DNA of 64,000 bases from Niabella sp. (GTDB lineage: Bacteria; Bacteroidota; Bacteroidia; Chitinophagales; Chitinophagaceae). Numbering within the stretch: position 1 is the stretch's first letter; each line of letters opens with the position of its first letter. The DNA is taken from contig JAPUDO010000046.1 in assembly GCA_027493055.1 (NCBI GenBank), forward strand, positions 186,001 to 250,000, given 5' to 3'. Shown one piece after another: positions 1 to 64,000 of this stretch. A program made the translations under genes and the position numbers. The notes below the pieces were generated by a model. The model was not told the origin of the DNA. It did no database searches and was given only the letters and a program-made list of their open reading frames with translations.

Positions 1-1
1 A

Positions 2-250
2 GCCGCTTCTCTTATTTTTTCATTCTTCATCAGCACGGATACTATTGCCCTGGTAAAAAGCCCTTTAAAAAACCTCCAGGCATTATGGTTTGCCCTGGCA
101 TTTACCAGTATAGGCCTGGAGACTAACTTTAAAGACCTGGTAGGTGTGCATAACAGGAAACCTGTGATTGCATTTTTAGGGGCACAGCTTTTTAATGTGA
201 TCATAACGCTCATTATAGCCTGGTTTCTTTTCGGTGGCAACAAACTTTAA
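2..250 (+). CDS. YeiH/UPF0324 family putative anion (sulfate) exporter, C-terminal fragment
   Basis: Only the last 82 codons are in the window; the gene starts upstream of base 1. The visible protein is hydrophobic, with two to three membrane segments, and contains the stretch FTSIGLETNFKDL, which I recognise as characteristic of the C-terminal part of the YeiH/UPF0324 membrane family (annotated as putative sulfate exporters; real substrates are poorly known). It ends with a TAA at 248-250. The downstream neighbour on the same strand is a SusC/SusD/sulfatase locus, so a link to sulfur oxyanions is plausible but rests only on the family name and position. A palindromic, probably terminating, sequence follows at 312-341. 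Confidence 0.72.
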   Translation, partial: AASLIFSFFISTDTIALVKSPLKNLQALWFALAFTSIGLETNFKDLVGVHNRKPVIAFLGAQLFNVIITLIIAWFLFGGNKL

Positions 251-311
251 GCTCATAAAAGATGCTGTCTTATAAAAGCATCCATTATGCTCAAAGTGTT
301 TTTTAAATAAG

Positions 312-341
312 TATAAAAAAACTTTTAAAAGTTTTTTTATA
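312..341 (+). terminator. 30-bp perfect AT-rich palindrome after the exporter gene
   Basis: A perfect palindrome of 30 bp centred between 326 and 327: an A7 run, CTTTTAAAAG and a T7 run. As RNA it forms a hairpin ending in U residues on either strand, so it could end the exporter transcript and insulate the downstream SusC promoter. It is only AT-rich pairing apart from one C-G pair per side, so termination is inferred. A weaker 6-bp hairpin (GATGCT/AGCATC) lies at 261-282. Confidence 0.45.
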
Positions 342-355
342 TCAAACAGGTTCAG

Positions 356-363
356 TATTTTTG
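356..363 (+). promoter_or_regulatory. Candidate -7 box of the sulfatase-locus promoter
   Basis: TATTTTTG fits the Bacteroidota -7 consensus TAnnTTTG. No clear TTTG -33 element is seen at the right spacing. Transcription from here would begin near 370 and give a leader of about 410 nt before the SusC start at 783, containing a 39-codon ORF and a hairpin with a U tract. Confidence 0.45.
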
Positions 364-426
364 TCTACTAAATAAGTAGACTAATAGCTGTTAACCACCA
401 GCAGTTATATTTTAAACCCAATTAAA

Positions 427-546
427 ATGAATAGCTCAACAAACGCTGTGTTTAAGTTGCAAAACTTCACTTCTGTAAGCCAGGTGGTAATACCTTCTCA
501 AATGTTCTGTATGAACAGAACCACTACTACCTGTTGTTGCATATAA
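427..546 (+). CDS. 39-residue upstream ORF ending in Cys-Cys-Cys-Ile (candidate leader peptide)
   Basis: An ATG at 427 opens a 39-codon frame that stops at 544-546. The product begins MNSSTNAVF and ends MNRTTTTCCCI; the three consecutive Cys codons (TGT TGT TGC, 532-540) lie one codon before the end, and another Cys sits at residue 28. The ATG follows an A-rich stretch typical of Bacteroidota translation starts. The frame lies between a candidate promoter (356-363) and a terminator-like hairpin (608-671), upstream of a SusC/SusD/two-sulfatase locus. Known leader peptides that sense an amino acid carry runs of its codons, and Cys-run upstream ORFs controlling sulfur genes are known in other phyla. 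Function as a cysteine sensor here is inference. It has no recognised domain and could be a chance ORF. Confidence 0.5.
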   Translation: MNSSTNAVFKLQNFTSVSQVVIPSQMFCMNRTTTTCCCI

Positions 547-607
547 GTACCCATTTTTCATGTTATCTGAATAAGCGATAAGCCTGTTATTGCTGCAACC
601 GGCAAAA

Positions 608-671
608 GGTATCCCATGGCCTGTCCACAATAATCGGTGGTTGGTTATAGTTGGGGGCCGGGGTGCCTTTT
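608..671 (+). terminator. Terminator-like hairpin in the SusC leader (candidate attenuator)
   Basis: The left arm 608-615 (GGTATCCC) pairs with 660-667 (GGGGTGCC) through six Watson-Crick and two G-U pairs. After a 2-nt bulge (616-617), 618-621 (GGCC) pairs with 656-659. The 34-nt loop holds an inner CCAC/GTGG hairpin (625-628 with 637-640). Four U residues (668-671) follow. The structure lies 61 nt after the stop of the Cys-tailed upstream ORF and about 110 nt before the SusC ATG, so it would block read-through into SusC if it terminates. The short U tract keeps confidence moderate. Confidence 0.42.
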
Positions 672-782
672 ACTGATTACACTTACAGAGATTTCCATAA
701 TACACAAACCATCAAAAAACGAGTACAAAGTACCTGCGGCATTATTATGCCCGGAACGTACCGGATACAAACTACAAATAAA

Positions 783-3700
783 ATGCGCAAGAAGAGTCTT
801 TTATATAGCATCACACTATACCTGCTGCTCCTTTTAACCGGCAGTGCGATCCATGCACAAAACCCCGCTACTATTAATTCTGTACTTGAAGGTACCGTGC
901 TTGATGAAGTAACCAATGAGCCGCTTGATGGAGCTAACGTCATTATTGAAGGGGTAACCAATCAAACTACAACCAATTCCAAAGGACAGTTCATATTACG
1001 CACGGGACAGAAGTTCCCCTACAACATCATCATCACTTTTGTGGGGTACGAAAAGAAGATCGTGCTGGCAACAGGGTCGCCCGTTTCCGTAAGATTAAAA
1101 CCTATCAATAACAACCTGGATGATGTGGTAGTAGTAGGTTATGGAACCCAAAGAAAAACTGATGTTACCGGAGCCGTAAGCTCATTATCACAGAGCGCTA
1201 TCAGGCAGCCGCTGAGCTCATTTGATCAGGCGTTAAAAGGTGCCTCCACGGGCGTTCAGGTAACACAAACATCAGGACAACCTGGCGGAGGTGTCAGCAT
1301 CCGCATCAGGGGCGGATCCTCCATCCAGGGAGGTAATGAGCCGCTGTATGTTATAGATGGCTTCCCGGTATACAATAGCAGTAACTCGCCCGGTATAGCT
1401 TCCGGGGCCGTGGTAAATCCATTGGCAGGTATTAACCCGGCTGACATTGACAGGATAGATATTTTAAAAGACGCCGCGGCCACTGCTATTTATGGATCGC
1501 GTGGCGCAAATGGCGTAGTAATTATAACAACCAAAAAAGGAAGCCCCAGGAAAAGCGCCATCAGCTACGATGGGTCGTATGGTCAGCAAAGCGTGCAGAA
1601 AAAAATTGACGTGCTGAATGCAAAACAATTTGCGGTTCTAAGAAATGAAGTGCTGTACGATACCAAACCATCAGGCGGAAAATATCAATATTTAAGTGAA
1701 GCTGAGATAGCCGCATTAGGCGAAGGAACCAACTGGCAACAGGAGGCTTTCAGGAATGCTCTTGTACAAAGCCACCAGGTTTCTATTGCAGGGGGCAGCA
1801 GTAATACACAATACTTTATATCGGGAAGCTATAATAAACAGGAGGGAATTATTAAAAACACCGACTTTACAAGAATAGCTGTCAGGGCCAATATCAATGC
1901 CCGGCCTGTTAACAGGCTCACAGTAAGCACCAATATTACCGCAAGTAAAGCAGACGCAAATATTGCTCCATCAGGCATCATCGGCTCTTTATTAATCATG
2001 CCTCCTACAGCCACCATATATGAGCCGGACGGAAGCTATACATTAAGAAATCCTTTTGAGAATATATTTGCCAATCCAATAGCCACATTAAACGAAACGC
2101 TTAATAAATCCGCTACCATAAGATTTTTAGGCACCGGCTATGCAGAATATGAGATCATCAAAGGATTAAAAGCCAAAGTATTATTAGGTACGGACATTAG
2201 TAATGACAAGGAAAAGTATTATGTGCCTTCCATCATTTATGAAGGAGCAGGCACTAACGGACAGGCATCTTTAGGTAATTCCACGACATACTCCTGGTTA
2301 AATGAGAACACGTTTTCCTGGTCAAAGGAGTTTGGTAAAAGCGCGCTGACGGCTTTGGCAGGCTTCACACAGCAGGAGTCGGCCAACGAAAGATTCACCG
2401 CCGGAGCACAACAATTTGTTACAGACGACCTTACCTATAACAATCTTGAAAGCGGTTCTGTGCTGCTTCGGCCTACGTCAGGCACTTACGACTGGGTATT
2501 GCATTCCTACCTGTCAAGGATAACTTATAACTATAACAGCCTGTACTATTTAACAGCAAGTATCAGGCGTGATGGCTCTTCCCGCTTTGGTAAAAATAAC
2601 AAGTGGGGCAATTTCCCGTCAGTATCCGCTGCCTGGAATATCAGCAAGGAAAACTTCTTTACTCCCCTTCGTGATAAAGTAAGCGACCTTAAATTAAGAG
2701 CAAGTTTTGGTACTACCGGTAACCTTGAAATAGGACAATATCAATCCCTGGCTACCCTGTATAGCTTAAACTATTTATTCGGAGGAAATATTATCAGTGG
2801 CTTTGCACCACAAAGAATAGCAAATGATAACCTTGGATGGGAAAAAACGTATCAATACAATGCAGGATTAGACCTGGGTTTACTACGCAACAGGCTTGCT
2901 ATTAGCATAGAAGCTTACTATAAAAAAACAACCGACCTGTTATTAAACGTAGAAATACCATGGACTACGGGTTATGCCACTTCATTACAGAACTTTGGAT
3001 CGGTAGCAAACAAGGGTATTGAACTGGGATTAAAGAGCAAAAACCTGGCCGGGCTCTTTGCCTGGAACAGCGACCTGAACATTTCCTTTAACAGGAACAA
3101 AGTGCTGGCTATTGGCAACAACGCGCAATCTTATATTTCAGGCAATTATATCATCCAGGTGGGAAAACCTTTAGGTACTTTTTATGGTACTGCAACGGAT
3201 GGTATTTTACAACAGGGAAAGGAAGCGGAAAAAGGGAAATATACCGGTAATGCCACACCCAAAGCCGGCGACCGTTTATATAAAGACATTAATGGTGATG
3301 GCAGTTTTACAACAGCGGCCGACCGTGCTATTATCGGCAATGCGCAACCCGACTTTATATTTGGCTTCACAAACAACTTCTCCTGGAAAGGATTTGACCT
3401 GTCTGTATTTCTGCAGGGCGTTTATGGCAACCAGATCATTAACAGCAACCGCCAGTCTTTAGAAATGTTTACAGGCCAGCAAAATGCATCTGTAACAGCG
3501 TTAGAAAGATGGACGCCTGAAAATCCCTCAACAACAATACCACGGGCTAAATTAGATCCGGCGCCGGTTTTTTCAGACCGCTTTGTTGAAGACGGCTCTT
3601 TTATACGGGTAAAAGATATCACGCTTAGTTACGCGCTGCCTGTATCCCTTTTAGACAGGGCCAAAATTTCTGCCGTCAGCATTTATGTAACTGCCCAAAA

Positions 3701-3833
3701 TCTCCACACTTTCACAAAATACACCGGGTTTGATCCCGAAATCACTTCGGGCAGCAATGTATCTCCCGGAACAGACTCAGGCATCTACCCTTTGGCTAAA
3801 AGCATAATAGCCGGACTCAGGGTAACCTTTTAA
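783..3833 (+). CDS. SusC/RagA-type TonB-dependent outer-membrane transporter (sulfatase locus)
   Basis: This 1016-residue protein imports oligomeric substrate across the outer membrane with its SusD partner, powered by TonB. I chose the ATG at 783 because it opens a clean signal peptide (MRKKSLLYS... to a cleavage after HAQ, residue 26); the frame stays open upstream, with an ATG at 747 and a TTG at 651. Order of parts: carboxypeptidase-regulatory-like beta-sandwich (about 30-110), a TonB-box-like segment with VVVVGYGTQRK (about 116-125), plug domain (GYGTQ...IYGSRGANGVVIITTKKG), then a 22-strand barrel ending in the usual aromatic C-terminus GLRVTF. There is no N-terminal STN domain, so it is unlikely to signal to a FecR anti-sigma factor, unlike the second SusC in the window. 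SusD follows after 71 bp, then two sulfatases, so the substrate is probably sulfated. Confidence 0.93.
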   Translation: MRKKSLLYSITLYLLLLLTGSAIHAQNPATINSVLEGTVLDEVTNEPLDGANVIIEGVTNQTTTNSKGQFILRTGQKFPYNIIITFVGYEKKIVLATGSPVSVRLKPINNNLDDVVVVGYGTQRKTDVTGAVSSLSQSAIRQPLSSFDQALKGASTGVQVTQTSGQPGGGVSIRIRGGSSIQGGNEPLYVIDGFPVYNSSNSPGIASGAVVNPLAGINPADIDRIDILKDAAATAIYGSRGANGVVIITTKKGSPRKSAISYDGSYGQQSVQKKIDVLNAKQFAVLRNEVLYDTKPSGGKYQYLSEAEIAALGEGTNWQQEAFRNALVQSHQVSIAGGSSNTQYFISGSYNKQEGIIKNTDFTRIAVRANINARPVNRLTVSTNITASKADANIAPSGIIGSLLIMPPTATIYEPDGSYTLRNPFENIFANPIATLNETLNKSATIRFLGTGYAEYEIIKGLKAKVLLGTDISNDKEKYYVPSIIYEGAGTNGQASLGNSTTYSWLNENTFSWSKEFGKSALTALAGFTQQESANERFTAGAQQFVTDDLTYNNLESGSVLLRPTSGTYDWVLHSYLSRITYNYNSLYYLTASIRRDGSSRFGKNNKWGNFPSVSAAWNISKENFFTPLRDKVSDLKLRASFGTTGNLEIGQYQSLATLYSLNYLFGGNIISGFAPQRIANDNLGWEKTYQYNAGLDLGLLRNRLAISIEAYYKKTTDLLLNVEIPWTTGYATSLQNFGSVANKGIELGLKSKNLAGLFAWNSDLNISFNRNKVLAIGNNAQSYISGNYIIQVGKPLGTFYGTATDGILQQGKEAEKGKYTGNATPKAGDRLYKDINGDGSFTTAADRAIIGNAQPDFIFGFTNNFSWKGFDLSVFLQGVYGNQIINSNRQSLEMFTGQQNASVTALERWTPENPSTTIPRAKLDPAPVFSDRFVEDGSFIRVKDITLSYALPVSLLDRAKISAVSIYVTAQNLHTFTKYTGFDPEITSGSNVSPGTDSGIYPLAKSIIAGLRVTF

Positions 3834-3904
3834 TAAATACACATACATCACACTATTGCTATATTGTATAAAAGCATAGCAGCATTAGTAAAACAATATG
3901 AATC

Positions 3905-5380
3905 ATGAAACGCATATACCTTTTTACATTAATAATAATGGTGCTTCAGGCAGGTTGCTCAAAGCTTGATGAAGTTCCTGAATCCTTCCTGGTAACCGAA
4001 CAGTTTTACCGGAATGAAAGTGAAGCGGTGGCCGCTGTTACGGCTATTTACCGGAAGCTTTACGAAAGCGGCCAATCTTTATACAACAGCTTATTCCAGA
4101 TTGGTGTAGAAATGGCTACAGACGATTATGAAGCGGGCCCCAGGGCAAGAAACGCGCATGTACGTGCTATATCAGGTCTAACGCATGATGCATCCAACGA
4201 CAGGATGCAGGAGCTTTGGAGGCAAAGCTACAGCGCTATAAGCGCTGCTAACGTAGCTATTGATAAAATAGCTGAAATTGACGCAGCCAATATAAACGAA
4301 ACAGTACGGGCACGCCTCATCAATGAAGCTAAATTTTTACGCGCACTGAACTACTTCAACCTGGTAAGATGGTTTGGCGGCGTACCCATTGTACTTCACG
4401 AGACATCTTCCCTATCGGCAGAGGCCCTGTATGTTGAAAAAGCAACAGAAGAAGATGTGTACCAGCAGATCATCAAAGACCTTAACAGCGCCGGGCAGCT
4501 ACCCAATTGGAAATCTTATGGCGCAGCTGATATCGGGCGGGCCACATCGGGAGCCGCCAAAAGCCTGTTGGCAAAGGTTTACCTTACTAAAAAAGATTGG
4601 GCGAATGCAGTGCTTAAAAGTAAAGAGGTTATAGACAATGAAGGGTATGACCTGTTTCCCCAATTTTCCGATGTATTTGCCGTAGCAAAAAAGAATGGGA
4701 TCGAGCATATTTTTTCAGCACAGTTCCAGGGAAATTCCGGATATCAGGGAAACAGCCTGGCAAGCCGGTCCGCGCCTGCCGATATACCCGGTATTAACGG
4801 GGATTATGCTGATGCTTTGCACTGGGAGGGCAACCTCTACCAGAGTTTTGCTGCTAACGATGCCCGCCTGCCGGTAACCTTTGTAACACAAATGGTAAGC
4901 CCGGCTGACGGTAAATTATACGTTTTATCCAAACCACAGTTTCATAAATATTACGATGAAAAAGTGGTGGGCAGCCCGGGGCAGTCTTCCAAAAATCTTC
5001 CTATCATCAGATATGCGGAAGTATTGCTGATTTATGCAGAAGCTTTGAACGAACAAAACGGAGGGCCGAACAGCGAGGCTTACCAGGCCATAGACAAAAT
5101 ACGCAACCGCGCTAAAATTACCCGTTTGCAGGATGTTGCTCCGGCGCTTAGCCAGTCTCAATTCCGTGACTCAGTTTTCCAGGAACGCAGAAAAGAGCTG
5201 GTGTTTGAGTACCAGCGCTGGTTCGACCTGGTAAGACGTGGGGCCGATTACTATGTGGCTACACTTAAAGCTGCCGGCAAAACACAGGCTGCGCCCAGGC
5301 ATATCCATTTTCCAACACCGCAGCGCGAGCTTGACCTAAACCCTAAGCTAAAGCAACACCCCGATTGGATAAACTATTAA
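3905..5380 (+). CDS. SusD/RagB-type surface glycan-binding lipoprotein
   Basis: A 491-residue lipoprotein: the signal MKRIYLFTLIIMVLQAGC places the lipidated Cys at residue 18. The body shows the SusD pattern: TPR-like helices (FLRALNYFNLVRWFGGVPIV, about 143-162) and the C-terminal RagB region with RYAEVLLIYAEALNE and ERRKELVFEYQRWFDLVRRG. It caps the SusC barrel just upstream and binds the incoming substrate at the cell surface. The next gene, a sulfatase, starts 29 bp after its stop, so SusC, SusD and the sulfatases are probably one operon. The ligand cannot be read from sequence. Confidence 0.93.
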   Translation: MKRIYLFTLIIMVLQAGCSKLDEVPESFLVTEQFYRNESEAVAAVTAIYRKLYESGQSLYNSLFQIGVEMATDDYEAGPRARNAHVRAISGLTHDASNDRMQELWRQSYSAISAANVAIDKIAEIDAANINETVRARLINEAKFLRALNYFNLVRWFGGVPIVLHETSSLSAEALYVEKATEEDVYQQIIKDLNSAGQLPNWKSYGAADIGRATSGAAKSLLAKVYLTKKDWANAVLKSKEVIDNEGYDLFPQFSDVFAVAKKNGIEHIFSAQFQGNSGYQGNSLASRSAPADIPGINGDYADALHWEGNLYQSFAANDARLPVTFVTQMVSPADGKLYVLSKPQFHKYYDEKVVGSPGQSSKNLPIIRYAEVLLIYAEALNEQNGGPNSEAYQAIDKIRNRAKITRLQDVAPALSQSQFRDSVFQERRKELVFEYQRWFDLVRRGADYYVATLKAAGKTQAAPRHIHFPTPQRELDLNPKLKQHPDWINY

Positions 5381-5409
5381 TTCTGTTCAAACAAATAAAA
5401 CAAGTAAAG

Positions 5410-7017
5410 ATGAAAAACCGGATAAACTTTTTAAAGAAGATCGCTGTTCTTCTGCTTGGCATAGGAATAGCCAATGCTGCCTTTGCACAACAAAAACCTA
5501 ATATCGTTCTCATCCTTGTAGATGATCTCGGGTTTTCTGATATTGAGCCTTATGGTGGTATTGATATAAAAACGCCCCATATCAGTAAGCTGGCCAGTGA
5601 AGGCACTATTTTTAAGGAATTTTATAATAATTCCATCTGCGCACCCACCAGGGCCTCCCTGCTTACAGGGCAGTATCCCCATAAAGCAGGTGTGGGCTAT
5701 TTCAACGTAAACCTTGGATTACCTGCATACCAGGGCTTTTTAAACAAAGAGTCGCTTACCCTGGCAGAGGTTCTAAAAAGCGGCGGCTACAGCACCATCA
5801 TATCCGGTAAATGGCATGTAGGCGATGATAAAGACCAATGGCCCGCCCAACGCGGCTTTGAGAAGTCTTTTGGTTTTATTGGAGGCGCCAGCAATTATTA
5901 CGAGATCAATGACTCAGCTAATGCCGATGTAAAGCTTATAAAAAATAACCAACCCTACTATCTTGAAAAAGATAAATACCTCACCGATGCTATAACAGAT
6001 AATGCACTGGGTTTCCTGGACGAGCAATCGAAAGAAAAAAAACCTTTCTTCCTGTACCTGGCTTTTAACGCTCCTCACTGGCCTTTACAGGCCTTGCCCC
6101 AGGATATAGAGCAGTACAAAGGCATTTACAGTTCAGGATGGGACAGCCTCCGTGTACAACGGTACAGACAGGCTGTTTTAAAAGGTGTATATGATAAAGA
6201 CCAGGCTATTGCCAGGCACGATGAAGCCGTTCAGCCATGGAATAAGCTTACCTATGACGAACAGCAATACTGGCAATACCGGCAGCAGGTATATGCAGCC
6301 ATGATTGATCATGTAGACCAAAGTATCGGACGTTTGCTTAACAAATTAAAAGAACTGAAGAAAGATGAGAATACATTGATCATTTTCCTTTCGGATAATG
6401 GTGCCCAGGGCGGGAACGGCCTCAGGCTTTACACGCAAAGAAATACAGGACCCGTTGGTTCTGCCGGTTCATACGAAGTGCAAAACAGCAACTGGTCTCA
6501 AACCGGCAACTCCCCGCTCAGAAATTATAAAGGCACGCCTTATGAAGGTGGCATAAGCGCGCCTTTTATAGCATGGTTACCCAAATTTGTGCCTGCTGCT
6601 ACAATAGTAAAAGGCTCCGGCCACTTAATTGATATAGCCCCTACCCTGTATGAACTTGCAGGTATTAAATACCCTGCCATTTATAACGGAATACATACAA
6701 ACAGGTTACCGGGTAAAAGTTTATTACCGGTGCTTTACGGGAAGTCCGATACCATAAACAGGCAGGGCGGCATCTTTTGGGAACGCGGCGGCAATATCGC
6801 TGTAAGGCATGGAAAATGGAAATTAGTGCAGCCAGCCACTACACCCGGGAAGTATGAGCTGTATGATATAACAAAAGACAGGGCAGAGAATACCGATCTT
6901 GCCAAAGAAAATCCGGAGATAGTAGCGCATCTGCAAAAATTATATAAAGAATGGGCAGCAGAAAACGATGTGGTCGATTATTCACTCCTCCGTCCCCAAA
7001 GCCCGGCGGGTAGATGA
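5410..7017 (+). CDS. Formylglycine-dependent sulfatase (first of a tandem pair)
   Basis: A 535-residue family S1 arylsulfatase-like enzyme that hydrolyses sulfate esters. The start at 5410 gives a signal peptide ending AAFAQ (about residue 27), so it acts in the periplasm or outside the cell; the frame is open a further 15 codons upstream. Metal-binding LVDDLGFSD is near 37-44. The catalytic motif CAPTR starts at Cys77, the C-x-P-x-R signature whose Cys is oxidised to formylglycine; SGKWHVGD and LSDNGAQGGNG give further active-site residues. No maturation enzyme is in the window, so it must be encoded elsewhere. The protein resembles the next gene throughout (both have NNSICAPTRASLLTGQY), so the two are duplicates. 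Substrate is unknown. Confidence 0.94.
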   Translation: MKNRINFLKKIAVLLLGIGIANAAFAQQKPNIVLILVDDLGFSDIEPYGGIDIKTPHISKLASEGTIFKEFYNNSICAPTRASLLTGQYPHKAGVGYFNVNLGLPAYQGFLNKESLTLAEVLKSGGYSTIISGKWHVGDDKDQWPAQRGFEKSFGFIGGASNYYEINDSANADVKLIKNNQPYYLEKDKYLTDAITDNALGFLDEQSKEKKPFFLYLAFNAPHWPLQALPQDIEQYKGIYSSGWDSLRVQRYRQAVLKGVYDKDQAIARHDEAVQPWNKLTYDEQQYWQYRQQVYAAMIDHVDQSIGRLLNKLKELKKDENTLIIFLSDNGAQGGNGLRLYTQRNTGPVGSAGSYEVQNSNWSQTGNSPLRNYKGTPYEGGISAPFIAWLPKFVPAATIVKGSGHLIDIAPTLYELAGIKYPAIYNGIHTNRLPGKSLLPVLYGKSDTINRQGGIFWERGGNIAVRHGKWKLVQPATTPGKYELYDITKDRAENTDLAKENPEIVAHLQKLYKEWAAENDVVDYSLLRPQSPAGR

Positions 7018-7054
7018 TACATACTAACTCCTTAATACAATAAATAAATATGCA

Positions 7055-8692
7055 ATGAAAAAATATCTAACTATACTCACTCTTGCAATATCGGTGAGCA
7101 GCCTGTATGCACAGCAAAAACCTAAAAAGCCTAACATCATACTTATTGTGGCTGATGACATGGGATACTCTGATCTTGGCACTTACGGTTCAGAGATCAG
7201 CACTCCTAACCTCGATAAGTTGGCTTATGAAGGCATACGCTTGCAGGAGTTTTATAATAACTCAATATGCGCGCCTACACGGGCCTCTTTATTAACCGGG
7301 CAGTACCAGCACAAGGCTGGGGTAGGTTATTTTTCCAACGATCTGGGTTTGCCTGCTTACCAGGGATATATTAATAACCAATCGCTGACACTTGCAGAGG
7401 TGCTTAAAGAAAACGGGTACACTACCATCATATCAGGGAAATGGCACGTATCCGGAAAAGGCCAAAGCTTACCCTGGCAACGGGGATTTCAATTTGTATA
7501 TCCAAAAAATGAACAGTCGGCCAACTCCGGCGCACCAGGCGTGCCCGACATAAAAACAGATAATGAAGGGTTTCCGCTGGAAGCTTCTTTTCAAACCAAC
7601 CTCATCACCAATAATGCTCTTAGCTTCCTGGATACGGCTGCACAGCAGGACAAACCGTTCTTCCTGTACCTGGGCTACACTGCCCCGCACTGGCCGTTGG
7701 TAGCATTACAGAAAGATATTGCAAAATACAAAGGGAAATATGATAAGGGCTGGGATGCGCTTCGTGAGGAAAGGTTCAAAAAACAAAAAGAGTTGGGATT
7801 AATACCTACAGATTTCCCTATCTCTAAAAAAGATGAAGATATATATGACTGGGCAAAGCTTTCGTATGATCAAAAGCAGTTATGGGCCAGGAAGATGGAA
7901 GTATTTGCGGCTATGGTAGATGAGCTCGACCAGGGAGTAGGCCATATCACCCAAAAATTAGAAGCGCTGAAAAAAGCTGATAATACTATCATATTATTCA
8001 TTTCCGACAATGGAGCTCCGGCCGAAGATCTGGTACGCTGGTACCATGGCGCTACAAAGAACACAGGCACCGTTGGCACCACCGGTTCTTTTGAATCACA
8101 AAGCAAAAACTGGTCCTATGCTTCCAACACACCTTTCAGGGGCTTTAAAGATTATTTATATGAGGGAGGGATCAATTCGCCATTTATTGCATGGTATCCC
8201 GGCAAAATAACAGCAGGACGCATCGCCAAAGGCACAGGCCATATTATTGACCTGGCGCCTACTATTTATGAAATAGCGGGAGCAAAATATCCTAAAACCT
8301 ATGCCGGCATTAGGCCATTTGATTTGCCTGGCCAAAGCCTTTTACCGGTGTTCACCGGCACGCAAAACGAAGTACAAAGAAAAGAGCCCCTGTTCTGGGA
8401 AAGGGCCGGGAACAGGGCCATAAGGTCAGAACAATGGAAGCTGGTTTCGCACTGGCCCGGCTACAACTGGGAGCTGTATGATTTATCAAAAGACAAAGGC
8501 GAAACCAATAATATTGCCCGCGATAATCATGAAATAGTAAGCCGGCTTTCGGTAAAATATTTCCGGTGGGCTAAAGCGAATGGAGTTGTTGACTTCGCTA
8601 CGCTGGAAGACAGGGAACCGCAAAGCATGAAAGAATTCAGGAAGAGCAGGGTACAGGAGGTAATACCTGCAGGAAGAGGATTCCCATTTTAA
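7055..8692 (+). CDS. Formylglycine-dependent sulfatase (second of a tandem pair)
   Basis: A 545-residue S1-type sulfatase with a signal peptide ending SLYAQ (about 20). Metal-binding VADDMGYSD is near 32-40, and the formylglycine motif CAPTR starts at Cys72; SGKWHVSG and ISDNGAP follow as expected. It begins 37 bp after the first sulfatase and shares its layout and several identical blocks, so it is a paralogue, but it differs in the middle (residues about 145-170) and at the C-terminus, which suggests a different sulfate position or sugar. It is the last gene of the SusC-SusD-sulfatase unit; the next gene (ssb) converges on it. Confidence 0.94.
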   Translation: MKKYLTILTLAISVSSLYAQQKPKKPNIILIVADDMGYSDLGTYGSEISTPNLDKLAYEGIRLQEFYNNSICAPTRASLLTGQYQHKAGVGYFSNDLGLPAYQGYINNQSLTLAEVLKENGYTTIISGKWHVSGKGQSLPWQRGFQFVYPKNEQSANSGAPGVPDIKTDNEGFPLEASFQTNLITNNALSFLDTAAQQDKPFFLYLGYTAPHWPLVALQKDIAKYKGKYDKGWDALREERFKKQKELGLIPTDFPISKKDEDIYDWAKLSYDQKQLWARKMEVFAAMVDELDQGVGHITQKLEALKKADNTIILFISDNGAPAEDLVRWYHGATKNTGTVGTTGSFESQSKNWSYASNTPFRGFKDYLYEGGINSPFIAWYPGKITAGRIAKGTGHIIDLAPTIYEIAGAKYPKTYAGIRPFDLPGQSLLPVFTGTQNEVQRKEPLFWERAGNRAIRSEQWKLVSHWPGYNWELYDLSKDKGETNNIARDNHEIVSRLSVKYFRWAKANGVVDFATLEDREPQSMKEFRKSRVQEVIPAGRGFPF

Positions 8693-8733
8693 TTCCTGAG
8701 TGCCTCTTATATCAGAACCAGAGGTTTCTTCAT

Positions 8734-8759
8734 AAAAACGCCCCGCAGCAGCGGGGCGT
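8734..8759 (-). terminator. Intrinsic terminator of ssb
   Basis: A perfect 9-bp GC-rich stem, ACGCCCCGC (8738-8746) with GCGGGGCGT (8751-8759) and an AGCA loop. On the minus strand it is followed by a T5 run, so it mainly ends ssb; the plus-strand side lacks a good U tract but the stem may also slow sulfatase read-through. Confidence 0.85.
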
Positions 8760-8777
8760 AAAATTATATCCGGTAAT

Positions 8778-9224
8778 TTAAAAAGGAAGATCGTCCACAG
8801 GCGGTTCTTCAAAATTACTGGCAGAAGCACTTCCCGAAGCTGGCATAGAGGAAGAAGTGCCCGAAGCTGGCGCCGAATAATTACCTCCACCCTGGGAGGT
8901 ACCATCGGCCTTATTGCCTAAAAGCTGCACTTCACGCACACGCATGGACAATGCAGCACCTGCCGATCCATCATTTTTAGTAAAGGTCCTTACTTCGGGC
9001 TGACCTTCAACAAAAACCTGTGTACCTTTTACCAGGTAAGGAGCAATAGCGGTCCTGTCCGTCCAGTAAGCACAGTCCACCCACACCGTCTTTTCCTGCT
9101 GAACGCCCTGGCTATCTTTATATCTTTCAGAATGGGCCACCGTAAAATTAATGACATTCCTTCCGTTCACAGTATTTACCAAACAATCTCTGCCCAGGCG
9201 ACCAATAACCTGCATTTTAATCAT
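8778..9224 (-). CDS. ssb: Single-stranded DNA-binding protein
   Basis: A 148-residue SSB. The OB-fold covers about residues 1-105 (MQVIGRLGRDC, VINFTVAHSERYKDSQG, WVDCAYWTDRTAIAPYLVKGTQVFVEGQPEVRTF), followed by a Gly/Ser/Ala-rich linker and the acidic tip EEPPVDDLPF that docks replication and repair proteins. Either the ATG at 9224 or the one at 9215 could be used. It coats ssDNA during replication and repair. Gene order with sulfatases is unrelated to its function; it is monocistronic, with its own terminator. Confidence 0.95.
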   Translation of the reverse strand: MIKMQVIGRLGRDCLVNTVNGRNVINFTVAHSERYKDSQGVQQEKTVWVDCAYWTDRTAIAPYLVKGTQVFVEGQPEVRTFTKNDGSAGAALSMRVREVQLLGNKADGTSQGGGNYSAPASGTSSSMPASGSASASNFEEPPVDDLPF

Positions 9225-9377
9225 AGCTTCGTTTTATTTTAATATTAAAAAAAATTGGACAGGCAATTTAATGACAAAAAACAAATATTACACAGCAATT
9301 AACAAATTCCTTTAAAAATAAACGTTTACCGTTTAAAAGACAGCTAAAAGCGTTGAGCGAAAGCATCATACATATTA

Positions 9378-9872
9378 TCAAAAGCTTTGCTCATCCGCAG
9401 AGGGCCCATAGCTGCCCGGTACTTTAATGTCATTCAGCCTGTAATAAACGCCTAGTTGCGCGCGATGGTGGGTAACCTGGTTCAGAGAATGCCTGATGGC
9501 TCCATACTTGGTCCACTCTGCCAGTTTCTGACCTTTATAGGCAATGGCCCAGTTAGGCTCCAGGGCTGCTTCCGTTACTTCGTTCAAGGCTTCTACAGAT
9601 GCAGCATAATTCTTTTCCAGGTCTTCCAGCAGCTGCTGCCTGGTTTCAAATGGTGCAGGCCGCTCGCCATCAGCAAAATCAAGTACTTCTGTTTTTAAAA
9701 TAAAGGGAGTCCAGCCAAATACTTCTGTAATATGCTGAGCAAGCTGCATCAGCTTCATACTTTTAGGATGTGGCGCATAATCATTTTTCCCTTCAGGAAA
9801 TTCATTCAGGAATTTTTTAGTAATAGCATATTCCTCTTTTAACTCGTCTTTAAGTTGTTGTAGCGTATCCAT
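9378..9872 (-). CDS. DinB-like (metal-dependent four-helix) protein
   Basis: A 164-residue protein of the DinB/YfiT-like superfamily, cytosolic with no signal. The fold is suggested by an N-terminal helix followed by SMKLMQLAQHITEVFGW (His near 47) and a later NQVTHHRAQLGVYYRLN (His near 135-136), the spaced histidines that usually bind a divalent metal. Members act in thiol transfer or detoxification, or have no known role; the name DinB refers to a damage-inducible Bacillus gene and says nothing firm here. It is monocistronic, on the same strand as ssb but separated by 153 bp. Confidence 0.8.
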   Translation of the reverse strand: MDTLQQLKDELKEEYAITKKFLNEFPEGKNDYAPHPKSMKLMQLAQHITEVFGWTPFILKTEVLDFADGERPAPFETRQQLLEDLEKNYAASVEALNEVTEAALEPNWAIAYKGQKLAEWTKYGAIRHSLNQVTHHRAQLGVYYRLNDIKVPGSYGPSADEQSF

Positions 9873-9990
9873 AATTTTTATTTTTAGTTTTGAATAAAAT
9901 TAATAAGAATAAAATCATACCCAATATAAAATTTTAAGAGTGAAGAGGTATTTCAACCCCATATATGGTTACCGCACTGCAATAATCTGT

Positions 9991-9998
9991 TAACTTTG
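9991..9998 (+). promoter_or_regulatory. Candidate -7 box (TAACTTTG) of the lipoprotein-deoC unit
   Basis: TAACTTTG matches TAnnTTTG exactly and ends 21 bp before the ATG at 10020. No convincing -33 TTTG is visible. Confidence 0.45.
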
Positions 9999-10019
9999 TA
10001 AATTATTATCATCCTAAAA

Positions 10020-11576
10020 ATGAACAGAATATTTCTTTTTTCCGCATTTGTAATACTCTTAGGCTGTGTAAAAAAGGAAGCCCCGATATCAATCAGCTCC
10101 TCTTCAATTTCGCTTATGCCTGTACGGCAATCAACTGATTCTGTCTTTTTACAATGGAACGCACAAACTGCGCCATCTTTCAGGCACTATATTGTATTAA
10201 GATCATGGAATGGCGCTGCGTGGTCTTATATAGCTACAAATTCCGGTAGCAGTAACACCACGTTTACAGATATCCAGATAATGCCTGACTGGGATCTGAG
10301 ATATAAAGTAGTGGCGGAGTTCTCAAACGGAGATACCGTTGAAAGCAATATACAACCCATCAAAACCGACCCGCTAAAAATAGACCTGGATCCCTTACAA
10401 ATAACTAACGACAGCATTATTCTTAACTGGCATACCAACTATACAAAGTACGCTCCAGGCCAGTATTTCGTTTTCCGGAAAGTAGAAAATATGGAGAAAA
10501 CAGAGCGGGCCCGAATTTATGACATCGGAAAAACAACTTATACGGATAAAGATATTCCATACACCACCAATATAACCTATGAAGTGGTTTTTAAGCCTCA
10601 ATACAATTCCAGCGAGGTAAAAAGTGTTGAAAGAACCTATCAAAGAAAAGAAATAAAAATGGCGGATATTAAGGCATTTGATGTCCTGTATGACGCAGAA
10701 AAAAAACTGATTTACTTTTTTAATAGTACCGGGGAAATCAAAATTTTTGATATTGCAGCTGATAAAATCACCCACTCAGTTAATGCAGGTGTGGTGATGG
10801 TTACTACAGGGCCGGCAATTGGTTACAGTGATCTGGCCACTTTTAATAATGAAAAAGAATTATATGTGCCTACAGCTGACGGGCGTATCATTATTTATGA
10901 CGCGTTGACTTTAGCAATGAAAAGTCAAATACAGGTAGGTAATGGAATAAGTACCCATTCTGTTTTTTTTAATAACGGATTAATTTTTGCCGATACAGAT
11001 GCCTGGATGAACAATCCACTCAGGGTATTTTCCAGAACAGGAAGAAACCTGGTAGAACAAGGTGGCTTCTGGAATAGCCGAATGATAAAAAAAATACCGG
11101 GATCGAACACTGAAATGGTTGAAGTTGCCATGTATCCCTCCGGTTTAGCCTTAAGCTATTATAGCTTCAACAGTTCCGGGAAAATTCTTACGCAGTTAAA
11201 AGATGTGGAAATGAACTCTTATGATGCCCACGGCAAAATATTTGAGATGCTTGGTTCAAACGGCAGGTTTATCACATCAGAAGCCGGGAACATATTCAGC
11301 AAAGATCTATTACAGGTAGGACAGCTGCAAAATATTAATAAAAAATTCGGATCGTATGCGGTTGACAACACCTCAAATGAAATATATGCCGGAACGAACG
11401 AAAAAACGATTGAAGTGTATTCATTAAGCACTTATCAGCACCTTCGAACGATCCATACAAAATATTATCCTTTTAAGGTTTTTAAAACGGGGAACCAAAT
11501 TATTTCAACAGGGACTCTTTACAAACGGGACAGCAATTTTGATATTCCTGAAAAGCTATTTATTGAACTCTTATAA
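10020..11576 (+). CDS. Lipoprotein with two fibronectin III-like modules and a beta-propeller-like region
   Basis: A 518-residue protein of unknown role. The signal MNRIFLFSAFVILLGC puts the lipidated Cys at residue 16. Residues about 30-120 and 120-215 look like two fibronectin type III-type modules (SVFLQWNAQTAPSFRHYIVLR and SIILNWHTNYTKYAPGQYFVFRK). The rest (about 220-518) has repeated beta-rich units of the type LIYFFNSTGEIKIFDI, ELYVPTADGRIIIYD and NEIYAGTNEKTIEVYS, which read as blades of a propeller. It is probably a periplasmic or surface binding protein. deoC begins 8 bp after its stop, so the two are co-transcribed, though no functional link is apparent. Confidence 0.75.
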   Translation: MNRIFLFSAFVILLGCVKKEAPISISSSSISLMPVRQSTDSVFLQWNAQTAPSFRHYIVLRSWNGAAWSYIATNSGSSNTTFTDIQIMPDWDLRYKVVAEFSNGDTVESNIQPIKTDPLKIDLDPLQITNDSIILNWHTNYTKYAPGQYFVFRKVENMEKTERARIYDIGKTTYTDKDIPYTTNITYEVVFKPQYNSSEVKSVERTYQRKEIKMADIKAFDVLYDAEKKLIYFFNSTGEIKIFDIAADKITHSVNAGVVMVTTGPAIGYSDLATFNNEKELYVPTADGRIIIYDALTLAMKSQIQVGNGISTHSVFFNNGLIFADTDAWMNNPLRVFSRTGRNLVEQGGFWNSRMIKKIPGSNTEMVEVAMYPSGLALSYYSFNSSGKILTQLKDVEMNSYDAHGKIFEMLGSNGRFITSEAGNIFSKDLLQVGQLQNINKKFGSYAVDNTSNEIYAGTNEKTIEVYSLSTYQHLRTIHTKYYPFKVFKTGNQIISTGTLYKRDSNFDIPEKLFIELL

Positions 11577-11584
11577 ACAATTTT

Positions 11585-12253
11585 ATGAAACTGAATCAAT
11601 ACATTGATCATACTATATTAAAACCCACAACCCTGGTAAGCGATATTGAAAAAGTTTGTGCAGAAGCCCGGCAATATGGCTTTGCCTCCGCATGTGTGCC
11701 ACCTCCATTTGTGAAAAAAACAAAAGAATTATTACAGGGCAGCCCCGTGAAAACATGCACCGTTATTGGCTTCCCGTTTGGTTATTCAGCTATTGAAGCT
11801 AAACTGGCCGAAGTGCTGCTGGCTATTGTTGACGGAGCGGATGAGCTGGATATTGTTATTAACCTGGTGGCCCTGAAAAACAACGACTGGCAATACCTGG
11901 CCAATGAGGCTAATCATTTAATACCTGTGATAAAAGAAAAAGGAAAGACCGTTAAGATCATCATTGAAAGTGGAGTGCTTACTGATGATGAGATTATCAA
12001 ATGCTGCGAGCTGTATGGCGCTGCCGGTATAGACTACCTGAAAACTTCCACCGGGTATGCAGAAAAAGGAGCCAGCGTGCATGCTGTTGAATTGTTTAAG
12101 AAACATCTGCCGCAAGGTACCGGCATTAAGGCCAGCGGCGGCATACGCGACTATGCATTTGCCAAACAACTGGTAGAAGCGGGGGCTACCCGCCTGGGAT
12201 GCAGCGCCAGCGTGGCTATAGTGGAAGGCGGCAAAGGTGAAGGCAGTTATTAA
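11585..12253 (+). CDS. deoC: Deoxyribose-phosphate aldolase
   Basis: A 222-residue class I aldolase that splits 2-deoxyribose 5-phosphate into glyceraldehyde 3-phosphate and acetaldehyde in deoxynucleoside breakdown. The opening LNQYIDHTILKP, the central ADELD (Asp89), the Schiff-base lysine in DYLKTSTGY (Lys153) and the later GIKASGGIRD (Lys182) are all in the expected order. Length is normal for the family. It follows a lipoprotein gene by 8 bp and is the last gene before a convergent glucanotransferase; other deo genes are absent. Confidence 0.95.
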   Translation: MKLNQYIDHTILKPTTLVSDIEKVCAEARQYGFASACVPPPFVKKTKELLQGSPVKTCTVIGFPFGYSAIEAKLAEVLLAIVDGADELDIVINLVALKNNDWQYLANEANHLIPVIKEKGKTVKIIIESGVLTDDEIIKCCELYGAAGIDYLKTSTGYAEKGASVHAVELFKKHLPQGTGIKASGGIRDYAFAKQLVEAGATRLGCSASVAIVEGGKGEGSY

Positions 12254-12310
12254 ACTGTAAGATATCCATCCTGGAATTGAATGCTAAAAGAAATAATCAA
12301 CATTCAATAC

Positions 12311-12355
12311 TCAACGCTCAATATTCATTTGTGGAACCTGAGTATTGAGCGTTGA
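12311..12355. repeat. Imperfect inverted repeat of the word family ATTGAG/TCAACG
   Basis: Between convergent deoC and the glucanotransferase. The left arm 12311-12327 (TCAACGCTCAATATTCA) pairs with 12339-12355 with one mismatch, loop 11 nt. The neighbouring bases (12300-12310 and 12356-12376) repeat the same short words (CATTCAATACTCAA, TGTATTGAGTATT). It lacks a U tract on either strand, so it is not an obvious intrinsic terminator. Confidence 0.6.
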
Positions 12356-12383
12356 ACATTGTGTATTGAGTATTTGATTTTTT

Positions 12384-12418
12384 AGTCTATGGTCTATATT
12401 ACTATGGTCCATGGACAC
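12384..12418. repeat. Short-word palindromic repeat (CTATGGTC/GTCCATGGAC type)
   Basis: The stretch AGTCTATGGTCTAT...CTATGGTCCATGGACA is built from variants of the words CTATGGTC and GTCCATGGAC. A relative in inverted orientation lies at 39117-39151. Both are intergenic. Function unknown. Confidence 0.6.
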
Positions 12419-12502
12419 TTCAACCCGCCATAACCTATACCAAAACATACAATTACCATAACACTACTTTATTATTCGAGAAAATACCATCTTCCGACAC
12501 AG

Positions 12503-15187
12503 CTACCTCCCGCTATTCACTACATAGCCTTTCAGCTCTTCGTTAAACGCTTTCTCTTTCAGCAACTGTTCCAGGGTAAGGTGCATGCGGTATCGCCAGT
12601 AGTGCTGTGGATTGGCAGGAACATTGATACGCTCGTCCTCCGGGTTTTCCCTACGTAAGGCTGCACTCATACCTAAAATATCCTGTAACTGGAAAATGCT
12701 CCACATAGCAGGCGAATATAAATGCTGCAGCACAATAGCCCTGTTGATCCATGGCTCACAGAAATAGGGTGCTTCCCCGCTCTGGCCTAATTCTGTGTTA
12801 TAAAATTGCTGCGTAATATTACGGTCTTCCTGCCACCAGCCACGTATGGTGCTCATATCATGTGTAGAGGGCGTTACCACCGACAGGTAAGGCGCCCGGG
12901 CCGGGTTAAAAAATGCAGCGCCCTGCTGCTTGGGCATTCTCTGAATTTCGAGGCTTAAAATACCCAGCTGCTTCATTACGCCGGGCACACTATCGGGTAC
13001 CATGCCCAGGTCTTCCCCGCATACCAGCATATCCGTTACGGCTTTCAGTCCCGGCAATTTTTTGAGCGATTCATTTTTCCAGAATTCATTCTGCCTGCGA
13101 TAGAAATAATCGATATACAAATTCCACAGCTTCTCCCTTATCTGTGGCTGTAAATGGTGGAAAGAGCTGGTTTGATCCAGCGATATCCTGAAGTGAAAAG
13201 CGGTTTGGGAAGATCCTTCCTCTTCAAACAAAATCACATTGCTGATCAGATCATATAACCCGTTACGCAACTTCATACTTTCAGCATCCTGTTGCTCTTT
13301 AAAATAAGCTGCTACTTTCTTCTGCGTGTTAAACTGGGAAAGCAATATATACTGATGTGGGCCGCGTTTCTGCAAAAACTGGTTCTTCACCTCCTCCGCT
13401 CTTTCGCGGAACAGTTCCCACAAAATTTCATCGGTAATGTAGGGCATACAAAACCGCTCATAATCAAACCATATTCCCTGCTCGCCCAATTCGCTGATAT
13501 GTACCGGGATACAGGGGTCAAACCTTCCCATAATACCCTGCACTGCATGAAGCGGGATGCTCCATATTCTGAAGAATCCCAATATATGATCAATGCGGAA
13601 GGCGTCAAAATAGCAATTCATCTGTTTAAAGCGTTCACGCCACCATGCAAAGCCATCTTCCTGCATTTGCTGCCAGTTATAGGTAGGAAAGCCCCAGTTC
13701 TGTCCTTTAACGGCAAAATCATCCGGCGGTGCCCCGGCCTGCCATTGCATATGATACAGCTCCGGCGCCACCCAGGCATCGCACCCGTAACGATACACGC
13801 CAATAGGAATATCACCCTTCATAACAATCCCCTTTTTATGAGCATAGCCCACCGCATCGCTTAATTGCAGGTGCAACTGATACTGAACATAACAATAGAA
13901 CTGCACGTGCTTAAAAGCAATATTCCCTTCTTCAAAAAACGCATTTACCTTATACGCTTCATAAACAGCATTAGCACCCCAGTCTGCAGGATTGGGAGAA
14001 CCAAACCTGTCACGCAGGTAGCAGAACGCAGCATAGGGTTTCAACCAACGCCTGTTTTCTTTAAAAAAATCTTTATACCCCTGAGTTTCCAGGCAATCAT
14101 TTCCGTTCTCATCAAACAGCTCCTGTAAAGCAGCCATTTTAAATTTCATCACCGCCTCATAGTCTATATGAGCCAGTTCATTCAGCTGTTTACGCTTGCT
14201 TTTTAAAGCGATTTCCCAGTTCTTACTCTTTTTACCGTCAATAGCTTCCAGGTTTACATATACCGGATGCAATGCAAAAGCTGATATAGCGGCGTAAGGA
14301 TAAGAATCTGCCCAGGTATGTGTAGCCGTGGTATCGTTAACAGGCAATATCTGTATTAATTTCAAACCTGTTTTAACCGCCCAGTCTGCCAGCAATTTAA
14401 GGTCATTGAACTCTCCTATTCCCAATCCATTCTTAGTTCTTAAGCTAAATACAGGAATAGCGATGCCGCAGCCACGCCATGTATCATCCGGCAGGTTTAC
14501 AAATCCATCCTGTAAAACAACCCTACCGTTTGCCAGTACCGGTTCAAAACACACCCGGTTCCCCCCGTTCTCAAATCTTACAAATTCATTTTTTGTTTTA
14601 CTATAGATGCCATATTTATAAGCAATGGGGAACCTGGCACCTGAAAGATCAAGTTCCGTAAACCATTGCTCCCCATCATAATTTAAAAGAACAGGCGCAT
14701 TAATATCCCAGCTGCTCAAATTTTCTTCCTCCCCCAAAATACAAATCACCTCATCTCTGCCAATCAGGGGTGCCTTTACTTTAAAAAGATGGGTAACTCC
14801 CTTTGTAGGCTTCGCTTTAACAACTTTATGTTTGGGCAACAATACATTGTGGAAAGGTGAAGTATAAAAAACATTTGTAATAGCTCCTGCATAATTCCAT
14901 GTATCATAGATCTTCAGGATATCCGCATCATCTTCTATAATTAATTGGCGGGGTTGCTGAAACTCATCAATTACTACTCCCTCGGCCGTTTTAAGCGTAT
15001 ATTTATATTTCAGTATTCTTTGAGAAATGGCAGGATTGCCAATATCTATTTCAAATTTCCAGTATTCATCATTAAAATACTGCATTTCCATGTATTGTGC
15101 TCCCAACCCGGGCTCCGAAAAATCAGCAGTTATAGCCAGGGTTTCTCCAAACTTAGTGTGATATCTTAAATAAAAAACAAATTTCAT
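12503..15187 (-). CDS. malQ: 4-alpha-glucanotransferase with N-terminal CBM20 starch-binding modules (DPE2-like)
   Basis: An 894-residue amylomaltase-type enzyme (GH77) that moves alpha-1,4-glucan segments between acceptors in maltodextrin or glycogen metabolism. I set the start at 15187 (MKFVFYLRYHTKFGE), where similarity to CBM20 begins; the frame stays open upstream to 15394 without plausible sequence. Two CBM20-type modules (about 1-125 and 130-245, the latter with VKAPLIGRDEVICILGEEENLSSWD) precede the catalytic barrel, which has DAFRIDHILGFFRIW (nucleophile Asp region), GEDLGMVPDSVP (acid/base Glu region) and STHDMST. The layout matches plant DPE2 and its Bacteroidota relatives. The gene is single, with an operator-like palindrome at 15210-15228 just upstream. 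Confidence 0.92.
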   Translation of the reverse strand: MKFVFYLRYHTKFGETLAITADFSEPGLGAQYMEMQYFNDEYWKFEIDIGNPAISQRILKYKYTLKTAEGVVIDEFQQPRQLIIEDDADILKIYDTWNYAGAITNVFYTSPFHNVLLPKHKVVKAKPTKGVTHLFKVKAPLIGRDEVICILGEEENLSSWDINAPVLLNYDGEQWFTELDLSGARFPIAYKYGIYSKTKNEFVRFENGGNRVCFEPVLANGRVVLQDGFVNLPDDTWRGCGIAIPVFSLRTKNGLGIGEFNDLKLLADWAVKTGLKLIQILPVNDTTATHTWADSYPYAAISAFALHPVYVNLEAIDGKKSKNWEIALKSKRKQLNELAHIDYEAVMKFKMAALQELFDENGNDCLETQGYKDFFKENRRWLKPYAAFCYLRDRFGSPNPADWGANAVYEAYKVNAFFEEGNIAFKHVQFYCYVQYQLHLQLSDAVGYAHKKGIVMKGDIPIGVYRYGCDAWVAPELYHMQWQAGAPPDDFAVKGQNWGFPTYNWQQMQEDGFAWWRERFKQMNCYFDAFRIDHILGFFRIWSIPLHAVQGIMGRFDPCIPVHISELGEQGIWFDYERFCMPYITDEILWELFRERAEEVKNQFLQKRGPHQYILLSQFNTQKKVAAYFKEQQDAESMKLRNGLYDLISNVILFEEEGSSQTAFHFRISLDQTSSFHHLQPQIREKLWNLYIDYFYRRQNEFWKNESLKKLPGLKAVTDMLVCGEDLGMVPDSVPGVMKQLGILSLEIQRMPKQQGAAFFNPARAPYLSVVTPSTHDMSTIRGWWQEDRNITQQFYNTELGQSGEAPYFCEPWINRAIVLQHLYSPAMWSIFQLQDILGMSAALRRENPEDERINVPANPQHYWRYRMHLTLEQLLKEKAFNEELKGYVVNSGR

Positions 15188-15209
15188 CGCTTCAACCGTT
15201 ATTTCATTA

Positions 15210-15228
15210 TTGTGTACAATATACACAA
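15210..15228 (-). promoter_or_regulatory. Operator-like inverted repeat upstream of the glucanotransferase
   Basis: TTGTGTA (15210-15216) and TACACAA (15222-15228) are perfect inverted 7-bp arms around CAATA, 23-41 bp upstream of the ATG at 15187. The size and place suit a dimeric repressor or activator site over the promoter; no regulator gene lies nearby. Confidence 0.35.
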
Positions 15229-15317
15229 AACGAAAATAATCAATATACTTTATTTTAAAAATAAATATTTGGCAGGCCTCACCAGTAATGTGGTGCATAA
15301 AACTTTTTCGCAGTATC

Positions 15318-15440
15318 GTTGGTGAAAAAGAGGCTGACCGGGAATATTTTTGAATGGCTTGAGAATCGCGTAAACGACATCTTGTCTCCATCACCTACCC
15401 GAGAGGCCTAACATTCTCGGTCAGCCTCAAAAACACCAAC
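15318..15440 (+). ncRNA. Long, internally symmetrical hairpin: candidate structured RNA
   Basis: Nested arms: GTTGGTG (15318-15324) pairs with CACCAAC (15434-15440). Inside these, A5 faces A5 (15325-15329 and 15429-15433). Inside those, a 16-nt arm GAGGCTGACCGGGAAT (15330-15345) pairs with 15413-15428, with one G-A mismatch. The remaining 67-nt loop can form smaller stems such as GACA/TGTC. A weak terminator-like hairpin with a T4 run follows on the plus strand (15437-15470). No ORF covers it. A long rod with an open internal bubble resembles 6S RNA in outline only; it does not match tmRNA, 4.5S or RNase P RNA as I know them. Strand is inferred from the T run. Confidence 0.4.
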
Positions 15441-15470
15441 AATGGCCGTGTTGCCGCTGTTGTGTCTTTT
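15437..15470 (+). terminator. Weak terminator-like hairpin after the structured element
   Basis: CAACA (15437-15441) pairs with TGTTG (15458-15462), with TGGC/GCCG partly pairing inside, followed by TGTCTTTT. It overlaps and competes with the closing stem of the 15318-15440 structure. Confidence 0.3.
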
Positions 15471-15566
15471 AACCAACAGCCAAATCAAGAAAAATATTTA
15501 TGCACTCGGGCAATACTACGAAAAGTTCAGCAGGAAATTTTTATATTTAATTTCAGGCTGATCTCT

Positions 15567-15574
15567 TAAATTTG
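15567..15574 (+). promoter_or_regulatory. -7 box TAAATTTG of the small membrane peptide gene
   Basis: TAAATTTG fits TAnnTTTG exactly and ends 16 bp before the ATG at 15591. No clear -33 box. Confidence 0.5.
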
Positions 15575-15590
15575 CAGCAAAACAAGAAAT

Positions 15591-15746
15591 ATGTCATCTG
15601 GTACAAAAAACAAAAGTTTAATGTGGATTTTATTTCTGATATCCGCTTTTGCGTTCATTTTTGCGTGTTTTACTCATTGGCCCTGGCTTACATTGATCTT
15701 ACCTTTTGTTACTACCTTTTTTGTAAAGGCTATGGATATTATTTAA
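15591..15746 (+). CDS. 51-residue two-helix membrane peptide, unrecognised
   Basis: The ATG at 15591 opens a 51-codon frame (MSSGTKNKSLMWILF...) ending with TAA at 15744-15746. After a short polar start, residues about 10-27 and 31-46 form two hydrophobic segments split by FTHWPW, ending KAMDII. A -7 promoter box lies 16 bp upstream and a strong intrinsic terminator (15776-15804) 30 bp downstream, so it looks like a genuine monocistronic small gene. An overlapping 97-codon frame in another phase (15572-15865) runs through the terminator and is Cys/Tyr-rich nonsense. Role unknown. Confidence 0.62.
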   Translation: MSSGTKNKSLMWILFLISAFAFIFACFTHWPWLTLILPFVTTFFVKAMDII

Positions 15747-15775
15747 TAGTATTACCGATATTCTATATTACAGCG

Positions 15776-15804
15776 TCTCCGCATTTAATGCGGAGATTTT
15801 TTTT
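15776..15804 (+). terminator. Strong intrinsic terminator after the 51-residue gene
   Basis: TCTCCGCA (15776-15783) and TGCGGAGA (15789-15796) form a perfect stem, loop TTTAA, followed by T8 (15797-15804). Confidence 0.9.
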
Positions 15805-15910
15805 GATATATTCCCCTGCCTGTTGCGTTTTCAAAATATTATCCGTTTATAGTATTAATGGTTGATAAAACAACCCCACCTTACAATACCAGGAACTAAA
15901 TTATAACCCA

Positions 15911-16432
15911 ATGAGAGCAAAAAAGCTAATTGCGATAGTTGTACTCGCATGCCTGTCAGTTTCCTGCTGGAAAAGAAATAACGAAACCGTATTGGGCTAT
16001 GCTCCTGTATACGGTGACGCTTCAGCATTAAAATCCATAACGCTATTACCCGCACAGGATGTTGAGGAAGGCGGTAAGATTTATGTGGCCGGCAATATGC
16101 TTTTCCAGGTGGAATCAGGAAAAGGCATTCATATCACAGATATATCCAACCCCGCACAGCCGCAACAGAAAGGTTTCATAAAGATCAGCGGGTGCCAGGA
16201 AGTAACGGTGAAAAACGGTATTATTTATACCAACAATATGAACGACCTTGTTATACTGCAACAAAATGGTAATGCTATAGACGTTGTAAAAAGGCTGCCG
16301 GAGTCTTTTATGAACAGCAGCAGCACTACGGTCCCGCCTGAACATGGAAAATTTGAATGTCCCGATCCGTCAAAAGGTGTCATTGTTGGCTGGCAAAAGA
16401 AAACATTAATCAACCCCAACTGCTCTTACTAA
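15911..16432 (+). CDS. Short LVIVD-type repeat lipoprotein
   Basis: A 173-residue lipoprotein, Cys at 19 (LACLSVSC). The repeats KIYVAGNMLFQVESGKGIHITDISNPAQPQQKGFIKISG and QEVTVKNGIIYTNNMNDLVILQ are of the LVIVD kind that build partial propellers. The C-terminal tail with PPEHGKFECPDPSKGVIVGWQKK and a closing Cys is unassigned. The next gene starts 10 bp after its stop and carries the same repeat type, followed at 9 bp by a secreted protein, so the three form one transcription unit. Role unknown. Confidence 0.8.
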   Translation: MRAKKLIAIVVLACLSVSCWKRNNETVLGYAPVYGDASALKSITLLPAQDVEEGGKIYVAGNMLFQVESGKGIHITDISNPAQPQQKGFIKISGCQEVTVKNGIIYTNNMNDLVILQQNGNAIDVVKRLPESFMNSSSTTVPPEHGKFECPDPSKGVIVGWQKKTLINPNCSY

Positions 16433-16442
16433 TAAACAACAC

Positions 16443-17195
16443 ATGAAAAAGTATTACCTGTCCTTTCTCTGGCTTATCATTTTATGCAGCCTGCTTGCAG
16501 CTTGTAAAAAAGGAGATGCCGCAGGCTCCTCCGCCGGCGCCGGCGGCTCTACAGCAAGAATGACCATATCCGGAAACTATATGTACATTGTAAGCTCCAG
16601 TAAGCTGTACACTTACGATATCAGCCAGCCAGCCCAAACGGTATTGCTGAATGAGCAATATATAAGCTGGAACAATGTAGAAACCATTTTCCCTTACCGC
16701 GATAAATTATTCATAGGCTCGCAGCAAGGCATGTTTGTATTTGACAACAGTAATCCCAAAAGCCCTAAGCTACAGGGACAGGCGCAGCATTTCAGGGCCT
16801 GTGATCCGGTTGTGGCGGATAATGACTATGCTTATGTTACCCTGAGAAACTCAAATGCAGGATGTGGCGGCACATTGAACCAGCTGCAGATATATGACAT
16901 CCAGGGCAATAATATCCTTACCCCAAAGATGGTCAGCACCCTTGATATGCCCGAGCCTAATGGTTTGGGATATAAGGATGATGTACTGTATGTATGCCTG
17001 GGGATCAATGGCATGAATGTGATCAGCATTGCAGACAAAACAAAACCTGCTGTCTTAAAAACCATTACCGGTAATACTTTTATAGATGTTATTCCCTACA
17101 ACAACCTGCTTATAGCTTATATACAGGGAGGCATTGTGCTGTATGATATATCTACGCCTGCCAATCCGAAACTTTTATCTACCATCCAAAACTAA
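16443..17195 (+). CDS. LVIVD repeat lipoprotein
   Basis: A 250-residue lipoprotein, Cys at 21 (SLLAACKKGD), followed by a Gly/Ser/Ala-rich spacer (about 24-38). Five or so beta-repeats follow: NYMYIVSSSKLYTYDISQPAQ, DKLFIGSQQGMFVFDNSNPKSPKL, DNDYAYVTLRNSN, DVLYVCLGINGMNVISIADKTKP and LLIAYIQGGIVLYDISTPANPKLL. This is a small propeller-like surface or periplasmic protein, sister to the gene just upstream. Such pairs recur in Bacteroidota without an assigned task. Confidence 0.82.
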   Translation: MKKYYLSFLWLIILCSLLAACKKGDAAGSSAGAGGSTARMTISGNYMYIVSSSKLYTYDISQPAQTVLLNEQYISWNNVETIFPYRDKLFIGSQQGMFVFDNSNPKSPKLQGQAQHFRACDPVVADNDYAYVTLRNSNAGCGGTLNQLQIYDIQGNNILTPKMVSTLDMPEPNGLGYKDDVLYVCLGINGMNVISIADKTKPAVLKTITGNTFIDVIPYNNLLIAYIQGGIVLYDISTPANPKLLSTIQN

Positions 17196-17204
17196 CGATG
17201 ACAT

Positions 17205-18095
17205 ATGAAACATATTTTATCCATTTTATTTGTTGTATCCCTGTCCGCAACCGTTAGTGCACAGGATATTATTTATACCCGGAAGATCACTAATAAGCCA
17301 TCCATCAGCTGGACGGAAATAAAAGCCAAAGTAGTTGAAATTGACCTCAAGACCATCGTTTATAAAAAGACGGGGAACCCTGACGGGCCTGTGTACCGGC
17401 TTCATGTGGCAGATGTAGATTCTATCGTATTTGAGAATGGTACAGTAGAAGTATTTGAAAAGTCTATACGGAGGCATCCTTTTTCATCCAAAGACCCGGT
17501 GGCTGCATACGCCAGGCATACGGAAAGAAAAAGGCAAGAACAGGCCACATACAGGAATCTTCCTCCTAATATGCTAAGCGCCGGTATAGGTGTATGGGGC
17601 ACGCCGGAAGTATATTTTGTTTACTCCTCCTCTGCAGGAAGAAATGATAAAGCCACTTTCATTACCTATATTACTTTTGAAAGAATGATGGCCCGTCAGC
17701 GACTGGGCATCAATATTTCCCCCTTCATTGGCTGGAATCAAAGAGCATACGGGGCTTCGGTTACTGCCAGGGCCTATACTTCTAATGCAGGAAGGGTACG
17801 GTTTGGCTTAGGCCCTATGTACACTTTTTCCTCCCGGGACTGGAAAGGCACCTATTATGATGAAAAATCCCATATCTACGTCAGGAAAAACACCCGGGGT
17901 ATTGTATCTGCCCTCGCCTTTAATACCAACCTGCAGGTACATGTAAATCGCAGAACATTTATCTCCACTGAACTTTTTGTAGGCGGTGTTACGGGTTTTT
18001 CAAACAGGGAAAAGCATATTCCAGACAACTGGAAACATTATGACAATGAACATGTTTTTGTTGGAGCCAAACTGGGTGCGGGCATCAGGTTATAA
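17205..18095 (+). CDS. Secreted protein, probable outer-membrane barrel at the C-terminus
   Basis: A 296-residue protein with a signal peptide ending SATVSAQ (20). Residues about 20-85 (IIYTRKITNKPSISWTEIKAKVVEIDLKTIVYKK) look like a small beta domain that recurs in Bacteroidota proteins with text such as 'regulates expression from a carbon source' but is functionally uncharacterised. From about 125 onward, alternating strands (AGIGVWGTPEVYF, TFITYITFERMMARQRLGINISPFIGW, VRFGLGPMYTF, VFVGAKLGAGIRL) suggest an eight-stranded barrel. It is third in the LVIVD lipoprotein unit and may anchor those lipoproteins. Confidence 0.7.
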   Translation: MKHILSILFVVSLSATVSAQDIIYTRKITNKPSISWTEIKAKVVEIDLKTIVYKKTGNPDGPVYRLHVADVDSIVFENGTVEVFEKSIRRHPFSSKDPVAAYARHTERKRQEQATYRNLPPNMLSAGIGVWGTPEVYFVYSSSAGRNDKATFITYITFERMMARQRLGINISPFIGWNQRAYGASVTARAYTSNAGRVRFGLGPMYTFSSRDWKGTYYDEKSHIYVRKNTRGIVSALAFNTNLQVHVNRRTFISTELFVGGVTGFSNREKHIPDNWKHYDNEHVFVGAKLGAGIRL

Positions 18096-18121
18096 CCCTG
18101 GTTCCAGGCAATAAACATGAA

Positions 18122-19225
18122 TTATTCAAACCTGTTAAGCACTTCTACAACCTTGTAAATATCCTCAGCAGTATGAGCATAGGAACAAGGTAAGCTTAAA
18201 GTAGTACTGTGTATTTCTTCGGAAACAGGAAAGCTTTGTCCCTGTAATACGGATTTTAATGCTTTTTGCCGGTGTGGCGGCTCGGGATAATGAATTTCTG
18301 TACCAATACCGCTTGCCGCAAGAAAGTCTTTCAGCTCATTTCTTTTCTTATGCCTGATATTAAATATGTGATAAACGTTAAAATAGTCATCGTGCCTGTA
18401 TGGCAGTATATACCGGGAATCCAGATTTTTAAAATAAATATCAGCCAGTTTTCGTTTGTGCTCATTGATATCATTAAGATAAGCAAGCTTTATATTTAAA
18501 AAAGCTGCCTGTATTTCATCAAGCCTTGAATTGTATCCTACCACTTCATTATAATACTTTATACCTGAGCCATAGTTACGTAATTTTTTTAGCTGATCTG
18601 CGTGGGTTACTGTTTTACATAGAATGGCACCTGCATCTCCCAAAGCTCCCAGGTTCTTTGTTGGATAAAAGCTAAAAGCACCATAATGTCCAAAAGTGCC
18701 TGCTAACCGGCCTTTATAGCGTGCTCCGTGAGCCTGGGCACAATCTTCAATTACCAAAAGATTATACTTTTCTGAAATAGAAAGCAAAGTATCCATTTCA
18801 CAACATTGCCCGTATAAATGCACTACCATTAATGCTACAGTGTTTTTTGTTACATGCTGCTCAACAATTTCCGGATCTATATTATATGTAAGCTTATCCG
18901 GCTCCACTAATACCGGTACCAGTCCGCAATGAAGGATTGATAGTATGGTGGCGATATAGGTATTTGAGGGAACCAGCACCTCGCTGCCTGCTGGAAAATT
19001 ATGATTTTTGAGCGGTAATATAAGTGCATCCAGCCCGCTGGCAACGCCTATGGCAAATGGAACATTGTGCCAGAACGCAAAAGCCTTTTCGAATATTTGC
19101 ACTTCTTGTCCTAAAATATACCAACCTCGCGAAATAAATTCATCAAACTTAGTTTTAAATGCGTCTTCAAAGCGTTGATTAAGGACTTTGAGATTCTCGT
19201 AAGGTATTGTTATTGTAGGGTTCAT
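18122..19225 (-). CDS. DegT/DnrJ/EryC1 family PLP sugar aminotransferase (FdtB/QdtB type)
   Basis: A 367-residue aminotransferase, start at 19225 (MNPTITIPYENL); the frame stays open upstream inside the previous gene. Motifs: GVASGLDALIL (about 60-70), PSNTYIATILSILHCGLVPV, ATP-free PLP pocket VIEDCAQAHGA (about 158-168) and the PLP lysine in FSFYPTKNLGALGDAG (Lys190). It converts a dTDP-3-keto-6-deoxyhexose to the 3-amino sugar. The preceding gene, overlapping by 47 bp, is a matching 3,4-ketoisomerase, which makes a 3-amino-3,6-dideoxyhexose the likely product. The N-acetyltransferase and the rmlAB genes that usually accompany it are not in the window. Confidence 0.9.
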   Translation of the reverse strand: MNPTITIPYENLKVLNQRFEDAFKTKFDEFISRGWYILGQEVQIFEKAFAFWHNVPFAIGVASGLDALILPLKNHNFPAGSEVLVPSNTYIATILSILHCGLVPVLVEPDKLTYNIDPEIVEQHVTKNTVALMVVHLYGQCCEMDTLLSISEKYNLLVIEDCAQAHGARYKGRLAGTFGHYGAFSFYPTKNLGALGDAGAILCKTVTHADQLKKLRNYGSGIKYYNEVVGYNSRLDEIQAAFLNIKLAYLNDINEHKRKLADIYFKNLDSRYILPYRHDDYFNVYHIFNIRHKKRNELKDFLAASGIGTEIHYPEPPHRQKALKSVLQGQSFPVSEEIHSTTLSLPCSYAHTAEDIYKVVEVLNRFE

Positions 19226-19574
19226 AAATATAGTCTGAAGGATCGAAGGCTGTAGATGCAAGCACCAGCAAAATAGCGTCCGGTGTAAAATCGTGCATAA
19301 CATGCCAATCTTCCGGCTCTAATATTAAACATTTTTCAGGGTCATCCAGTGCAAAAACCTCCTTAACGCTGCCATTATGGTTTGTAATTGTGCAACTCCC
19401 CTGAATACAAATAGCAGCTTGCCGGGTAGTATGGTGCCTGTGCCCTCCTCTGTCGGAGCTGTCTACTCCGTAAATGTAGAAAAGCCTTTTTATTTCAAAA
19501 GGCACCACAGAGTCCAGAACAGTTAATATTCCGCGCGAATCCTTAAATGTTTTTATTTGTAACAGTTGAGCCAT
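19179..19574 (-). CDS. dTDP-4-dehydro-6-deoxyglucose 3,4-ketoisomerase (FdtA/QdtA-like cupin)
   Basis: A 131-residue single-domain cupin of the FdtA/QdtA family, which moves the keto group of dTDP-4-keto-6-deoxyglucose from C4 to C3. Family marks are the opening FKDSRGILTVLDS, FEIKRLFYIYGVDSSDRGGHRHH (His45, His47, His48 in the catalytic pocket), TTRQAAICIQGSCTI and LEPEDWHVMHDFTPDAILLVLASTAFDPSDYIYEP. Its 3' end overlaps the aminotransferase start (19179-19225) and its start overlaps the end of the glycosyltransferase (19543-19574), so translation of the three is probably coupled. FdtA and QdtA cannot be told apart by eye. Confidence 0.88.
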   Translation of the reverse strand: MAQLLQIKTFKDSRGILTVLDSVVPFEIKRLFYIYGVDSSDRGGHRHHTTRQAAICIQGSCTITNHNGSVKEVFALDDPEKCLILEPEDWHVMHDFTPDAILLVLASTAFDPSDYIYEPYNNNTLRESQSP

Positions 19575-20415
19575 CTCTAATTATATTATCAAGAACATCC
19601 AAGATACGTCTATCAGAGTTATAATCAAACTTTCTTCCAAATAACATGGGAGTGGATCTTAGATTTTGTTCATCTTCTATACCCAAAATTTTTGGATGAC
19701 TGCCACCGCCTGACCAATCTATATATCTATAATTGTTGTTCACAACACGGTCACGGTATTCAGAATTGAGCAATACCGTTTGAAAAGCAAACTCATCTGA
19801 CCCCCATGTATATCTAAAGTAAGTATTAAGTTTCTTATCGTTCATTATTTTATCAGTCACATACAAAGCACATTCGGGGCTTAGCATCCAAAACATGGAG
19901 TCTCCATACGGGTGATAATTGTAAGGCAAAGATCTGGAAGGTAAGATACTATTTACAACTCTTTCCAGGAAATGCATTGCCGGAAAACGGAAATTCACAA
20001 ATGAATATTCTTTTACGCGCTTCAATCCTTCCGGCCACTCATGTACATAGCTTTTATAAGCCAGAAACTCTTTACCTCTGTTCCTTTTAAAAAAGTCAAA
20101 AATAAAACTTGCTGATTTAAGCGGGTAATCCTGACCACTCAAGAAATTAATGTACTGGTATTTTTTCCCGGTACTGCAAATTTCACGAATACATTTAAAA
20201 GTTGCCAGAATTGTATTATAACCGGCCCACCTCACATCTTCCCGGTTTTTAATAAGAAAAACATTAGGCAGGCTGGAGAGATATAAGTAAGGTTTAATAT
20301 CTATTTTTTTATCTACATGAATAAAAAAATCAAAACCGGGATGGCTCATCATTTTAATCAATCGCTCCGTCAAAAGGGGGCATGTATATGTCATTATTAG
20401 GTGAGCAATATTCAT
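19543..20415 (-). CDS. GT14-like (core-2/I-branching type) glycosyltransferase
   Basis: A 290-residue cytosolic or peripheral enzyme. I chose the ATG at 20415 (MNIAHLIMTYTCP), which matches the usual start of the family. Marks include FDFFIHVDKKID (about 29-40), NREDVRWAGYNTILATFKCI, YQYINFLSGQDYPLKS, DSMFWMLSPECALYV and the acceptor region FRYTWGSDEFAFQTVLLNS. It probably transfers a sugar, perhaps the amino sugar made by the next two genes, onto a surface glycan or glycoprotein; that link is inference from the overlapping frames. It lies 49 bp after infC, a gap short enough for co-transcription. Confidence 0.85.
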   Translation of the reverse strand: MNIAHLIMTYTCPLLTERLIKMMSHPGFDFFIHVDKKIDIKPYLYLSSLPNVFLIKNREDVRWAGYNTILATFKCIREICSTGKKYQYINFLSGQDYPLKSASFIFDFFKRNRGKEFLAYKSYVHEWPEGLKRVKEYSFVNFRFPAMHFLERVVNSILPSRSLPYNYHPYGDSMFWMLSPECALYVTDKIMNDKKLNTYFRYTWGSDEFAFQTVLLNSEYRDRVVNNNYRYIDWSGGGSHPKILGIEDEQNLRSTPMLFGRKFDYNSDRRILDVLDNIIRDGSTVTNKNI

Positions 20416-20464
20416 AAGCGGTCCAAAACAAACAGCAAGTGTTACAATTAAAAATGTTAAGTAT

Positions 20465-21094
20465 TTATTTTTTCTTCGCCGCTGCTTTTGGAGCAATCAT
20501 GGCCAGCATCCTCCGGCCTTCCAGCTTCGGCATATTTTCCAATGAACCAAACTCTGCCAGCCTCTCTGCAAATTTTAAAAGCAACAGCTGCCCTCTGTCC
20601 TGGAACTGGATGGCCCGGCCTTTAAACTGAACATAAGCTTTTACTTTATTGCCCTCTTTTAAAAAACCTTCGGCATGCTTCGCTTTGAAATCAAAATCGT
20701 GGTCATCAGTATTAGGCGTAAAACGTATTTCCTTGATCTCTGTGGCCTTACTTTTGGCCTTCATTTCCTTTTCTTTCTTCTTCTTGTCGTAAAGGAACTT
20801 ATTATAATCAATGATCTTACACACGGGCGGATCTGCCGTTGGAGATATCTCCACTAAGTCCAGCTCCTGTTGCTGGGCAATTTTTAACGCCTCCTGGGTA
20901 GAATAAATTCCTACCTCTACATTATCCCCCACAAGCCTCACCTGTGGTACCCTGATATGGTGATTAATCCGGTGCTCAGCTTCTTTTTGTGGTAAACGTC
21001 CTCTGAAGTTTCCTTTTGGTTTATTACCTCCCGGCCTGTAAGGGCCACCCGCGCCAGGCGGACGGTTAAAGATAGGTTTTTGTGGTACTGCCAT
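20465..21094 (-). CDS. infC: Translation initiation factor IF-3
   Basis: A 209-residue IF-3 that binds the 30S subunit and checks start-codon pairing. It has a Pro/Gly/Arg-rich N-terminal extension (1-36), then HRINHHIRVPQVRLVGDNVEVGIYSTQEALKIAQQQELDLVEISPTADPPVCKIIDYNKFLYD (N-domain), a Lys-rich linker and the C-domain IKEIRFTPNTDDHDFDFKAKHAEGFLKEGNKVKAYVQFKGRAIQF. The start here is ATG rather than the rare codon used in E. coli. The usual neighbours are thrS upstream and rpmI-rplT downstream; here thrS is about 8 kb away on the same strand and rpmI/rplT are absent, their place taken by sugar genes. Confidence 0.96.
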   Translation of the reverse strand: MAVPQKPIFNRPPGAGGPYRPGGNKPKGNFRGRLPQKEAEHRINHHIRVPQVRLVGDNVEVGIYSTQEALKIAQQQELDLVEISPTADPPVCKIIDYNKFLYDKKKKEKEMKAKSKATEIKEIRFTPNTDDHDFDFKAKHAEGFLKEGNKVKAYVQFKGRAIQFQDRGQLLLLKFAERLAEFGSLENMPKLEGRRMLAMIAPKAAAKKK

Positions 21095-21186
21095 CTAAAA
21101 ATAATTCGTTATGCTTCCCCCGCACAGAAGCACTATTTATTGCTTTTTTTAATGCCATGCGGGAATGACATGTTAAAAGATTTTCA

Positions 21187-21217
21187 CAAAGATGGGGATT
21201 AAACTTAGTATTCCAAT
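21187..21217 (-). promoter_or_regulatory. Possible infC promoter
   Basis: Read on the minus strand, ATTGG (21213-21217) lies 19 bp before CATCTTTG (21187-21194), close to the Bacteroidota TTTG/TAnnTTTG pattern with one mismatch in each box. It would give a leader of about 85 nt. The 292-bp gap 21095-21386 holds nothing else I can name. Confidence 0.3.
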
Positions 21218-21386
21218 TTTATTTTAACAGATTTATTTAAGCAATGGCGCTGCCAACATTTAGGGGCATACTAAATCTTTTTGCTGATTTTTAATCCTTT
21301 ACGCCGGACAGGTATCTTTTACCCCGACAGTGACAAAGAAAAGAAAAAAAGTGCAATGCCGGGCTAAAAACTTTTATGCAGCCGTT

Positions 21387-24300
21387 TTAATGATGCTGCT
21401 TCTTAAGTTTTCTACGATAACTGATCTTTGTAATAAGCACATACAACACCGGAACTACAAATATGGCCAGCGATGTAGCAGCCAGCATTCCTCCAAAAAC
21501 GGTCCATCCAATGGTATTACGGCTTACCGATGCGGCTCCCGTAGCTAACATCAGCGGCACTACCCCTAATATAAACGCAAGCGATGTCATAATAATCGGC
21601 CGTAAACGCAGCCTTACTGCTTTTAATGTAGCTTGTACAACATCGGTTCCGCTATCAACCCGCTCCTTGGCAAATTCTACGATCAGAATGGCATTTTTTG
21701 CTGCCAGTCCTATCAACGTAATGAGCCCGATTTGTGCATAAACATTATTAGACAGCTTGGGTAAAAGAATTAAGGTGAGGATAGAGCCAAACGCCCCTAT
21801 CGGCACCGCTAACAATACGGAAAATGGTACACTCCAGCTTTCATATAAGGCGGCCAGGAACAGGAACACAAATATGATTGAGATGGCAAAAATGGTGGTT
21901 TGCTGTCCTCCGGCTGCTATCTCTTCCCGGCTCATTCCGGAAAACTCATACCCGTATCCCGCAGGCAGTGTTTTAGCCACTTCCCTTAATGCTTCAATTG
22001 CCTGCCCACTGCTGTAACCATCTTTAGGCGTACCATTTATTTCTACAGACCGGTAGCCGTTGTAATGCGAGATCACCGCCGGAGCCTCTATTACTTTTGT
22101 AGTGATCAGGTTGCGTAAAGGTACCATACCCCCTAAACTGTTACGTACATAAAAACCGTTCAAACTTTCCAGGGAGCCCCGGTAAACACTTTCAGCCTGC
22201 GTCATCACACGGAAGTTTCGTCCATAAAGGTTAAAATCATTTACATAGCTGCTGCCTAAAAAATTAGAGAGCGTGGTGTATGCTTCTGCCACATTCACCC
22301 CCATTTTTTTGGCCAGCTCTTTATTTATATCTACCTGGTAGCTGGGCGTACGCGCATTAAAGAAGGTATATGCCCTGCCAATAGCAGGTTGTGCGTTCAG
22401 CTGCTGCAGGAATTTATTGGCAACGGTTTCAAATTGTTTAATATCATCAGTAGTTCCTTTTTGCTGTAACTGGAAAGAGAAACCGGCGGTAGCCCCCAAA
22501 CCCGGAATGGCAGGAGGAGCAATAGGAAGCACCCTCGCCTCCCTGATATCGCTGGTGGCGCCCATGATCTTACCAATTACTGCCTGCACATCTTTGCCTT
22601 TACCTTTCCGTTCGGCCCAGGGTTTCAGGCGTACGAACATAGTACCTACATTCGACTTCATGCTAAAGCTAATAACATTCAGCCCGGCAATACCTCCCAC
22701 GACCGCTACTTCCGGAATTTGCTGTACCCGGCCCATAATATCCTTCATCATGGCAATGTTGCGGGTAGTACTGGTAGCCTCCGGCATTTCATAAGTCACA
22801 AACATCCGGCCCTCATCTTCGGTAGGTATAAACCCGGTAGGTTTGGTCTTAAACAGAAATACCAGTCCTATCACCAGCACTACCATCATCACCAGTACAT
22901 AAGGTGTATGGCGGATCCAGTTGCCCACAGCTTTGGTGTACCCTCTTGTTAACCTGTGGAACCACCTGTTAAAGTTATAGAAGAACCGTTCCAGCCAGTT
23001 CATTTTTTCAGGGTTGGTTTTAGTAGGCTTTAACATCAGCATACATAAAGCAGGTGTAAGCGACAGGGCCACAAATGCAGACAGCAATACTGAAATGGCA
23101 ATAGTAATAGCAAACTGCTGGTATAATCGTCCCACAATTCCGGGTATAAATCCTACCGGCACAAACACTGCCGCCAATATGAGCGCAATAGCAATTACCG
23201 GCGCTGATATTTCTTTCATGGCTTTAATGGTGGCAGCTTTAGGGGTCATTCCATGGTCTATGTGGTGCTGAATAGCTTCTACTACTACAATAGCATCATC
23301 CACCACAATACCAATAGCCAATACAAAGGCAAATAAGGTAAGCGTGTTAATGGTAAAACCCAGCAGGCTAAAAAATATGAACGTACCGATCAATGATACA
23401 GGAATAGCCAATACGGGTATCAAAGTGGCTCTCCAGCTTTGCAGGAATAAGAAAACCACCAGCACCACCAGTATAAGCGCTTCTACCAGTGTTTGCAAAA
23501 CCTCGTTGATAGACACTTTTACCACGGTTGCTGATTCGTTGGGAATAGCAAAATCTATGTCTTTAGGAAACGCAGGGCGCATTTCTTCGAGGGTTTTCAT
23601 AATACCATTGTAGGTACTAAGCGTGTTGGCTCCCGGTGCCTGGTATATCAATAAAAACGCCGATGGACTGCCGTTCACAAAAGCGTTACCGCTATAATCA
23701 AATTTTCCCAGCTCAATCTTAGCCACGTCTTTCAGGTACACAAGGCTGCCATCAGCAGGCCTGGTACGTACTACTATGTTTTCAAATTGCTCCGGTGTGT
23801 TAATACGGCTATTGGTAAGCACGCTATACTCAAATGTTTGCTGCGCCTGCTGCGGGTTGCCTCCTACTGTACCTGCCGCTACCTGCAGATTTTGCTCCTG
23901 CAAAGCAGCATTGACTTCTGCCGGTGTAATGCCAAGAGCGGCCATCTTTTCCGGGTTAAGCCATACCCTCATACTAAAATCATCTGCCCGTGAAAAGATA
24001 TCACCCACACCTTTTACGCGCAGCAGGGCATCTTTTACATAAAGGTTTACATAGTTGCCGATAAAAGTAGCATCGTGCGAGCCTTTGGGAGAATAAAAAG
24101 CCAGCACCATCATAATGCTTGGGTTACGCTTGCGAACCGTAAGACCCAGTCTTTTCAGGGCATCTGGCAAGGTAGGTTCTGCCACACTGGTACGGTTTTG
24201 CACATCAAGCGTGGCAATGTTAATATCGGTACCCACTTCAAAGTTTACAGTAATGCTGCTTTGCCCGCTGCTGGTACTGTTACTGGTCATATAGGTCATG

Positions 24301-24524
24301 CCCGGTGTACCATTGATCTGTGTTTCAATAGCAGTGGTAGTGGTTTGCTCTACTGTTTGTGCATCGGCGCCGGTATAGTTGCCCGATACAGAAACTGTGG
24401 GCGGTGAAATATCGGGATACTGCGCTACAGGCAAATTGATCAAACTGATAACACCTACCAGCACAATAACAACTGAAATAACAATGGCTGTTACCGGTCT
24501 TTTTATAAATACGTCTGCGATCAT
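21387..24524 (-). CDS. RND-family multidrug efflux permease (HAE1/AcrB type)
   Basis: A 1045-residue inner-membrane proton-driven pump that expels hydrophobic compounds through a periplasmic adaptor and an outer-membrane channel. The first membrane helix (FIKRPVTAIVISVVIVLVGVISLINLPVAQYPDISPPTV) and the GxxxD region AFVLAIGIVVDDAIVVVEAI, with the paired Asp of the proton relay near 407-408, are present, as is the repeated second half ending with GLAAKNAILIVEFAKE. Length is normal. It is the last gene of a minus-strand operon (outer-membrane factor, adaptor, pump). 165 bp separate it from the adaptor gene; I see no feature there. Confidence 0.95.
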   Translation of the reverse strand: MIADVFIKRPVTAIVISVVIVLVGVISLINLPVAQYPDISPPTVSVSGNYTGADAQTVEQTTTTAIETQINGTPGMTYMTSNSTSSGQSSITVNFEVGTDINIATLDVQNRTSVAEPTLPDALKRLGLTVRKRNPSIMMVLAFYSPKGSHDATFIGNYVNLYVKDALLRVKGVGDIFSRADDFSMRVWLNPEKMAALGITPAEVNAALQEQNLQVAAGTVGGNPQQAQQTFEYSVLTNSRINTPEQFENIVVRTRPADGSLVYLKDVAKIELGKFDYSGNAFVNGSPSAFLLIYQAPGANTLSTYNGIMKTLEEMRPAFPKDIDFAIPNESATVVKVSINEVLQTLVEALILVVLVVFLFLQSWRATLIPVLAIPVSLIGTFIFFSLLGFTINTLTLFAFVLAIGIVVDDAIVVVEAIQHHIDHGMTPKAATIKAMKEISAPVIAIALILAAVFVPVGFIPGIVGRLYQQFAITIAISVLLSAFVALSLTPALCMLMLKPTKTNPEKMNWLERFFYNFNRWFHRLTRGYTKAVGNWIRHTPYVLVMMVVLVIGLVFLFKTKPTGFIPTEDEGRMFVTYEMPEATSTTRNIAMMKDIMGRVQQIPEVAVVGGIAGLNVISFSMKSNVGTMFVRLKPWAERKGKGKDVQAVIGKIMGATSDIREARVLPIAPPAIPGLGATAGFSFQLQQKGTTDDIKQFETVANKFLQQLNAQPAIGRAYTFFNARTPSYQVDINKELAKKMGVNVAEAYTTLSNFLGSSYVNDFNLYGRNFRVMTQAESVYRGSLESLNGFYVRNSLGGMVPLRNLITTKVIEAPAVISHYNGYRSVEINGTPKDGYSSGQAIEALREVAKTLPAGYGYEFSGMSREEIAAGGQQTTIFAISIIFVFLFLAALYESWSVPFSVLLAVPIGAFGSILTLILLPKLSNNVYAQIGLITLIGLAAKNAILIVEFAKERVDSGTDVVQATLKAVRLRLRPIIMTSLAFILGVVPLMLATGAASVSRNTIGWTVFGGMLAATSLAIFVVPVLYVLITKISYRRKLKKQHH

Positions 24525-24689
24525 GAAGTGTATTTTAGATGACAGCTGGCAGTTGACTGATGACAGTTTGTGTCAGGTACAGCGCAACTGCAATACTATC
24601 TGCTTATTTTTTGTATCAGAGATTGAGATTTACGGCTCCCTGTTCCCTACACACCGGTTCCTGCCAATTGCCGCCCTTTCTTTGCGAAC

Positions 24690-25808
24690 TTATTTCTTAA
24701 CATTTGATGTATCGGCGGTAACTACAGCACCTTCTCTAAGATTCTGAACACCCTCTACTACTATAGTCTCACCGGCCTGAAGCCCTTCCTTAATCAAAAC
24801 ATTAGCACCTATCTGTGTGCTTAAGGAAACCCTGCGCTGGGATACTTTGCTGCTATCGCCCACCACATACACAAAAAACTCGCCCAGCTGTTCGGTAACG
24901 GCTTTGTAAGGGATCATGGTAGAGCGGGAAGATGCAGCGTTCAGGACTCTCACGGTTCCGCTCATCCCTGCTTTAAGCAGATGGTTATTATTAGGGAATA
25001 TCAGCCTTACTTTAATAGCGCCTGTTTGCGGGTCAACCGCCCTGTCTATAATCTGTAATTTACCATGCTGGGGATATACATCATCCCCAAAAGCCAGCGA
25101 AAAAGTGGAATCTATAAGCCCCTTGCTACTCTGTAATTTAGAGAACCTGTAAATTTCTTTTTGATCAACTACAAAATCCGCCGCCATCGGATCATCGGTA
25201 GATACAGTATTTAATATAGTTTGCCCGGCCACTACCGAAGTTCCCAAACGTACCTGCGAAATACCAATAGTGCCACTGAAGGGTGCATAAATGGTTGCAA
25301 AGCCCACATTGGCACGCACGGCATTAGCCTGGGCTTTGGCCGCAGCCAGTTGTTTCTGTGCAGCAGCTAAGGCTGCATCTGCATAATCCACCTGTTGCCT
25401 GGCAATGGCGTCCTGTTTGTCCAGGGCATGGTAACGTTCAGCATCTTTCTGGGCTTTAATAACATTGGTCTCCTGCACCGCCACCTGTGCCAAAGCCGCC
25501 TCGTAATTGGCCTGGTAGGTTTGTTGATCTATGGTATATAGCTTCTGACCTTTACCCACTTTATCACCATCCTTAAAATGGATACCGGTAATATAGCCTG
25601 TAACCTGGGGTCTGATCTCTGACTGGTTTAGCGGTACCAGCGTTGCCGGGTATTCATCATAATAAGTAGCGTTGCCGCTTTCTGACACCTGTACTACCTT
25701 AACAGGAATTGCGGCATTCATTGGAGCCGTGGGTGCCTGTTCCTTGCTTTTACAGGCTACTAATAACAATAAAAAAAGTGAGAATATGGAAACCCTTGTG
25801 ATGATCAT
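24690..25808 (-). CDS. RND efflux periplasmic adaptor (membrane fusion) lipoprotein
   Basis: A 372-residue adaptor; the signal ends FLLLLVACKSK with the lipidated Cys at 19. The lipoyl-like halves flank a coiled-coil hairpin: QVTGYITGIHFKDGDKVGKGQKLYTID, then QANYEAALAQVAVQETNVIKAQKDAERY and ALAAAQKQLAAAKAQANAVRANVGFATIYAPFSGTIG. Beta-barrel and membrane-proximal domains follow. It bridges the pump to the outer-membrane channel gene just upstream (24 bp gap). Substrate range cannot be judged. Confidence 0.94.
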   Translation of the reverse strand: MIITRVSIFSLFLLLLVACKSKEQAPTAPMNAAIPVKVVQVSESGNATYYDEYPATLVPLNQSEIRPQVTGYITGIHFKDGDKVGKGQKLYTIDQQTYQANYEAALAQVAVQETNVIKAQKDAERYHALDKQDAIARQQVDYADAALAAAQKQLAAAKAQANAVRANVGFATIYAPFSGTIGISQVRLGTSVVAGQTILNTVSTDDPMAADFVVDQKEIYRFSKLQSSKGLIDSTFSLAFGDDVYPQHGKLQIIDRAVDPQTGAIKVRLIFPNNNHLLKAGMSGTVRVLNAASSRSTMIPYKAVTEQLGEFFVYVVGDSSKVSQRRVSLSTQIGANVLIKEGLQAGETIVVEGVQNLREGAVVTADTSNVKK

Positions 25809-25832
25809 CTTTATTTATTTTCGTTTGACTTA

Positions 25833-27185
25833 TTATTTTAAGAGGATAGCCCCATCCGCTTTTTGCACATCTATTTTGCTGCTGAGCAGGCCATACACTG
25901 CATTGAAATAATTGATCTGCGCGGCTCTAAGGTCTGTTTGTGCTGTAATTAACTCCAGGTACGTTTTTATGCCTTCACGGTATTGCAGTTCAATGATACG
26001 GTGCACTTCTGCGGCCAGTTCCATATTTTCCTTTAAGGCATGGTAATTGGCCATGTTAGCACGATACCGCGCCATGGCGGTCCTGTATTCGCTGCCGGCC
26101 TGGTTTATAAAATTAGTCAGCTCAAGCTTTGTCTGGTCCGCCTGTCTTTCTGCAATGACAATATTGTTCTTACGCTTGCCTCCCTGGAAAATGGGGAAGC
26201 CCAATGTTAACGCCGCATAAGAATTCGGGAAGCTCTGATTATAGAGCTTTGCAAAATTATCATTGAGGAAATTCCGTATATAAGCGCCGTTAGCAGAAAC
26301 GGTAGGTATATAGCTCCATTTGTTATAACGAACGTTAGCTTCCTGTAACCGGAGCTGCGCCTGCAATTGCTGGTACTCTACCCTTTTGGTATAGCTGGGA
26401 GGCTGCAAAGTGTCCAGATAAATTTCCTGTTCCAGGCCAGCACTGTCATATTGCAGGGATAATTCTTTTTCCCCGGGGTAATTGATAAGAAATTTTAAGT
26501 TGGCGATCTTGGCATTCAGCGCTTCTTCAATCTCTTTCTTTGATGCTATAGCATTGTTCAGGGCAATAGTAGCCCGCTGGTAGTCGGTTTTGTCAGTGAT
26601 GCCCGCATCGTAACGTGCGCGCGCATCTTTCAGACTGCGTGAAAGCATTATAATATTAGCCTCCGTTATCTTTCTCTGCTGCTCGGTAGCCAGCAAATCA
26701 TAAAAGTTCTTGGAAACGTTGGCGACCAGGTTAATTTTTGCATTCTCGGTTTGCTTGGAAGCTACCAGCTTCACATCCTGCTGTGTACGGCTGGCGAGCA
26801 GGGCATCCCTATTGAAAATATTTTGAGTGGCAGTAAGCTGAAGCGATGAGGTATTGAATACTCCAAAGCGTACCTGGTTACCCCCGATAATGTTTACCGG
26901 CAATTCAAAATTCCGCTGATAATTGTAATTGAAATTAAGCTGCGGGTACCAGTCAGCCAGCCTGTTTTTTATCTGCAGATCAGTAATCTCCTGGCTGATC
27001 TCTGCCTGTTTTACAGCAGGCTGGTTTGCCAGCGCATAATCAATAATGCCCGATAAGGTGGCATTGTGCAATGACGACGTATCTACACTTTGTGAATATG
27101 CCGTAAACGTAAGGAATAAAGCACCCATAAAGCTAACGGCTGTTAGGATTCTTTTACACCTTAATTTCTCTAAAAGAAAAGTCAT
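25833..27185 (-). CDS. TolC-family outer-membrane efflux channel
   Basis: A 450-residue channel protein. I start it at 27185, which gives a signal peptide ending LTFTAYSQ; an upstream in-frame ATG at 27236 would add 17 residues that break the signal. Two outer-membrane efflux domains with long amphipathic helices are seen (LSGIIDYALANQPAVKQAEISQEI; ALTLGFPIFQGGKRKNNIVIAERQADQTKLELTNFINQAG; EGIKTYLELITAQTDLRAAQINYFNAVYGLL). First gene of the tripartite pump operon; an operator-like palindrome sits at 27263-27276, about 78 bp upstream. Confidence 0.93.
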   Translation of the reverse strand: MTFLLEKLRCKRILTAVSFMGALFLTFTAYSQSVDTSSLHNATLSGIIDYALANQPAVKQAEISQEITDLQIKNRLADWYPQLNFNYNYQRNFELPVNIIGGNQVRFGVFNTSSLQLTATQNIFNRDALLASRTQQDVKLVASKQTENAKINLVANVSKNFYDLLATEQQRKITEANIIMLSRSLKDARARYDAGITDKTDYQRATIALNNAIASKKEIEEALNAKIANLKFLINYPGEKELSLQYDSAGLEQEIYLDTLQPPSYTKRVEYQQLQAQLRLQEANVRYNKWSYIPTVSANGAYIRNFLNDNFAKLYNQSFPNSYAALTLGFPIFQGGKRKNNIVIAERQADQTKLELTNFINQAGSEYRTAMARYRANMANYHALKENMELAAEVHRIIELQYREGIKTYLELITAQTDLRAAQINYFNAVYGLLSSKIDVQKADGAILLK

Positions 27186-27262
27186 AAAACAAAATTTACC
27201 CGGTAGATCAGCAACATGGACCCACTTCAAAAGCATTCAAACAAAAACAATAAAGATGTCAG

Positions 27263-27276
27263 TTTGTTTAAACAAA
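27263..27276 (-). promoter_or_regulatory. 14-bp perfect palindrome upstream of the efflux operon
   Basis: TTTGTTTAAACAAA, flanked on both sides by TGTCA (27257-27261 and 27279-27283). On the minus strand its TTTG could serve as the -33 box for the efflux operon, so a bound repressor would block it. No regulator gene of the TetR or MarR type lies nearby. This is the main feature of the 334-bp divergent gap 27186-27519, together with the -7 box at 27408. Confidence 0.4.
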
Positions 27277-27407
27277 TCTGTCAATCATAAGAATTTTTAG
27301 AAATGAGGCATTGTTTTAGATAAGTAATGCAGTTTTGACGATGTTTTTAGATTATTATTGCGCCAATTATTTTACTTTTTAATGATTTCTGATTGAAAAA
27401 AGTAAAA

Positions 27408-27415
27408 TAACTTTG
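27408..27415 (+). promoter_or_regulatory. -7 box TAACTTTG of the histidine kinase gene
   Basis: Exact TAnnTTTG match, 104 bp before the ATG at 27520. A small inverted repeat GAAC-G-GTTC follows at once (27415-27423). Confidence 0.4.
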
Positions 27416-27519
27416 AACGGTTCGTCAAAACATAATATGTGATCCTTTTTAATTCCGGGCGCAGGGATTATCAATCTTTAAACCAATAATATCGGAAGGA
27501 TATTGTTCTACTTGTCAGA

Positions 27520-28908
27520 ATGCGAAATAAACGCTATTTAAAAATATATTCAGCTCTGAGGCGTTGGCTTAACTCTATTATTAATATTAACTCTATTATT
27601 AATATTGGTGTTACCACAGATCTGAATCATGAAGAAAGCAGGCGCGTAAGAGTAATTAACCTGATTGCATTGCTGGGCGCCATATCTTCAACAACTTTTT
27701 TTATTACCAATCTTTATGCAGGCAGGCAGGTGCTGGCTTACCTGAATTTAGCCACCCTGGCTTCTAACTATGGGCTTCTGTATGCCAACTATAAAAAACA
27801 TTATTACTTTGGCCAGTTGCTTATCAGTATTGTGCTGAGCCTGGTATTTGCGTTAAGCAGCCTTTTATATCATAATGGAATGGAGTTTTACCTGCTCATT
27901 GTAACAGCAATGGTGCTCACTGTTATGAAAAAAGGAATGGCCGTAAAAATCATTTCTGTTGTCAACTGCCTCTTATTTATTCTTTTGTTCCGCTATGGAG
28001 ATAATTATACTTTTTTTGAGCCTTTCCCCAAAGAGCAATACTTTACCAATATATTCCTCTGGGTTATTTTTTATGTAATTTTTTTTAGCTACTTCCGTAC
28101 GTTGAATACCAACTACCGGGCTGAAATAGAAAACAGAAACAAACAATTACAATTACAGCAAATTAAGCTGCTGAACCAAACCCAGCAGTTGGAACTCAGC
28201 AATAAGCAACTGGAAATATTAAACAGTACCAAAAAGAAGTTATTTTCTATTGTAGCCCACGATGTGCGTACCCCTATTGCAGGTTTGAAAACATCTTTAG
28301 ATCTGTTTAATCAAAACATTTTATCTAAAGATGATTTTATGCACCTATCCAAAGAGCTTTCTATGCAGTTAAACCAGCTGCACAGCAGCCTTGAGAACCT
28401 GCTTAAATGGAGCAATGGCCAAATGAGCGGTATTGAAATTCAAAAAGAAAAAACAGCCCTGGAGCCGCTCCTGGCAGAGACATTGGATCTTTTACAGTAC
28501 AACCTTTTGAATAAAGATATACAGGTAAATATTACAGGCGATGGTAATGCAATCATTGAGGCTGACCCTAACCATATTAAGCTGGTCATGCGAAACCTTA
28601 TTTCAAACGCGATCAAATTCAGCTTTGCCGGGAGTAAAATTGATGTGGCCATTGAAAAAAACGGAGCATTTATACATTTTTCTGTTACAGACCATGGTGT
28701 TGGCATGAAAGAAGATACAGTTAATGAAATTTTCACCTCTGCTCATATAGCTTCCAGCATGGGTACTTCCAACGAAAAAGGAACCGGTATGGGCCTTAAA
28801 ATAAGTAAAGAATTTGCCGAAAAAAACGGCGGGGATATTGTTGCCAGTTGTACGCCCGGCGAAGGGTGCAAGTTTACGTTAATAATACCATCAGCAACAA
28901 TCAATTAA
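27520..28908 (+). CDS. Orphan membrane sensor histidine kinase
   Basis: A 462-residue kinase. Residues about 45-190 hold some six membrane helices with very short loops, so the signal is probably sensed in or near the membrane. A coiled-coil follows (about 203-238), then the HisKA box SIVAHDVRTPIAG with phospho-acceptor His247, and the ATPase domain with NLISNAIKFS (N box), DHGVGMKED (G1) and GTGMGLKISKEF (G2). No response regulator is encoded next to it. It faces away from the RND efflux operon across a shared 334-bp region, so it could sense membrane stress and affect the pump, but that is inference. Codons 18-29 are an exact tandem duplication (NSIINI twice). Confidence 0.9.
   Translation: MRNKRYLKIYSALRRWLNSIININSIINIGVTTDLNHEESRRVRVINLIALLGAISSTTFFITNLYAGRQVLAYLNLATLASNYGLLYANYKKHYYFGQLLISIVLSLVFALSSLLYHNGMEFYLLIVTAMVLTVMKKGMAVKIISVVNCLLFILLFRYGDNYTFFEPFPKEQYFTNIFLWVIFYVIFFSYFRTLNTNYRAEIENRNKQLQLQQIKLLNQTQQLELSNKQLEILNSTKKKLFSIVAHDVRTPIAGLKTSLDLFNQNILSKDDFMHLSKELSMQLNQLHSSLENLLKWSNGQMSGIEIQKEKTALEPLLAETLDLLQYNLLNKDIQVNITGDGNAIIEADPNHIKLVMRNLISNAIKFSFAGSKIDVAIEKNGAFIHFSVTDHGVGMKEDTVNEIFTSAHIASSMGTSNEKGTGMGLKISKEFAEKNGGDIVASCTPGEGCKFTLIIPSATIN
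27571..27606 (+). repeat. Exact 18-bp tandem duplication inside the kinase gene
   Basis: The unit AACTCTATTATTAATATT occurs twice in direct succession (27571-27588 and 27589-27606), in frame, coding NSIINI-NSIINI in the cytoplasmic N-terminus. A length polymorphism by slippage is possible and would keep the frame. Confidence 0.85.
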
Positions 28909-28963
28909 ACAAGGGTGTATACAGGTTCTCTTTTTTTGCGTATGTGACCAGTGAAAATACAAA

Positions 28964-28987
28964 GTGCGAAGCGAGGACGCTTCGCAC
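28964..28987. terminator. GC-rich hairpin between convergent kinase and thrS genes
   Basis: GTGCGAAGCG (28964-28973) pairs perfectly with CGCTTCGCAC (28978-28987), loop AGGA. No U tract directly follows on the plus strand, so it may act as a transcript-end stabiliser or as half of a two-hairpin boundary with 29001-29033. Confidence 0.5.
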
Positions 28988-28993
28988 AGCGCG

Positions 28994-29033
28994 AAAAAAA
29001 ACAGGCCCGGAACCTTATTCATTCCGGGCCTGT
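28994..29033 (-). terminator. Intrinsic terminator of thrS
   Basis: ACAGGCCCGGAA (29001-29012) and TTCCGGGCCTGT (29022-29033) form a perfect 12-bp stem. On the minus strand it is followed by T7-8 (28994-29001 complement). Confidence 0.92.
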
Positions 29034-29054
29034 GAGTTCCTTATAACCAAGTTA

Positions 29055-31001
29055 CTAATTGCTGACAGTATCTGCCTTCTCTTCTATTTCCCTTAAGATC
29101 TCCTGCATAAATTCATCCACTCCTTTTACCCCGGCATCGCCTTTACCCTGCCGCCTTACAGAAACCTGGCTTTCGGTCATTTCTTTTTCTCCAACAACCA
29201 GCATATAAGGTACTTTATACAGTTCGGTATCACGTATTTTCTTGCCTATCTTTTCATTCCTGTCATCCACTTCCACACGTATGCCGGCACGCTTTAATTT
29301 TTTCTCCACCTCTTTTGCATAAGGAAGGTATTTATCGCTGATAGGTAATACTTTCACCTGTACCGGCGCCAGCCATACCGGGAACTTGCCTGCATAATGC
29401 TCTAACAGGAAGCCGATAAAACGTTCGTGAGTACCTAATGGCGCGCGGTGAATGATCAATGGGATCTCAGGCTCATTATTCTGGTTGGTAAAGCTCAGCT
29501 TAAAGCTGCGGGGCTGGGCAAAATCTACCTGGTTGGTAGCTAATGTAAATTCCCGGCCGATAGCGCTCCATATCTGCACATCTATTTTAGGCCCGTAAAA
29601 AGCACCCTCACCCTTTACTTCCACGAAAGGAGCACCTGTTTCTATTAAAACGCTACGCACCAGATCTTCTGTTTCTTTCCACAGCTCGGGCTCGTTCACA
29701 TATTTCTGCCCTAATTTTTCAGGATCATGCAAAGAGAGCCGCATTACATACTTCTCTATTCCGAATATTTTGAAATATTTTAAGTACATGTCATTCACAG
29801 CCTTAAACTCCTGTGCAAACTGCTCTTTGGTGCAGTAAATATGCGCGTCATTCATGTGCAGGCAGCGTACCCGCATCAGCCCGAACAACTCACCGCTTTG
29901 CTCATAACGGTAGCAGGTCCCATACTCGGCTATCCTGTATGGCATGTCCCTATAGCTTTTAGGTTCTGCATCAAAGATCTTATGATGGTGCGGGCAGTTC
30001 ATTGATTTGAGGTAATACTTTTCCCCTTCCAGCTCCATTGGCGGGTACATACTATCAGCATAATAAGGCAGGTGACCGCTGGTAAGGTACATACTTTCCT
30101 TGGCTATATGCGGTGTAACCACACGCTTATAGCCTGCGGCGTCTTCCGTTTCCTTTGCCAGCTTTTCAAGCTGTTCTATGATAACAGTGCCATTAGGCAT
30201 CCACATAATAAGGCCCTGTCCTACATCATCGTCCATAGTATAGATACCCAGTTCTTTGCCCAACTTCCGGTGATCGCGTTTTTTAGCTTCTTCCAGCATA
30301 GCCAGGTGCTCATCCAGTTCCTTTTGCGAGGGAAAGGTGATACCATAAACACGGGTAAGCATTTTGTTCTTTTCGTCGCCCTTCCAGTATGCGCCGGCTA
30401 TATTGGTAAGCTTTATAGCTTTAATAATGCCTGTGCCGGGAATATGCGGCCCGCGGCAGAGATCGGTAAAATTGCCCTGGGTGTAAAAGGTAATTTCGCC
30501 ATCGTTCAGGTTACTTAGCAGGTCCAGCTTATACTCATCGCCTTTCTCTGTAAAGTGGGCAATGGCTTCGGCTTTAGGCACTTCCCTCCTGACATACGTA
30601 TTGTTGGCTTTAGCCAGCTCATTCATTTTCTTTTCCAGCGCCGTTAAATCATCTTCCGATAATTTCCTGTCGCCCAGATCCATATCATAATAGAACCCGC
30701 CGGAGTCCAGTGCAGGGCCCACCCAGAACTTCACGCCGGGAAAAGCGGCTTCTACGGCCTCTGCCATCAGGTGCGCTGATGAGTGCCAGAACGTTTTCTT
30801 GCCGTCCGTATCGTTCCATGTCAGTAAAAAAAGTTCCGCATCATTATAGATAGGGCGCGTAGCATCCCACACTTCGCCGTTTACTTTGGCTGCAATAACC
30901 TTGCGTGCCAAACCTTCGGATATAGATTTTGCTATATCTAGTGCAGTAACGCCTGCTTCAAACTCCTTCTTAGCTCCATCGGGGAGAGTAATAGTAATCA
31001 T
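29055..31001 (-). CDS. thrS: Threonyl-tRNA synthetase
   Basis: A 648-residue class II synthetase that charges tRNA-Thr and edits mischarged serine. The start at 31001 (MITITLPDGAKKEFEAG) opens the TGS domain; an ATG 27 bp further up adds residues that other family members lack. The editing domain carries FWHSSAHLMAEAV (HxxxH) and TDLCRGPHIPGTG. The catalytic core has MNCPHHHKIF and RMRCLHMNDAHIYC-type motif 2, with the anticodon-binding domain at the end (APVQVKVLPISDKYLPYAKEV). infC, its usual neighbour, is found 8 kb downstream on the same strand, separated by the kinase and efflux genes. Confidence 0.96.
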   Translation of the reverse strand: MITITLPDGAKKEFEAGVTALDIAKSISEGLARKVIAAKVNGEVWDATRPIYNDAELFLLTWNDTDGKKTFWHSSAHLMAEAVEAAFPGVKFWVGPALDSGGFYYDMDLGDRKLSEDDLTALEKKMNELAKANNTYVRREVPKAEAIAHFTEKGDEYKLDLLSNLNDGEITFYTQGNFTDLCRGPHIPGTGIIKAIKLTNIAGAYWKGDEKNKMLTRVYGITFPSQKELDEHLAMLEEAKKRDHRKLGKELGIYTMDDDVGQGLIMWMPNGTVIIEQLEKLAKETEDAAGYKRVVTPHIAKESMYLTSGHLPYYADSMYPPMELEGEKYYLKSMNCPHHHKIFDAEPKSYRDMPYRIAEYGTCYRYEQSGELFGLMRVRCLHMNDAHIYCTKEQFAQEFKAVNDMYLKYFKIFGIEKYVMRLSLHDPEKLGQKYVNEPELWKETEDLVRSVLIETGAPFVEVKGEGAFYGPKIDVQIWSAIGREFTLATNQVDFAQPRSFKLSFTNQNNEPEIPLIIHRAPLGTHERFIGFLLEHYAGKFPVWLAPVQVKVLPISDKYLPYAKEVEKKLKRAGIRVEVDDRNEKIGKKIRDTELYKVPYMLVVGEKEMTESQVSVRRQGKGDAGVKGVDEFMQEILREIEEKADTVSN

Positions 31002-31123
31002 ACCAGGTAATTCATTTAAAGGTTGCAAAATTAACGAAGTGGAAGGAGAATGACCTTAAGTAAAAAAATATTTAGCAGTTGTTGCATTTCAGTTATATTC
31101 ATCGTTTTAGAAAAAAAAACTAT

Positions 31124-31738
31124 ATGAGAAAATTCTTACTGCTTGCCCCCCTGTTTTTTTTGATCAAAGTAAATGCCCAGGTATCCAAAGGCTGGTATGC
31201 CGAAGTTCAGGCCATGGGTGGACATAGCTGGTATAGCAACAGCCGTGAAGTGCGCTTTCATCCCTTGTACAAAGGAGGCCTTAATCTTATAAAAATATGG
31301 GACGGCCCCGTAGGGTTTGGAGCAGGTGCTGCCTTTAGCAGAGAAGGGATGACGAACGACCGTGTTTCACACACTGTTGAAAATCTCTATTATATAAGAG
31401 TTCCGATTTTTGCCAGATTTCTTGTAAACAGAACAAAGAGAACCATACTATTTGCCGATACAGGGACCGAATGGGGATTTTATCTTGGCGGCAAAAATAA
31501 AAGCTATCATAAAGGGAAAGTTTCTTCTACTTATACCCCCGGCGTTAATAATGAGCAAGAGATGGGTTTATTTGGCAACCTCGGGTTAATGCACTCATTG
31601 AATGGGAATCTCAGCATTTCAGGGTTTGCAGGCTATTTTCATAGCTTTTCCCAGTTGCACGCTATGTTGGGCGGTTCAAGCCCCATGATCGCTAACCGGA
31701 ATGTTCGCATTGGTATTGGTCTGGCTAAGAAGCTATAA
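31124..31738 (+). CDS. Small outer-membrane beta-barrel protein (first of a pair)
   Basis: A 204-residue protein with a signal peptide ending IKVNAQ (18); the frame is open upstream to a TTG at 31079 but the ATG at 31124 fits the signal. Alternating hydrophobic strands such as GWYAEVQAMGGHSW, GFGAGAAFSREGM, YYIRVPIFARFLVN and GLMHSLNGNLSISGFAGYFH and a final VRIGIGLAKKL suit an eight-stranded barrel of the OmpA-like or porin-like class. The next gene is a homologue 74 bp on. Function not known. Confidence 0.75.
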   Translation: MRKFLLLAPLFFLIKVNAQVSKGWYAEVQAMGGHSWYSNSREVRFHPLYKGGLNLIKIWDGPVGFGAGAAFSREGMTNDRVSHTVENLYYIRVPIFARFLVNRTKRTILFADTGTEWGFYLGGKNKSYHKGKVSSTYTPGVNNEQEMGLFGNLGLMHSLNGNLSISGFAGYFHSFSQLHAMLGGSSPMIANRNVRIGIGLAKKL

Positions 31739-31812
31739 CCATTTTGCCTGTCATTGATAAAAGGTTTGGCATGATTTTGTCGATAACTATACAAAATCTT
31801 AAACCTTTTATT

Positions 31813-32511
31813 ATGAAAAGAATATTGTGCACATCAGGATTTTTACTATTTACAGCTATTTCGGGCTTTGCCCAGCAAAAAGGATTTGCAGTCAGCGATA
31901 AAGTAATGATTGGCCATAGCTGGACGGTAGGTAACCGCAGCAGCGATGATTTGAAATATGCCTTCCATCCTACAGTTCAGTTTGGACGTACCGCCATTTA
32001 CAATTTCAGCGATAATGTGGGTATAGGCCTGGGCACTTTTTTTAGCACCGAAGGAGGTACTTTTAAAATTCAGAATAATACGGCAGCCCGTAAAGCAGAG
32101 CAGCGTATGAACTATATACGCATCCCCCTGGGCGCTATGTTTACCTTTGGAGATCCTGCCAACAAAGTAAGGCCCCGCCTTGGAGTGGGCGGATCTGTTG
32201 GCTTTTTAGTTGGCGGTAAAACCTATGTTATCAGCAAAGACGATGTTTTTGCAGGAGCAAAGACCATCAAAACTATGAGCACCAAAGTAGATGCCGGAGC
32301 TACGGGATCATTAGGTTTAAGTGTAAGAGTGGCTGATGGCTTTTTAATTAACCATGATATCAATTATTATCACGGCTTAGTGGAAAATAAGTACGAAAGC
32401 AACTTACCTTCTTTCACGCATCGCAGCATAGGGTTAAGCATGGGCTTTACTCTTACGGGTGATGCTATGAAAAACTGGAAAGGCAAGATGAAAGGCCGTC
32501 ATTATAAATAA
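31813..32511 (+). CDS. Small outer-membrane beta-barrel protein (second of a pair)
   Basis: A 232-residue paralogue of the upstream gene: shared blocks are MIGHSWTVGNRSSDD, VGIGLGTFFSTEGGTF and MNYIRIPLGAMFTFG. The signal peptide ends ISGFAQ (about 19). The start at 31813 is chosen over an ATG at 31744 because of the signal. It ends in a basic tail (KNWKGKMKGRHYK) beyond the last strand, which is unusual for a barrel. A strong terminator follows at 32551. Confidence 0.76.
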   Translation: MKRILCTSGFLLFTAISGFAQQKGFAVSDKVMIGHSWTVGNRSSDDLKYAFHPTVQFGRTAIYNFSDNVGIGLGTFFSTEGGTFKIQNNTAARKAEQRMNYIRIPLGAMFTFGDPANKVRPRLGVGGSVGFLVGGKTYVISKDDVFAGAKTIKTMSTKVDAGATGSLGLSVRVADGFLINHDINYYHGLVENKYESNLPSFTHRSIGLSMGFTLTGDAMKNWKGKMKGRHYK

Positions 32512-32550
32512 TTTGGAATAACCAGGAAATAACTTATCCATGAAAACTCA

Positions 32551-32579
32551 AAAGCCGCCTCGTACAACGGGCGGCTTTT
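32551..32579 (+). terminator. Intrinsic terminator after the barrel pair
   Basis: AAAGCCGCC (32551-32559) pairs with GGCGGCTTT (32570-32578), then TTTATT. The smc gene ends on the other strand 61 bp further on. Confidence 0.88.
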
Positions 32580-32639
32580 ATTACATATTATATAGAGCAA
32601 GGGGTCAACAAGTTCACCCTGACAGTTAGTTGCTGCTAC

Positions 32640-35600
32640 TTATCCTGCGGCAGCAAGGCTCCTGAAGTCAACGCTTACCAGCTTGCTTACGCCGGGCTCC
32701 TGCATAGTTACACCATAAATAACATCCACCGTGCTCATGGTGGTTTTATTGTGCGTAACAATAATGAACTGGGAGTTATCACTAAACTCGCGGATCATAT
32801 TGGTGAACTTGCCCACATTGGCATCATCCAGCGGCGCATCAACCTCATCCAGGATACAGAATGGCGCCGGTTTGATAAGATATATAGCGAACAGCAAAGC
32901 AGTTGCTGTCAGCGTTCTTTCTCCACCACTCAGCTGTGTTAAAGAAGTAGGCCTTTTACCTTTGGGCCTTGCCATTACATCAATACCTGTTTCGGCCAGG
33001 TTTTCAGGATTTTCCAGCACCAGGTCGCACTGGTCATCTTCCGTAAACAAAGATTTAAATACTTTCCTGAAGTTTTCCCGCACCTGGTTAAAAGTATCCA
33101 GGAATTTCTGGTTGGCAGTAGATTCTACCTCCTCAATTGTTTTTAATAAGCTTTCCTTGGCATTCACCAGGTCGTTCTTTTGCTCTACAATAAATTCATA
33201 CCGCTTTTTCATTTCTGTGAATGCCTCAATAGCAGTTGGGTTCACCTCTCCCAGGTTTTCCAAACGTTTTTTCAAGCGATCTGCTTTTTCCTGCAATTCT
33301 TCGGTAGTGGTTTCAGAAGTGCGTTCTTCATCCAGTATATCTTCGAGCTGAATTTTGAACTCTACATTCAGACGTTCTTTGGTACCGGCCAGCTGCAGCT
33401 TTAACTCATTCAGCTTGTCTTTTATGGCAGCCAGTAAATGCTCTGCCTGCTCTTTTTCTTTCGCTTTATGGCGCAGTTCACTCTCTTTCTCGCTCAATTG
33501 GTTGCGCTGGTTGTAATAAGCCTGATCCGCTTCATCCAGCACTTTTTTATCTTCCTCACGCGCGTGCATTAATTGTAGCAATTCGTCTTCCACGGCAACC
33601 AGCGCCGCTTCATTTTGTGCAATATCTTCATTAGTGCCGGCCAGCTGCTGTGTGCTTTGTTCCACCTGTTTTTGCAATGCTTCCAGCTGGTTGTTTTTAA
33701 AAGCCAGTTCCTGCTTTAAAGCATTCACCTTGCTCTGCTGGCGGGTTACATTCAGGTTAAACTCATTAAAGTAACCTAACGATTCTTCATGAGCACCCTG
33801 CGCTGCTTTGAAAGCTTCTTCAGCTTCAGCCAACCGGTTGGCATTAAGTTGCAGCACTTCATTAAACTCCTGCAACTCCCTGCGCACTCCTTCTACAGCA
33901 GACTGGGTTTGCTGCAACTGCTCATTCAGATCTTCCAGCCTGTTACGGGCAGTGCTTTGCTGCCCCTGTACATTTTCCAGTTTATTCTGCAAAGAGAACA
34001 CCTGGTTGGAAAGCTCCTGTATGGCTTTCTCCGTTTCTTTTATCGCATTTTCCCTTAAATCTTCATTGAAGGCAATTACTTCGTTATGCCTTGACTGTAT
34101 CTGTGCCCGCAGGTTCTGCACTACAGCATCCTGTGCCGCAATATCTTCCTGCAGCTTCTCTAAATTCTTAGCCCGTCCGATTTTTTTACCTTCAATCAAA
34201 CCAACACTTCCGCCGGTAAGCGTATGCTTTCCTTTTACATAGCGACCGGTCTTTTCAATAACAGTAAAACCATTGGAATTATTCAGCGCCTCCTCTCCTT
34301 CTGCAATAAAAACATTGCCCAGCAGATGTTTGGCAAGGTTACTGTATTTTTCATCCACTTCCACTACACTTAAAGCGGGCGTTGCATTTTCTAAAGTATG
34401 ATCCGATGAAGCACCAACCGCTTCACCGATCTTATCCAACAGGAAGAAATTAGCTTTCCCTTTTTTATTATTATCTAACAGATGTACTGCCTCTAATCCC
34501 TGCTGCAGGCTGTTTACCACGTAATAGTTCAGGTAGGGCTCCAGCACATTTTCCAATGCCGTGCGGTACTCTTCTTTTACATAAATAATATCCGACAGGA
34601 TAGGCGCATTGTAGTTCCAGTCTTTGTTTTTGTGCAGAAACTTAACACTGTCAGGGTAGCCCTCCATAGAATCGATCATGCTTTTCAGCAGGTCATGCTC
34701 GTTCTTTTTAGCATCCAGCTTGCGACTTTCCTCCGCCATTTCGTTGCGCAAACCATCTAATATCTGCTGCGTATGTAAGATCTGTTCCTTTGTATGCTCG
34801 TTGTGTGCCTGCAACTGCTCTAAAGATTGCTTTTGCTCTTCCAGCAATTGTTCTTTCTGTATCCTTTCTGCATCCAGCGTTTCAAAAGTTGCAGCGCGTT
34901 GCTCTGATTCCTGCTCTATCTGCTGAATAGCACGCTGCAGGTTTTGAATAGAAGTATCGGCCACGGCCACTTTCTTCTCTGCTTCAAACTGGGTGCGCTG
35001 CACCTGCTGGTTTTCGAGGCGCATTTCATCCAGCGCATTACGCCTGGAATCTAAAATACCACGCTTTTCATCTGCTTCGGCCTTCAGACTATCCAATTGT
35101 TCAGTGAGGCCTTCGTAAGCCTTTTCTTCTTCTGCTACCTGCTGCCCGGTGAATGCAATACTTTCCTCGATACCTTTTAACTGTTCCCCTGATTTATCCA
35201 AAAACTCCTGTAATCCGCCCTCTTTTTCTTTCAGGTACTGCAAACGCTGCACTGCAAGATTTTTATCGCCTTCTTTGGTACGCACTTTTTGCTGCAGCTC
35301 ATTAAAAGCATGCTGCATGCTTTGCAATGAACGTTCTTTTTCGATAAACCCTGTTTTTTCCTGTTCCAGGGCGGCTTCTTCCGCAGCTACTTCAGCTTCC
35401 AGCTTCAGCACTTTATCGGTTTCGGCTTCCTGCTGCTCTGTAAGGTCTTTATAAGTAAGATTGAACCCTTCAAGCGCAGCTTTGGCTAACTCTATGCTTA
35501 TTTCGCGGTAATCTTTCTTTATTTCATGATATTTTTCGGCCTTTTTTGCCTGGCTTTCCAGCGCTTTTAGCTGGTTATTAATTTCAAACAGCAGGTCTTC

Positions 35601-36173
35601 AATACGGTTCAGGTCCAGCTCCGTAGCATCTAATTTCTGTTTGGCCTCTTTTTTCCTTGTTTTATAAATGGAGATACCGGCGGCCTGCTCCAGCATTTTC
35701 CGGCGGCTGTTGTCTTTATCGCGGATGAGATCGTCCACCATGTCCAGCGCAATAATGGCGTAGGAATCGGTGCTGATACCGGTATCCATAAAAAGGTTCT
35801 GAATATCTTTCAGGCGGCACTGTACATCGTTCAATCGATATTCGCTTTCCCCGCTTTTGTAAAATTTACGGGTGATGCGCACGGTATTGAACTCGGTGGG
35901 CAACAGGTTTTTGGTATTTTCAAAAGTAAGGCTTACCTCAGCCAGGCCACTGGCTGAACGGGTTTTGGAACCGTTAAACACCAGGCTGTCAAGGTTTTCA
36001 CTACGCAGCGCACTGATCTTTTGCTCACCAATTACCCAGCGTATGCTGTCCACAATATTGGATTTACCGCACCCGTTCGGCCCTACAATACCGGTAATAT
36101 TGTCATCAAAATTCACAATGGTTTTATCGGCGAAGCTTTTAAAACCTTTTATTTCTAAACTCTTTAATCTCAC
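32640..36173 (-). CDS. smc: Chromosome segregation protein SMC
   Basis: A 1177-residue SMC ATPase that folds and separates the chromosome with ScpAB. Walker A is GPNGCGKSN (31-39). Two long coiled coils surround a hinge (about 500-680, YPDSVKFLHKNKDWNYNAPILSD...LTGGSVGLIEGKK). The C-terminal head carries the signature LSGGERTLTATALLFAIYLI and Walker B FCILDEVDAPLDDAN. The protein is complete and normal in length. scpA and scpB are not adjacent. Confidence 0.96.
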   Translation of the reverse strand: MRLKSLEIKGFKSFADKTIVNFDDNITGIVGPNGCGKSNIVDSIRWVIGEQKISALRSENLDSLVFNGSKTRSASGLAEVSLTFENTKNLLPTEFNTVRITRKFYKSGESEYRLNDVQCRLKDIQNLFMDTGISTDSYAIIALDMVDDLIRDKDNSRRKMLEQAAGISIYKTRKKEAKQKLDATELDLNRIEDLLFEINNQLKALESQAKKAEKYHEIKKDYREISIELAKAALEGFNLTYKDLTEQQEAETDKVLKLEAEVAAEEAALEQEKTGFIEKERSLQSMQHAFNELQQKVRTKEGDKNLAVQRLQYLKEKEGGLQEFLDKSGEQLKGIEESIAFTGQQVAEEEKAYEGLTEQLDSLKAEADEKRGILDSRRNALDEMRLENQQVQRTQFEAEKKVAVADTSIQNLQRAIQQIEQESEQRAATFETLDAERIQKEQLLEEQKQSLEQLQAHNEHTKEQILHTQQILDGLRNEMAEESRKLDAKKNEHDLLKSMIDSMEGYPDSVKFLHKNKDWNYNAPILSDIIYVKEEYRTALENVLEPYLNYYVVNSLQQGLEAVHLLDNNKKGKANFFLLDKIGEAVGASSDHTLENATPALSVVEVDEKYSNLAKHLLGNVFIAEGEEALNNSNGFTVIEKTGRYVKGKHTLTGGSVGLIEGKKIGRAKNLEKLQEDIAAQDAVVQNLRAQIQSRHNEVIAFNEDLRENAIKETEKAIQELSNQVFSLQNKLENVQGQQSTARNRLEDLNEQLQQTQSAVEGVRRELQEFNEVLQLNANRLAEAEEAFKAAQGAHEESLGYFNEFNLNVTRQQSKVNALKQELAFKNNQLEALQKQVEQSTQQLAGTNEDIAQNEAALVAVEDELLQLMHAREEDKKVLDEADQAYYNQRNQLSEKESELRHKAKEKEQAEHLLAAIKDKLNELKLQLAGTKERLNVEFKIQLEDILDEERTSETTTEELQEKADRLKKRLENLGEVNPTAIEAFTEMKKRYEFIVEQKNDLVNAKESLLKTIEEVESTANQKFLDTFNQVRENFRKVFKSLFTEDDQCDLVLENPENLAETGIDVMARPKGKRPTSLTQLSGGERTLTATALLFAIYLIKPAPFCILDEVDAPLDDANVGKFTNMIREFSDNSQFIIVTHNKTTMSTVDVIYGVTMQEPGVSKLVSVDFRSLAAAG

Positions 36174-36413
36174 GATGAAAAACTTTTATTGCAACGGCGA
36201 ATATATACCATGAAACGGTTGTTGCTACAGCGTTTTATACACAGATTTCTACAGCAGGGTGTGGAAAAAAAGTTGCAGCCTGCAGTTTGGCATGACAGGT
36301 GTTGATTTTCATTGGAATGGTGTATATATTTTCTATAATAATTTGGAGATGAGGGCTTACAGATATAAAAAGTTTATAACTGTTATTCTGTTTAAAATAA
36401 GGAGTTTTGTGAA

Positions 36414-36800
36414 ATGACAAGAGAAGAAAGAATGAAACAGGCGGAAACGCATGTTTTTAAAACGGTGTTTCCTGATACTACAAATCATCATAACACCATG
36501 TTTGGCGGGCAGATAATGATGATGATGACGGAAACGGCTTTTATGACGGCTACCAGGTTTTGCAGGAAAAGTTTTGTTATTGTGGGCGCTGATAAGATCG
36601 AATTTACAAGACCGATCCCTGCGGCATCGCTTGTTGAATTCATCGGCAACGTTGAAGAAACGGGCAATACGAGTATTAAAATAAAAGTGAACGTTTTCCT
36701 GGAAAAGATGGAAGAGGCTTTCAGGGAACAGGCTGCCAGCGGCTTATTTACTTTGGTTGCGATAGATGAGCATAATAAACCGGTGAAGATAGAGCCCTGA
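36414..36800 (+). CDS. Hotdog-fold acyl-CoA thioesterase (YciA-like)
   Basis: A 128-residue single-hotdog thioesterase: FPDTTNHHNTMFGGQIMMMMTETAFMTATRF holds the conserved N-x-x-G-G-x-x-M-x-x-x-D/E core, followed by VIVGADKIEFTRPIPAASLVEFIGNVEETGNTSIKIKVNVF. It hydrolyses acyl-CoA esters in the cytosol. The start at 36414 follows TAAGGAG at about 36399-36405, which is an unusually good Shine-Dalgarno match for this phylum. It is a single gene, convergent with the HigA-like gene. Confidence 0.86.
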   Translation: MTREERMKQAETHVFKTVFPDTTNHHNTMFGGQIMMMMTETAFMTATRFCRKSFVIVGADKIEFTRPIPAASLVEFIGNVEETGNTSIKIKVNVFLEKMEEAFREQAASGLFTLVAIDEHNKPVKIEP

Positions 36801-36829
36801 TCTTTTTCATTCCCTAATATTGCGCTTGC

Positions 36830-37186
36830 TTAATAAGCCTGTATAAGTACTTCGGAAGGAATACGCAATGTGGCGCTTAACTTCCTGATCATATCCAGCG
36901 AAAGTTTTCGTTTCCTGTTTAATATCTCACTGGCCCTGCTTTTCTGACCGATCAGATCTGCCAGATCGTTCTGATTATAATCCAGTTGCTCCATCCTGAA
37001 CTTAATAGCTTCAATGGGGTCCGGCATATCAATAGGGAAATATTCTTCTTCATATTTTTCAATCAGGATACCGAGAATTTCCAGCTCATCTCCTTCTTTT
37101 GTTCCTTTTTTTGCATCAAATATCTTCTCCAGCCGTTCCAGGGCCTGTATATAATCTTTTTCGTTTTTTATGAGTTTCAATTTCAT
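36830..37186 (-). CDS. HigA-family antitoxin-like transcription regulator (orphan)
   Basis: A 118-residue protein: a charged N-terminal region (KLIKNEKDYIQALERLEKIFDAKKGTKEGDELEILGILIEKYEEEYFPI) of the HigA extended type, then a Cro/C1 helix-turn-helix (AIKFRMEQLDYNQNDLADLIGQKSRASEILNRKRKLSLDMIRKLSATLRIPSEVLIQ). Family members neutralise HigB mRNA-cleaving toxins, usually encoded directly upstream. Here no HigB-size frame lies upstream; instead a dispersed intergenic repeat begins 36 bp before its ATG. It is therefore an orphan antitoxin, or a domesticated regulator. Confidence 0.85.
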   Translation of the reverse strand: MKLKLIKNEKDYIQALERLEKIFDAKKGTKEGDELEILGILIEKYEEEYFPIDMPDPIEAIKFRMEQLDYNQNDLADLIGQKSRASEILNRKRKLSLDMIRKLSATLRIPSEVLIQAY

Positions 37187-37221
37187 GTGTTTAGTTTTTT
37201 AGTGGTTACATAGATATTACA

Positions 37222-37508
37222 ACTTTATGTTTTTCCACCTTTTTCTTAATAAAAAGGTGGAGCCAAAAATCATCCCGATAGCGATCGGGAGTGATGCCTG
37301 AGCTAAAAATGAATTCCGTTCCGCTAAAATGCCTGAACTCGCTCCCCGGTTGAAAAAGTTAAACAGTCCCTGCGGGCTCAGACAACAGGCATTTTTTTAC
37401 GCTACACTCCATTCATTTTCTTAACGCTCATGCATCAAGGCCACTCCCATTCATTGTAATAAACTCTTTTCATTAAATGCCATCGCATCATTGATTTTGC
37501 ACCACAAA
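37222..37508. repeat. Dispersed intergenic repeat, copy A (about 287 bp)
   Basis: Begins with ACTTTATGTTTTTCCACC and ends with TTTTGCACCACAAA. A copy of nearly equal length and the same orientation lies at 57684-57971. Shared landmarks in order: a hairpin CCACCTTTTT/AAAAAGGTGG (37235-37260), GGAGCCAAAAATCA, GCTAAAAATGA.TTCCG, ACTCGCTCCC, GGGCTCAGA, TTTCTTAACGC, TCAAGGCC.CTCCC and the terminal GCATCATTGATTTTGCACC. Copy A also carries a small palindrome TCCCGATAGCGATCGGGA (37274-37291). No frame is kept open in either strand. It fills the 379-bp gap between the HigA-like gene and the permease. Confidence 0.8.
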
Positions 37509-37565
37509 ACAAGAGTGCGACGCAATTTTGCTGATAGCAGCACTGCCGGTGACCTAATAAAAAAT

Positions 37566-39068
37566 CTATTCCGCCACTTTTTTGCTACGCATAGCTATAT
37601 AATAGATGGGCACACCTATCAGTACAATCAGCAGGCCAAACAGGGAAGTAGCAGGCTTGTAAAACAATAGGCCTAAAGCCATAGTACCGGCCATTAAAAT
37701 GTAAATAACAGGGATAACAGGATAACCGAATGCCTTGTAGGGCCTTTCGGCATCGGGACGCTTTTTGCGCAACCTGAAAACACCGATGATGGTGAGGATA
37801 TAAAATACCAGTGTGATAAATACTACATAATCCAGCAGCAACCCATATTTACCGCTTAAACAAAGCAGGGCTGCCCACACGCACTGTGCCCATAAAGCCC
37901 ATTGCGGCACAGCATTCTTGTTAAGCGAAGCCGCCTGTGGAAGAAAGAGTTTGTCCTGCGCCATGGTATAAAAAACCCTGGCACCGGTAAGTACCAGGCC
38001 GTTGTTACATCCGAATGTAGATACCATGATCATTACCGCTATAATGGCCGTACCATAAGCGCCGAAAATATTAGAAGCAGCGGCGGTGGCTACTCTGTCC
38101 TGCAAGGGAAATGCTACACTGGGCGAAGCTACTTCGGTAGCAAAAGCAGCGGCGCCTTCAGATGCCTGTGGAAATAAAGGCAATACCGCAATGTACATGA
38201 TATTGGTAAGCACATAAACAGTGGTTACGATAAGCGTACCGAGGAAAAGGCTGAGCCCTACATTTTTTTTAGGATTCTTGATCTCCCCCGCAATAAAGGT
38301 GACATTTTCCCATGCAACGCTGCTGAACACAGAGCCTACCATGGCGGAGCTGATCAAACCGATCATCAGGAAAACAGATGAAGGTTCTTTGAACAACGAC
38401 CAGCCTATCTGGCTGTCGCTTTCATCTTTTACCGCTTCTGTAAACCTGAAATCAAAGCCGGTGGCCCAATTAGCGTTCCATACATCGGCTTTAGCGGCAA
38501 TGAGCAGGCCAAATATGATCAATGCAAATAATGAGAACAGCTTGGCTATTGTAAATACGGACTGTATGAACTTTCCTTCTTTTATACCTCTTGTATTGAC
38601 ATACGTGAGAAAAACAATAAGCGCAATGGATACCAGTTGCGCGGGATACAGCTTGAACCAGTCTCCTATCCGGAAAATAATATTTTCATCTGCCATAGTG
38701 AGCGCGGGAATGAAGTAGCCGGCAAATTTGCTGAACGCTACCCCCACCGCGGCAATGGTCCCGGTTTGTATTACAGCGAAAAAGCTCCACCCATATAAAA
38801 ACCCCGTAAAGGGGTTATAGGCTTCTTTTAAATACACATATTGTCCGCCCGCCTTTGGGAACATGGAAGAAAGCTCTCCGTAGGTAACAGCAGCAAAAAC
38901 CGTCATTAAGCCGGTGATCACCCACAACGCGATGAGCCAGCCTGCGCTGCCTACATTACGCGTCATGTCTGCGCTTACAATGAAAATACCCGAGCCGATC
39001 ATGGAGCCGGCAACGATCATAGTACCATCAAATAAGCTAAGGGACTGTTTAAATTTTTCTCCGGACAT
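37566..39068 (-). CDS. APC-family amino-acid permease
   Basis: A 500-residue inner-membrane carrier with about 12-13 helices. Family marks are the opening LSLFDGTMIVAGSMIGSGIFIVSADM (the broken first helix with GSGIF that binds the amino-acid carboxylate) and ELSSMFPKAGGQYVYLKEAYNPFTGFLYGWSF. The second half is intact (RKKRPDAERPYKAFGYPVIPVIYILMAG). Closest in style to the LAT/AGT-type exchangers. The substrate cannot be set. Single gene, same strand as tag. Confidence 0.9.
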   Translation of the reverse strand: MSGEKFKQSLSLFDGTMIVAGSMIGSGIFIVSADMTRNVGSAGWLIALWVITGLMTVFAAVTYGELSSMFPKAGGQYVYLKEAYNPFTGFLYGWSFFAVIQTGTIAAVGVAFSKFAGYFIPALTMADENIIFRIGDWFKLYPAQLVSIALIVFLTYVNTRGIKEGKFIQSVFTIAKLFSLFALIIFGLLIAAKADVWNANWATGFDFRFTEAVKDESDSQIGWSLFKEPSSVFLMIGLISSAMVGSVFSSVAWENVTFIAGEIKNPKKNVGLSLFLGTLIVTTVYVLTNIMYIAVLPLFPQASEGAAAFATEVASPSVAFPLQDRVATAAASNIFGAYGTAIIAVMIMVSTFGCNNGLVLTGARVFYTMAQDKLFLPQAASLNKNAVPQWALWAQCVWAALLCLSGKYGLLLDYVVFITLVFYILTIIGVFRLRKKRPDAERPYKAFGYPVIPVIYILMAGTMALGLLFYKPATSLFGLLIVLIGVPIYYIAMRSKKVAE

Positions 39069-39116
39069 AGTATGGTTTTGTTGTAGTGGACAAGATAGGA
39101 ATTAATTCTTAAAAAA

Positions 39117-39151
39117 TGTCCATGGTCTATGGTCCATAGACTATGGACTAT
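39117..39151. repeat. Short-word palindromic repeat (GTCCATGGTC/CTATGG type)
   Basis: TGTCCATGGTCTATGGTCCATAGACTATGG... consists of alternating forms of the words seen at 12384-12418, in inverted orientation, and contains overlapping palindromes. It lies between tag and the permease, where it may form a hairpin. Confidence 0.6.
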
Positions 39152-39693
39152 CTCATCCACATTGGTTTTAGCTTTGCTATTTTTTTATAAACAGGGCAGC
39201 TTTCGCTATGGCATCCGGGCAGGTAACCGGTGCTCATTAAAAATTCATTTACGATCTCCCCTCCTGTGAACCTGAACGTTTTTTTAAACAGCTTTGTCCA
39301 CTCTTCTCTTGTTTTGGGATGGTGCTGATTGAGCCAGTTTTTAAATGAGCCAAACTCTTTTTGCAGCGCTTTGATGGTTTTGGCATTTTCGATGGCGGCG
39401 TTTATTTTAAGCCGGTTGCGGATGATACCAGCGTCCTGCATAAGGGCATCAAATTTCTTCTGCGTATAAGAGCTTACCTTGTCTATATTAAAATTGTCAA
39501 AGGCTTTATAGAAATTATCTTTCTTTTTTAGAATGGTTTCCCAGCTCAGCCCTGCCTGGTTGATCTCGAGCACCAGCCTGGCAAATAATTCATCGTCTGA
39601 TTCCAAAGGAAAGCCGTATTCATTATCATGATAATGCTGATGCACGCTATCCTTCCCTTTACCCTTTATAAAATCGCAATAGTAATTTGACAT
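39148..39693 (-). CDS. tag: DNA-3-methyladenine glycosylase I
   Basis: A 181-residue base-excision glycosylase that removes 3-methyladenine. The zinc and catalytic marks are YYCDFIKGKGKDSVHQHYHDNEYG (Cys6 and His near 20), FARLVLEINQAGLSWETILKKK (catalytic Glu43, Trp51) and the closing GYLPGCHSESCPVYKK with the second zinc Cys/His pair. Length and order are typical. It is divergent from tRNA-Val. Confidence 0.94.
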   Translation of the reverse strand: MSNYYCDFIKGKGKDSVHQHYHDNEYGFPLESDDELFARLVLEINQAGLSWETILKKKDNFYKAFDNFNIDKVSSYTQKKFDALMQDAGIIRNRLKINAAIENAKTIKALQKEFGSFKNWLNQHHPKTREEWTKLFKKTFRFTGGEIVNEFLMSTGYLPGCHSESCPVYKKIAKLKPMWMR

Positions 39694-39727
39694 GGCTGCA
39701 ATATCAATAAAAAAAATTTATAGTTTA

Positions 39728-39760
39728 TTTGGAATATTTAAAGTGGTTCCCTTATTTTTG
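39728..39760 (+). promoter_or_regulatory. Canonical Bacteroidota promoter of tRNA-Val
   Basis: TTTG (39728-39731) and TATTTTTG (39753-39760) are separated by 21 bp, an exact fit to the TTTG/TAnnTTTG pattern. The tRNA starts 34 bp after the -7 box. Confidence 0.8.
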
Positions 39761-39794
39761 CACTCCCTTTAGAAATAAGGGGATTTGAAATATC

Positions 39795-39869
39795 GGGAGT
39801 TTAGCTCAGTTGGTTCAGAGCATCTGCCTTACAAGCAGAGGGTCGGCGGTTCGAGCCCGTCAACTCCCA
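39795..39869 (+). tRNA. tRNA-Val (anticodon TAC)
   Basis: A complete cloverleaf of 75 nt: acceptor GGGAGTT/AACTCCC, D-loop GCTCAGTTGGTTCAGAGC, anticodon stem TCTGC/GCAGA with loop CTTACAA (anticodon TAC, reads GTA and GTG), T-loop TTCGAGC. The 3' CCA is not encoded (ACAAAG follows). Confidence 0.97.
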
Positions 39870-39874
39870 CAAAG

Positions 39875-39898
39875 CCTCGCAAATTTGCGGGGTTTTTT
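39875..39898 (+). terminator. Intrinsic terminator of tRNA-Val
   Basis: CCTCGCAAA (39875-39883) and TTTGCGGGG (39884-39892) form a stem with one G-T pair, opening at the centre for a loop, followed by T6. Confidence 0.85.
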
Positions 39899-40020
39899 AT
39901 TGCCTGTGTTTTACGTCCATATTTTATACGCTCCATCCAAGAGCCGCAATACCTGCCTTTTTTATCCCCAGGTTTGTTCCCTTCACGCATAACGAACATT
40001 CAAAGATCATCAATAGTGAT

Positions 40021-40028
40021 TAAATTTG
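40021..40028 (+). promoter_or_regulatory. -7 box TAAATTTG just before the GH130 gene
   Basis: Exact TAnnTTTG match ending 7 bp before the ATG at 40036. A transcript from here would be nearly leaderless, or translation would begin at the second ATG, 40090. Confidence 0.4.
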
Positions 40029-40035
40029 TTACATA

Positions 40036-41001
40036 ATGAGCAAAATAAAAATACCCTGGCAGGACCGGCCTGAAAATAATACAGATATAATGTGGCGCTA
40101 CGAACAAAACCCGGTGATTGGCCGTTACCAGATACCTTCGTCCAATAGTATTTTCAATAGCGCTGTAGTTCCGTTTGACAATGGCTTTGCCGGAGTTTTC
40201 AGGTGTGATAATAAGGCTGTACAAATGAACATTTTTTCCGGTTTTAGTAAAGATGGCATTCACTGGGATATTCAGCATGATCCTATTCAAATGCAGCCGG
40301 GCAATACAGACATGATTGAGTCTGATTACAAATATGATCCCAGGGTAACATTTATTGAAGACCGGTACTGGATCACCTGGTGTAATGGTTATCATGGGCC
40401 TACCATCGGCATAGGCTATACTTTTGATTTTAAAACCTTTTACCAATGTGAAAATGCGTTTTTGCCGTTTAACAGGAATGGCGTTTTATTTCCTGAAAAG
40501 ATAAACGGGAAATACGCTATGCTTAGCCGCCCCAGCGATAATGGCCATACGCCTTTTGGAGATATCTATATCAGCTACAGCCCCGATATGAAATACTGGG
40601 GAGCGCATAGGTGTGTTATGAAAACAGCCCCCTTTACAGAAAGCGCCTGGCAATGCACCAAGATAGGGGCCGGCTCTGTTCCTTTTCTTACAGAAGAAGG
40701 ATGGCTTATGTTTTACCACGGAGTTATTAATACCTGCAATGGCTTCAGGTATTCCATGGGCGCCGCCTTATTAGATAAAAACAAACCCGAAAAAGTTTTG
40801 TACCGGTCCAAGCCCTATCTGTTAGCCCCGGCAGCACCTTACGAACTGACAGGGGATGTTCCTAACGTTGTTTTCCCCTGTGCTGCTTTGCAGGATGGCG
40901 AAAAGGTTGCTGTGTACTATGGTGCAGCCGACACGGTTGTTTGTATGGCGTTTGGGTATATTAAAGAAATTATCGGTTTTATAAAAAATAACACCCTCTG
41001 A
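40036..41001 (+). CDS. GH130 family beta-mannoside phosphorylase/glycosidase
   Basis: A 321-residue cytosolic (no signal) five-bladed-propeller enzyme. GH130 marks: [90 protein letters not shown] and [18 protein letters not shown]. Members cleave beta-1,4-mannosyl bonds with phosphate, for example Man-GlcNAc or mannobiose, giving mannose 1-phosphate. It lies beside a mannan-type locus of the opposite strand and converges on it, so it is probably part of that pathway as the cytosolic last step. A start at 40090 ([12 protein letters not shown]) is also possible. Confidence 0.9.
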
Positions 41002-41074
41002 GTTAACAGCAAATGAACCTGCGCTAAAATCCTGGGTATCTGTAAAGCAAGGTAATCGAACTCATTTTATTTTG

Positions 41075-43225
41075 CTACCACTTTATGCTTACACGAACCC
41101 CTTCGCTATAATTAGACAGACGAAGCAACAGGGTTTGTGTTTTTGCATCCCATGTTTTTGAAAGTATTTCAACGCTATCACTGCCTTTATGTGCACTGAC
41201 GGCCTTAGGAACCTTTGGCAACCTAATCCGCATTACATTTATAGTACTGGAAGGGCTCTTTGCCATAAAAGTATAGCTGTTGCCAGTAACTATTTCATCA
41301 TTAACCCGCGCAGCAGCAGCAAGTACTTTGGGACGGTTTGTTTTAATGCCAGACAGGTCCAATAGAAAAGCCTGCGTGCCGGGCAACACTTCTTTCATAT
41401 CTAATATGGGAAGCCCGGGATCGAACAGATCTATTACGGGTCCTTTGATCTGGAGTGAATTATTATCTTTATTTTCATCCATAACGGCTGCAACGATATA
41501 AGCCCCCCGCTTTAAAATAAAATTATTTTTAAAGAGGAGTTGCTTTTCTCCTGCATACATTTCAAATGCTTTTTTTACATAATTTACAAATGCAGCATCT
41601 GCTCCGGCTGTTAAAACCAATTCTTTAGGATCCTGCCTGTTGATGCACACCCACCCCTTTCCTGTTTTAATAAATTTCCCGTCAGAAATAGCGGTACTGC
41701 CCAATGCCATTTTTTTAAACAGGTCTTCGGAAGGAGCACCGTATTTTTTCCCGTTTGTATTCCACCATTCCTGCACTTTCTGAAACGGATCATTATCTCT
41801 GCCATAGTACATTAACACACCTCCTCTCTTTACCCATTGGACTAATGCAGCATGATAATTTTCACTTAGTGGTTTCATATTGGCATAGCTCATGATTAAG
41901 ACCTTAATATTTTTTAAGGTATTAGCATTGGATAGGTTTTCCATGTGAACGGTTGCTACCGGCACCCCTCTTTTTAACAATGGCATGGCCATTCCATAAA
42001 AATTGGATAGCTGGGGATCTTCGTAACCGGCGTGCGTGGGAAACCGCTGAAACATCATGGAATTGGATACCAGGATCCCAATGCCGTGACTTCCGTTTAC
42101 TTGATTTGTGGATACGGGTATTTCATTCAGCGCGTTTACCATTACCTGCATTTGTGTGGCATAAGCAGGAGATATAGGTTGCCGTTCATCGCTGTTTTCC
42201 AGCTTAAATTTTCCCATGTAGATACGGTTGGGCCATGGCATTACTTCATAATCGGCCACGGATGGATATAAAAGCTTTGCGGTAAAAGTAGCCTGGTAAT
42301 TTCTTTTATAATCATCCCAGGTACGCGGCCAGTCTTCAATAGGGTCGGTAAGTAAAAAGATCTTTTTTCCGGTGGGCTGTATCATAGATATCATAGAGCC
42401 GTATTCTAAAAACGCATTCTCAAAAACGCGTTCTTTATTGATCCCATTAAAATACACAGGCTCTCTTGAAGTGCCGGTCCATACCTGCGCAATATACCCA
42501 TCTACATCATCTATAGATGCCAGGCTGGCTTCGGGGCTAACAATTTTCCATGCGGAATAATTAATCAGTGAATGCGTAGGCACATAACATTTCACTTCTT
42601 TTCCAACACTTTTGCTATAAGCCTTTACATAGGCAAAACATTCTTTCAGGGCGTTATAATACAACTGGTATTTTAATTTGGATGAAAGCCAGGTTGCTTC
42701 AGGAGACTCATGCTGCGGCCGCCAGTCAAAGCCATAATAGTTTTTCCATTCCTTTTTAAAAGCTCCGCTATATCCTGCTCTTGCCCAAAATTCCGGCTCT
42801 TCCAAATGAATAGCTGTTACGCCTGCGTCTATGGCTCGTTTTAAATGGGTTTTCAGGTAATTGAGATAGTTTGCTGAAGGAACAATATAGGGTACATTTT
42901 TGCCATGCCATATTGTATCTCCGTTGCGCTGCACCTGCCCTTCATCCAAATGCATGTTTCCATCGTACCGGCCCAAAAAATAATCCTGGTACTGGCCCCA
43001 GGCAATACCGGTCATAAAATGCACTTTATATCCTTTATCCCGCCAGCCTTTTACCCTTTGCTCAAAGTTTCCGCCGGCATCATTAACACCATAAACAATA
43101 GCTACATCAGATCTTACATCATAAGCCTCATTCCAGGCCTCTGCAACCTGGAAAGCCGTTTTTTCCTGGGCTGCAGCCAACAGAAAAGCTCCTGATAAAA
43201 GAAAAATGAAGAATGCTTTTTTCAT
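41075..43225 (-). CDS. Secreted putative glycoside hydrolase of unassigned family (mannan locus)
   Basis: A 716-residue protein with a signal peptide (MKKAFFIFLLSGAFLLAAAQ, start at 43225). I do not recognise a named family. Residues about 25-380 read as a TIM-barrel-like enzyme domain, with GVTAIHLEEPEFWARAGYSGAFKKEWKNYYGFDW holding conserved-looking acidic residues and later VADYEVMPWPNRIYMG. The middle (about 390-500) with LLKRGVPVATVHMENL...IKVLIMSYANMKPLSENYHAALVQWVKRGGVLMYYG resembles the trimerisation, amidotransferase-like domain of GH42 beta-galactosidases. The C-terminal part is beta-rich. It is last in the sigma-FecR-SusC-SusD-DUF3823-GH125 series, so a mannoside or decorated mannan is the likely substrate. 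Confidence 0.6.
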   Translation of the reverse strand: MKKAFFIFLLSGAFLLAAAQEKTAFQVAEAWNEAYDVRSDVAIVYGVNDAGGNFEQRVKGWRDKGYKVHFMTGIAWGQYQDYFLGRYDGNMHLDEGQVQRNGDTIWHGKNVPYIVPSANYLNYLKTHLKRAIDAGVTAIHLEEPEFWARAGYSGAFKKEWKNYYGFDWRPQHESPEATWLSSKLKYQLYYNALKECFAYVKAYSKSVGKEVKCYVPTHSLINYSAWKIVSPEASLASIDDVDGYIAQVWTGTSREPVYFNGINKERVFENAFLEYGSMISMIQPTGKKIFLLTDPIEDWPRTWDDYKRNYQATFTAKLLYPSVADYEVMPWPNRIYMGKFKLENSDERQPISPAYATQMQVMVNALNEIPVSTNQVNGSHGIGILVSNSMMFQRFPTHAGYEDPQLSNFYGMAMPLLKRGVPVATVHMENLSNANTLKNIKVLIMSYANMKPLSENYHAALVQWVKRGGVLMYYGRDNDPFQKVQEWWNTNGKKYGAPSEDLFKKMALGSTAISDGKFIKTGKGWVCINRQDPKELVLTAGADAAFVNYVKKAFEMYAGEKQLLFKNNFILKRGAYIVAAVMDENKDNNSLQIKGPVIDLFDPGLPILDMKEVLPGTQAFLLDLSGIKTNRPKVLAAAARVNDEIVTGNSYTFMAKSPSSTINVMRIRLPKVPKAVSAHKGSDSVEILSKTWDAKTQTLLLRLSNYSEGVRVSIKW

Positions 43226-43261
43226 CTGTATATTTTTTATTTTTTCTATTGTCAGAACCTG

Positions 43262-43279
43262 TCCCGCAAACATGCGGGA
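43262..43279. repeat. Short hairpin TCCCGCA/TGCGGGA
   Basis: A perfect 7-bp stem (43262-43268 with 43273-43279) in the gap between GH125 and the putative glycosidase. No U tract; it may be a transcript-processing or stability element. Confidence 0.45.
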
Positions 43280-43290
43280 TGGAATTTAGC

Positions 43291-43359
43291 ATAAGAAAAT
43301 ATTCGTTATTTTCGGGTATAAAAATGTCCAGAGGACTCCTTAGAAGAATATTTTCTTAT
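43291..43359. repeat. Perfect 14-bp inverted repeat between two glycosidase genes
   Basis: ATAAGAAAATATTC (43291-43304) and GAATATTTTCTTAT (43346-43359) are exact inverted copies, 41 nt apart; the loop itself contains GTCC-AGA-GGAC. It occupies most of the gap (43226-43382). Confidence 0.6.
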
Positions 43360-43382
43360 ACTTCATTTTATAAAATTCTATT

Positions 43383-44801
43383 TTAAAGTAAATACGGCTT
43401 TTCCTGTAAGGTTTTCCACAGCAATTCGCCAAACAAGGTATTAGCCCAGGCAAACCATTTCCTCGTAAATTTTGAAGGGTCATCTTTGTGAAAAGATTCA
43501 TGCATGAACCCGGTACCTGCATGAGTGCTTTGTAGCATTTTAATACAATTGCTAATCTCGCTATCATTTACAGATGTCATTGCCTGCATAATCACGCTCA
43601 TGGGCCAGATCATATCTTTACCAATATGCGGACCTCCCGTACCTTCACCAAATTTTCCGCTAAAGAAATAAGGATTTTCTTTTGATAATATAAACTTTCG
43701 TGTGGTTTGATAAACAGGATCGTTTACCGCAACAGCGCTAAGGTAAGGCAGTGATAGCAAACTGGGTACATTTGAATCATCCATCAATAGCTGGCTGCCA
43801 AATCCGTCTATTTCAAAAGGGTATATTTTACCATACTTAGGGTTTACGGCTATTGCGTGCTTTTTAACAGCCATATCCACTTCATCCGCAATACCCAACA
43901 ATTCTTCAGAGAGCTTGTGATCTCCATTTATTTTAATTACCATTTCAGCGGCCTGCCTTAAGCTAACAACCGCAAACATATTAGAAGGAATTAAAAAAGG
44001 GAAAATAGTAGCGTCATCGCTGGGGCGAAAAACAGAACAAATCAATCCTATAGGTTTAACCGTAGCACCCGTTCCCATATTTGGAACCGCATCTATTGCC
44101 CATTCTGATGTTCGCCTGAAACTATATGGACCAACAGTATCTTTTCGCTGCTGATCTTTACAAACTTTTAATATTGAAATAACTGATTCTTTCCATTTAG
44201 CATCAAAAGGAGTTATATCGCCGGTTTGCTTCCAAAAATTATACGCCAGGCGAATGGGATAACATAAAGAGTCCAGCTCAAATTTACGTTCATGAACCCC
44301 GGGCTTCATTTCAGTATGATCTGTTACCCACTCTCCCACATGGTTCTCATCATTGTAAAACGCATTGGCGTAAGGATCTTTTAAAATAAAATGTACCTGC
44401 TTATTAATAACGCCTGCAATCAGCTGATGCAGGGCTTTATCCTGTACTGCGAAAGAAATATATGGATATACCTGTGCTGAGCTGTCCCTTAACCACATGG
44501 CATCAATATCGCCTGTTATAACATAGGTATAGGGCTTTCCTTTTTTTTCTTCATAAAAAACGGTAGTATCGAGTGTATTGGGAAAACAATTTTCAAAAAG
44601 CCAGCCTAATTCTTTATCCTTTGTTTTACTTTTAAAAACGCTGATTGCATTTTCTATGGCAGCGCTTTTAAAATTCCTCTTATTTTCCCGCGTCCGTACA
44701 ACAGGAAAATGCTTTCCGGCCCATTGAAACGGGATCCTGTTATTTAACGCTAACCCTGCACTTAATATACTGCCTGCTCTCACAAAACTTTTCCTGTTCA
44801 T
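43383..44801 (-). CDS. GH125 exo-alpha-1,6-mannosidase
   Basis: A 472-residue metal-independent mannosidase that removes terminal alpha-1,6-linked mannose. Family marks: GWLFENCFPNTLDTTVFYEE, YVITGDIDAMWLRDSSAQVYPYI (about 92-114), NAFYNDENHVGEWVTDHTEMKPGVHERKFELDSLCYPIRLAYNFW and FRPSDDATIFPFLIPSNMFAVVSLRQAAEM. The start MNRKSFVRAGSILSAGLALNN resembles a Tat-type or uncleaved signal used by many secreted Bacteroidota enzymes. It defines the locus as directed at alpha-mannan or N-glycan. The putative glycosidase lies downstream after 157 bp. Confidence 0.92.
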   Translation of the reverse strand: MNRKSFVRAGSILSAGLALNNRIPFQWAGKHFPVVRTRENKRNFKSAAIENAISVFKSKTKDKELGWLFENCFPNTLDTTVFYEEKKGKPYTYVITGDIDAMWLRDSSAQVYPYISFAVQDKALHQLIAGVINKQVHFILKDPYANAFYNDENHVGEWVTDHTEMKPGVHERKFELDSLCYPIRLAYNFWKQTGDITPFDAKWKESVISILKVCKDQQRKDTVGPYSFRRTSEWAIDAVPNMGTGATVKPIGLICSVFRPSDDATIFPFLIPSNMFAVVSLRQAAEMVIKINGDHKLSEELLGIADEVDMAVKKHAIAVNPKYGKIYPFEIDGFGSQLLMDDSNVPSLLSLPYLSAVAVNDPVYQTTRKFILSKENPYFFSGKFGEGTGGPHIGKDMIWPMSVIMQAMTSVNDSEISNCIKMLQSTHAGTGFMHESFHKDDPSKFTRKWFAWANTLFGELLWKTLQEKPYLL

Positions 44802-44900
44802 TTTGTTTGAATTTGAATTTCCTCAGCTTAAACATATTTCCTGATTATTTGCTGAAGCAATGATGTAATGATATCTATAGCATATCGTCACTTCAAACCA

Positions 44901-44951
44901 AGAAAAGCGCAGAGAGAAGTGTCCTCAATAGGGTCAGATTCCTCCCTGCGC
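44901..44951 (-). terminator. Terminator-like hairpin after the SusCD-DUF3823 unit
   Basis: On the minus strand, GCGCAG (44946-44951) pairs with CTGCGC (44907-44912), with further weak pairing inside and a run TTTTCTT after it (44901-44906). It separates the SusC-SusD-DUF3823 unit from GH125 and may give lower expression of the enzymes. Confidence 0.5.
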
Positions 44952-45064
44952 ACGGAGATAAGGGCTGGTTATGAGAATGCTTTAAGCCTGTTATTGGTAT
45001 TGAAATTACCCTCATACTAACTGTTTTTTGAGGTGCACTTCCTTGCGTTAAAAAAGTTAAATAA

Positions 45065-45874
45065 TCAGGGCACATCCACCCGTATCGCTTCATTATAATT
45101 CCACCTCCTCACACCTTCTGTAGCATAGTTTATTCTTGCAGCGGCACGTACAAAAACGGTTCTTCCAGACTGGATCACCCCATTATGCGTCACCTCAATA
45201 GGTGTGCCCAGCAAAGGTTCAAAAGCATTGCCGCTATATTCTATGGCTTTTCTCCTATTGTCGTTGTAGGTAGTACGATAACCTACAAAAGGCGATTCGC
45301 TTACCATGAACTGCACATCGGTTACATTTAAAAAATTATCGTTATAGCCACCCATAGGTTCAATTTTGGCCCTGAAGTCTTCGCGGCTGACCCCTCTGGT
45401 TACTTTTACCTTAGCGGTTATTTTACCGTCCTTTACAACCGGCTTCTCTGCCCACTCCACTTTAAGAAACGGCTGTACCTGGAAATCCACTTCTGTAACT
45501 CCTTTAATCTCTACTGTTTTACTTTCGTTGACAAGGGTATCGCCTTTACTGTTCCGCCGCACTAAAGGTATAAAGGCGCCATCTATCCTTACATTATAAG
45601 TGCCGGCAAAAACTTTTGTGTTCTGGTACACGCCCTCTTTCATACACCAAAAATCAAAATTATCCGGTGTGGGTGTTTCTTTCCAGCTCAGCTCGCGTAA
45701 GCGTATGCGGGTGCCTTCACTTCCCTGGTCGGTAAGCACAGGCTCGCCGGTTTTTACATCTACAATTTTACCTCTTATGGTTTCAGCCGGTTCTTTGTAA
45801 TTATCCGGCTTACTGCATGACACAACATACAGAACGGGGATTGAAAAAATAATATATTGTAATAGCTTTTTCAT
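45065..45874 (-). CDS. DUF3823 lipoprotein of the mannan locus
   Basis: A 269-residue lipoprotein, Cys at 20 (VLYVVSCSKPD); start at 45874, with 8 extra in-frame codons upstream that spoil the signal. The N-terminal half (IRGKIVDVKTGEPVLTDQGSEGTRIRLRELSWKETPTPDNFDFWCMKEGVYQNTKVFAGTYNVRIDGAFIPL) is the DUF3823 beta-sandwich, which often follows SusD genes. The second half (VTEVDFQVQPFLKVEWAEKP...) is a further beta domain. It is likely to be a surface glycan-binding accessory. It lies 52 bp after SusD. Confidence 0.86.
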   Translation of the reverse strand: MKKLLQYIIFSIPVLYVVSCSKPDNYKEPAETIRGKIVDVKTGEPVLTDQGSEGTRIRLRELSWKETPTPDNFDFWCMKEGVYQNTKVFAGTYNVRIDGAFIPLVRRNSKGDTLVNESKTVEIKGVTEVDFQVQPFLKVEWAEKPVVKDGKITAKVKVTRGVSREDFRAKIEPMGGYNDNFLNVTDVQFMVSESPFVGYRTTYNDNRRKAIEYSGNAFEPLLGTPIEVTHNGVIQSGRTVFVRAAARINYATEGVRRWNYNEAIRVDVP

Positions 45875-45926
45875 TTTACTATTTTTAAATTTTATCAATT
45901 ATCATAAGGTTAGGACAGGGGTAGTA

Positions 45927-47972
45927 CTAACGGCCGGGCTGCTGATCTATAACCGGGCTCTTTGAAACCTGGTCTCCGGGAATCAGGAAATAATATTCGG
46001 GATAAGTCATCCTGAACCGGATACGGAAAGTTTCAGGACCGGGATCAAAGAAGTACTTATTGGCTACTGTGGAGTAGAAAGGATACAGTCCGCTATAATT
46101 CGTGCCGTCTTCCTCGGTCTGCCCATTGATCTTTTCCGTAGTTTGGGTGCGCCAGCGCCTGATATCCCATAATATTTTATGTTCAAAAGCCAGCTCCTTC
46201 CTTCTTTCCTTTCTTATCAGCTCCAGCCCGTTGGCGCCCATAATATCTGCAGGGCCGGCCATCGGTTCCGCACCGGCTCTTTCCCTTATCTGGCGAATGG
46301 TTTCATAAGCTACACCTACAAGGTTTTGCCCATCGGGTGATTGCTGACCAGCCAGCTCCAGCTCTTTGGCGGCTTCTGCAAGGTTCAGCACTACTTCGCC
46401 CAAACGCATCAAGATAAACGACTGCTCCGAGCGAGCTTCCTGTACCAGGTTCTGCGGCATATTTTCATTCAGGTATTTACGTACGGTAAACCCGGTCATA
46501 GCGCAGGTGGCATTATTGGTAAACGGTCCGCTCGCACCGGAGGCCGCTACCTTACTTCCGTCAGGTAATGTTACAATTTCATCACCCTTCTGTGACGATA
46601 CGTACAGCACTTTGGAAGTAAACGCCCCTGTGCCCCGGTAAGCATCTGTTTCAGTGTATTTAACGGGGCCGGCTAACGAATAATTCACGTTGCCATTCAC
46701 CGTACGTAACGGCGCTATTCCGTTGGTTACACCGCCAGTATAAATACCTGCCCTGATATCAATAGCCTGTCCCTTAAATGTTTCGCCCGGTAATATTACA
46801 AAAGCTTTCAGGCGGGGTTCCGCATTTTTGAAGAGATCAGTAATATTATCGTACATCATATATTTACCATTTGCATCAAAGGTTTTAATGGAGCCATCGG
46901 GGTTTTTAGGAATCCCGTCAAACATGGTTACATATTCCAGCGTAGGGCAATTACCAGAAGAATACCCGCCACCTATTAGCTGCAAAGGAATATTGTACAC
47001 ATCAAAACCATGTGCCAGGTCGGGGTATTTATAATCCTTTACAAATATATTTTCGGGGCTCGATGCGTCAAAGAACATGTCGATCATGTTTTGCTTTTGC
47101 GCATCTCTATCTGTTGCTGACCATTTTTTCCGGTACAGGTCATATTTACCGGACTTGATTACTTCCATTGCTGCTTTATACGCTTCGGCAAAGTATTTGT
47201 TAGCAACGGCCGTGTTTGTAGCAGGGTCGAAACCTATTACACGTACTTTGGTTTTGTCGCCAAAGCCGGTGAGTGTATTGTATTTTGCGATGCTGCCGGC
47301 ATAAAGTGCGGCTTCAGATTTAAACGCTAAAGCCACATATTTATTTACCATTCCCCGCTGCGGGCTCGCTGCAGCCAGCAGCGCTATAGCGCTATCCATA
47401 TCGGCCAGTGCCTGGTTCCAGGTTTCTTCTTCCGATGCACGAGGCACTTCTAATTCGGGAGCCGCATTCTCAGGGTATTTTAAAACAGATTTTACAAGAG
47501 GTACGCCACCATAACGCTTGGCAAAAGCGTAGAAAAGATAGCCACGCGCAAAATAGCCTTCGCCTATTAAATGATTGTACTCCTGTACAGTATAATTAGC
47601 TTTATAAGCTGGAAGTGTTTCTAACAAACGGTTTATATCCCGCAATACAGCAAACCCTCCTGCCCAGAAATTCCAGTTTCCCTGTCCTTCACTTGTCATG
47701 GCGCCGCTCCTGTCGCGCCCTATGGAGCTGCCTTCATTTACACCCGGACACACTAACCAGTCGTGAAAAAAGCCGCCGCCAGGTGAGTATTTAAAATCTT
47801 CATAAGGCATCTGGCTGTAGACTCTTGACAGGTACACCATCATTCCTTTGGATGAACTGAAAAGATCAGCATCCTGCACCACGTTCTTAGGCGGCACATC
47901 CAGGTAATGCTTACAGGAAACAAAAGAAAAGCCGAATATGATTAATAGGAATTGTATATATCGATATTTCAT
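45927..47972 (-). CDS. SusD/RagB-type surface lipoprotein (mannan locus)
   Basis: A long SusD (681 residues; most have 480-600), lipidated Cys at 20 (FSFVSCKHYLDVPPKN). The TPR-type core has GEGYFARGYLFYAFAKRYGGVPLV and the C-terminal SLILMRLGEVVLNLAEAAKEL and RKERRKELAFEHKILWDIRRWRT. The additional length sits mainly between about 330 and 510, probably extra glycan-contact loops. It pairs with the SusC 12 bp upstream. Confidence 0.93.
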   Translation of the reverse strand: MKYRYIQFLLIIFGFSFVSCKHYLDVPPKNVVQDADLFSSSKGMMVYLSRVYSQMPYEDFKYSPGGGFFHDWLVCPGVNEGSSIGRDRSGAMTSEGQGNWNFWAGGFAVLRDINRLLETLPAYKANYTVQEYNHLIGEGYFARGYLFYAFAKRYGGVPLVKSVLKYPENAAPELEVPRASEEETWNQALADMDSAIALLAAASPQRGMVNKYVALAFKSEAALYAGSIAKYNTLTGFGDKTKVRVIGFDPATNTAVANKYFAEAYKAAMEVIKSGKYDLYRKKWSATDRDAQKQNMIDMFFDASSPENIFVKDYKYPDLAHGFDVYNIPLQLIGGGYSSGNCPTLEYVTMFDGIPKNPDGSIKTFDANGKYMMYDNITDLFKNAEPRLKAFVILPGETFKGQAIDIRAGIYTGGVTNGIAPLRTVNGNVNYSLAGPVKYTETDAYRGTGAFTSKVLYVSSQKGDEIVTLPDGSKVAASGASGPFTNNATCAMTGFTVRKYLNENMPQNLVQEARSEQSFILMRLGEVVLNLAEAAKELELAGQQSPDGQNLVGVAYETIRQIRERAGAEPMAGPADIMGANGLELIRKERRKELAFEHKILWDIRRWRTQTTEKINGQTEEDGTNYSGLYPFYSTVANKYFFDPGPETFRIRFRMTYPEYYFLIPGDQVSKSPVIDQQPGR

Positions 47973-47984
47973 AATTTACGTTTT

Positions 47985-50900
47985 TTAGAACTTAATAGTT
48001 AAACCTACGGTTACTGTCTTATTTAACGGATAGATATATCCATATAAATTATCAGTGTGCTCAGGATCAACAAATTTCACTTTTGTAAACGTGAGCAGGT
48101 TGTAAGCGCTTCCATACATACGTACCCCCGAAAGACCAACACGCTGTAACCATGCGTCCGGTAAAGAATAGCCCAACTCCACATTCTTCAGCCTTAAATA
48201 AGCACCATCTACCGTACTAAAAGTTGACTGGCCTCTTGGATTGCTGCCGGTGTACCCATAAGTGCCTTTTGCCCATTCGGTATTACGGGAGTAAGGATCG
48301 GCCGTAGGATCAACCGGGTGCCAGCGATCCATAAATTCACTTAAGATACCTGAAGGCCCGCTTCCCCATAATGGATTCATTATTTTTTCGCCATAGGTAA
48401 CAGTAGCCAGCGCCTGTCCCTGCAACAGGAAAGAAAAGTCGAAGCCTTTATATGCCAGGTCACCTGTTAAGCTAAAGTTCATCCAGGGATTTTGGTTGAA
48501 CCGCATAGGGTGGATATCGTTATCATTGATCTCGCCATCCCCGTTCCAATCCTCGTAAATATAATCGCCCGGTAAAACATTCGGATCCACAAACACTTTG
48601 CTGTTGTAAATATCATCCCAGCTCTGGTACTGGCCTGTTCCGTTATACAACCAGGACACGCCCTGCAGACGGTCGTTCTGGTTATTCTTCCAGTTGTTCC
48701 AGGAGCTGCCTATGGCGCCCCGTTCTACATACAGTCTTTTTATTCTAACCAGGGATACCATGCCTTTCAATCCATAAGTGAGCTCGCGGCCAAGCGTATT
48801 CCTATGAGACAATGTAAGTTCATAACCGGAAGTCAGGTCGCTGTTAATGTTTTCCTGTGGGAGCGCGGCCCCCACTACAGTGGGAATACCGCCATTACGC
48901 TGGGCCAGTAATCCCACGCGCTTGCGTGCAAAATACTCTGCAGTTACACCAAAAAGCCCTTTCCATCCTATAAAATCAAAACCGGCATTAAATGTCCTGG
49001 AATCAAACCACCCTATATTAGGATTAGGGATACCTTTGTTATCGGCGCTTGCTAAAAAGCTATTGCCAAACACATAGCCGGATGTAAACCATCTTCTGTC
49101 TGACCCGCCGGTAGGATAATTATACCCCGAAACAAACTGGTAGGCCGAAGCCGCGTCATCCCCTACAATACCGTAAGAAGCCCTGAGCTTAAACTGATCT
49201 ACAGAAGGAAATGTTCTCTTAAAGAAGTTTTCTTCTGATACTCTCCAGGCGCCTGCAACAGCAGGAAAAAACCCCCATTGATGGCCGGGTGCAAACTTGG
49301 ACGAGCCGTCATACCTGAAGCTATAGTCCAGTATATATTTACCTGAATAATCGTAATGAAACGCCCCTACGAGCCCCATACCGGTCATTTCGTAAATATC
49401 AGTGGCGTTCATTCCTCCCCGCTGACCTTCTGCAATACCGGCAAAAAGATAGGGTACCGGTAATAGCAGGTCTCTTTGGGCATTAAAATTATCGGCGGTT
49501 CTTTTCTGGGTTTCCCAAAGCAAGAGGCCTGATACATTATGCGCGTTGAACTTTTTATCGTACCCTATTGAAGTTTGCGATACCAGCTGGTCGCGCGTGA
49601 TCATGCCACGTTCTGCCTGGCTGGGCGAATTCCTGTAAACACCACTGTAGGTTTGAGCAGCCTCATTCCAGGTATAAAACTGGTATTCTCTCCTGTTATG
49701 GCTCATATCCCACATCGTCCAGTCGTAAGAAACCTGCTCTTTCAGGTAAAGCCCTTTAACAAAAGGAACATCGTACCGCAGGCTGGCCGTGGGCGACATC
49801 CATTTTCTTTTGGTTTTTCTTCTGCCCGTAAGATCCCCGTTAATATAGGCCGCGGGGTTATCACCATCGTTTTCACTATTGAAGTTATACCTGGTGGGAT
49901 CATTATTGGCATATACCGGGAAAAAGGGTCCTACTTTCCAGAATGCTCTTATGATCCACCAGCTGTCAACATCAGAAGTGTTCTGCTCATCCATAATAAA
50001 ATTCATGAGCAGCTCTGCCTTCAGGTGATCGGTGATATTAGCCGTAATGGTAGACCGGACATTGTACTTTTTGTAGTTTATATCATCCGATTTGAAAAAG
50101 CTGTTCTGGTACTGGTAACCCGCACCGAAGTAATACTTTATTCTGTCAGATCCGCCGGTGGCGCTCAGGTTATGAAGGGTTTGCGGGCCATATTTTTTGA
50201 AAGTGGCTTGTTCCCAATCGGTGCTTTGCTTTGTACCGCTCTGGTAAGCATTTATCTGCTCATCGCTATAAGTGCGGGCCTGTCCCTGAAGCCGGTGCAT
50301 AGAGTTTTCGTTCCTCAGTATCATATTATCCACGGCATTTACCGTAGTTGGCAGGCCGGAAGGGAACTGGAAAATATAAGAGCCATCATAAGACAATTCG
50401 CTCTTTCCCGATCTTCCTCTTTTTGTAGTGACCACTACTACTCCATTTGCAGATCTTACACCATATACGGCGGCAGTGGCATCTTTAAGAATGGAAATAT
50501 TATCTATATCATTAGGATTCAGCCGCTGAAACGCTTCCATATCGCGAGGGATCCCGTCTATAACAATAAGTGGTGTACCCATTGCTCTGATATCCATCTG
50601 CATATCAAACGAACCCGGCTCTGATGACCGTTGCGATATGCGAAGACCCGGCAGGCGGCCAGTGAGCATATTCTGTAAATTTTCATTCTTAGTGCGAATG
50701 ATTTCTTCTCCTTTAATATCAGAGACAGCACCTGTAAGACTGGCCCGCTTTTGTGTATTGTACCCCACTACTACTACTTCATCCAGCTTGCTTTCTATTG
50801 CCGTCAGTACCACGCTGGTATAATTGTCGTTTTTTACCGACAGCTCCAGCGTTGTATAACCCACAATTGAAATAATCAATACAGCATTCTGATCGGTTAC

Positions 50901-51407
50901 ATCAAGACTAAAGTTGCCGTCTTCACCTGTGCTCGTTCCGTTAGTAGTTCCTTTTTCTATAACGGTTACGCCCGAGAGCGGCTCGCCTTTATTATTAACA
51001 ATTTTGCCCTTCACAGGATACATCTTAGCCATTTCATTCTCATGCCCTATAATGACAACAAGGTCACGACTCATGGTCTTGTAAGAATAAGCTGTTTTTT
51101 TAAGCAGTTGCTGCATTACATTGTCAATAGTAGCATTGCTGGCATAGATATTTACTTTCTGGCGGTCAAGGGCTACATCATCGCTATAAAAGAAGCGGTA
51201 TTCATATCGCCTTTCAAGCCGTTTCAGCACAGAAATAATAGATTCATCTTTCAGGTCTAAATTGATCCTTTTTTGAGAAGCTCCATTAATAGCTACAGCC
51301 TGAAAAGAAGTAAACAGAATAAGGAAAACCGAGAGCTTCATTATCATAAAAAATTTGACAAATACATTCCCCTGCCTGCCTGTGGCAAGGCAATCGCTTT
51401 TTTTCAT
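47985..51407 (-). CDS. SusC-type TonB-dependent transporter with STN signalling domain (mannan locus)
   Basis: A 1140-residue transporter. After the signal (ATG at 51407, or within MIMKLSVFLILFTSFQAVA at 51347) comes an STN domain (about 48-115: INLDLKDESIISVLKRLERRYEYRFFYSDDVALDRQKVNIYASNATIDNVMQQLLKK), which in this class contacts FecR-type anti-sigma factors. Then a carboxypeptidase-regulatory-like domain (VKGKIVNNKGEPLSGVTVIEKGTTNGTSTGEDGNFSLDV), the TonB-box-like LDEVVVVGYNTQKR, plug and barrel, ending GLTIKF. The STN domain together with the adjacent FecR and ECF sigma genes shows it senses its substrate and switches on the locus. Confidence 0.95.
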   Translation of the reverse strand: MKKSDCLATGRQGNVFVKFFMIMKLSVFLILFTSFQAVAINGASQKRINLDLKDESIISVLKRLERRYEYRFFYSDDVALDRQKVNIYASNATIDNVMQQLLKKTAYSYKTMSRDLVVIIGHENEMAKMYPVKGKIVNNKGEPLSGVTVIEKGTTNGTSTGEDGNFSLDVTDQNAVLIISIVGYTTLELSVKNDNYTSVVLTAIESKLDEVVVVGYNTQKRASLTGAVSDIKGEEIIRTKNENLQNMLTGRLPGLRISQRSSEPGSFDMQMDIRAMGTPLIVIDGIPRDMEAFQRLNPNDIDNISILKDATAAVYGVRSANGVVVVTTKRGRSGKSELSYDGSYIFQFPSGLPTTVNAVDNMILRNENSMHRLQGQARTYSDEQINAYQSGTKQSTDWEQATFKKYGPQTLHNLSATGGSDRIKYYFGAGYQYQNSFFKSDDINYKKYNVRSTITANITDHLKAELLMNFIMDEQNTSDVDSWWIIRAFWKVGPFFPVYANNDPTRYNFNSENDGDNPAAYINGDLTGRRKTKRKWMSPTASLRYDVPFVKGLYLKEQVSYDWTMWDMSHNRREYQFYTWNEAAQTYSGVYRNSPSQAERGMITRDQLVSQTSIGYDKKFNAHNVSGLLLWETQKRTADNFNAQRDLLLPVPYLFAGIAEGQRGGMNATDIYEMTGMGLVGAFHYDYSGKYILDYSFRYDGSSKFAPGHQWGFFPAVAGAWRVSEENFFKRTFPSVDQFKLRASYGIVGDDAASAYQFVSGYNYPTGGSDRRWFTSGYVFGNSFLASADNKGIPNPNIGWFDSRTFNAGFDFIGWKGLFGVTAEYFARKRVGLLAQRNGGIPTVVGAALPQENINSDLTSGYELTLSHRNTLGRELTYGLKGMVSLVRIKRLYVERGAIGSSWNNWKNNQNDRLQGVSWLYNGTGQYQSWDDIYNSKVFVDPNVLPGDYIYEDWNGDGEINDNDIHPMRFNQNPWMNFSLTGDLAYKGFDFSFLLQGQALATVTYGEKIMNPLWGSGPSGILSEFMDRWHPVDPTADPYSRNTEWAKGTYGYTGSNPRGQSTFSTVDGAYLRLKNVELGYSLPDAWLQRVGLSGVRMYGSAYNLLTFTKVKFVDPEHTDNLYGYIYPLNKTVTVGLTIKF

Positions 51408-51564
51408 AATTTTGCTTTTTCAATTAATAATGATAGTATTCATTGTTTAAAACAATGACAGATGTCGTTATTCGGGCAGGAATGTTACCGCATTTCTGCC
51501 TTTTTCATACATGGTAATTAAGTTATTGTGGTCATAGCATCGTTTTTTTAGTCAGTAAAATGGT

Positions 51565-52629
51565 TTATTTATAAATAGTTACATTGTCTCCCTCTATTTT
51601 ATAGCGCAGTTCCGACACCAGGCTGAAAAGGTGAAGCACTTCCGTTAAGCTCTCATTTTCAATTTTCCCGTTAAACCTCTTTTGGAGCAAGCCCCGGTTA
51701 TTCACCGTAATTTTTACATGATACCAGCTTTCCAGCATAGGAATAATATCCTGCAGCTTTTCCTGATCGAAGCTGATGCTGCTTTTCAACCATTGTGTTT
51801 CCAGTATAGCCGAATCAACCGGACTGATGGTGGCAGGTCGTAATACAACCTCCAAAGAGTCATTGCTTATATACGCCTGATTGTTCTTCTTACCCGCCTG
51901 ATAATCATTCTGCACTATGAGCTTTTCACTGGGCTTTAGTATTACTTTCTTATTGTGCTTATCCTTCAGCAATACTTCAACCGAACCACTCACTAACGTA
52001 GCCTGGGCTTCAGCTTCATTATTATAGGCTCTTACATTAAACACGGTACCTAAAACACGTACATCCATATTTTTTGTATGCACAATAAATGGCCGGCTTT
52101 TGTCATGCACTACCTCAAAGAACGCCTCCCCTTCAAGTGTCACTTCTCTTTTCCGTTCTCCAAACGACTTTTCATAAGTAAGGCGTGTATCGGAATTAAT
52201 CCATACCGTAGTACCATCGGGCAGGAGAATGTTTGATTTGGAGCCCTTTTGAGTAGCTACGATGTTTTGTTTAAATACCGGTGTGCTGTTATTTAGCAGC
52301 AGCAATCTTCCTATACCTAGTAACGCCAGGAGCGATGCCGCTATTGCCATTACCTTTATAAGTAAGCGCGGCCGTTTCGGCTCTTTTCTGCTAACAGACA
52401 ATGGCGCTATACGTTGCTGCAGGCTTTCAACAGATTGCTGTACAAAATCCCCTGGAATGTCTTCTTCAAAACTTATGGCGCTTTTAAAGATCTCACTTAC
52501 AGCATCAGCAATATCAGCAGCAGGCGCCTCATTCATCAGAGCTATTAATTCAGTTTGCTCATGAAGGTTGATGCTTCCTGTTTCCTTCTTTATCAACAAT
52601 GTAATGAGCCTTTGTTGGTCCATATTCAT
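51565..52629 (-). CDS. FecR-family anti-sigma factor
   Basis: A 354-residue single-pass protein. The N-terminal cytosolic part (1-85) binds the sigma factor, a membrane helix lies at about 89-112 (LLIKVMAIAASLLALLGIGRLLLL), the FecR domain is periplasmic (TQKGSKSNILLPDGTTVWINSDTRLTYEKSFGERKREVTLEGEAFFEVVHDKSRPFIVHTKNMDVRVLGTVFNVRAY) and a C-terminal DUF4974 domain resembles an STN (SISFDQEKLQDIIPMLESWYHVKITVNN). It relays the SusC signal to the sigma factor 58 bp upstream. Confidence 0.94.
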   Translation of the reverse strand: MNMDQQRLITLLIKKETGSINLHEQTELIALMNEAPAADIADAVSEIFKSAISFEEDIPGDFVQQSVESLQQRIAPLSVSRKEPKRPRLLIKVMAIAASLLALLGIGRLLLLNNSTPVFKQNIVATQKGSKSNILLPDGTTVWINSDTRLTYEKSFGERKREVTLEGEAFFEVVHDKSRPFIVHTKNMDVRVLGTVFNVRAYNNEAEAQATLVSGSVEVLLKDKHNKKVILKPSEKLIVQNDYQAGKKNNQAYISNDSLEVVLRPATISPVDSAILETQWLKSSISFDQEKLQDIIPMLESWYHVKITVNNRGLLQKRFNGKIENESLTEVLHLFSLVSELRYKIEGDNVTIYK

Positions 52630-52687
52630 AATATGCTATTATTACGTCGCAAAAAATTTTTAAATTCCTTAAAGCTTTTAAAAAAAA

Positions 52688-53266
52688 TTATACATTTTTT
52701 TTACCGGCACTGCCGGTATTCACGCCCGGGAAAGGCTTTTTCAGTATTTCGATCAGCTTTTTGGTTGCAATATATACCTGGGTTTCAACGGTTTTAACCG
52801 ATATGTCCAGCAACTGGGCCACTTCCATATATTTTAGCCTTTCTTCTTTTACCAATCTGAAAATAAGCTGGCATTTAGCAGGCAGGCTATTGATGGCCTC
52901 ATTAATAAGATGCAGATTTTCTTTGGATATAAGCTGGCTTTCGGGAGTAAAAAAAGAATAAGAGGCACTTTCAGTTATTTCATCAGGCTCCAGATGTTTC
53001 TGCTTTCTCAGAAAACTGATAGAAGCATATTTACAGGCAGTATATAAATAACCGGAAAGATTTTTGACTTCAATGATCGTTTTACGATTTTCCCAGAGTT
53101 TGGTAAATACTTCCAGCACAATTTCTTCAGCTTCCTGCTTATCTTTTACAATAGAGCTAACAAAAGAGAACAGGCCGGGAAAATAATGCCTGTACAGCTC
53201 ACTAAAAGCAAGCTGGTCATCTTGTTCAGATATCAAACGGATAAGTTCTTTGATATTTTGCTCCAT
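52688..53266 (-). CDS. ECF RNA polymerase sigma factor of the mannan locus
   Basis: A 192-residue sigma factor. Region 2 is AFSELYRHYFPGLFSFVSSIVKDKQEAEEIVLEVFTKLWENR and region 4 INSLPAKCQLIFRLVKEERLKYMEVAQLLDISVKTVETQVYIATKKLIEIL, the RpoE-like Bacteroidota form that pairs with FecR. It is first in the series sigma-FecR-SusC-SusD-DUF3823-enzymes and probably activates the SusC promoter in the 157-bp gap 51408-51564. Confidence 0.94.
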   Translation of the reverse strand: MEQNIKELIRLISEQDDQLAFSELYRHYFPGLFSFVSSIVKDKQEAEEIVLEVFTKLWENRKTIIEVKNLSGYLYTACKYASISFLRKQKHLEPDEITESASYSFFTPESQLISKENLHLINEAINSLPAKCQLIFRLVKEERLKYMEVAQLLDISVKTVETQVYIATKKLIEILKKPFPGVNTGSAGKKNV

Positions 53267-53890
53267 TTACAAAGGAGGTTTATTTGTTAATTTTGGACTC
53301 AATGGGTCAGGTATTTTTTTACCGGAAAAATCCCGAATATCCTCAAAAATATAAAAAGCAGCTCGCAGCAATCAACAAACAATAAAGTGAATATACAATG
53401 TTTAAAATGATAACCACCGGGTAAAGATAAAGTATTAGCCTTTTAACTGGCTGCCTTTCCCCGGCAGATGATGCAGGAAGATGGCGGCAGCAACAGCTAT
53501 TTACAAGTATAACGGCCTTAAAAGAAAAAAGGTCCTTCCGTAGAAACGGACTGACCTCTAACGATTGCTTGCCATATGAAAAAACTTAAAAAAATCTGTT
53601 TTATCCAACCCTGCTGTTCCTTTCCTCTTAATCAATAAACCCTTTGGTTTAATTGTTACACAAAGATAATTATGATATATACAATTATAAAGCCAATATT
53701 TTGTTATTTATATGGTACCCAAAGCTGTAATCGCTGTAAAAACAGTTCAGATTCATATTATTATACAATTGTAAAACTTATGTTCAACGCCTGAAACAAC
53801 AGCAATTAATGCGCTGATCCCGTACGCTTTCTGCTGGTCATCCATCCTGCTTAGGAACCAATTTTGTATATTAGACTTTAAATAGTTTAT
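53267..53890. other. 624-bp intergenic region between divergent sigma factor and peptidase genes
   Basis: AT-rich. It contains a minus-strand terminator-like hairpin (53524-53558) but no ORF I would call. The frame at 53577 (20 codons, MKKLKKIC...) is too short to support. The peptidase promoter may be the CAATTTTG near 53859-53866. Confidence 0.5.
53524..53558 (-). terminator. Minus-strand terminator-like hairpin upstream of the sigma gene
   Basis: Minus strand: AGGTC pairs with GACCT and TCCGT with ACGGA across a CT/CT internal loop (53531-53558), loop AGAA/TTCT, followed by TTTTTTCTTTT (complement of 53520-53530). No gene that needs it lies upstream on that strand within this gap, so an unannotated transcript may start between 53559 and 53880. 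Confidence 0.5.
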
Positions 53891-55474
53891 ATGCAAGGTT
53901 TGAAGCTATCCTTTTTGTTCCCAGTCATTTTATCTGCAGGTACTATAATGGCGCAGCAGCGCGGGGCCAGGCCAAATACACCGTTGCCTGAAGACCCCGT
54001 GGTAACGGCCATAGTAAAAGAAGGCACGCACTATTCGCAGTTAGAAACCCTGGGACAGGAGCTATTAGATGGCATTGGTCCCCGTTTGGTAGGCACTCCC
54101 GAAATGCAGCAGGCAGGAGATTGGGCTATTGAAAAATTTAAAGAATGGGGCATACCGGCCCATAATGAAAAATGGGGTGAGTGGCGTGGCTGGCAACGCG
54201 GGCCTGCGCATTTTGAAATGACTTATCCCCGCCTGAAATCTTTAGAAGGCACGCAACTGGCATGGAGCCCCGGCACCAATGGCAAACCGGTTTCGGCTGA
54301 AACGATTATACTGCCCGATGCTGCTGACTCAGTATCGTTTGCTCAATGGCTTCCTGCTGTTAAAGGAAAATTTGTAATGCTCTCTATGCTGCAGCCTACC
54401 GGCCGGGCGGATAAAAACTGGGCTGAATTTGGCACACCGGAATCTGTGGTAAAAATGAACAGGGAAAGAGATTCGCTTACACAAGCCTGGAACAATCGCA
54501 TCAGGAAAAGCGGCTATACTACAAAAACATTGCCCGCAGCACTTGAAAAAGCGGGTGCTTTGGGCATCATCACCAGCTATTGGTCAAAAGCTGTAGGCTC
54601 CAATAAAATATTCGGGGCCAATGCCCGGAAGATACCCACTATTGATCTTTCGTTAGAAGATTATGGTCTGCTATACCGCCTTACCGCATCGGGCAAAAAA
54701 CCTAAAATGCGGATGACCATTGAATCAAAGGACCTGCCTGCAGCCCCGGCATTCAATATTATTGCCGAAATGAAAGGTGTTGAAAAGCCTGATGAATATG
54801 TGATCCTCTCCGCCCACTTTGATTCATGGGACGGTGCTACCGGTGCTACAGATAACGGCACCGGCACTTTAACCATGATGGAAGCCATGCGCATTCTCAA
54901 AAAAATATATCCTAATCCCAAACGCACTATTTTAGTGGGACTCTGGGGCAGTGAAGAGCAGGGCCTGAACGGATCGAGAGCTTTTGTGAAAGACCATCCT
55001 GAAATAGTGAACAATCTCCAGGCTTTATTTAACCAGGACAATGGTACCGGCCGCATAACCAGCCTGCAGGGTATGGGCTTTTTGCATTCTTACCATTATC
55101 TTGGCAAATGGCTGTTGAAGGTACCCCAAAGTATCCGTCAATATATTGAAACAAGCTTTCCAGGAGTACCGGGAACGGGCGGCTCGGACTTTGCCTCTTT
55201 TGTAATGGCGGGTGCGCCCGCATTCTCCTTAAGTTCTTTAAGCTGGGACTACGGTACTATTACATGGCATACCAACCGGGATACTTATGATAAGATCGTA
55301 TTTGATGATTTGCGCAACAATGCTATACTTGCTGCTGTGATGGCCTATGCAGCCAGCGAAGACCCCGAAAAAACATCGCGTGAAAAAATAGTGCTGCCGG
55401 AAGATCCCGCTACAGGAAAGCCACGCGAATGGCCCAAGCCAGTATTGCCAACAAGAAAAGGAGGTTTTGACTAA
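53891..55474 (+). CDS. M28 family metallopeptidase (carboxypeptidase Q-like)
   Basis: A 527-residue secreted peptidase with a signal peptide ending TIMAQ (22). Zinc-site marks of M28: ILSAHFDSWDGATGATDNGTGTLTMMEAMRIL (His and Asp), GLWGSEEQGLNGSRAF (Glu-Glu), LFNQDNGTGRI and WHTNRDTYDKI (His). A PA-like insertion (about 130-270) lies between the first strands, as in plasma glutamate carboxypeptidase. It acts on peptides in the periplasm or outside. Monocistronic. Confidence 0.92.
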   Translation: MQGLKLSFLFPVILSAGTIMAQQRGARPNTPLPEDPVVTAIVKEGTHYSQLETLGQELLDGIGPRLVGTPEMQQAGDWAIEKFKEWGIPAHNEKWGEWRGWQRGPAHFEMTYPRLKSLEGTQLAWSPGTNGKPVSAETIILPDAADSVSFAQWLPAVKGKFVMLSMLQPTGRADKNWAEFGTPESVVKMNRERDSLTQAWNNRIRKSGYTTKTLPAALEKAGALGIITSYWSKAVGSNKIFGANARKIPTIDLSLEDYGLLYRLTASGKKPKMRMTIESKDLPAAPAFNIIAEMKGVEKPDEYVILSAHFDSWDGATGATDNGTGTLTMMEAMRILKKIYPNPKRTILVGLWGSEEQGLNGSRAFVKDHPEIVNNLQALFNQDNGTGRITSLQGMGFLHSYHYLGKWLLKVPQSIRQYIETSFPGVPGTGGSDFASFVMAGAPAFSLSSLSWDYGTITWHTNRDTYDKIVFDDLRNNAILAAVMAYAASEDPEKTSREKIVLPEDPATGKPREWPKPVLPTRKGGFD

Positions 55475-55587
55475 AGCATTAATTTATATCACTGATAAAA
55501 ACAGATACAACAGGATTACTACCCCATATCCTTACCGGTGAAGGCATCTACCTGGTGCATCTTTAAGATCATAAAAAATATATCGAT

Positions 55588-57009
55588 TTAAAAAATAATA
55601 AACATCAGCACTGCTATAACTAAGGGAGCAATTCCGCCTAGCAAAAAACCTATAGGCCTGAAATCGGAAGAATGTAAAATTCCTGTTCCATAAGCCATCG
55701 CATTGGGCGGTGTGGAAATAGGCAACAGCACTGCAGTAGAAACGGACAAAGCTATAAGCGTACAAACAGCCACGGTATGCTCCGGCAATAAGGTAGCCCC
55801 GATAGGAATAAGAATACTGGCTGCGGCTGTGGTGCTCATAAAATTGGATACCACGGTACAGATATATGCCAGGATAATAAAAATAACCAATACTGAAGCT
55901 GATCCGAAATTGATTGACTTTACAAAATACTCCGCCAATCCTGTGTTTGTTACCGCCATGCCCAGCGTAAGGCTGCCTGCTACGAGTATCAATGTATCCC
56001 AGGGAAGCTTGGGGATATCTTCAGCAACAATAATACCTGTGGCGGTGAAGCAAACAATAGGCAGGAAAGAAATTACGGCCAGCGGTATGTTGATATAGCT
56101 GGAGAAGATCCACAGGATGATGGTAGCAAGGGTAGTAAGCACTGCAACGCTTTGTCTTAAAACCCCTTCACTGTCCAAAGGCTTTTCTTTATTCACAGCC
56201 AGCAGCTCATCAATATTTACATATTCCCGGTCTGAGCGATACACATATTTCAGAAATACCCAAAGCAGGTACACTAAGCCTACGCTCAGCGGTAATCCAA
56301 AATACAGCCATTCGGTAAAGCCCATATTCAGTCCTTTAGACTCAATAACACCGGCAGCAATAAGATTGGCAGGGGTAGAAATAATAGTGCCCATACCTCC
56401 TATTGCGGCTGTAATGGCAACACCTAAGACCAACGATTTTGACAGGGGATCTTTTTTGCCCAGCTTATCAGTTAACGGAGTAATGGTCATCAACATCAGG
56501 GCAGCCGTTGCGGTATTTGACATAAACAAAGAAAGGATCAAAGTAATCAGCATTACGCTAAACAATACCTTATCCGGCTTTTCCCCACAACGTTTTAATA
56601 CATTCCTGGCAAACAGCTTATCAAGTCCTGTATTGGCAGCTCCCTGCGCCAGGAAAAAGCCACCCATAAAAAGCCACATCATGGGGCTGGCCCAGGTATT
56701 TACATATTCCTGCCAGTGACCTTCTGTATTTTTATCGGCAACAAAAGCCACGGCAAAGCCCATGATCAGCAGGCTTACTGCAAACGGGGGAATGGCTTCT
56801 GTAACCCATAGCCCCGTGGCCAATATTAAAAGGAACAAGGCATTCCTGGTTTGCTGGGGAAGGTCGGTAAGATTGAGTAAAAAGATAGCAAGCACTGCAA
56901 ACAGGCTGATCTTGGCAAGATTATAAATATTACGCCTTAAAGGGGATTTCTTGTGCTTTCTTTGTATATACCTCCAGCTTCTTCTCAGGGCTTTAAAAAC
57001 GTTAAACAT
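55588..57009 (-). CDS. SLC13/DASS family anion symporter
   Basis: A 473-residue carrier with about 11-12 helices and the repeated motifs SNTATAALMLMTITPL (about 180) and SNFMSTTAAASILIPIGATLLP (about 395) that form the sodium and carboxylate sites of DASS transporters (the SNT type). LWVTEAIPPFAVSLLIMGF is also typical. Substrates in the family include dicarboxylates, citrate and sulfate; none can be assigned. Converges on the peptidase gene. Confidence 0.9.
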   Translation of the reverse strand: MFNVFKALRRSWRYIQRKHKKSPLRRNIYNLAKISLFAVLAIFLLNLTDLPQQTRNALFLLILATGLWVTEAIPPFAVSLLIMGFAVAFVADKNTEGHWQEYVNTWASPMMWLFMGGFFLAQGAANTGLDKLFARNVLKRCGEKPDKVLFSVMLITLILSLFMSNTATAALMLMTITPLTDKLGKKDPLSKSLVLGVAITAAIGGMGTIISTPANLIAAGVIESKGLNMGFTEWLYFGLPLSVGLVYLLWVFLKYVYRSDREYVNIDELLAVNKEKPLDSEGVLRQSVAVLTTLATIILWIFSSYINIPLAVISFLPIVCFTATGIIVAEDIPKLPWDTLILVAGSLTLGMAVTNTGLAEYFVKSINFGSASVLVIFIILAYICTVVSNFMSTTAAASILIPIGATLLPEHTVAVCTLIALSVSTAVLLPISTPPNAMAYGTGILHSSDFRPIGFLLGGIAPLVIAVLMFIIF

Positions 57010-57070
57010 GGCTGATCCTATTCATTTTGCAAAATATACCATGCTTATTCCACATAACCAAACTTATGCT

Positions 57071-57364
57071 TCAATTAGTATAAATACCCTTGATTTTGGG
57101 AATGCAGAGTTGTAAATCAACCCAATAACCCTTTACCCGCAGGTGAAATAAAGTATCACCCATGCTTATAGACCATCCTTGCTGGCTGCGCCCTTCCTGC
57201 CAGGATCTTGTTAGTTCCTTATTATAACCGGGTAGCTGACTTCCTGCAGCATAAAAAAAAGAAGTAAACAGTTTACCGGAAGAAGGCCGCCCCAGGGAAA
57301 CAATAATCATTATTACCATTATAACTAAAACAACTTTGTTGCGTAGGAAATTGAAAAATTGCAT
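57071..57364 (-). CDS. Small secreted or membrane-anchored hypothetical protein
   Basis: A 97-residue frame with an ATG start and an N-terminal hydrophobic helix (NKVVLVIMVIMIIVSLG, about 9-25), then a polar domain of 70 residues ending LQLCIPKIKGIYTN. No family recognised. It lies 61 bp upstream of the SLC13 gene on the same strand, so it may be co-transcribed. The good signal-anchor supports it being real. Confidence 0.45.
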   Translation of the reverse strand: MQFFNFLRNKVVLVIMVIMIIVSLGRPSSGKLFTSFFYAAGSQLPGYNKELTRSWQEGRSQQGWSISMGDTLFHLRVKGYWVDLQLCIPKIKGIYTN

Positions 57365-57683
57365 CAGGTTTGATTTAGATAAACGAAAAATTTCGTATAA
57401 AAATACGATGACATTCGTACATATTCATTTCCAAATGATGTGTTAGCGAAAGTTTAACATTAAATAAGTTATAACGAGTTAAAAATGCGTTGCAGAAATC
57501 AATGGATTGATGATATGATTTTTTTGTCATTTTAATGCAGCGAAGAAAATATCAGCGTGAGGCTGCTGTTGGTATAAAAACTATATTGGATGATACAATA
57601 TATTTCGGGTTCACGTTGAGGTCCCTCCCTACGGTGCCAATGACGCGTTTAATAACACATTAATAATGGCACAATAACAAACG

Positions 57684-57971
57684 ACTTTATGTTTTTCCAC
57701 CTTTTTATTAAGAAAAAGGTGGAGCCAAAAATCAAGGCTATGAAAAAACTTGCTAAAAATGATTCCGTAAGCCTAAACCCGCCAAACTCGCTCCCTAGAT
57801 TTTAATAATCACTTAGTTACCACGGGCTCAGATCCCGATTTATCGGGAGCGGCTTCTTAACGGCTTACAAAATCACTTTCTTAACGCAATTTTTTCAAGG
57901 CCGCTCCCTCCAATCACTACAATAAATTCCTTCCTTTCAACGTCATCGCATCATTAATTTTGCACCGCAAA
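57684..57971. repeat. Dispersed intergenic repeat, copy B (about 288 bp)
   Basis: Same orientation, length and landmarks as 37222-37508. The hairpin CCACCTTTTT/AAAAAGGTGG is kept while the loop changes from CTTAAT to ATTAAG. The end reads TAATTTTGCACCGCAAA, where TAATTTTG is an exact -7 promoter box pointing right. Copy B has TCCCGATTTATCGGGA (57833-57848), the same palindrome class as in copy A but at a different place. It lies in the 687-bp gap 57365-58051, in which I see nothing else to name. Confidence 0.8.
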
Positions 57972-58051
57972 TCGTTTAGTCGGAACAACGATAGCTTTTC
58001 ACAGATATTGACAACTATGCACTACAACACATTGGCAGGAAGAACACTGCT

Positions 58052-59404
58052 TTATATTATTTGCCGGGCAGCCACCTCGCCGGTATTAACCGCACCTTCT
58101 ATAAACCCCTGCCAGTCGGCCAGGTGCTCGCCTGCAAAATGGGTATGCAAAAAGGGCTCAGCTAAAACAGGGCGCAACCTGAACCACTGGTTAACGCCAA
58201 AAAGCGCGTAGGCCCCTTGTGATATAGCATCTGTACCCCAATAATAATTTACCTGCTGCCGGATCAGCGGTTGTATATTACCAAAGCAGGGCGCAAGTGT
58301 TTGGGCAATGGCTGATGCATTAACTGCATTAGTTCCATTAGCCATGACAGCAGCCTTATCGCCAATAGTATAAGAGATCAGTACCCCCTCTGCTCCGGGC
58401 TGTCCCTTTGTGGCATGATAGAAGTACTGCGGCATTTCATCACTGATAAGATCAAAGGCTTCCTCTTTCCAGAACCGTTCTTTAAAAACTACTGCATGTT
58501 TGTTAATACGGGCATACTGCAGTTCATTGATGGCAGCTGTTTTCTCAGGCGGCAATCCTGGCAGCCACTGTATTTTGCTTAGTGCAAAAGTGGGAACGGT
58601 GCAGATTATTTTGTCCGCACTAAACGTTTTTCCATTGCTGCAGGACACCGTTACTTTTTCCTTTTGATCAATCTTTGTTACAGTATGCTGTAATAAAATA
58701 TTTTCGCGCCCGATGGCATCGGCCAGCTTTTCAGCAAGCATTTGATTGCCCCCTTTTATTTTGAGATCCATTTCATTTTTCTCACTGCTCTCCGCGTACT
58801 CCGCTAAAGCTGCAAATGCAGATACATGACGGATACTTTCGCCAAAATCGGTACTGTCCAGCAGTTCCCGTATCTCCAGGTCGCGCCCTTCGCAGCCATT
58901 ATTAACCAGGTACCGCCACCAGTCGTACTGGTCAAGCTGCTGTTTATCTGCATCTGACAATTGCCCGTATCCTGCAATCAACTCATTCCATTTTTTCTTC
59001 CAGGGCTCGCTATAGTCCCATTTCCCGGCAGGAGAATAATTACCTTTATAAATAAGGTGGGTATCCAGCTGGTTATTTAACAGCTCCAGGCCAAATCCGC
59101 TGCATAATTCCTGCATTCTTGTATGAGAATTGCCCACCCATTCACCTCCTAATTCAATCACAAGGCCATTAGCAACCGGATGCGAAAATACCCTGCCGCC
59201 AACACGGTTCCTGCTTTCCAGCACCGTTACCTTATAGCCTGCCTGCTTTAATTTGTAGGCTGCTGCCAGCCCGGCAAGACCTGCACCTATACAGATGACT
59301 GTTTTTGAAAATGCAGCAGTGAGCCTGGCTGGCAATGAAGCAGTTAACAGCAAGCCGGCGCCTGTCATTCCTGCCTGCTTTATAAATCGGCGACGTGTAA
59401 TCAT
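58052..59404 (-). CDS. Flavin-containing amine oxidase (secreted, Tat signal)
   Basis: A 450-residue FAD enzyme. The start at 59404 (MITRRRFIKQAGMTGAGLLLTASL) gives a twin-arginine signal, so it is exported folded with its cofactor. Rossmann motif VICIGAGLAGLAAAYKLKQAGYKVTVLESRNRVGGRV (about 36-72) and the LGGEWVG patch follow; the C-terminal FAD motif GEHLADWQGFIEGAVNTGEVAA is intact. It oxidises an amine, amino acid or related compound. Monocistronic. Confidence 0.9.
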   Translation of the reverse strand: MITRRRFIKQAGMTGAGLLLTASLPARLTAAFSKTVICIGAGLAGLAAAYKLKQAGYKVTVLESRNRVGGRVFSHPVANGLVIELGGEWVGNSHTRMQELCSGFGLELLNNQLDTHLIYKGNYSPAGKWDYSEPWKKKWNELIAGYGQLSDADKQQLDQYDWWRYLVNNGCEGRDLEIRELLDSTDFGESIRHVSAFAALAEYAESSEKNEMDLKIKGGNQMLAEKLADAIGRENILLQHTVTKIDQKEKVTVSCSNGKTFSADKIICTVPTFALSKIQWLPGLPPEKTAAINELQYARINKHAVVFKERFWKEEAFDLISDEMPQYFYHATKGQPGAEGVLISYTIGDKAAVMANGTNAVNASAIAQTLAPCFGNIQPLIRQQVNYYWGTDAISQGAYALFGVNQWFRLRPVLAEPFLHTHFAGEHLADWQGFIEGAVNTGEVAARQII

Positions 59405-59496
59405 AGTGCGTATTATCTGATTGCAAATTTTCAGATAAAAATGATTACCCAAACTCCCTAATTATAGTGATAGCGCCGGATTAATTTTTAGTAAAG

Positions 59497-59520
59497 CTTC
59501 GGGGCTACAAGGTCCCGAAG
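59497..59520. repeat. Hairpin CTTCGGG/CCCGAAG upstream of the Rpn gene
   Basis: AGCTTCGGG (59495-59503) and CCCGAAGAGC (59514-59523). The outer sequence is shared with the palindrome at 60639-60661 downstream of the Rpn gene. Confidence 0.55.
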
Positions 59521-59540
59521 AGCCGGGAACGGAAGCTGAA

Positions 59541-59571
59541 TTGTACAAATAAAAAATTTCATGTAAGTTTG
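59541..59571 (+). promoter_or_regulatory. Promoter of the Rpn gene (TTG-N20-TAAGTTTG)
   Basis: TTG (59541-59543) and TAAGTTTG (59564-59571) at 20-bp spacing, a very good fit. The -7 box ends 3 bp before the ATG at 59575, so the mRNA would start at or inside the start codon. Confidence 0.55.
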
Positions 59572-59574
59572 GTA

Positions 59575-60525
59575 ATGAAAAAAACACCCGCAAAAACGGC
59601 ACCGCCTATAGGCCGTTTTATTGACCCGCTAACCGATTTTGGTTTCAAAAGAATCTTCGGCTCCGAGCCCAATAAGGATTTATTGATAGCATTTCTAAAT
59701 GAATTATTCAGGGGCCGAAAAGTAATAAAAGACCTGGTGTATAATGCCCAGGAAAAAAATGGCCCGGCCAGGTATTTTCGAAAAGCTATTTTTGATCTTA
59801 CCTGTACCGGGGCCAATAATGAAACATTCATTATAGAAGTGCAGCGGGCAGATCAAAAATTTTTTATAGACCGGGCTCTTTTCTACACGGCCAGTAAACT
59901 TCACGGGCAAGGACCAGGGGGTAGTAAAAACTGGAACTTCCAGTTAAAGGAAATATATTTTGTAGGACTGATGGATTTTAACTTTGATGATACCATGCCT
60001 GGTAAATACCTGCACCGGGTACGGCTGGCAGAGGAAGAAACAGGGCAGACTTTTTACAATAAGCTGGGATTTATATTTTTAGAGCTTCCAAACTTTACCA
60101 TAAAAGAAAACGCAATAAAAACCGATCTTGAACGCTGGATGTATGTGTTGTGCAATATGGCTAAAATGGAGAAAATTCCGGTAATTTTGCATAAGAAGAT
60201 CTTTCAAAAATTATTTAAAATTGCAGAAGTAGCTAATTTAAAAAAGGAGGATTACATGTTATACGAAAAGGATCTTTTAGATAAATGGACTGCCTATTCT
60301 GTGCTGAAAACAGCTGAAGAAAAAGGAATGGAAAAGGGCATGGAGAAAGGACGGAAAGAAGGTATTGAAGAAGGAAGGAAAGAGGGAGTAGAAGAGGGCA
60401 AAGAACTATCTGTAAAAAACCTCATCACTAAATTTGGCTTTACAGATGAGCAGGCTGCAAACGCTGCAGAAGTATCTGTAGCCTTTGTAAAAAAAGTGCG
60501 GGCAGCTTTAGTAAAGGGAAAATAA
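59575..60525 (+). CDS. Rpn-family PD-(D/E)XK nuclease / transposase-like protein
   Basis: A 316-residue protein of the recombination-promoting nuclease family (PDDEXK transposase-like). The core is FIDPLTDFGFKRIFGSEPNKDLLIAFLNELF (about 13-43), then KAIFDLTCTGANNETFIIEVQRADQKFFIDRALFYTASKL, with the catalytic Asp and E-x-Q/K of the nuclease fold. The C-terminus has an unusual run of near-repeats (EEKGMEKGMEKGRKEGIEEGRKEGVEEGKE, about 252-281) seen in many Rpn proteins, then a small helical domain. Family members cut DNA and promote recombination without strict sequence choice, and some take part in phage defence. It is flanked on both sides by related palindromes. Confidence 0.9.
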   Translation: MKKTPAKTAPPIGRFIDPLTDFGFKRIFGSEPNKDLLIAFLNELFRGRKVIKDLVYNAQEKNGPARYFRKAIFDLTCTGANNETFIIEVQRADQKFFIDRALFYTASKLHGQGPGGSKNWNFQLKEIYFVGLMDFNFDDTMPGKYLHRVRLAEEETGQTFYNKLGFIFLELPNFTIKENAIKTDLERWMYVLCNMAKMEKIPVILHKKIFQKLFKIAEVANLKKEDYMLYEKDLLDKWTAYSVLKTAEEKGMEKGMEKGRKEGIEEGRKEGVEEGKELSVKNLITKFGFTDEQAANAAEVSVAFVKKVRAALVKGK

Positions 60526-60586
60526 AACATTGCGCCCCAGGCTCTTCGTAATCGATGCTCTGCGAAACATTTTGTTTCGCAGGATT

Positions 60587-60634
60587 ATTATGTAGCCTTT
60601 GGCTACGTTTAAATGTAGCCAAAGGCTACATAAT
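60587..60634. repeat. 20-bp perfect inverted repeat, itself made of palindromes
   Basis: ATTATGTAGCCTTTGGCTAC (60587-60606) and its exact reverse complement (60615-60634) around GTTTAAAT. Each arm contains its own palindrome, GTAGCC-TTT-GGCTAC and GTAGCC-AAA-GGCTAC, so two alternative folds exist. Confidence 0.8.
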
Positions 60635-60638
60635 AGAG

Positions 60639-60661
60639 CTTCGGAACTTATAGTTCCGAAG
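60639..60661. repeat. Hairpin CTTCGGAACT/AGTTCCGAAG downstream of the Rpn gene
   Basis: A perfect 10-bp stem with TAT loop, in the frame AG-AGC...GAAGAGC, matching the smaller hairpin at 59497-59520. Confidence 0.7.
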
Positions 60662-60671
60662 AGCGAAGAAC

Positions 60672-60721
60672 AAAAAAAAGATTGCCTTCAGAAATTACCA
60701 ATGGTAGCTTCTGAAGGCAAT
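60672..60721 (-). terminator. Intrinsic terminator of clpC
   Basis: ATTGCCTTCAGAA (60681-60693) pairs with TTCTGAAGGCAAT (60709-60721), and ACCA/TGGT pairs inside. On the minus strand the stem is followed by C and T8 (complement of 60672-60680). Confidence 0.9.
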
Positions 60722-60748
60722 TTTATATTTATCTATTTAGCGTTACAA

Positions 60749-63280
60749 TTATGCTTCCTGCGGATTCTCTTTAGGGTCCTTGGCTGTAAAGAACAGCTTA
60801 TCTTTTTCTTTATCAAAATCTACCAGCAACACATCGCCCGGCTTCACGTTCATATTTAAAATTTCCTCTGCTAAAGGATCTTCAAGGTATTTCTGAATAG
60901 CCCTGTGCAACGGTCTTGCGCCAAACTGCTGATCGTAACCTTTATCTGCCAGGAAGGTTTTGGCATCTTCGGTAAGCTCCAGGCCATAACCCAGGTTCTG
61001 GATACGCTTTAAAACACCTTTCATTGAAATATCAATAATACTGAAGATATTTTCTTTAGTAAGGCTGTTGAAGATCACCACATCATCAATCCGGTTTAAA
61101 AACTCCGGAGAAAACGTACGTTTCAACGCTTTTTCTATGACCGCCTTATTTTCTTCATCTTCATTTGCTAGACGGGATTGTGTAGCAAAACCAACACCTG
61201 AACCAAAATCTTTCAGCTGACGTACCCCGATATTGGAAGTCATGATAATAATAGTATTCTTAAAGTCTACTTTTCTGCCAAGTCCATCTGTTAACTGTCC
61301 ATCGTCCAGCACCTGTAATAAGATATTATAAATATCCGGATGCGCTTTTTCAATCTCATCTAAAAGAATTACACTATACGGCTTACGGCGTACTTTTTCT
61401 GTAAGCTGGCCACCTTCTTCATAACCCACATAGCCCGGAGGAGCGCCAATCAAACGGCTTACCGTAAACTTTTCCATATACTCACTCATATCTATACGAA
61501 TGAGTGAATCTTCCGAATCGAAAAGATATCTTGCCAGCGAACGGGCCAGCTCGGTTTTACCCACACCGGTAGGACCCAGGAAGATAAAGCTGCCGATAGG
61601 CTTCCTGGGATCTTTTAAACCAACACGATTTCTCTGAATGGCTTTTACAACCTTCAAAATTGCTTCATCCTGGCCTATCACCATACCCTTCATATCCTCG
61701 CTCATCTTACGCAGCTTTTCTGTTTCTGCTTCCACCATCTTCCTTACAGGTATGCCTGTCATGATATTGATCACTTCCGCTATATCCTCATCAGTAATAG
61801 GATAACGTTTGTGCTTGCTTTCCTCTTCCCATTGCGCTTTGGCACGTTCTAATTCTTCAGCCAGTTTCTTTTCAGTGTCGCGCAAAGAAGCGGCCTCTTC
61901 AAACTTCTGGCTTTTTACCACACGGTTCTTTTCTTCTTTTACATCTTCTATTTTCTTTTCAAGCTCAACGATATTATCCGGTACATTGATATTTTTTAAA
62001 TGCACCCTGGCGCCCACCTCATCCATTACGTCAATAGCCTTATCGGGCAGCAAACGGTCCGTTACATAACGGTCGCTCAGCTTAACACAGGCGTCAATAG
62101 CCTCATCGGTATAGGTCACGCTGTGAAAATCTTCATACTTGGATTTGATATTGTTCAATATCTGTATGGTCTCTTCCACACTTGGGGGATCTACAATTAC
62201 TTTTTGAAAACGGCGGTCTAACGCCCCGTCCTTTTCAATGTACATGCGGTATTCATCTAAGGTTGATGCACCAATACATTGCAGCTCTCCACGTGCCAGC
62301 GCAGGTTTGAATATATTGCTGGCATCAAGTGAACCGCTGGCCCCGCCTGCTCCAACAATGGTATGCATTTCATCAATGAACAAAATAACATCGCGGTTTT
62401 TTTCCAGCTCATTCATAATAGCTTTCATCCTTTCTTCAAACTGCCCACGGTATTTGGTACCGGCCACCAGCGATGCCAGGTCAAGCGATATCACTCTCTT
62501 ATCGAATAGTACACGACTTACACGCCTTTGTACGATCCGGAGCGCAAGACCTTCTACGATAGCCGTTTTACCTACTCCCGGCTCCCCTATCAAAATCGGA
62601 TTATTCTTTTTACGGCGGCTTAATATCTGGGAAACCCTTTCAATTTCTTTCTCGCGGCCTACAATGGGGTCAAGGTTGCCGCTTTCTGCCAGCCTGGTAA
62701 CATCACGCCCGAAGTTATCCAGTACAGGAGTCTTACTCTTGGTGTTTGATTTGGACGCGGCAGCTTTGGGTTGCTGCGCATATTTCTTTTCGTCATCAAA
62801 ATCATCGTCATTCTCTTCGCCAAACTCTGCGCGGGGCTCATTGGATTTTACAATACCCAGCTCCTGCTTAAACATATCATAATCCAGGTCGTACTGGTTT
62901 AAGATCTGTGTGGCAATATTCTCCCTGTTTTTTAAAATAGAAAGCATCAGGTGCTCAGTTTCTACCTGGCTGCTTTTTAGAGCTTTGGCTTCAAGCACCG
63001 TTACCCTGATCACCTTTTCGGCTTGTTTGGTTAACGGCAGGCTGTTTATGTTGGCAATGTTCTTACCTGTTTTATCTTTTATTGCCAGCTCAATTTCTTT
63101 ACGCAGTTCAAAAATATCTATATTAAACCCTTTGAGTATTCGTATAGCTGTATTATCTCCTTCACGTATTAAACCAAGCAGTAAATGCTCTGTGCCAATA
63201 AAATCATTCCCCAGCCTGAGCGCCTCCTCCCTGCTATAAGAAATGATTTCCTTTACCTGAGTTGAAAAATTATTATCCAT
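60749..63280 (-). CDS. clpC: ATP-dependent Clp protease ATPase subunit ClpC
   Basis: An 843-residue AAA+ unfoldase that feeds proteins to ClpP. It has two N-domain repeats (1-145), the first AAA domain with Walker A GEPGVGKTAIVEG and Walker B VILFIDEMHT, a UVR segment (SQKFEEAASLRDTEKKLAEEL), the second AAA domain with GPTGVGKTELARSLA and VILLDEIEKAHPDI, and the C-terminal D2-small domain. Complete and normal length. The linker at about 148-178 is acidic and Lys/Ala-rich. No ctsR or mcsAB genes are beside it, as is usual outside Firmicutes. Confidence 0.95.
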   Translation of the reverse strand: MDNNFSTQVKEIISYSREEALRLGNDFIGTEHLLLGLIREGDNTAIRILKGFNIDIFELRKEIELAIKDKTGKNIANINSLPLTKQAEKVIRVTVLEAKALKSSQVETEHLMLSILKNRENIATQILNQYDLDYDMFKQELGIVKSNEPRAEFGEENDDDFDDEKKYAQQPKAAASKSNTKSKTPVLDNFGRDVTRLAESGNLDPIVGREKEIERVSQILSRRKKNNPILIGEPGVGKTAIVEGLALRIVQRRVSRVLFDKRVISLDLASLVAGTKYRGQFEERMKAIMNELEKNRDVILFIDEMHTIVGAGGASGSLDASNIFKPALARGELQCIGASTLDEYRMYIEKDGALDRRFQKVIVDPPSVEETIQILNNIKSKYEDFHSVTYTDEAIDACVKLSDRYVTDRLLPDKAIDVMDEVGARVHLKNINVPDNIVELEKKIEDVKEEKNRVVKSQKFEEAASLRDTEKKLAEELERAKAQWEEESKHKRYPITDEDIAEVINIMTGIPVRKMVEAETEKLRKMSEDMKGMVIGQDEAILKVVKAIQRNRVGLKDPRKPIGSFIFLGPTGVGKTELARSLARYLFDSEDSLIRIDMSEYMEKFTVSRLIGAPPGYVGYEEGGQLTEKVRRKPYSVILLDEIEKAHPDIYNILLQVLDDGQLTDGLGRKVDFKNTIIIMTSNIGVRQLKDFGSGVGFATQSRLANEDEENKAVIEKALKRTFSPEFLNRIDDVVIFNSLTKENIFSIIDISMKGVLKRIQNLGYGLELTEDAKTFLADKGYDQQFGARPLHRAIQKYLEDPLAEEILNMNVKPGDVLLVDFDKEKDKLFFTAKDPKENPQEA

Positions 63281-63319
63281 ATTATTGCAGATAAAATGAT
63301 TAGTTACAATATTAACAAA

Positions 63320-63327
63320 TATATTTG
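63320..63327 (+). promoter_or_regulatory. -7 box TATATTTG of the STAS gene
   Basis: Exact TAnnTTTG match, 54 bp before the ATG at 63382; -33 box unclear. Confidence 0.4.
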
Positions 63328-63381
63328 GTACTGGTTTAGGTTATTTATAAACGTATACCAGCTTAATCCGGCTTTATTATT

Positions 63382-63768
63382 ATGCAGGTCAAAATAGATA
63401 CCAAAGAGAAATTTCACGTCATCACGCCAATTGAAACTGCTTTAACTGTTACAATGGCAGATGGTATTAAGGTAGCACTGCTGCCTTACATAAAAAATGC
63501 TGTGAAAAATGTTGTGCTGGACATGAGCAATATTACTGCATTAGATACAAGTACTGCAGAGCAATTACTTCATATTCAGCAGGATTTTTATGAAAATAAT
63601 GCGTCTTTTGTTTCCTGTTGCCTGAGTAAAGACGTAGAAGCTTTTTTGGCAGATAATGAACTTTTAGAGCTTTTAAATGTTGCGCCCACGCAAAGTGAAG
63701 CTGCTGATATTGTTCAAATGGAAGAAATAGAGCGGGAACTGCTGGATGAGGACCCGCTGGATGAATGA
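63382..63768 (+). CDS. STAS-domain protein (anti-sigma-factor-antagonist-like)
   Basis: A 128-residue cytosolic protein with a single STAS fold: VKIDTKEKFHVITPIETALTVTMADGIKVALLPYIKNAVKNVVLDMSNITALDTSTAEQLLHIQQDFYENNASFVSCCLS. The position of a phosphorylatable residue of SpoIIAA is held by the LDTSTA segment (about 52-57). The C-terminus is acidic (EEIERELLDEDPLDE). It lies 28 bp before ribonuclease Z on the same strand, a pairing I have seen as common in Bacteroidota, so they are probably co-transcribed. Confidence 0.85.
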   Translation: MQVKIDTKEKFHVITPIETALTVTMADGIKVALLPYIKNAVKNVVLDMSNITALDTSTAEQLLHIQQDFYENNASFVSCCLSKDVEAFLADNELLELLNVAPTQSEAADIVQMEEIERELLDEDPLDE

Positions 63769-63796
63769 TTGTTTTTAACCTAACCTGTAATTTCAA

Positions 63797-64000
63797 ATGT
63801 TTGCAATCACTATACTTGGTAATAACTCGGCCGTACCTGCCTTTGACAGGCATCCTACCAGCCAGGTATTAACTTTACCCGGACGTAATTTTCTGATTGA
63901 TTGTGGTGAGGGAACACAGATACAGCTTATAAAATATAAGATAAGAAGGAGTAAGATCTCTCATATATTTATCTCCCATTTGCATGGCGACCATTATTTT
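63797..64000 (+). CDS. rnz: Ribonuclease Z, N-terminal fragment
   Basis: 68 codons before the window ends. The opening MFAITILGNNSAVPAFDRHPTSQVL and the metallo-beta-lactamase motif ISHLHGDHYF (HxHxDH) at residues about 59-68 identify RNase Z, the endonuclease that trims tRNA 3' ends. The start ATG at 63797 follows TTTCAA. Confidence 0.9.
   Translation, partial: MFAITILGNNSAVPAFDRHPTSQVLTLPGRNFLIDCGEGTQIQLIKYKIRRSKISHIFISHLHGDHYF

Follow-up and report, generated by a model that had tools for sequence, protein, structure and literature searches.

A short ORF with a cysteine tail precedes a SusC-SusD-sulfatase locus

Does the short open reading frame (ORF) in front of a sulfatase-linked SusC gene of Niabella sp. 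sense the supply of cysteine, and by what means could it govern the genes behind it? The window analyzed here is the whole stretch of 64,000 nucleotides at bases 186001-250000 of contig 46, from a genome of 5.75 Mb in 131 contigs. Positions refer to its first base, and all window features below lie on the plus strand.

The leader region lies behind the 3' end of a Cons_hypoth698 gene (1-250; ORF L001:13991-15250, which stops at window position 250; PF03601, E 1.9e-49). We take this directly adjoining gene to be of the YeiH type, a putative sulfate exporter. Next come a TAnnTTTG promoter box of the -7 type, TATTTTTG, found by sequence check at 356-363, and the palindrome GTCTACTAAATAAGTAGAC at 363-381, a candidate operator of a sulfur regulator recognized by pattern search and in relatives. 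A 5' hairpin was predicted by folding at 384-408, and its loop, AACCACC (393-399), is kept in some relatives. The leader ORF at 427-546 has 39 codons and translates to MNSSTNAVFKLQNFTSVSQVVIPSQMFCMNRTTTTCCCI*. Its Cys codons (TGT TGT TGC, 532-540) are followed by Ile (541-543) and TAA (544-546), and thus a single codon separates the CCC run from the stop. The distance from the -7 box to the ATG at 427 predicts a 5' UTR of roughly 55 nt. An untranslated spacer of 236 nt lies between the leader stop and SusC; it folds into a stable outer hairpin (601-675, arms 601-615 and 660-675) and an inner hairpin (630-648), whose loop GGTGGTT (636-642) is complementary to the 5' loop.

The SusC/RagA TonB-dependent receptor gene (SusC, 783-3833; TIGR04056, E 8e-270) starts at ATG 783; read from an upstream TTG, the ORF spans 651-3833. 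It is followed by a SusD lipoprotein gene (3905-5380; PF07980, E 4.7e-35) and two sulfatase genes, at about 5410-7017 (PF00884, E 2e-60) and at 7055-8692 (PF00884, E 4.3e-58). The translation of the former holds CAPTR, a Cys-type motif. As befits the supply genes of an amino-acid leader attenuator, sulfatases lie downstream and sulfur-related genes upstream, with family matches to TauE, Cons_hypoth698 and a Cys/Met PLP enzyme just before the leader and SusC. The locus is uncommon, given that a SusD match of E 1e-120 or better occurred in 6 of 294 genomes of the family, including its own. The -7 box at 356, the 39-codon ORF with three Cys codons before Ile-stop and the SusC-SusD-sulfatase-sulfatase order behind it had all been described in an earlier note on this DNA, and each was found as described, the gene order by the family matches.

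The cysteine tail is kept on diverged peptides

SusC relatives were fetched from named genomes (61 loci). The close set comprised the 21 loci whose SusC is at least 60% identical in the best segment (L003-L021, L028 and L061). The earlier note had proposed searching the leaders of sulfatase-linked SusC genes in related genomes for short ORFs ending in CCC. Each of the 21 close loci, from Filimonas, Chitinophaga, Niabella and Sphingobacterium, has an ATG-started ORF upstream with Cys among the final three codons. The leaders end in CCC in Filimonas, CCCRR or CCCTR in three Chitinophaga and CCCC in Niabella; in Sphingobacterium (16 of 16) they mostly end in (R)M(R/Q)MC plus one residue, or in CMC or MCM. 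The bodies of the peptides are unlike between genera and the Cys tail is common to them. Tandem SusC copies each have a separate leader (three in S. olei, two in S. rhinopitheci). In the Sphingobacterium alignment, pairwise gaps were multiples of 3 in 122 of 175 cases within the ORF vs. 60 of 482 downstream, counted over pairs that are not independent. The distant relative L144 (SusD 48%) had no Cys-tailed leader, and in L143 the Cys run sits further inside its ORF.

For a wider set, the 93-residue N-terminal domain of the window SusC was searched in 294 genomes and matched 45 places in 34 of them. With the window and one truncated locus excluded, 43 upstream regions of up to 520 nt were scored. 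In 22 of the 43 relatives, from 13 genera (counted by hand), an ATG ORF had three or more Cys among its final six codons, where dinucleotide shuffles gave 0.12 and the reverse strand 1; the scoring criteria were fixed after the first examples had been seen, and the margin is large. CCC within the last ten codons occurred in 18 of 43 (shuffles 0.05, reverse strand 1), and Cys within the last three codons in 33 of 43 (shuffles 11.2, reverse strand 16). The three-in-six test gave 22 loci for Cys and at most 2 for every other residue. Since only Cys was enriched, the tail is not a TTG repeat. The codons used in the tails were TGT (68) and TGC (19). The run was lacking in 21 of the 43 wider relatives, some of which keep the palindrome alone, and 10 of 43 had no Cys in the last three codons. 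Some relatives without a run finish in a single Cys, as in ..YQHGSVYRC.

Tails sit on unlike bodies, as in ..SSFRCCC, ..SFCCCCCC, ..AACCCCCC, ..CYCCDCTCC and ..RMRMCR. A codon run for one amino acid is conserved, and the rest of the peptide is not (22/43 vs. 0.12 in the wider set; Cys among the last three codons in 21/21 of the close set). That the Cys ending is kept while the rest of the peptide changes suggests that the translation of Cys codons senses a shortage of sulfur. The Cys-tailed leader ORF before SusC is real and exceeds chance; it is a conserved, cysteine-specific leader peptide of a kind already known. We consider it very probable that the ORF at 427-546 encodes a leader peptide which senses cysteine.

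A class-wide search of 395 genomes gave matches in 18 genomes at 21 places. Cys tails were present at all three places of family f41 (..MRCCCCCCA, ..CCASTCICC and ..FRMCMCMC) and at four of the five of family f55, on very short ORFs (MKKMHNHCCK, MKTMQTCCFK, MKKRMCCR and MKKMYSNC). At 11 places in other families there was no Cys run, though a lone Cys stood among the final four codons at two of them. The window and L279 of its own family make up the rest.

The three-in-six run was found at 0 of 56 other SusC loci of the window genome (up to 450 nt upstream), which are those scored from 164 candidates and hence not all its SusC genes. A general tie of the leader to sulfatases was rejected, as the run was found at 0 of 5 other SusC loci of the genome that the scan marked as sulfatase-linked; one of the five had an ORF with two Cys in its last five codons. 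The pattern TGYTGYTGYN{0,12}TAA by itself was useless, with 327 matches in the genome. The sequence TGYTGYTGYTRA had 106 matches in two genomes. In a look at 30 of these loci, an ATG in frame and no more than 70 codons away was present at 8, of which 7 overlap long ORFs and one reads MACCC; two of the other 76 matches were noted to lie at known leaders. An ORF of the window genome ending AKCCCL (L106) was discarded as lying inside an upstream coding gene.

A promoter palindrome is shared with sulfur genes

The palindrome GTCTAC-N7-GTAGAC overlaps the window promoter and recurs at sulfur genes. It is the only site in the 64 kb, where 0.18 would be expected with one mismatch allowed. Counting matches at 10 or more of the 12 positions, we found it at 23 of 29 related loci (the window among them; single-base shuffles gave about 0.4 of 30), at 10 of 15 further related loci and at 0 of the 56 other SusC loci of the same genome. 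A like -7 box abuts the palindrome in L175, L179, L180, L182 and L203.

We compared counts of strict GTCTAY-N7-RTAGAC sites with those of a reversed control. The window genome was barely above the control (3 vs. 2) and G119, of the same genus, clearly so (8 vs. 1); G185 (1 vs. 3) and G294 (1 vs. 2) were not above it. The number of sites by itself thus proves little outside G119. The 15.3 kb upstream of the window hold four palindromes matching at least 11 of 12 positions vs. 0 in 725,631 other fetched bases of the genome, a count that omits a TonB-receptor site scoring 10.

All three strict sites of the window genome have a Cys-run ORF beside them. One is a GTG-started ORF ending ..VIVMCCCC (L001:10560-10643), which precedes a PhyH oxygenase gene and adjoins the Cys/Met PLP enzyme and TauE genes. 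Another Cys-run ORF, MHTKNHYCSCCCNTYCSCGSA (..HYCSCCCNTYCSCGSA), precedes a TonB receptor in a sulfur cluster that includes a siroheme/TauE fusion; here the palindrome lies between ORF and receptor, and the longest ATG frame starts further upstream. In G119, palindrome and Cys-run ORF are again found together: in front of PhyH, in front of a SusC, in front of a TonB receptor that follows sulfite-reductase-like, serine-acetyltransferase-like and siroheme genes, and next to what we read as a gene like that of a formylglycine-generating enzyme. Four of the eight G119 sites (L195, L201, L203 and L205) lack such a pair of Cys ORF and gene. L203 has a remnant of a window-type promoter and a leader ending GSCC, behind which no same-strand gene follows within the fetched 3 kb. 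Further Cys-run ORFs sit in clusters with sulfite-reductase-like, siroheme and sulfite-oxidase-like genes.

The sulfate-assimilation cluster of the window genome encodes two PAPS-reductase-domain proteins, a CysN-like protein and a siroheme methylase. It is headed by an Rrf2-family regulator gene on the reverse strand (L291, C6:103900-123800, positions 7650-8054), with a 10/12 palindrome between this gene and the next. The Rrf2 protein is possibly the reader of the palindrome operator. The matching sulfate stretch of G119 (L292) had no palindrome at 10/12 or better, and in neither stretch did a Cys-run ORF appear in front of the genes for sulfate assimilation.

With the Cys tail kept on diverged peptides, the shared palindrome and the sulfur neighborhood, the earlier claim of a cysteine leader on a sulfur-scavenging operon is supported.

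Other receptor loci carry cysteine tails

Most loci of a second SusC-SusD type (L036, L048, L054, L060, L062, L210, L213, L190 and L192) have Cys-run or Cys-tailed leaders. In those that were read, the genes behind them encode unknown membrane proteins, a sulfite-oxidase-like or rhodanese protein, an oxidoreductase or a YeiH-type exporter. In L213, a sulfite-oxidase-like enzyme and a YeiH-type exporter come after the receptor with the Cys leader. The substrate of this second type is perhaps a sulfonate.

Single cases were seen elsewhere. On the reverse strand of L225 (about 12593-15254), the Cys-run ORF MISNLNTYRSFICCCCCSCKTVC precedes a TonB receptor, and methionine-type ABC transporter genes (NIL, NlpA) lie a few kb beyond it. 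In L218 (flipped, 14155-14274), the Cys-run ORF ..SSSMRMSMRCCCMHCA before a receptor is also rich in Met codons. Cys-run ORFs ..QPAILCCCCCS and ..FFRRCCCGA precede receptors in L222 (16083-16304).

The spacer RNA of the window holds no scored terminator

The earlier note had seen a stable hairpin with a U4 tract and proposed that stalling on the Cys codons prevents it from forming as a terminator. The hairpin exists at 601-675; its terminator role was not borne out. The TTTT at 668-671 lies inside the stem, paired with AAAA of the 5' arm, and a scan for intrinsic terminators in 240-900 found 0 (0.5 expected). Across 57 leaders, a set picked for Cys tails and holding close relatives, 9 had a terminator-like site between ORF and SusC vs. 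3.1 expected from simple shuffles, and 48 had none. The last Cys of these leaders lies 1-4 codons from the stop, their length is 18-55 codons, and the gap between ORF and SusC has a median of 151 nt (68-400, a few start sites being approximate).

The note had suggested looking for an antiterminator; an alternative structure that involves the Cys codons was not supported either. The complementarity of the Cys-codon region to the downstream leader was no higher than in shuffles (Fisher p 0.35; 26 of 33 leaders, the 7 near-duplicates being excluded), although the single leaders L005 and L036 were below 0.05. RNAalifold paired CGAAUGCGAAUGUG with UGGCGUUGGCACUUG in 15 Sphingobacterium leaders. The reading in which the Cys codons pair with an element before SusC was dropped because 0 of 11 pairs had changed on both sides and because of the duplex p of 0.35. 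Neither a terminator nor a sequestering structure with an alternative fold at the regulatory codons was found in these tests. Rfam gave one match in window 200-1000, at E 0.22 and below its curated score, and 0 matches at 20 related loci.

The base composition behind the stop was skewed. C/(C+G) in the first 15 nt after the leader stop was 0.70 vs. 0.48 in other SusC upstream regions, and over the 50 nt that follow the ORF, 48 of 57 leaders had more C than G. The excess is modest; the window itself has 10 C vs. 9 G in these 50 nt.

Paired loops and an element near SusC recur in some leaders

Six leaders (the window, L028, L178, L181, L185 and L186) have a 5' loop AACCACC and a 3' loop GGUGGUU, which are perfectly complementary and are carried on stems that differ among the six. 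The 5' loop with changed stems also occurs in L158, which has no 3' loop. All five loci with GGTGGTT among 45 searched (the window, L178, L181, L185 and L186) also carry AACCACC, and the pair is absent from the other 40. Shuffles gave an equally good loop match in 0 to 7 of 40 per leader, with L185 the highest.

Near SusC, leaders of Sphingobacterium and Filimonas have CAATTGGCGTTGG or a similar sequence. A search of 11 genomes for this motif together with its 3' flank gave 11 sites in 5 of them (control 0): nine before a SusC or TonB receptor, one before a sulfatase gene and one with no near gene. At 9 of the 11, an ATG ORF lies upstream and has Cys among its final four codons. In L010, L011 and L005, a second copy lies between promoter box and leader ORF, right behind the box. 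A gene of L187 encodes a protein with a sulfatase-like start; directly before it, with no SusC between, stand a leader with a Cys tail (..RKMRMCIIG) and CGATTGGCGTTGG (at 1630). L155, L154 and L152 share with L151 the same element and a like N-terminal domain, and the rest of the receptor differs, as if leader and N-terminal domain had been exchanged as a cassette.

Relation to known systems

Short ORFs with Cys runs precede cys genes in mycobacteria and other Actinobacteria, according to the parts available of Seliverstov 2005 (PMC1262725), where the mycobacterial leaders are described with Cys runs near the stop and no conserved terminator, and Rho is suggested. Experiments on mycobacterial poly-Cys leaders are those of Canestrari 2020, as quoted in excerpts of PMC9031893 and PMC13236596. 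As far as these texts describe them, the actinobacterial ORFs share with ours the Cys run near the stop, the sulfur genes downstream and the lack of a conserved terminator hairpin. They differ in that the mycobacterial leaders are leaderless, whereas a 5' UTR is predicted for the window leader; the present system also lies in another phylum, before outer-membrane receptors and sulfatases, its loci have a promoter palindrome in common, and some of its leaders have hairpin loops that pair. In the available portion of PMC8632094, the uORFC-8-2 motif before cysS of Rhodobacterales is a conserved AUG ORF with tandem Cys codons, as here, for which ribosome-mediated attenuation is proposed; an intrinsic terminator closes that motif and the Cys-tRNA synthetase gene lies behind it, neither of which applies to the window leader. 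Cys-run leaders in other phyla, which the earlier note had mentioned, are thus on record for actinobacterial cys operons and Rhodobacterales cysS.

The window leader is also like tnaC in its regulatory codons at the ORF end, its long untranslated spacer and the surplus of C over G after the stop. Expression behind tnaC is subject to Rho-dependent attenuation, with the regulatory codons at the end of the leader ORF. By analogy, the window leader would sense Cys codons where tnaC senses tryptophan. PMC1262725 itself draws a parallel to the tna operon. For the operator, there is a likeness to CymR-type regulons, with an Rrf2 gene beside sulfate-assimilation genes and a 10/12 palindrome next to it. 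CymR is a sulfur regulator of the Rrf2 family. The candidate operator is absent at 10/12 or better from L292 of the same genus.

For the phylum, parts of a flavobacterial transcriptome study (PMC9723704) treat leader-peptide attenuation before amino-acid operons in general, and parts of a Bacteroides transcriptome study (PMC7366714) report that long 5' UTRs contain short ORFs. The literature searched, chiefly open-access texts without supplements, gave no Cys leader on Bacteroidota SusC/TonB genes, in line with the earlier note, which knew of none for SusC/SusD loci. As far as this literature shows, the phylum, the genes behind the leader and the surrounding architecture are new.

Proposed mechanism and alternatives

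Starting from the conserved Cys tail, its specificity for cysteine, the shared palindrome and the sulfur context, we infer a course of events in which four points are conjectural: that the ribosome stalls, which way the response goes, which regulator acts, and the part of Rho. Transcription would start just after the -7 box, with the palindrome probably the point of control by a sulfur regulator, possibly the Rrf2-type protein encoded beside the sulfate-assimilation genes. With ample Cys-tRNA, the ribosome would finish at the leader stop and leave behind it the long untranslated stretch, where Rho-dependent termination or the structured spacer would most likely cut expression off. With scarce Cys-tRNA, the ribosome would stall on the Cys codons beside the stop, cover the RNA immediately behind that stop and let transcription reach SusC, SusD and the sulfatases. 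Rho-dependent attenuation and control by RNA structure are both possible for this leader. The C excess after the stop, the scarcity of terminators and the likeness to mycobacteria lead us to favor a stall that would shield the RNA from Rho, and this step is drawn from composition and the lack of terminators. Overall, we consider it likely that the locus belongs to a sulfur-scavenging regulon with palindrome control and a cysteine-sensing leader whose stalled ribosome relieves a cut-off, most likely a Rho-dependent one. The earlier reading thus stands as to a Cys leader peptide before a sulfur-scavenging SusC/D-sulfatase operon and falls as to its trp-like terminator switch.

That switch is the classical form of attenuation, in which 601-675 would be an intrinsic terminator replaced by a competing structure upon stalling at Cys. 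The stable hairpin with its TTTT, the excess of terminator-like sites (9/57 vs. 3.1) and L186, which by our reading of its sequence and fold shows a long stem followed by TTTTT, are in its favor. We judge it unlikely, given a U4 tract within the stem, 0 terminators in the window, none in 48 of 57 leaders and a complementarity p of 0.35. Control at the level of translation or RNA tertiary structure has a somewhat better chance and is still doubtful. According to this explanation, AACCACC and GGUGGUU form a kissing contact, which a ribosome translating the leader between them makes or breaks, and SusC expression is set in this way. The co-occurrence of both loops on different stems at 5 of 5 GGTGGTT loci, and in L028, speaks for it; the pair is missing from 40 of 45 loci, L158 has only the 5' loop, the Sphingobacterium element is different, and shuffles match as well in up to 7 of 40 for the six leaders.

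Poly-Cys tails could bind metals or thiols, and the peptide itself might act in this way or as an arrest peptide, irrespective of cysteine supply. This is very improbable, as bodies and lengths vary freely (18-55 codons in the 57 leaders, 8-10 in f55) and some tails have one Cys. Finally, the ORF could be a chance by-product at a locus regulated by the palindrome alone, which would suit the several relatives that keep the palindrome without a Cys run; against 22 of 43 loci with 0.12 expected, and a Cys-specific signal, hardly any weight is left to it. The reading we prefer remains that of a stalled ribosome protecting the transcript.

A broader idea, which we regard as speculative and rather improbable, is that of a Bacteroidota cassette made up of an Rrf2-type operator, a 5' hairpin, a poly-Cys leader and a kissing 3' hairpin, which moved together with the SusC N-terminal domain. 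If this were true, a transcription factor, a leader peptide and a tertiary RNA switch would work together in one cassette that needs no intrinsic terminator, and ribosome traffic on Cys codons would set which sulfur compounds are imported through varied TonB receptors.

Implications

If the preferred reading of a cysteine-sensing leader is true, Bacteroidota switch some SusC/D loci by the supply of cysteine, where the usual explanation is the sensing of sugars. Sulfatase loci would then be of two sorts, serving carbon or sulfur, and the leader would tell one from the other; the Cys leader would also serve as an annotation marker for sulfur-scavenging receptors. With a terminator-less poly-Cys leader in a second phylum, the way in which such leaders act would become testable in culturable genera.
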